Shown here piece after piece: positions 1-14,135 of a stretch of 14,135 bases of DNA (positions are counted from its first letter, which is position 1; each line of letters starts with the position of its first letter). Position numbers and translations under genes: made by a program. This DNA is from Candidatus Methylomirabilis sp. (GTDB lineage: Bacteria; DYJV01): the NCBI GenBank assembly GCA_020722945.1, contig DYJV01000015.1, forward strand, positions 1 to 14,135, read 5' to 3'. The notes under the pieces are model-generated. The model saw only the letters and a program-made list of their open reading frames with translations, was not told the DNA's origin and made no database searches.

Positions 1-59
1 TGGCAATGCTTGCTCAGGCAAACTCTATGCCTCAACTTGCTCTTCAGCTTCTCGGTTAG
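1..59 (+). CDS. Flagellin, C-terminal end only (partial)
   Basis: Only the last 18 codons are in the window, reading from base 3 to the TAG at 57-59. The peptide is AMLAQANSMPQLALQLLG. The A-M-L-A-Q-A-N-x-x-P-Q-x-x-L-x-L-L pattern is the hallmark C-terminal D0 helix of bacterial flagellins, which packs in the core of the filament and is needed for export and polymerisation. The assignment rests on this short motif alone. It cannot say which flagellin paralogue this is, though the match is very characteristic. A strong terminator follows directly. Confidence 0.85.
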   Translation, partial: AMLAQANSMPQLALQLLG

Positions 60-72
60 ATCAATAAAAAAC

Positions 73-102
73 AAGGGGGGAGGATTATCCCCCTTTTTTT
101 TT
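73..102 (+). terminator. Intrinsic terminator after flagellin, possibly bidirectional
   Basis: The stem AAGGGGG (73-79) pairs with CCCCCTT (89-95) around a 9-nt loop and is followed by a run of nine T (94-102). It ends the flagellin transcript. Read on the minus strand, the same hairpin is followed by TTGTTTTTTATT, so it probably also ends the fad operon, whose last stop codon lies at 124-126. Confidence 0.85.
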
Positions 103-123
103 AATAATATTTAGATTTAAAAT

Positions 124-1911
124 TTAGATATATAAAAGGTATTCACCCTTCTCGATAAAATAATCAGCTATCTCCCTCTTTAAATGTATAAGGTCTATTG
201 TATTAAATCTTGTAAATTTTCTGAGCATCTTTATCTGAGTTGAGAGGGTATCACCATCCTCTATAGAACTTAAAGCTTGTCTACCCCAAAAATGAATTTT
301 TTCGATACCTTCATAAACAGAGGCTTTTGCAAGTTTTATATATATTTCGGAATCTTTCTCCCCAACTTTGTTTATCATTTGGATACACCTTAAAAAACCA
401 CTCTCAATAACGAATGTTTCAATTATCATATCAGCAGTTCTCATTAAAATTTCCTGCTCCTCTATTATATTTTTCCCAAATTTTTGAGCTGCCACCCCTG
501 CTACAAATAGACACATCTTCTTGCAATTTTCAATTACTCTTTTAAATGTATCTACTTCCCTCTCATCATCTTCAAACATCTGCATAAATAACTCTCCACT
601 GAGCACCTCATCAAGTAGTTTCTGAGCTTTCTTTACCAGTGGGATATCCCCTTTCATTGCTCTTCTCAAAAGCATTCCCGGTATAAGAAGCCTATTTATC
701 TCATTTGTCCCTTCAAATATAAGATTTATTTTAGAATCACGATAATGTCTTTCAGCAGGATACTCCTGACAATAGCCGTAACCACCATGAATCTGAACAT
801 TTTCATCAACTGAGTAGCTACCTACTTCACTTCCGTAAACTTTTATTATCGAACACTCAACAGCATACTCCTCAATCCCTTTAAGAGCTTTCTTATTATA
901 CTCTGGGTCATTTTCTTCAATTGAGTGAAGTATAGAGTCTATCATCCCAACTGTTCTATAAGTAGCAGATTCAGCATTATAAATTTTTATACCCATATTT
1001 GCTATCTTCTCTTTTATTGCTCCAAAATCGGCAAGAGGTTTTTTGAATTGGAACCTCTCTTTTGAATACTTCAAAGACTCTTCAAGTGCAAGTTTTGATG
1101 CACCAATAGCTGCTGCACCAAGTTTGAATCTACCGATATTGAGGATATTGAATGCTATAAGATGACCCTTACCTATCTCACCAAGTAGATTATCCTTTGG
1201 AACTTTTACATTATTTAATATTACCTCTGTGGTAGAAGAGCCTTTTATCCCAAGCTTTTTCTCCTCAGGACCTATCTCCAAACCTTCCATATCTCTGTCA
1301 AGTATAAAACAACTAAATTTATCACCATCAACTTTTGCAAAGACAATATAACTTTGAGATATTCCACCATTTGTAATAAACTGCTTTGTCCCATTTAAAA
1401 TGTAATATTTCCCTGTTTCATCAAGGATAGCTGTTGCTTTTGCAGCCAAAGCATCACTCCCACTGTTTGACTCAGTCAGGCAGTAGGCTCCTATCCACTC
1501 CCCTGATCCTAATTTTGGGAGATACTTCATTTTCTGCTCTTCTGTTCCGAAGTAAAGTATAGGTAATGTCCCTATCCCCGTATGTGCCCCGACTGTAACA
1601 GCAAAAGAACCAGCTCTTGCTATCTCTTCAGCAACAATAGTAGAGCTTGTCTTATCCATTCCCATACCACCATATTTCTGAGGTATATCAACCATCAAAA
1701 GACCCTTTTCACCTGCTTTTCTCATCAATTCTTTGACTACTTCAAAATTTTGATGCTCTATCTCATCATTTTTACTCCATACCTCTTTTGTAACAAAATC
1801 CCTTGCTGTCTTTGCAAACATTTTCAACTCTGAATCAAAATTTTCAGGGATATAGATATCTGACCCTGATATCTCCTCTGTTAAAAAAGCTCCACCCTTT
1901 CTATACTCCAT
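124..1911 (-). CDS. fadE: Acyl-CoA dehydrogenase, FadE/VLCAD type
   Basis: A 595-residue flavoprotein that catalyses the first step of beta-oxidation, FAD-dependent alpha,beta-dehydrogenation of acyl-CoA, passing electrons to an electron-transfer flavoprotein. No etf genes are in the window. The N-terminal helical domain covers about 28-140. The middle beta domain has the signature YCLTESNSGSD at 143-153. The C-terminal helical domain has KERFQFKKPLADF at 285-297, QIHGGYGY at 373-380 and IFEGTNEI at 398-405, where Glu400 aligns with the catalytic base of the VLCAD branch. A further helical extension of about 175 residues gives the roughly 600-residue length of Bacillus FadE and VLCAD rather than the roughly 380 of short and medium-chain enzymes. 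The ATG at 1909-1911 has a strong AGGAGGAG Shine-Dalgarno just upstream. It is the last gene of the fadN-fadA-fadE unit, 114 nt after the thiolase. Confidence 0.93.
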   Translation of the reverse strand: MEYRKGGAFLTEEISGSDIYIPENFDSELKMFAKTARDFVTKEVWSKNDEIEHQNFEVVKELMRKAGEKGLLMVDIPQKYGGMGMDKTSSTIVAEEIARAGSFAVTVGAHTGIGTLPILYFGTEEQKMKYLPKLGSGEWIGAYCLTESNSGSDALAAKATAILDETGKYYILNGTKQFITNGGISQSYIVFAKVDGDKFSCFILDRDMEGLEIGPEEKKLGIKGSSTTEVILNNVKVPKDNLLGEIGKGHLIAFNILNIGRFKLGAAAIGASKLALEESLKYSKERFQFKKPLADFGAIKEKIANMGIKIYNAESATYRTVGMIDSILHSIEENDPEYNKKALKGIEEYAVECSIIKVYGSEVGSYSVDENVQIHGGYGYCQEYPAERHYRDSKINLIFEGTNEINRLLIPGMLLRRAMKGDIPLVKKAQKLLDEVLSGELFMQMFEDDEREVDTFKRVIENCKKMCLFVAGVAAQKFGKNIIEEQEILMRTADMIIETFVIESGFLRCIQMINKVGEKDSEIYIKLAKASVYEGIEKIHFWGRQALSSIEDGDTLSTQIKMLRKFTRFNTIDLIHLKREIADYFIEKGEYLLYI

Positions 1912-2025
1912 CTTCTCCTCCTAAATATATTTTTAGAATTACAATAAATTAAATAGTTAAAATTAAAAATTATGAAACAATTAGAGAAAATATTTGAATA
2001 TCTTTTCAAAATTATGAAAAAGTTA

Positions 2026-3207
2026 TTAATAAAGCATTTCAAATATTCCAGCAGCACCCATCCCACCACCTATACACATTGATACAATACCATACTTCAA
2101 GCCCCTCATCCTCATTTCATATATCAACTGAACAGTAAGTTTTGCACCTGTGCAACCGAGAGGGTGACCAAGTGCTATCGCTCCACCATTTGGATTTACT
2201 CGATCCATAGAGATACCTAAATTTTTACAGCAGTATAAAAATTGTGATGCAAAAGCCTCATTTATTTCAAACATATCGATATCATTGAGCTGCATACCAG
2301 AAATTTTTAAAACCTTAGGTATAGCTATCGATGGACCTATCCCCATAAGTTCAGGTGGACACCCAGCAACAGCATAAGCAATAAACTTTGCCATAGGCTT
2401 TAAACCAAGATTATCAGCTTTCTCTCTTGACATAAGCAGGAGTGCTGCTGCACCATCACTCATTTGTGAAGAGTTCCCAGCGGTTACTGAACCACCATTC
2501 TTGAATACAGGTTTCAACTGGGATAAGCTCTCTAAAGTGGTATCACTCCTTGGACCCTCATCATCTTTGAATAGTTTCTTTGTAACTACCCTTTTCCCAT
2601 CTTTAAAAAAAACACTCTCTACTTCAATTGGGACTATCTGCTCTTTGAATCTCCCACTTTTGACTGCATTACTTGCATTGATGTTTGATTTAAGAGCATA
2701 TTCGTCCTGCTCTTGACGGGAGATATTGTATTTTGATGCTACATTTTCAGCAGTGAGTCCCATATTTATGTAAGCTTGAGGCATATTTTCAGAGAGATAA
2801 GGGTTGGGAGTAAGTTTATTCCCAGTCATTGGAACCATTGACATACTTTCACTTCCACCAGCAATAACAACTTCACTCTGACCGCACATAATTTTAAAAG
2901 CACCATCAGCAATTGTCTGTAATCCTGACGAGCAGAAACGATTTACAGTAACTCCTGGAACTGTATCAGGAAAACCTGCCCTTAAAAGGGCAACCCTTGC
3001 CATATTCAAACCTTGCTCTGCTTCAGGCATAGCATTGCCAATTATAACATCATCCACATCTTCAGCTTTTATAAAACCATCAACTCTATTTACAACTTCC
3101 TTTAACACAGTGGCTGCAAGATCATCAGGTCGAACCTTTACCAAAGTTCCCCGTTTGGCTTTCCCAATAGCTGTTCTTACAGCAGATACAATTACTGCTT
3201 CTCTCAT
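2026..3207 (-). CDS. fadA: Acetyl-CoA C-acyltransferase (3-ketoacyl-CoA thiolase)
   Basis: A 393-residue thiolase of the degradative type that cleaves 3-ketoacyl-CoA with CoA to acetyl-CoA and a shortened acyl-CoA. All active-site elements are present: nucleophilic Cys92 in [10 protein letters not shown], the NEAFA motif at 316-320, His348 in [11 protein letters not shown], and the C-terminal Cys378 in [10 protein letters not shown]. Length is typical. The start ATG (3205-3207) is preceded by AAGGGGGAT, an acceptable Shine-Dalgarno, and the protein begins directly with the usual [11 protein letters not shown] strand. It sits 40 nt downstream of the fadN-type gene and upstream of fadE, so it is almost certainly co-transcribed with them. 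A biosynthetic acetoacetyl-CoA role cannot be ruled out from sequence, but the context favours beta-oxidation. Confidence 0.93.
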
Positions 3208-3247
3208 TTTATATCCCCCTTTTTATATTTTAAATTTATATTTTAAA

Positions 3248-5662
3248 TTAATTTCTTAAAGGTTTGTTAAACCTGAGCATATGTCTCATCCTTGCCTGTG
3301 TTTTTGGATGTCCACAAAGTGAGAGGAAAGCTTCACGTTCAAGATCGAGGAGATACCATTCATCAACAATGCTACCTTCGTCAAGATCTCCACCAGCAAC
3401 AACATAGGCAAGCTTCTCACCTATAAAAGCATCATAGTCACTTATATGATTACCCTCTTTCATAGTAAATATTGCCACCTTAAAGAGAGAAAGAGCACTT
3501 TTCCCTAAAACTTTTATATCTTTTCTGTAAGGTTTCTTGATATAACCTGTCTCGGCAAGAGATTGACATAATTTTTTTGCATCATGGATAAGAAAATCTT
3601 TATTCATAGAGATTCTATCAGAATCTCTGAAGTAGCCTAACTCCTTTGCTTCAGATGCTGATGCTGCAATTTTTGCCATTGCAATTGTTTCAAATGCCCT
3701 CCTTGAAAATGGTAATCTATCAACACCCTCAATGTTATCCGGGATAATGTCAAAATTTCTTAAAATCATCTCCTTTGTCCCCCCACCAGCAGGGATGACT
3801 CCAACACCAACTTCCACAAGTCCGCAATAAGTTTCTGAAGAGGCAGCAACTATATCAGCAGCCATGCAAATCTCAAGACCTCCTCCAAATGTATATCCGA
3901 AAGGAGCTGCTACAACAGGTTTTGAGCAGTATTTTAGGTTCATACACGATTTCTGAAACGATTTAACCATAAAATCGAGCTCATCCCACTCTTCATCCTC
4001 AGCTTCAAAGAGAACCAACATAAGATTTGCACCAACACTAAATGCAGGACCCTGATTTGCAATAATAAGTCCTTCATAACTATTCTCAACAATATCAACA
4101 GCTTGATTAATCATATTTACAGTGTCAGCCCCTATTGAATTCATCTTTGAATGAAATTCGAGGCATAGTATCCCATCACCCATATCTATAATTGATGCCC
4201 CACTCTTTGATTTTATAACTTTTGATGTATCCCTTTTTATATCTTTGAGAATTATAGATTTTCTGTTTTCAATGATAGGTTTATACTTCTCCTCTTCAAA
4301 AGAGTAAAAATATTTGATGCCATTTTCCAGAGTATAAAAATTTTCATATCCCTTCTCAAGAAAGTTTAATAATTTTGGAGGAACTTCTCGAGATTCACTC
4401 TTTAACCTTTCAACTGATCTTCTCACACCTATGATATCCCATGTTTCAAATGGACCAAACTGCCAATTAAATCCCCATTTAAGTGCATTATCAATGTTAA
4501 CTATATCATCAGATATTTCAGGGATTCTGTTTAAAGAGTAGATTAATGTTTCAGATAATGTCTGCCATGCAAATTGGGCTAACTTGTCTTTACCATAAAT
4601 AATGGTTTTTATGCTGTTTCTAACACTGCCAGCTTGTTTTGCGGCTTCAAGTGAAGGATATTTAAACTCTTTTTTGGGTTCATACTCCATTGTAAGGTAA
4701 TTTAACTCGAGAGTCTCCCTCTTATCGTTCGATTTAATCTTTTTATAAAAACCTTGAGAAGATTTGTTCCCAAGCCAACCACTCTGAAGCATCTTTTCTA
4801 TAAATTGTGGAAGTTTAAATTGATCAACTCTCTCATCACCTTTTACAAGATCATAGACATTTTTTGAAACATGGTATAGTATATCAACACCTACAAGATC
4901 CGCAGTTTTAAAAGATGCTGTATTGGGACGTCCAAGAACTTTACCTGTTACACTATCTACCTCTGATATTGAAAGAGATTCGTTAATCATAGTATGAATT
5001 GTATTTGCTATGGAGAATACACCTATACGATTTGCTATAAAATTTACTGTATCTTTACAAAATACTACACCTTTACCAAGCTTATCTTCTGCAAATTTTA
5101 CAAAAAAATTGATTATATCTGGGTCACTCTTTTTGCCTTTTACTATTTCAAGTAACTTCATATATCTTGGTGGATTAAAAAAATGAGTCCCAAAAAATCT
5201 TCTCTGAAAATTTTCAGAAAGATCTTTTACCATCTCATTTATAGAAAGCCCTGAGGTATTACTCGTGATTATAGCATGTTCAGATACACACTCCTCTACT
5301 CGTTTTAAGAGCTGCTTCTTTATATCCATCTTTTCAGCAACAACCTCTATCACCCAATCTACACTTTTTAACTTATCCATATCATCTTCAAAATTACCGG
5401 TGGTTATTAGAGATAGATTTTTGAGGCTCATTAATGGGGAAGGTTTAATCTTTTTAAGCTTCTCAACTGCAAGATTAGAGAGTTTATTCCTAAAAATTGG
5501 AGAATTTTTATCCAAACCTCTTTTGATATCCTCGTCAGAAAGTTGATCAAGGACAATATCAAATAAATAACATGGAATACCTGCATTTGCTAAATGAGCA
5601 GCTATTTGGCTGCCCATAACTCCTGCACCTAAAACAGCAGCTTTTTTGATACGATAATTCAT
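3248..5662 (-). CDS. fadN: 3-hydroxyacyl-CoA dehydrogenase / enoyl-CoA hydratase fusion (FadN type)
   Basis: An 804-residue bifunctional enzyme for hydration of enoyl-CoA and NAD-dependent oxidation of 3-hydroxyacyl-CoA. The dehydrogenase half comes first: a Rossmann fold at residues 7-36 with GAGVMG, SNTSGLSI at 134-141, and catalytic His160 in GTHFFNPP with Glu172 twelve residues on, the spacing of human HADH. The second dehydrogenase domains cover about 200-420. The crotonase half follows at about 490-700. It contains both catalytic glutamates, Glu597 in FGGGLEICMAADI and Glu617 in GLVEVGVGVIPAGGG, 20 apart as in rat crotonase. The dehydrogenase-first order matches B. subtilis FadN (about 790 aa), not E. 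coli FadB, which is hydratase-first. The C-terminal RHMLRFNKPLRN is typical of the FadN group. AGGAGGG lies just before the ATG at 5660-5662. It is the first gene of the fadN-fadA-fadE unit. Confidence 0.92.
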   Translation of the reverse strand: MNYRIKKAAVLGAGVMGSQIAAHLANAGIPCYLFDIVLDQLSDEDIKRGLDKNSPIFRNKLSNLAVEKLKKIKPSPLMSLKNLSLITTGNFEDDMDKLKSVDWVIEVVAEKMDIKKQLLKRVEECVSEHAIITSNTSGLSINEMVKDLSENFQRRFFGTHFFNPPRYMKLLEIVKGKKSDPDIINFFVKFAEDKLGKGVVFCKDTVNFIANRIGVFSIANTIHTMINESLSISEVDSVTGKVLGRPNTASFKTADLVGVDILYHVSKNVYDLVKGDERVDQFKLPQFIEKMLQSGWLGNKSSQGFYKKIKSNDKRETLELNYLTMEYEPKKEFKYPSLEAAKQAGSVRNSIKTIIYGKDKLAQFAWQTLSETLIYSLNRIPEISDDIVNIDNALKWGFNWQFGPFETWDIIGVRRSVERLKSESREVPPKLLNFLEKGYENFYTLENGIKYFYSFEEEKYKPIIENRKSIILKDIKRDTSKVIKSKSGASIIDMGDGILCLEFHSKMNSIGADTVNMINQAVDIVENSYEGLIIANQGPAFSVGANLMLVLFEAEDEEWDELDFMVKSFQKSCMNLKYCSKPVVAAPFGYTFGGGLEICMAADIVAASSETYCGLVEVGVGVIPAGGGTKEMILRNFDIIPDNIEGVDRLPFSRRAFETIAMAKIAASASEAKELGYFRDSDRISMNKDFLIHDAKKLCQSLAETGYIKKPYRKDIKVLGKSALSLFKVAIFTMKEGNHISDYDAFIGEKLAYVVAGGDLDEGSIVDEWYLLDLEREAFLSLCGHPKTQARMRHMLRFNKPLRN

Positions 5663-5806
5663 TTTACCCTCCTATTTTTTATGACAAATTTAATATAAAT
5701 TGCTAAAGTTATTGATAGTTTATAATCAAAGAGCAAAAAGATAAACTTACAAATAATGATACACAAATATTGAATGAATATTTATTCATTTATTAGATAA
5801 AAAAAT
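5663..5806 (-). promoter_or_regulatory. fadN leader / promoter region
   Basis: A 144-bp gap between the fadR stop and the fadN start. It holds the putative FadR operator at 5771-5788 and an AGGAGGG Shine-Dalgarno at about 5667-5673. I find no convincing hairpin terminator after fadR, so readthrough from the ligase-fadR unit into fadN is possible. A weak -35/-10 pair (TTGTGT, 17 nt, TATCTT on the minus strand) lies just downstream of the operator. I would not rely on it. Confidence 0.4.
5771..5788 (-). promoter_or_regulatory. Putative FadR operator upstream of fadN
   Basis: TGAATGAATATTTATTCA on the + strand. It differs at two positions from the B. subtilis FadR consensus TGAATGAMTARTCATTCA, recalled from the literature. 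A perfect 8-bp inverted repeat with a 2-nt spacer, AATGAATA-TT-TATTCATT, covers 5773-5790 in a register shifted by 2 bp. It lies between fadR and fadN, about 110 bp upstream of the fadN start, where a repressor of the fadN-fadA-fadE unit would bind. Confidence 0.65.
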
Positions 5807-6394
5807 TTAACTCTTTAAAGCTGAAAGTATAACTTTGTAAATATTATCTATTTTATCAGAGAGTTTATCTTTTTTGTCAGAGAGAACCCACGATGTAATT
5901 ATAAGATCAACCGTTCCAAATATCATATGACCGATAATCCTGATATCAACATCACTCCTTATCATCCCCCTATTTATCCCATCTTTGAGGATCTCTCCAA
6001 GTATTTTATAGTAAGATTTCATTATATCTTTAATCTTTTGGCGTATCGATAGAGATGACTGCCTGAGTTGTATCTGTAAAAAATTTGCAATCTGGGGATT
6101 TTTCTCCATAAAAAGTGTATGTTCTGTAACTATTATCTTAATTTTGGAAAATGGGTCACTCTGACATAGAAGCTCATCTCTGATTTTATTAAGTATAGTA
6201 TCTAATACATTTTCAAAAGATCTTATAAGGAGGTCCTCTTTATTCTTGAAATATGTATATATAGTCCCCTCTGCCACCCCTGCAATTTTTGCAATCTCTG
6301 TGATAGAGGCTTTAAAATAACCCTTTTCAGAGATAACTGTAACTGCTGCCTGAATAATCTTACTCTCTTTCTCAAAATCTTTATATTTTGACAT
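5807..6394 (-). CDS. fadR: TetR-family regulator, FadR-like
   Basis: A 195-residue protein with an N-terminal TetR helix-turn-helix at about residues 8-55. It includes IIQAAVTVISEKGYFKASI and the recognition-helix region GVAEGTIYTYFKNKEDLL, followed by an all-helical ligand-binding and dimerisation domain. Length matches B. subtilis FadR (194 aa), which represses beta-oxidation genes and is released by long-chain acyl-CoA. Here the start lies 1 nt after the acyl-CoA synthetase stop, with a CAGGAAAG Shine-Dalgarno inside the end of that gene, so the two are translationally linked, as lcfA-fadR are in Bacillus. Two FadR-like palindromes in this locus are the likely targets, implying autoregulation. 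The ligand is inferred from family and context. The C-terminal domain is too divergent in this family to read specificity directly. Confidence 0.85.
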   Translation of the reverse strand: MSKYKDFEKESKIIQAAVTVISEKGYFKASITEIAKIAGVAEGTIYTYFKNKEDLLIRSFENVLDTILNKIRDELLCQSDPFSKIKIIVTEHTLFMEKNPQIANFLQIQLRQSSLSIRQKIKDIMKSYYKILGEILKDGINRGMIRSDVDIRIIGHMIFGTVDLIITSWVLSDKKDKLSDKIDNIYKVILSALKS

Positions 6395-6395
6395 T

Positions 6396-8156
6396 TTAAC
6401 TTTCCTGATAAAGATTCTCTAACTTATCTTTATATTTTTCAAGAATTTTCTTTCTTCTCAACTTTAATGTAGGGGTAATTTCTTCATCCTCCATTGAAAA
6501 ATCGTGGTCAAGGAGTATAAATTTCTTAATCTGCTCATACTTTGCAAGCGGTTCACACCTTTTTTCAACTCTATGTAGCATTAGTCTGAATATTTTGTCG
6601 TCATTGACCATTTGTGCATTACTATTGAATTTTAGGTTTCTCTCTTCCGACCACTGTTTTAATGCTTCAAAATTGGGGACAATCAGTGCAGATAAATATT
6701 TTTTACCTTCACCATACAGCATAACCTCAGAGATAAAAGAATCCTCTTTTAAAACATTTTCTACTGACTGTGGTGCAATATTTTTCCCCCCTGAAGTAAC
6801 AATAAGGTCTTTTTTCCTATCAGTAATGTAGAGAAAACCTCTATCGTCAATTTTACCTATATCACCTGTTAAGAAGTAACCATTTTTAAATGAAGCTTCA
6901 TTTTCTTCAGGTTTGTTGTGATAACCCTTTGTAACATTTGGACCTTTTACTAAAATTTCACCATCATCAGCAATTTTTACATCAACATCTTTTAACACTT
7001 TACCAACTGAGCCTACAATATTTTGACCTATCTGATTTACGCTTATTACAGGGGCAGTCTCTGTAAGGCCATACCCTTCAAGGAGATTCAAACCTACTCC
7101 GTTGTAAAATAATCCAAGTTCAAAAGGCAATTTGGCACCACCAGAGATCATAACTTTAACTCTTCCGCCAAAAACATCTCTAAGTTTTGAATAAATTTTT
7201 TTTTCAAAGAATTTGTATTTGATTGTGTCAAAAAAGGTGAAAGGTTTGCCAAAAATTTTATGTTCACTATACTTTTCTGCTGTATTTTTGGCATTGTAAA
7301 AGAGAAATTTCTTGACTGATCCTGCAACCCTTACTTTTTCTATAATTTTTTCTAATATTTTCTCATAAAGTCTTGGAACACTTACAAAAATAGTAGGTTT
7401 TATCTCTTTTAGGTTGTCCCCTACTGTATCTATCTTCTCTGCATAAGCTATTATAGACCTATAATACATAGGGATAAACTCCCCTATACATCTTTCAAAA
7501 ACATGACTTAAAGGTAGATGAGAGAGAAATATATCATCACTTGTAACCTCTATTACTTCAGCACCCCTTATGATATTGTGAAGAAAATTGTTGTGAGAGA
7601 GATAAACACCTTTAGGAAGTCCTGTAGTTCCTGATGTGTAGATTATGGTAACAAGATCATCAAATGATGAGTTGTTAATAATATTAATTAGAGTATCTTT
7701 CTGAATATCTGTTGTCTGAATAATCTGGTCAAATATAACAACATTATCAGCATCACCTTCGAATATAACAATTTTATCAAGGAATTTAAAATCTTTTACT
7801 TTCAAAAACTGCTCTTTATTCTCCAAAAATAGTATCTTTATGTTGGAATCTTTAAGTATATACTCTATCTGACCAGAGGTGCTTGTAGGATAGATAGGAA
7901 CTGTGACTCCACCTGAACATAATATCCCAAAATCTGCACAGAACCATTCAACTCTATTTTGAGAGAGTATAGCAACCCTTTCACCCAGTTTTATACCATT
8001 TGCAAGAAGAAAAGATGATACTTTAAAAACCATCTCACCTATATTTCTCCAAGAATAATCTATATATTTTCCACCCTTTTTATATTTAATGAAAATTTTT
8101 TCTGGAAACTCTTGAACATTTCTTAAAAATCTCGTAGACAAAGTATATTTTTCCAT
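6396..8156 (-). CDS. Long-chain acyl-CoA synthetase (AMP-forming)
   Basis: A 586-residue ANL-superfamily enzyme that activates fatty acids with ATP and CoA to acyl-CoA, feeding the downstream beta-oxidation enzymes. The phosphate-binding loop YTSGTTGLPKG is at 173-183. The A5 motif GYGLTETAP is at 361-369. The A7 motif TGDIG is at 430-434, and the A8 hinge TDRKKDLIVTSGGKNIAP is at 445-462. The long insertion between the P-loop and GYGLTE and the FAA1-like C-terminus point to long-chain substrates. The ATG at 8154-8156 has AAGGAGA 4 nt upstream. It is the first gene of a unit with fadR and is driven by a promoter overlapped by a FadR-like operator. It corresponds in context to Bacillus lcfA or E. 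coli fadD. Chain-length preference is inferred. Confidence 0.92.
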   Translation of the reverse strand: MEKYTLSTRFLRNVQEFPEKIFIKYKKGGKYIDYSWRNIGEMVFKVSSFLLANGIKLGERVAILSQNRVEWFCADFGILCSGGVTVPIYPTSTSGQIEYILKDSNIKILFLENKEQFLKVKDFKFLDKIVIFEGDADNVVIFDQIIQTTDIQKDTLINIINNSSFDDLVTIIYTSGTTGLPKGVYLSHNNFLHNIIRGAEVIEVTSDDIFLSHLPLSHVFERCIGEFIPMYYRSIIAYAEKIDTVGDNLKEIKPTIFVSVPRLYEKILEKIIEKVRVAGSVKKFLFYNAKNTAEKYSEHKIFGKPFTFFDTIKYKFFEKKIYSKLRDVFGGRVKVMISGGAKLPFELGLFYNGVGLNLLEGYGLTETAPVISVNQIGQNIVGSVGKVLKDVDVKIADDGEILVKGPNVTKGYHNKPEENEASFKNGYFLTGDIGKIDDRGFLYITDRKKDLIVTSGGKNIAPQSVENVLKEDSFISEVMLYGEGKKYLSALIVPNFEALKQWSEERNLKFNSNAQMVNDDKIFRLMLHRVEKRCEPLAKYEQIKKFILLDHDFSMEDEEITPTLKLRRKKILEKYKDKLENLYQES

Positions 8157-8170
8157 TATCTCTCCTTAAT

Positions 8171-8188
8171 TGATTGAATAATCATTCA
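8171..8188 (-). promoter_or_regulatory. Putative FadR operator upstream of acyl-CoA synthetase
   Basis: TGATTGAATAATCATTCA on the + strand fits TGANTGANTANTCANTCA perfectly and differs at one position from the Bacillus FadR consensus as I recall it (TGAATGAMTARTCATTCA). It lies 15 bp before the start codon and overlaps the -10 element, so binding would block RNA polymerase directly. This implies feedback control of the ligase-fadR unit. Confidence 0.75.
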
Positions 8189-8214
8189 TTATATAATATT
8201 GTTTTATATGTCAA
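8186..8214 (-). promoter_or_regulatory. Sigma70-type promoter for acyl-CoA synthetase-fadR
   Basis: On the minus strand, a consensus -35 TTGACA (8209-8214) is followed either after 15 nt by TATAAT (8188-8193) or after 17 nt by TAATGA (8186-8191). The -10 region abuts and overlaps the FadR-like palindrome. The start codon is about 30 nt downstream. Confidence 0.7.
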
Positions 8215-8325
8215 GAAAAATTTTATTTTAGATTAAAGTAAAATTTATATTTTATTAAGTAATATGCATTAAAAATAAATAGAACATCTTTTAATTTACA
8301 ATAGATATAGAGAAAATTTTTTGGA

Positions 8326-8354
8326 TTTACTTGCACTTTTTATCTTCATATGAT
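8326..8354 (+). promoter_or_regulatory. Candidate promoter of the MscS-like channel gene
   Basis: TTTACT (8326-8331), a 17-nt spacer and TATGAT (8349-8354) give 4/6 and 5/6 matches to sigma70 hexamers. Transcription would begin near 8361, leaving a leader of about 35 nt before the proposed ATT start at 8396. In an AT-rich gap such matches occur by chance, so this is only a candidate. The rest of the 8215-8395 gap is AT-rich with no other gene or structure I can support. Confidence 0.4.
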
Positions 8355-8382
8355 AAAAATTTGCAAAATCAACAACTTTCAA

Positions 8383-8389
8383 GAGGGAG
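8383..8389 (+). promoter_or_regulatory. Shine-Dalgarno that decides the channel start
   Basis: GAGGGAG lies 6 nt before the ATT at 8396 and 3 nt before the ATT at 8393. There is no comparable ribosome-binding sequence before the first canonical in-frame start, the GTG at 8486. This favours initiation at the non-canonical ATT. Confidence 0.5.
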
Positions 8390-8395
8390 CAAATT

Positions 8396-10654
8396 ATTAG
8401 ATTCTTTAAATTATTTTTAACCGTTGTATTCATATTTTATACGTTACCTCTTTTCTCCCATATACTTCAAGATATTCCACTATCTGTGTCTAAAGATTAC
8501 ATTGATACAACCGGTGAAGATTTTGACAAACTAATCGAGAAACAGAAAAATTTGATAGAGACGTTTACCAAAGAGGTAAATATACTCTCCAAGCAAACTT
8601 TAAACGAGAGTGACAAAATTACTTTAAGTAATACATTAGAATTTCTTTCAGGAATCAATGTCAAGTTTAACAAACTAAAAACTGAAAAATTATCAGAAAA
8701 CAACATACCTTTTACAATATCACCACTCCCTTCTGAGCCTTATCCTCTCAATTTATTTATGGAGAATTTCCAGATTTATCAAAAAATATTAGAAAATTTG
8801 GCTGATACAAAATCAAAAGAAATTGTTTTTAAGCAATCTGAAAAATCTATTGAAAACGAATTAAACCAAAATATCTCAAATTACACAAAGAAAGTAAATC
8901 TTACCCCAGTATTAATTGATATTTATGAGCAAGCTGCAATGATAATTAGTTTACAGATAGATTATGCAATCATAAAGATCCAAAATCAGAAAAATATCCA
9001 GTTGATAAAACTCCTCAAAGATAGCCAACAGCAGAAGAAAAAGCAGCTTGATACAATTTTTAAAAATATATCCATTACCAAAAAAGATATTTCAGAATCA
9101 TCTGATCATCTTAAAAAAATTACTGAATTAACTAACTCAGAGAGCAATACAATATCAGAAGATTTAAGAAAATTAAATCATACCATCTCTCTTTACCATA
9201 TAAAGCTTGATAATTTAAGATTGGCAGCAAAGGAGAACCTTGACGATCCAACAAAGCTAAAAATATCAAATATAGAGCTGATTATTGAGGAACAGAAATT
9301 TAAACAATTATTTTTAGAGCAGAGAAGAGAAGAGCTTAAGCTCAAACTTATTCAATCATCATTCGATTTAGATTGGAAAAATGAATATATAAGCAGAAAC
9401 TCTATGACTTCAAAGTTAAAAGAGTGGAAGAAGATATCTGAAGACCTTAAAGATATAGATGATAAGCTCACATCCAAACTATCAGAAGTAAGAGATATAA
9501 GAGCCAACATTACAGAAAAATTAGCTTCAACAACTAATAGTGAGCAGATGAAAGCTCAACTTAACAAAAATAACAATATAGTTTCAGATATAGTATTCAA
9601 AATGATAGTAAACAAAAAATTACTCCACGAAACAAAGACATTTATCACTTTTATAACTAATCTTTATTGGGAAAATATTCAACTCCAAGAAAAATTATTT
9701 TTATTGTCAAAAAAGGGTATCTCTGAAACATTTGAAAAAAGTAAGTATCTCTTCTCAATTAAATTATTCTCAACCAAAAATATCGATATTACAACAGGTA
9801 AAGTAATAATATTCCTCATATTTCTGATATTTGGCTACACTATAATCAAAATATCCCACAAGAAGTTGATAAAACTTCTGAAAACCAAATCTCAACTTTC
9901 AATTGGTGCAATCAACTCTATCTCAACTTTAAGTTACTATATTGCGCTTTTGACACTACTATTTATATCATTCTCATTAATAGGTATAAATTTTAGAGAG
10001 CTGACAATAATACTTGGAGCATTATCAGTAGGTATAGGTTTTGGCCTCCAAACTATTGCAAATAATTTTATTAGCGGGTTGATCTTGCTTCTTGACCGAT
10101 CTGTCAAAGTTGGTGATATCATAGAACTTGAAAATGGTGTCATTGGTGAAGTCAAAAGTGTATCTATAAGAACAACAGTAGTAAAAAATTACGACGGTAA
10201 AGATATAATTTTGCCAAACTCTGAACTAATATCAAAAAGGGTTGATACATGGACATACTTTGATAATTGGAGAATGATAAGTATTCCTTTTGGAGTTGGA
10301 TACAATAGTGATCCAAGATTTGTGATGCAGATAGCCTTAGATACTGCACAAGAGTTGGTGCAAGAGGCTCCCGCTCCCAAGAGTAACTATAGCCCTAAAG
10401 TCTTTTTTACAGGTTACGGCGAGAGTAGTATAGATTTTAATATTATTATTTGGTATGACTTATCTTCATCTTTATCATTTTTTCAGATAAAGAGCGATTT
10501 TTATCTCAAACTTTTTGAAAAATTGAAAAAAAATAACATTGAAATACCATTTCCCAAGAGGGACCTAAATATAAATGATCTCTCACCAGCTTTTCTCAAA
10601 GCAGTGGAAGGTCTATTGAAGGTAAAACCTCAAAATAGTTCAAATACCTTATAA
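8396..10654 (+). CDS. MscS-superfamily mechanosensitive channel with long coiled-coil N-terminus
   Basis: An inner-membrane mechanosensitive channel. Numbered from a proposed ATT start, it has 752 residues; from the GTG at 8486 it has 722. Residues 2-20 (IIRFFKLFLTVVFIFYTLP) look like a signal peptide, and no ATG, GTG or TTG occurs in frame there. Residues about 30-440 are charged, helical and coiled-coil-like, probably periplasmic. Hydrophobic segments lie at about 469-487 and 508-530. The pore helix and MscS core follow at about 534-575, with ILGALSVGIGFGLQTIANNF and the strongly conserved LLLDRSVKVGDIIEL. The beta domain contains GEVKSVSIRTTVV and ILPNSELIS, and the alpha/beta C-terminus ends near FPKRDLNI. 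The layout resembles MscK/YnaI-like large members, though with few transmembrane helices. It probably releases solutes on hypo-osmotic shock. It is divergent from the ligase and seems unconnected to either operon. Confidence 0.88.
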   Translation: MRFFKLFLTVVFIFYTLPLFSHILQDIPLSVSKDYIDTTGEDFDKLIEKQKNLIETFTKEVNILSKQTLNESDKITLSNTLEFLSGINVKFNKLKTEKLSENNIPFTISPLPSEPYPLNLFMENFQIYQKILENLADTKSKEIVFKQSEKSIENELNQNISNYTKKVNLTPVLIDIYEQAAMIISLQIDYAIIKIQNQKNIQLIKLLKDSQQQKKKQLDTIFKNISITKKDISESSDHLKKITELTNSESNTISEDLRKLNHTISLYHIKLDNLRLAAKENLDDPTKLKISNIELIIEEQKFKQLFLEQRREELKLKLIQSSFDLDWKNEYISRNSMTSKLKEWKKISEDLKDIDDKLTSKLSEVRDIRANITEKLASTTNSEQMKAQLNKNNNIVSDIVFKMIVNKKLLHETKTFITFITNLYWENIQLQEKLFLLSKKGISETFEKSKYLFSIKLFSTKNIDITTGKVIIFLIFLIFGYTIIKISHKKLIKLLKTKSQLSIGAINSISTLSYYIALLTLLFISFSLIGINFRELTIILGALSVGIGFGLQTIANNFISGLILLLDRSVKVGDIIELENGVIGEVKSVSIRTTVVKNYDGKDIILPNSELISKRVDTWTYFDNWRMISIPFGVGYNSDPRFVMQIALDTAQELVQEAPAPKSNYSPKVFFTGYGESSIDFNIIIWYDLSSSLSFFQIKSDFYLKLFEKLKKNNIEIPFPKRDLNINDLSPAFLKAVEGLLKVKPQNSSNTL

Positions 10655-10666
10655 AAGTTATTTCAT

Positions 10667-10695
10667 TTGACAAAATTTGAAAAATTTTCTATAAT
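10667..10695 (+). promoter_or_regulatory. Near-perfect sigma70 promoter of the YeeE operon
   Basis: TTGACA (10667-10672), a 17-nt spacer and TATAAT (10690-10695) form a textbook housekeeping promoter. The expected start is near 10702, giving a leader of about 27 nt before the ATG at 10729. A GGGGGGAG Shine-Dalgarno sits at 10719-10726. No operator palindrome is evident, so strong basal transcription is likely. Confidence 0.8.
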
Positions 10696-10728
10696 CTTTT
10701 CTCGTAAAAGAGATGTTAGGGGGGAGAT

Positions 10729-11250
10729 ATGAATTTTTTTACTCAAAAGAAGTGGTCCCCATATTTAGGGGGATTTTTACTTGGTATTTTGCTACTTGTA
10801 GCAGTATATTTCTCAAACAAAGCGTTAGGAGCTTCGTCAGCATTTACAAGATTTGCAGGATTTTTTGAGCAGTTCTTTATGAAAGATCACTTTTCTCAAC
10901 TACTCTACTACAAACAGTATAAACCTTATGTAGATTTTACAGTTCTTTCTCTTATTGGAATGTTTTTTGGAGGTTACCTATCTGCAAGATTTTCAAATGA
11001 TATAAAAATAAGACTGATCCCCAAATTATGGGAGAAAAGATTCGGACCCAGCAAAACTTTAAGAATAGTAGCAGCACTTATCGGAGGAATTTTTGTAGGT
11101 TTTGGAGCAAGAATGGCAGGTGGTTGCACAAGTGGTCAAGGTATCAGCGGAGGCTCTTTTTTAAGTGTGAGCGGATGGCTTGCAATATGTTTCTTTTTTC
11201 TCGGTGGGATTATTACTTCATTTATACTATTTGGAAGAAAAGATTACTGA
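10729..11250 (+). CDS. YeeE/YedE-family sulfur transporter, N-terminal half
   Basis: A 173-residue membrane protein with hydrophobic segments at about 11-30, 68-86, 112-127 and 147-167. The motif GARMAGGCTSGQGISGG (126-142) is the signature of the YeeE/YedE (Sulf_transp, DUF395) family; Cys133 corresponds to a substrate-relay cysteine in the thiosulfate transporter TsuA. In TsuA-like proteins two such halves form one chain. Here they are separate genes, with the partner starting 30 nt downstream. Thiosulfate, another sulfur species or selenium are all possible cargo, since some YedE proteins are linked to selenium uptake by gene context. It is first in the operon and ends with TGA (11248-11250), which shows that UGA acts as an ordinary stop in this organism. 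Confidence 0.9.
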   Translation: MNFFTQKKWSPYLGGFLLGILLLVAVYFSNKALGASSAFTRFAGFFEQFFMKDHFSQLLYYKQYKPYVDFTVLSLIGMFFGGYLSARFSNDIKIRLIPKLWEKRFGPSKTLRIVAALIGGIFVGFGARMAGGCTSGQGISGGSFLSVSGWLAICFFFLGGIITSFILFGRKDY

Positions 11251-11266
11251 TTTAAAGGTTAAGGGT

Positions 11267-11274
11267 AAGGAGGT
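11267..11274 (+). promoter_or_regulatory. Perfect Shine-Dalgarno of the second transporter half
   Basis: AAGGAGGT, fully complementary to the anti-Shine-Dalgarno of 16S rRNA, lies 6 nt before the ATG at 11281. Strong initiation argues that this gene is actively translated and not a decaying fragment. Confidence 0.8.
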
Positions 11275-11280
11275 ATTTTT

Positions 11281-11817
11281 ATGGTTTATATTTTTCCTAT
11301 TTTAGTTGGTATTATATTTGGTTTTCTTCTCCAAAAGACAGAAATTACCAAATTTGAAACAATAGTCAATGTGTTGAGATTCAAAAATTTTACTGTGATA
11401 AAGTTTATGATGACAGCTATTGCTGTTGGTATGGTTGGAGTCCATCTTATGATGGAGTTTGGAGTATTGACCAATGTTATAAGATACATCTCTCCTACAA
11501 ATATTGCAGCTATTGCTGTTGGCGGGACAATATTTGGAGCAGGCTTTGCTCTATTAGGTGGCTGACCTGGTCAATCTGTAGCTGCCTTAGGTGAAGGCAG
11601 ATTAGACTCATTCTGGGGGATAGTAGGTATATTTATTGGTGCATTTATATATGGTGAAAGTTACAATTATTTTGCTGAAAATCTACTTTCAATAGGTAAT
11701 TTGGGTAAAATTACATTCCCAATACTATTTAATCTTTTAAACCCATGGGTGATTATAATACCTTTCTTAATTTTTGTAATGATTCTATTTTTTATATTGG
11801 AGAGGTTTAGACTATAA
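11281..11817 (+). CDS. YeeE/YedE-family transporter, C-terminal half; probable selenoprotein (Sec95, UGA)
   Basis: Read through the TGA at 11563-11565, this is a 178-residue membrane protein ending at a TAA (11815-11817). Hydrophobic segments are at about 3-17, 38-58, 75-94, 112-126 and 152-174. Around the TGA the protein reads GAGFALLGG-U-PGQSVAALGEGRLDSFWG. Family members have a conserved Cys in the corresponding G-x-C-P-G motif, followed by the same A-A-x-G-E-G-R/K-x-D block, so the UGA replaces exactly the functional cysteine. A hairpin suited to be a bacterial SECIS follows (11582-11600). The frame stays open for 83 further codons with normal family sequence and no other disruption, and the gene has a perfect Shine-Dalgarno. 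It pairs with the upstream half to make one transporter. A conventional caller would report a 94-aa ORF (11281-11565) or a pseudogene. A nonsense mutation is the main alternative but would not explain the hairpin. selA, selB, selC and selD are not in the window. Confidence 0.85.
11563..11565 (+). other. In-frame TGA, probable selenocysteine codon
   Basis: Codon 95 of the transporter half. It falls between GCTTTGCTCTATTAGGTGGC and CCTGGTCAA, coding GG-U-PGQ, at the position of the family's conserved cysteine. Tryptophan recoding is unlikely: the same gene uses TGG elsewhere and the upstream gene ends with TGA. Confidence 0.82.
11582..11600 (+). promoter_or_regulatory. Putative bacterial SECIS hairpin
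   Basis: CTGCCTT (11582-11588) pairs perfectly with AAGGCAG (11594-11600) around the 5-nt loop AGGTG. The loop begins 23 nt after the TGA. Known bacterial SECIS elements are hairpins just after the UGA, with the apical loop roughly 16-37 nt downstream and a G among its first two positions. This one has G in position 2 and the GGU run that SelB reads in the E. coli fdhF loop. The hairpin lies wholly within the coding sequence, over codons for conserved residues. A competing shorter pairing, AATCTG (11573-11578) with CAGATT (11598-11603), is also possible. Confidence 0.78.
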
Positions 11818-11835
11818 AAGGATTAGGTATTAATT

Positions 11836-12012
11836 ATGGCACCAGATATAGATAGAAGCAGATGTATCAACTGCCTTGTATGTGTTGATATATGTCCCTA
11901 CGATGTTTTCAAAAAAGTAGATGGTATAGCTAAAGTTTTTTCTCCACAAAACTGTATAGAGTGTTCAGAATGTATCCGTAACTGCACCAGCAATGCAATC
12001 TCCCTAATATAG
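11836..12012 (+). CDS. Small 2[4Fe-4S] ferredoxin
   Basis: A 58-residue protein. Two cluster-binding motifs are visible: CINCLVCVDICP (residues 10-21, C-x2-C-x2-C-x3-C-P) and CIECSECIRNCT (40-51), where the usual proline after the last cysteine is replaced by threonine. Length and spacing are those of bacterial-type ferredoxins, so it is a soluble cytoplasmic electron carrier. The ATG lies 18 nt after the transporter stop. Its ribosome-binding site is weak (AAAGGA about 14 nt upstream, AGG closer), suggesting translational coupling. Its place between a sulfur transporter and a heme-domain membrane protein suggests it supplies or takes electrons for handling the imported sulfur or selenium species. 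That role is inference. Confidence 0.9.
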   Translation: MAPDIDRSRCINCLVCVDICPYDVFKKVDGIAKVFSPQNCIECSECIRNCTSNAISLI

Positions 12013-12027
12013 ACAGGACTGAAAAAA

Positions 12028-12924
12028 ATGGATGGATTAGATATATACAACAAATATTACAAGCTCGACTCCTATGAACAAAATGTAATTTCTGAGGTAT
12101 CTCAAATTGTTAATGAGAATTTAGAAATATTCAGTAACAATCTCATTACCTTTTTTACTTCTGAAAGTGAATTAAATGACTTTTTTAAAAAAGATAACTT
12201 TAAGGAGCACCTTTCAAAAAGGAGTAAAGAGTGGTTGATGACTATATTCTCAAATAAAATTGACTCCAATTATATAAAATATATCACTAAAATTGGAATA
12301 GAACATGCCAAAAATAATCTACCACCCCACTACTTCAATGTTAGCATAGGAATAGTCCGTTCTACCCTTACAAAGTTGGTAAGGGAGTATCATAGTGATG
12401 TTGATAAGAGAGTTACACTGATAAATGCAGCAAACAAAATTCTTGATTTTAACCTTGATGTTATCAACTCTACATCCAGAGTTACTGAGATTGAGGATAA
12501 ATTTTTAAAAGAGAAGTTAGAGAGTGGGCTGATAAGATTTGCTAAAGGTTTCTCACATTTTTTGAATATAATCCTCGTCTTTTTACTTGTCATCCTTTCT
12601 GTCTCTGTTTTCGGTTTTTTCGTTCAAGATTTCTCTCATATAATACATGGTAATATAGAGAAAGGTATTATCACATCACTTGGAACAATGCTTGTTCTCT
12701 GGATGATGATAGAACTTATAGAGGTCGAAATCACAAACCTCAAAACCAAAAAAATAAATTCTAAAGTATTTATAAGTGTTGTAATTGTTGCCTTTATCAG
12801 AAAAATCTTAATCACTACTTTTGACAAACCAGAAATAGAGAAACAGATATTTTTTGTTGCAACAGTCCTCGTATTAGCAATAGTCTATTTTTTACTTTCA
12901 AAGAGTGAAAAGAAAAATGAATAA
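12028..12924 (+). CDS. Protoglobin-like heme domain fused to PsiE-like membrane domain
   Basis: A 298-residue protein with no signal peptide. Residues about 5-160 resemble the globin domain of protoglobins and globin-coupled sensors. The stretch KYITKIGIEHAKNNLPPHYF (84-103) matches their F-helix pattern (R/K-I-G-x-x-H-x-x-x-x-L-P-P-x-W/Y-Y), making His93 the probable proximal heme ligand. Residues about 178-291 hold four hydrophobic segments (178-200, 214-232, 247-264, 273-290). The loops IIELIEVEITNLKTKKI and VAFIRKILITTF resemble the phosphate-starvation-inducible PsiE family (I-E-x-x-x-Y-L-K and A-x-x-R-x-I-I patterns). It therefore looks like an O2/NO/CO-binding cytoplasmic sensor joined to a small membrane domain of unknown action. 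The gene is 15 nt after the ferredoxin, with AGGA as a modest Shine-Dalgarno. The globin call is firm; the PsiE call is by pattern and less certain. Confidence 0.75.
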   Translation: MDGLDIYNKYYKLDSYEQNVISEVSQIVNENLEIFSNNLITFFTSESELNDFFKKDNFKEHLSKRSKEWLMTIFSNKIDSNYIKYITKIGIEHAKNNLPPHYFNVSIGIVRSTLTKLVREYHSDVDKRVTLINAANKILDFNLDVINSTSRVTEIEDKFLKEKLESGLIRFAKGFSHFLNIILVFLLVILSVSVFGFFVQDFSHIIHGNIEKGIITSLGTMLVLWMMIELIEVEITNLKTKKINSKVFISVVIVAFIRKILITTFDKPEIEKQIFFVATVLVLAIVYFLLSKSEKKNE

Positions 12925-13654
12925 CTTCAATATCATTCTTGTTGAACCTGAACATTCAGGGAATGTTGGGGCAGTTGCTCGTGCTATGAAGAATATGGGG
13001 GTAAAGAATTTAAGGTTAGTAAATCCTAAATGTGATTACCTTAATGATGAAGCATTAAAATTCTCTGTTAACTCCTCTGACATACTTTACAATGCCAAAA
13101 CATACAGTAACCTTAATCAATCTTTAGAAGATATTTCATTGATTGTTGCTGTTAGCCAACAGAGAGGGAAAAATAGCAGCACTCTTCCCTTCAAAGATGC
13201 TATAACCAAAATCAAAATAGCAGCCTCATCAAACATGGTAGGCTTAATATTTGGAAGGGAAGGTAATGGTCTAACTTCTTCTGAAATAGAGCTATCCTCT
13301 CTTACTTTACAGATACCAGCATCTGAAGAATCTCCCTGTCTCAATTTATCTCAGGCAGTCTTGATAATATGCCACGAGCTATTCAATACAAAATCATCTA
13401 ATATTACTAATACCGACAAAATCCCCTCATTTAAAGAAATGGAGCTATTTTATAATTCTTTTCAAGAGTTACTTGTAGATATAGATTATGCAGATAAAGA
13501 GAATCCAACCTTCAAATTAAACGCTTTCAGAAAAATTTTTGGTAGAACTTTCTTGACAACTAATGAACTTGACTTACTTTACGGATTACTGAGGCAGATA
13601 AAGAATTATCAATTCATCATTAAAAAAAGAGTGGAGAAATATAGTGAATCATAA
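12917..13654 (+). CDS. trmJ: TrmJ-type tRNA (Cm32/Um32) 2'-O-methyltransferase, SpoU family
   Basis: A SAM-dependent SPOUT enzyme that methylates the 2'-OH of tRNA nucleotide 32. The ATG at 12917 gives 245 residues and starts directly at the family N-terminus (MNNFNIILVEPEHSGNVG). A GTG at 12905 would add only four residues and has no better ribosome-binding site. SPOUT motif 1 is NVGAVARAMKNMG. Motif 2 is LIFGREGNGLTSSEI. Motif 3 is IPASEESPCLNLSQAVLI, with the Asn and Ser of the knotted SAM pocket. The length, with its C-terminal helical dimerisation extension, fits TrmJ rather than TrmL. The start overlaps the end of the globin gene by 8 nt, so translation is coupled. It is a housekeeping passenger of this operon with no clear functional link to sulfur transport. 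Confidence 0.9.
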   Translation: MNNFNIILVEPEHSGNVGAVARAMKNMGVKNLRLVNPKCDYLNDEALKFSVNSSDILYNAKTYSNLNQSLEDISLIVAVSQQRGKNSSTLPFKDAITKIKIAASSNMVGLIFGREGNGLTSSEIELSSLTLQIPASEESPCLNLSQAVLIICHELFNTKSSNITNTDKIPSFKEMELFYNSFQELLVDIDYADKENPTFKLNAFRKIFGRTFLTTNELDLLYGLLRQIKNYQFIIKKRVEKYSES

Positions 13655-13949
13655 AAAATTTTATAGAGTCCAATTTATTACAGGGAAAAAAGAGTTTGAT
13701 ATTAAAGCTCAAATCGTGAGAGAGAGTGAATTTTTTGGGTTTCTTGAAATTGCTGATATAGTGCTATCTGATCCCAACAAAATAGTCATTACCCCTGATG
13801 AAGATGACCTAAAAAAAGAGTTTGAAAACAGCAAAAGATGCTTGATACCTTATCAGCATATAAGAAGGATTGATGAATATGACGGCAACATCCAAAAGAT
13901 AATATCTCCATTTATAAAGATGAAAGATAGCGAAAATTTAGAGGAGTAA
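13644..13949 (+). CDS. DUF1820-family protein of unknown function
   Basis: A small cytoplasmic protein of 101 residues starting at GTG 13644, with GGAGA 6 nt upstream and an 11-nt overlap with trmJ. The pattern Y-R-V-x-F near the start, then FFGFLEIADIVL, ITPDEDDLKKEFENSKR and IPYQHIRRIDE, matches the DUF1820 family as I remember it (Y-x-V-x-F..., GF-x-E-x-x-D-L-V, DP-x-E-E-x-L-x-x-E-F, IP-x-x-x-I-x-RI-D-E). No catalytic motif, membrane segment or signal is visible. The family has no established function that I know of. It is the last gene of the operon. Confidence 0.75.
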   Translation: MNHKKFYRVQFITGKKEFDIKAQIVRESEFFGFLEIADIVLSDPNKIVITPDEDDLKKEFENSKRCLIPYQHIRRIDEYDGNIQKIISPFIKMKDSENLEE

Positions 13950-14040
13950 AACTCGATATACTATTGATAACATATAACAACAGAGTCATTTTCAAGTTCT
14001 AAATAAAGTAAACTTCCCCAATATCCTATTGATAAGTATA

Positions 14041-14133
14041 CTATTTATGTAGCAATTCCCAGTCATCTTTTATGAAATCAAGTATCTTTGCTGCCCTTTC
14101 AGTGTAAAGATTAATTCCTTCCCAGTTTGGCCG
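14041..14133 (-). CDS. C-terminal end of an unidentified gene (partial)
   Basis: The minus strand is open from the window edge to a TAG at 14041-14043 and codes 30 residues: RPNWEGINLYTERAAKIL followed by DFIKDDWELLHK. The composition is protein-like (an aromatic-rich turn, then an amphipathic helix) and the other two minus-strand frames are interrupted. I do not recognise the family from this fragment. It converges on the DUF1820 gene. Confidence 0.6.
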   Translation of the reverse strand, partial: RPNWEGINLYTERAAKILDFIKDDWELLHK

Positions 14134-14135
14134 AT

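Follow-up and report, generated by a model that had tools for sequence, protein, structure and literature searches.

Two short genes on the forward strand of the window (i.e., the whole 14,135-nucleotide stretch of DNA analyzed) encode what we predict to be a split YeeE/YedE transporter, PmpA plus PmpB (10729 to 11817). The first gene (10729 to 11250) is pmpA-like, keeps a cysteine in the motif GGCTSGQ (corresponding to TsuA Cys293), and ends with a normal TGA stop. The second (11281 to 11817) is pmpB-like and is preceded by a Shine-Dalgarno sequence (AAGGAGG; 11268 to 11274, forward strand) about 7 nt from its ATG. The Pfam Sulf_transp profile (PF04143; gathering cutoff, 27 bits) matched both products (PmpA, 96 bits; PmpB, 72.5 bits, E value of 5.6e-20), covering the C-terminal part of the profile in PmpA and the N-terminal part in PmpB. 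An open reading frame call closes pmpB at a TGA codon (11563 to 11565, forward strand) and returns a 94-aa product (11281 to 11565), as a reading of the sequence without database searches (here, the sequence-only reading) had anticipated. With this TGA taken as selenocysteine (Sec), the frame extends 83 codons further to a TAA (11815 to 11817), giving 178 aa with Sec as residue 95. The gene contains no other stop or frameshift, this is its single in-frame TGA, and the region after it aligns as conserved family sequence. A gene for a small 2x[4Fe-4S] ferredoxin (58 aa; 11836 to 12012, forward strand; Pfam Fer4) lies 18 bp downstream and is a probable member of the pmpAB operon; its best NCBIfam match was the mercury methylation ferredoxin HgcB, below the cutoff. 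Starting 15 bp after the ferredoxin gene, positions 12028 to 12924 encode an N-terminal protoglobin domain joined to a C-terminal PsiE membrane domain, possibly a heme-based sensor linked to the transporter.

The TGA column was occupied by Cys in all 11 aligned Cys relatives and by TGA in one other sequence. Using phmmer, residues 7 to 131 of PmpB aligned with residues 6 to 125 of the TsuA structure 6leo, which places residue 95 at chain residue 91. PmpB thus aligns with the N-terminal half of TsuA and carries an in-frame TGA at the column of Cys91, the second pore cysteine. The family pattern containing this TGA had 0 expected occurrences in 200 shuffles of the window. The closest relatives of the window PmpB were only about 44 to 47% identical to it. 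The sequence-only reading had placed the TGA at the conserved cysteine of the family, with 83 codons of family sequence after it, and both statements agree with these alignments.

Among 60 genomes from a search for relatives, the same TGA was present in one other (G049, Candidatus Tectomicrobia; loci L010/L079), around which the phylum search covered a single genome. A pattern scan of genome contigs (glycine framework plus TGA-Pro-Gly) detected at least 118 loci with TGA; besides the window, at least 115 proved to be true PmpB/YeeE halves carrying TGA at the Cys column (PmpB profile, >60 bits). The profile check identified L063, L064, L152, and the sole viral match, L157, as chance matches to the pattern, and these were discarded. 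Among the matches listed, the TGA-PmpB loci span about a dozen phyla; the hosts include Anaerolineae and other Chloroflexota, Desulfosporosinus and related isolates, Acidobacteriota, Nitrospirota, Nitrospinota, metagenome-assembled genomes (MAGs) labeled Desulfobacterota/Deltaproteobacteria, KSB1, Latescibacterota, Spirochaetia, SAR324, Methylomirabilota, Tectomicrobia, and a few proteobacterial MAGs.

The source genome of the window, a draft with 5.8% contamination, encodes the complete selenoprotein machinery, i.e., tRNA-Sec (selC; anticodon TCA), SelB (350.9 bits, over the cutoff), SelA, and SelD. SelB reached the curated cutoff in 28 of 35 TGA-PmpB genomes versus 2 of 14 control genomes. 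Most of the seven TGA-carrying genomes without SelB over the cutoff were draft MAGs, and one of the seven (G063) contained a SelB piece without its N-terminal part. The SelD gene of the window's genome (L035:1483-2523) is likewise interrupted by an in-frame TGA (AAGUAGKL) and lies downstream of a yedF-like gene; its product is a further predicted selenoprotein of this organism.

A SECIS-like hairpin (CTGCCTT-AGGTG-AAGGCAG, with GGU in the loop) lies at 11582 to 11600 on the forward strand. Its loop AGGTG occupies positions +24 to +28 after the TGA (about 23 nt), which agrees with bacterial SECIS elements (hairpin approximately 16 to 37 nt downstream, G in the apical loop), an agreement that is not significant when taken alone. 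The hairpin, treated as a plain 7-bp stem-loop, has a value of -10 kcal/mol; the 50-nt region folded alone gave a z score of -1.07 and a minimum free energy fold that differs from this stem-loop. An Rfam scan of 11000 to 12000 returned chance-level matches only. Because this z score is unremarkable, the evidence for the window hairpin is comparative. Single-sequence folding of 51-nt regions was also weak (mean z, -0.73), and we therefore adopted a control in which local-hairpin scores 12 to 34 nt past the Sec or Cys codon were compared with those of synonymous-codon randomized versions. The score exceeded this control in all 119 Sec-PmpB rows, in which a few contigs are represented twice, and in 39 of 39 Sec-PmpA genes, whereas it did so in 45% of Cys-PmpB (n = 53) and 53% of Cys-PmpA (n = 19) genes. 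Every Sec gene thus has a hairpin beyond codon constraint downstream of its Sec codon, whereas Cys homologues do not have one after the Cys codon. Loops in the Sec genes (GGT, GGTC, GGC, and the like) stand at constant offsets, and the stem pairs vary (GC/AT/CG/TA). Native arms paired better than swapped arms, clearly so in three of five registers; one register was too invariant for this test, and that of the window comprised three sequences only. One of these, L049, has the same architecture with changed pairs (CGGCCTT-CGGCG-AAGGCCG), and the L145 hairpin is less perfect, with one mismatch.

The Cys column, the complete Sec machinery, the SECIS-like hairpin, and the same TGA at at least 115 other loci together support the Cys-to-Sec replacement put forward in the sequence-only reading, which had pointed to selA, selB, selC, and selD, to the same TGA in relatives, and to hairpins beside it as checks. 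We consider it very probable that codon 11563 to 11565 encodes Sec and that PmpB is a selenoprotein, as predicted from these comparisons. At UGA 11563, the adjacent downstream hairpin would direct SelB and tRNA-Sec to insert Sec.

The PmpA half can also carry the Sec codon, and in Desulfobacterota it often has one TGA. In 39 fetched loci, PmpA had TGA in GU[PT]SGHG (GUPSG or GUTSG) and PmpB had Cys; the same sample contained 15 Cys/Cys pairs and 4 pairs with Sec in PmpB. In the pattern-scan set, among the matches listed, a Cys-containing PmpA accompanied Sec-PmpB in 104 rows, Sec was present in both halves in 2 rows, and the partner was not detected in 11. There is a strong tendency toward one Sec per PmpA/PmpB pair; each sample was picked for one Sec site and rows are related, so we do not treat this near-exclusion as a law. 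The stricter statement that Sec never occurs in both halves was rejected, as L049 and L145 carry TGA in both. In these double-Sec pores (L049:2545 and L145:839), a hairpin follows each TGA. In a phylogenetic tree, the window PmpB fell in a group with an SH-aLRT value of 94, whose other members were mainly Sec-PmpA or all-Cys pairs and in which it was the only member in the sample with Cys in PmpA and Sec in PmpB. The row with the highest identity to it (47%) was the double-Sec L049. The best tree implied no fewer than 12 changes among the four Sec/Cys states, which were strongly clustered on it, and many of its inner branches were weak; Sec was thus probably gained or lost repeatedly in these pairs.

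TsuA (YeeE) of Spirochaeta thermophila (PDB 6leo, 8j4c, and 8k1r) is homologous to the window PmpB and shares the essential Cys91 column. It is, however, a fused single chain with Cys throughout and a third pore cysteine, Cys22, whereas in the window the transporter is split over two genes, column 91 is Sec, and the region of Cys22 lacks Cys. The window PmpB scored below the cutoffs for TsuA thiosulfate transporters (NF052577 and NF041049; 37.5 of 400 and 24 of 645 bits, respectively). PmpA and PmpB of Serratia and relatives have the split arrangement, with PmpB corresponding to the N-terminal half and PmpA to the C-terminal half of TsuA (PMC11582611). Like the window pair, they are two short genes with one conserved Cys each; the described examples contain Cys only, unlike the window PmpB. 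In TsuA, Cys91 (the PmpB cysteine) and Cys293 (the PmpA cysteine) are both indispensable (PMC11582611), and the thiosulfate path is lined by C293, C91, and C22 (PMC11073785).

A gene for a PhsA/PsrA-type molybdoenzyme was located within 4 kb on the same strand at 81 of 116 Sec-PmpB loci, among the matches listed, and is accompanied by an Fe-S subunit. Rhodanese genes were near 25 loci, 7 of which also had the PhsA-like gene and 18 of which had rhodanese only; the PhsA-like gene alone was present at 74. In an Anaerolineae (Chloroflexota) locus (L047:976-5126), Sec-pmpAB lies directly upstream of an operon for PhsA-like, Fe-S, and NrfD-type membrane subunits, and PhsA-like and Fe-S genes occupy the same place beside Sec-pmpAB in Desulfosporosinus (L135). 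The window operon has the ferredoxin and protoglobin-PsiE genes instead of the PhsA-like genes, and these neighbors do not themselves name a substrate. On the basis of the neighbors of Sec-PmpB relatives and TsuA biochemistry, thiosulfate, polysulfide, or some other form of sulfane sulfur is the most likely substrate. PmpA and PmpB would share one pore in which the central cysteine (Cys91) is replaced by Sec and the outer one (Cys293, in PmpA) remains Cys. The Cys-Sec pair may hand along sulfane sulfur, thiosulfate, or polysulfide, and the more acidic and more nucleophilic selenol would allow faster transient capture and release.

A selenium compound as the cargo of a genuine Sec-containing pore, as proposed for YedE/TIGR04112, is an unlikely alternative that nonetheless keeps some probability. 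The window PmpB resembles the putative selenium transporters YedE/FdhT (TIGR04112, NF033796) at the family level, both come from SelD-using hosts, and its best NCBIfam match was TIGR04112, "putative selenium transporter" (E value of 2.3e-11). The score of 43.5 bits is, however, far below the cutoff of 200, the match to NF033796 likewise fell far below its cutoff, and YedE proteins reportedly retain the conserved Cys (PMC5322559). Moreover, pmpAB in the window's genome is adjacent to neither selD nor yedF, and the Sec relatives adjoin thiosulfate/polysulfide reductase-type and rhodanese genes. It is very improbable that pmpB is a Cys gene altered by a sequencing or assembly error, or else a pseudogene with a real nonsense mutation: TGA is one base from TGC and TGT and the genome is a draft, but the same codon recurs across many phyla, isolates included, a hairpin stands at the expected place beside full Sec machinery, and the gene has an intact frame with a Shine-Dalgarno sequence. 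Slightly less probable still is a selenium-dependent switch in which the 94-aa product made at low selenium has its own role; truncation would be automatic without Sec insertion, but a conserved feature for the truncated form was not found and the sequence after the UGA is conserved in the family. General reassignment of TGA (code 4 or 25 type) would account for an in-frame TGA but has negligible probability, given the tRNA-Sec with anticodon TCA, SelB in other TGA-carrying genomes, a single TGA exactly at the Cys column, and the true TGA stop of pmpA, where read-through would add only 3 codons.

The predicted Sec insertion at the PmpB site places the window PmpB within a known kind of selenoprotein, because YeeE/YedE (PF04143) is already listed as a predicted prokaryotic selenoprotein family (motif GUxSG; WP_012471001.1) (PMC13188914, PMC9312934). 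The doubt in the sequence-only reading that this was an established selenoprotein family therefore fails for the family and stands for the site. The published Sec-YeeE has the same kind of Cys-to-Sec swap in a pore half. Judged from the motif, GUxSG of the reviews fits the PmpA half (TsuA Cys293), whereas the window has Cys in PmpA and Sec at the PmpB site in GUPGQ, which does not match GUxSG. The main texts of GOS 2008, ISME J 2016, and deep-Sep give no description of the Sec site of the family. Within the literature searched, three features appear to lack precedent: Sec at the PmpB site, how broadly it is distributed, and the almost exclusive limitation to one Sec per pore pair. The published motif thereby gains a second site, which is apparently common and associated with sulfur respiration operons.

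We tentatively propose, with slightly less than even confidence, that YeeE/YedE pores are widespread and mostly overlooked selenoproteins in which Sec takes the place of one cysteine of a stacked pore pair (central Cys91 or outer Cys293), rarely of both, and has moved between the sites several times, and that they form a Cys-Sec chalcogen relay carrying sulfane sulfur across the membrane in cooperation with thiosulfate/polysulfide reductases or rhodaneses. Gene callers truncate the Sec-PmpB transporter in many genomes. Given that the benefit of a selenol should be much greater for nucleophilic exchange than for hydrogen bonding, the recurrent natural Cys-to-Sec swap at either of the two pore cysteines offers a ready-made test between passage of whole thiosulfate via hydrogen bonds and covalent persulfide exchange. 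Fused YeeE proteins of approximately 370 to 400 aa, with their halves ordered as in TsuA, also use the central site: at L040, L060, L068, L081, L099, L131, and other loci from Nitrospirota and proteobacterial MAGs, Sec replaces Cys91, and the second half has Cys (GGGCT[ST]G).
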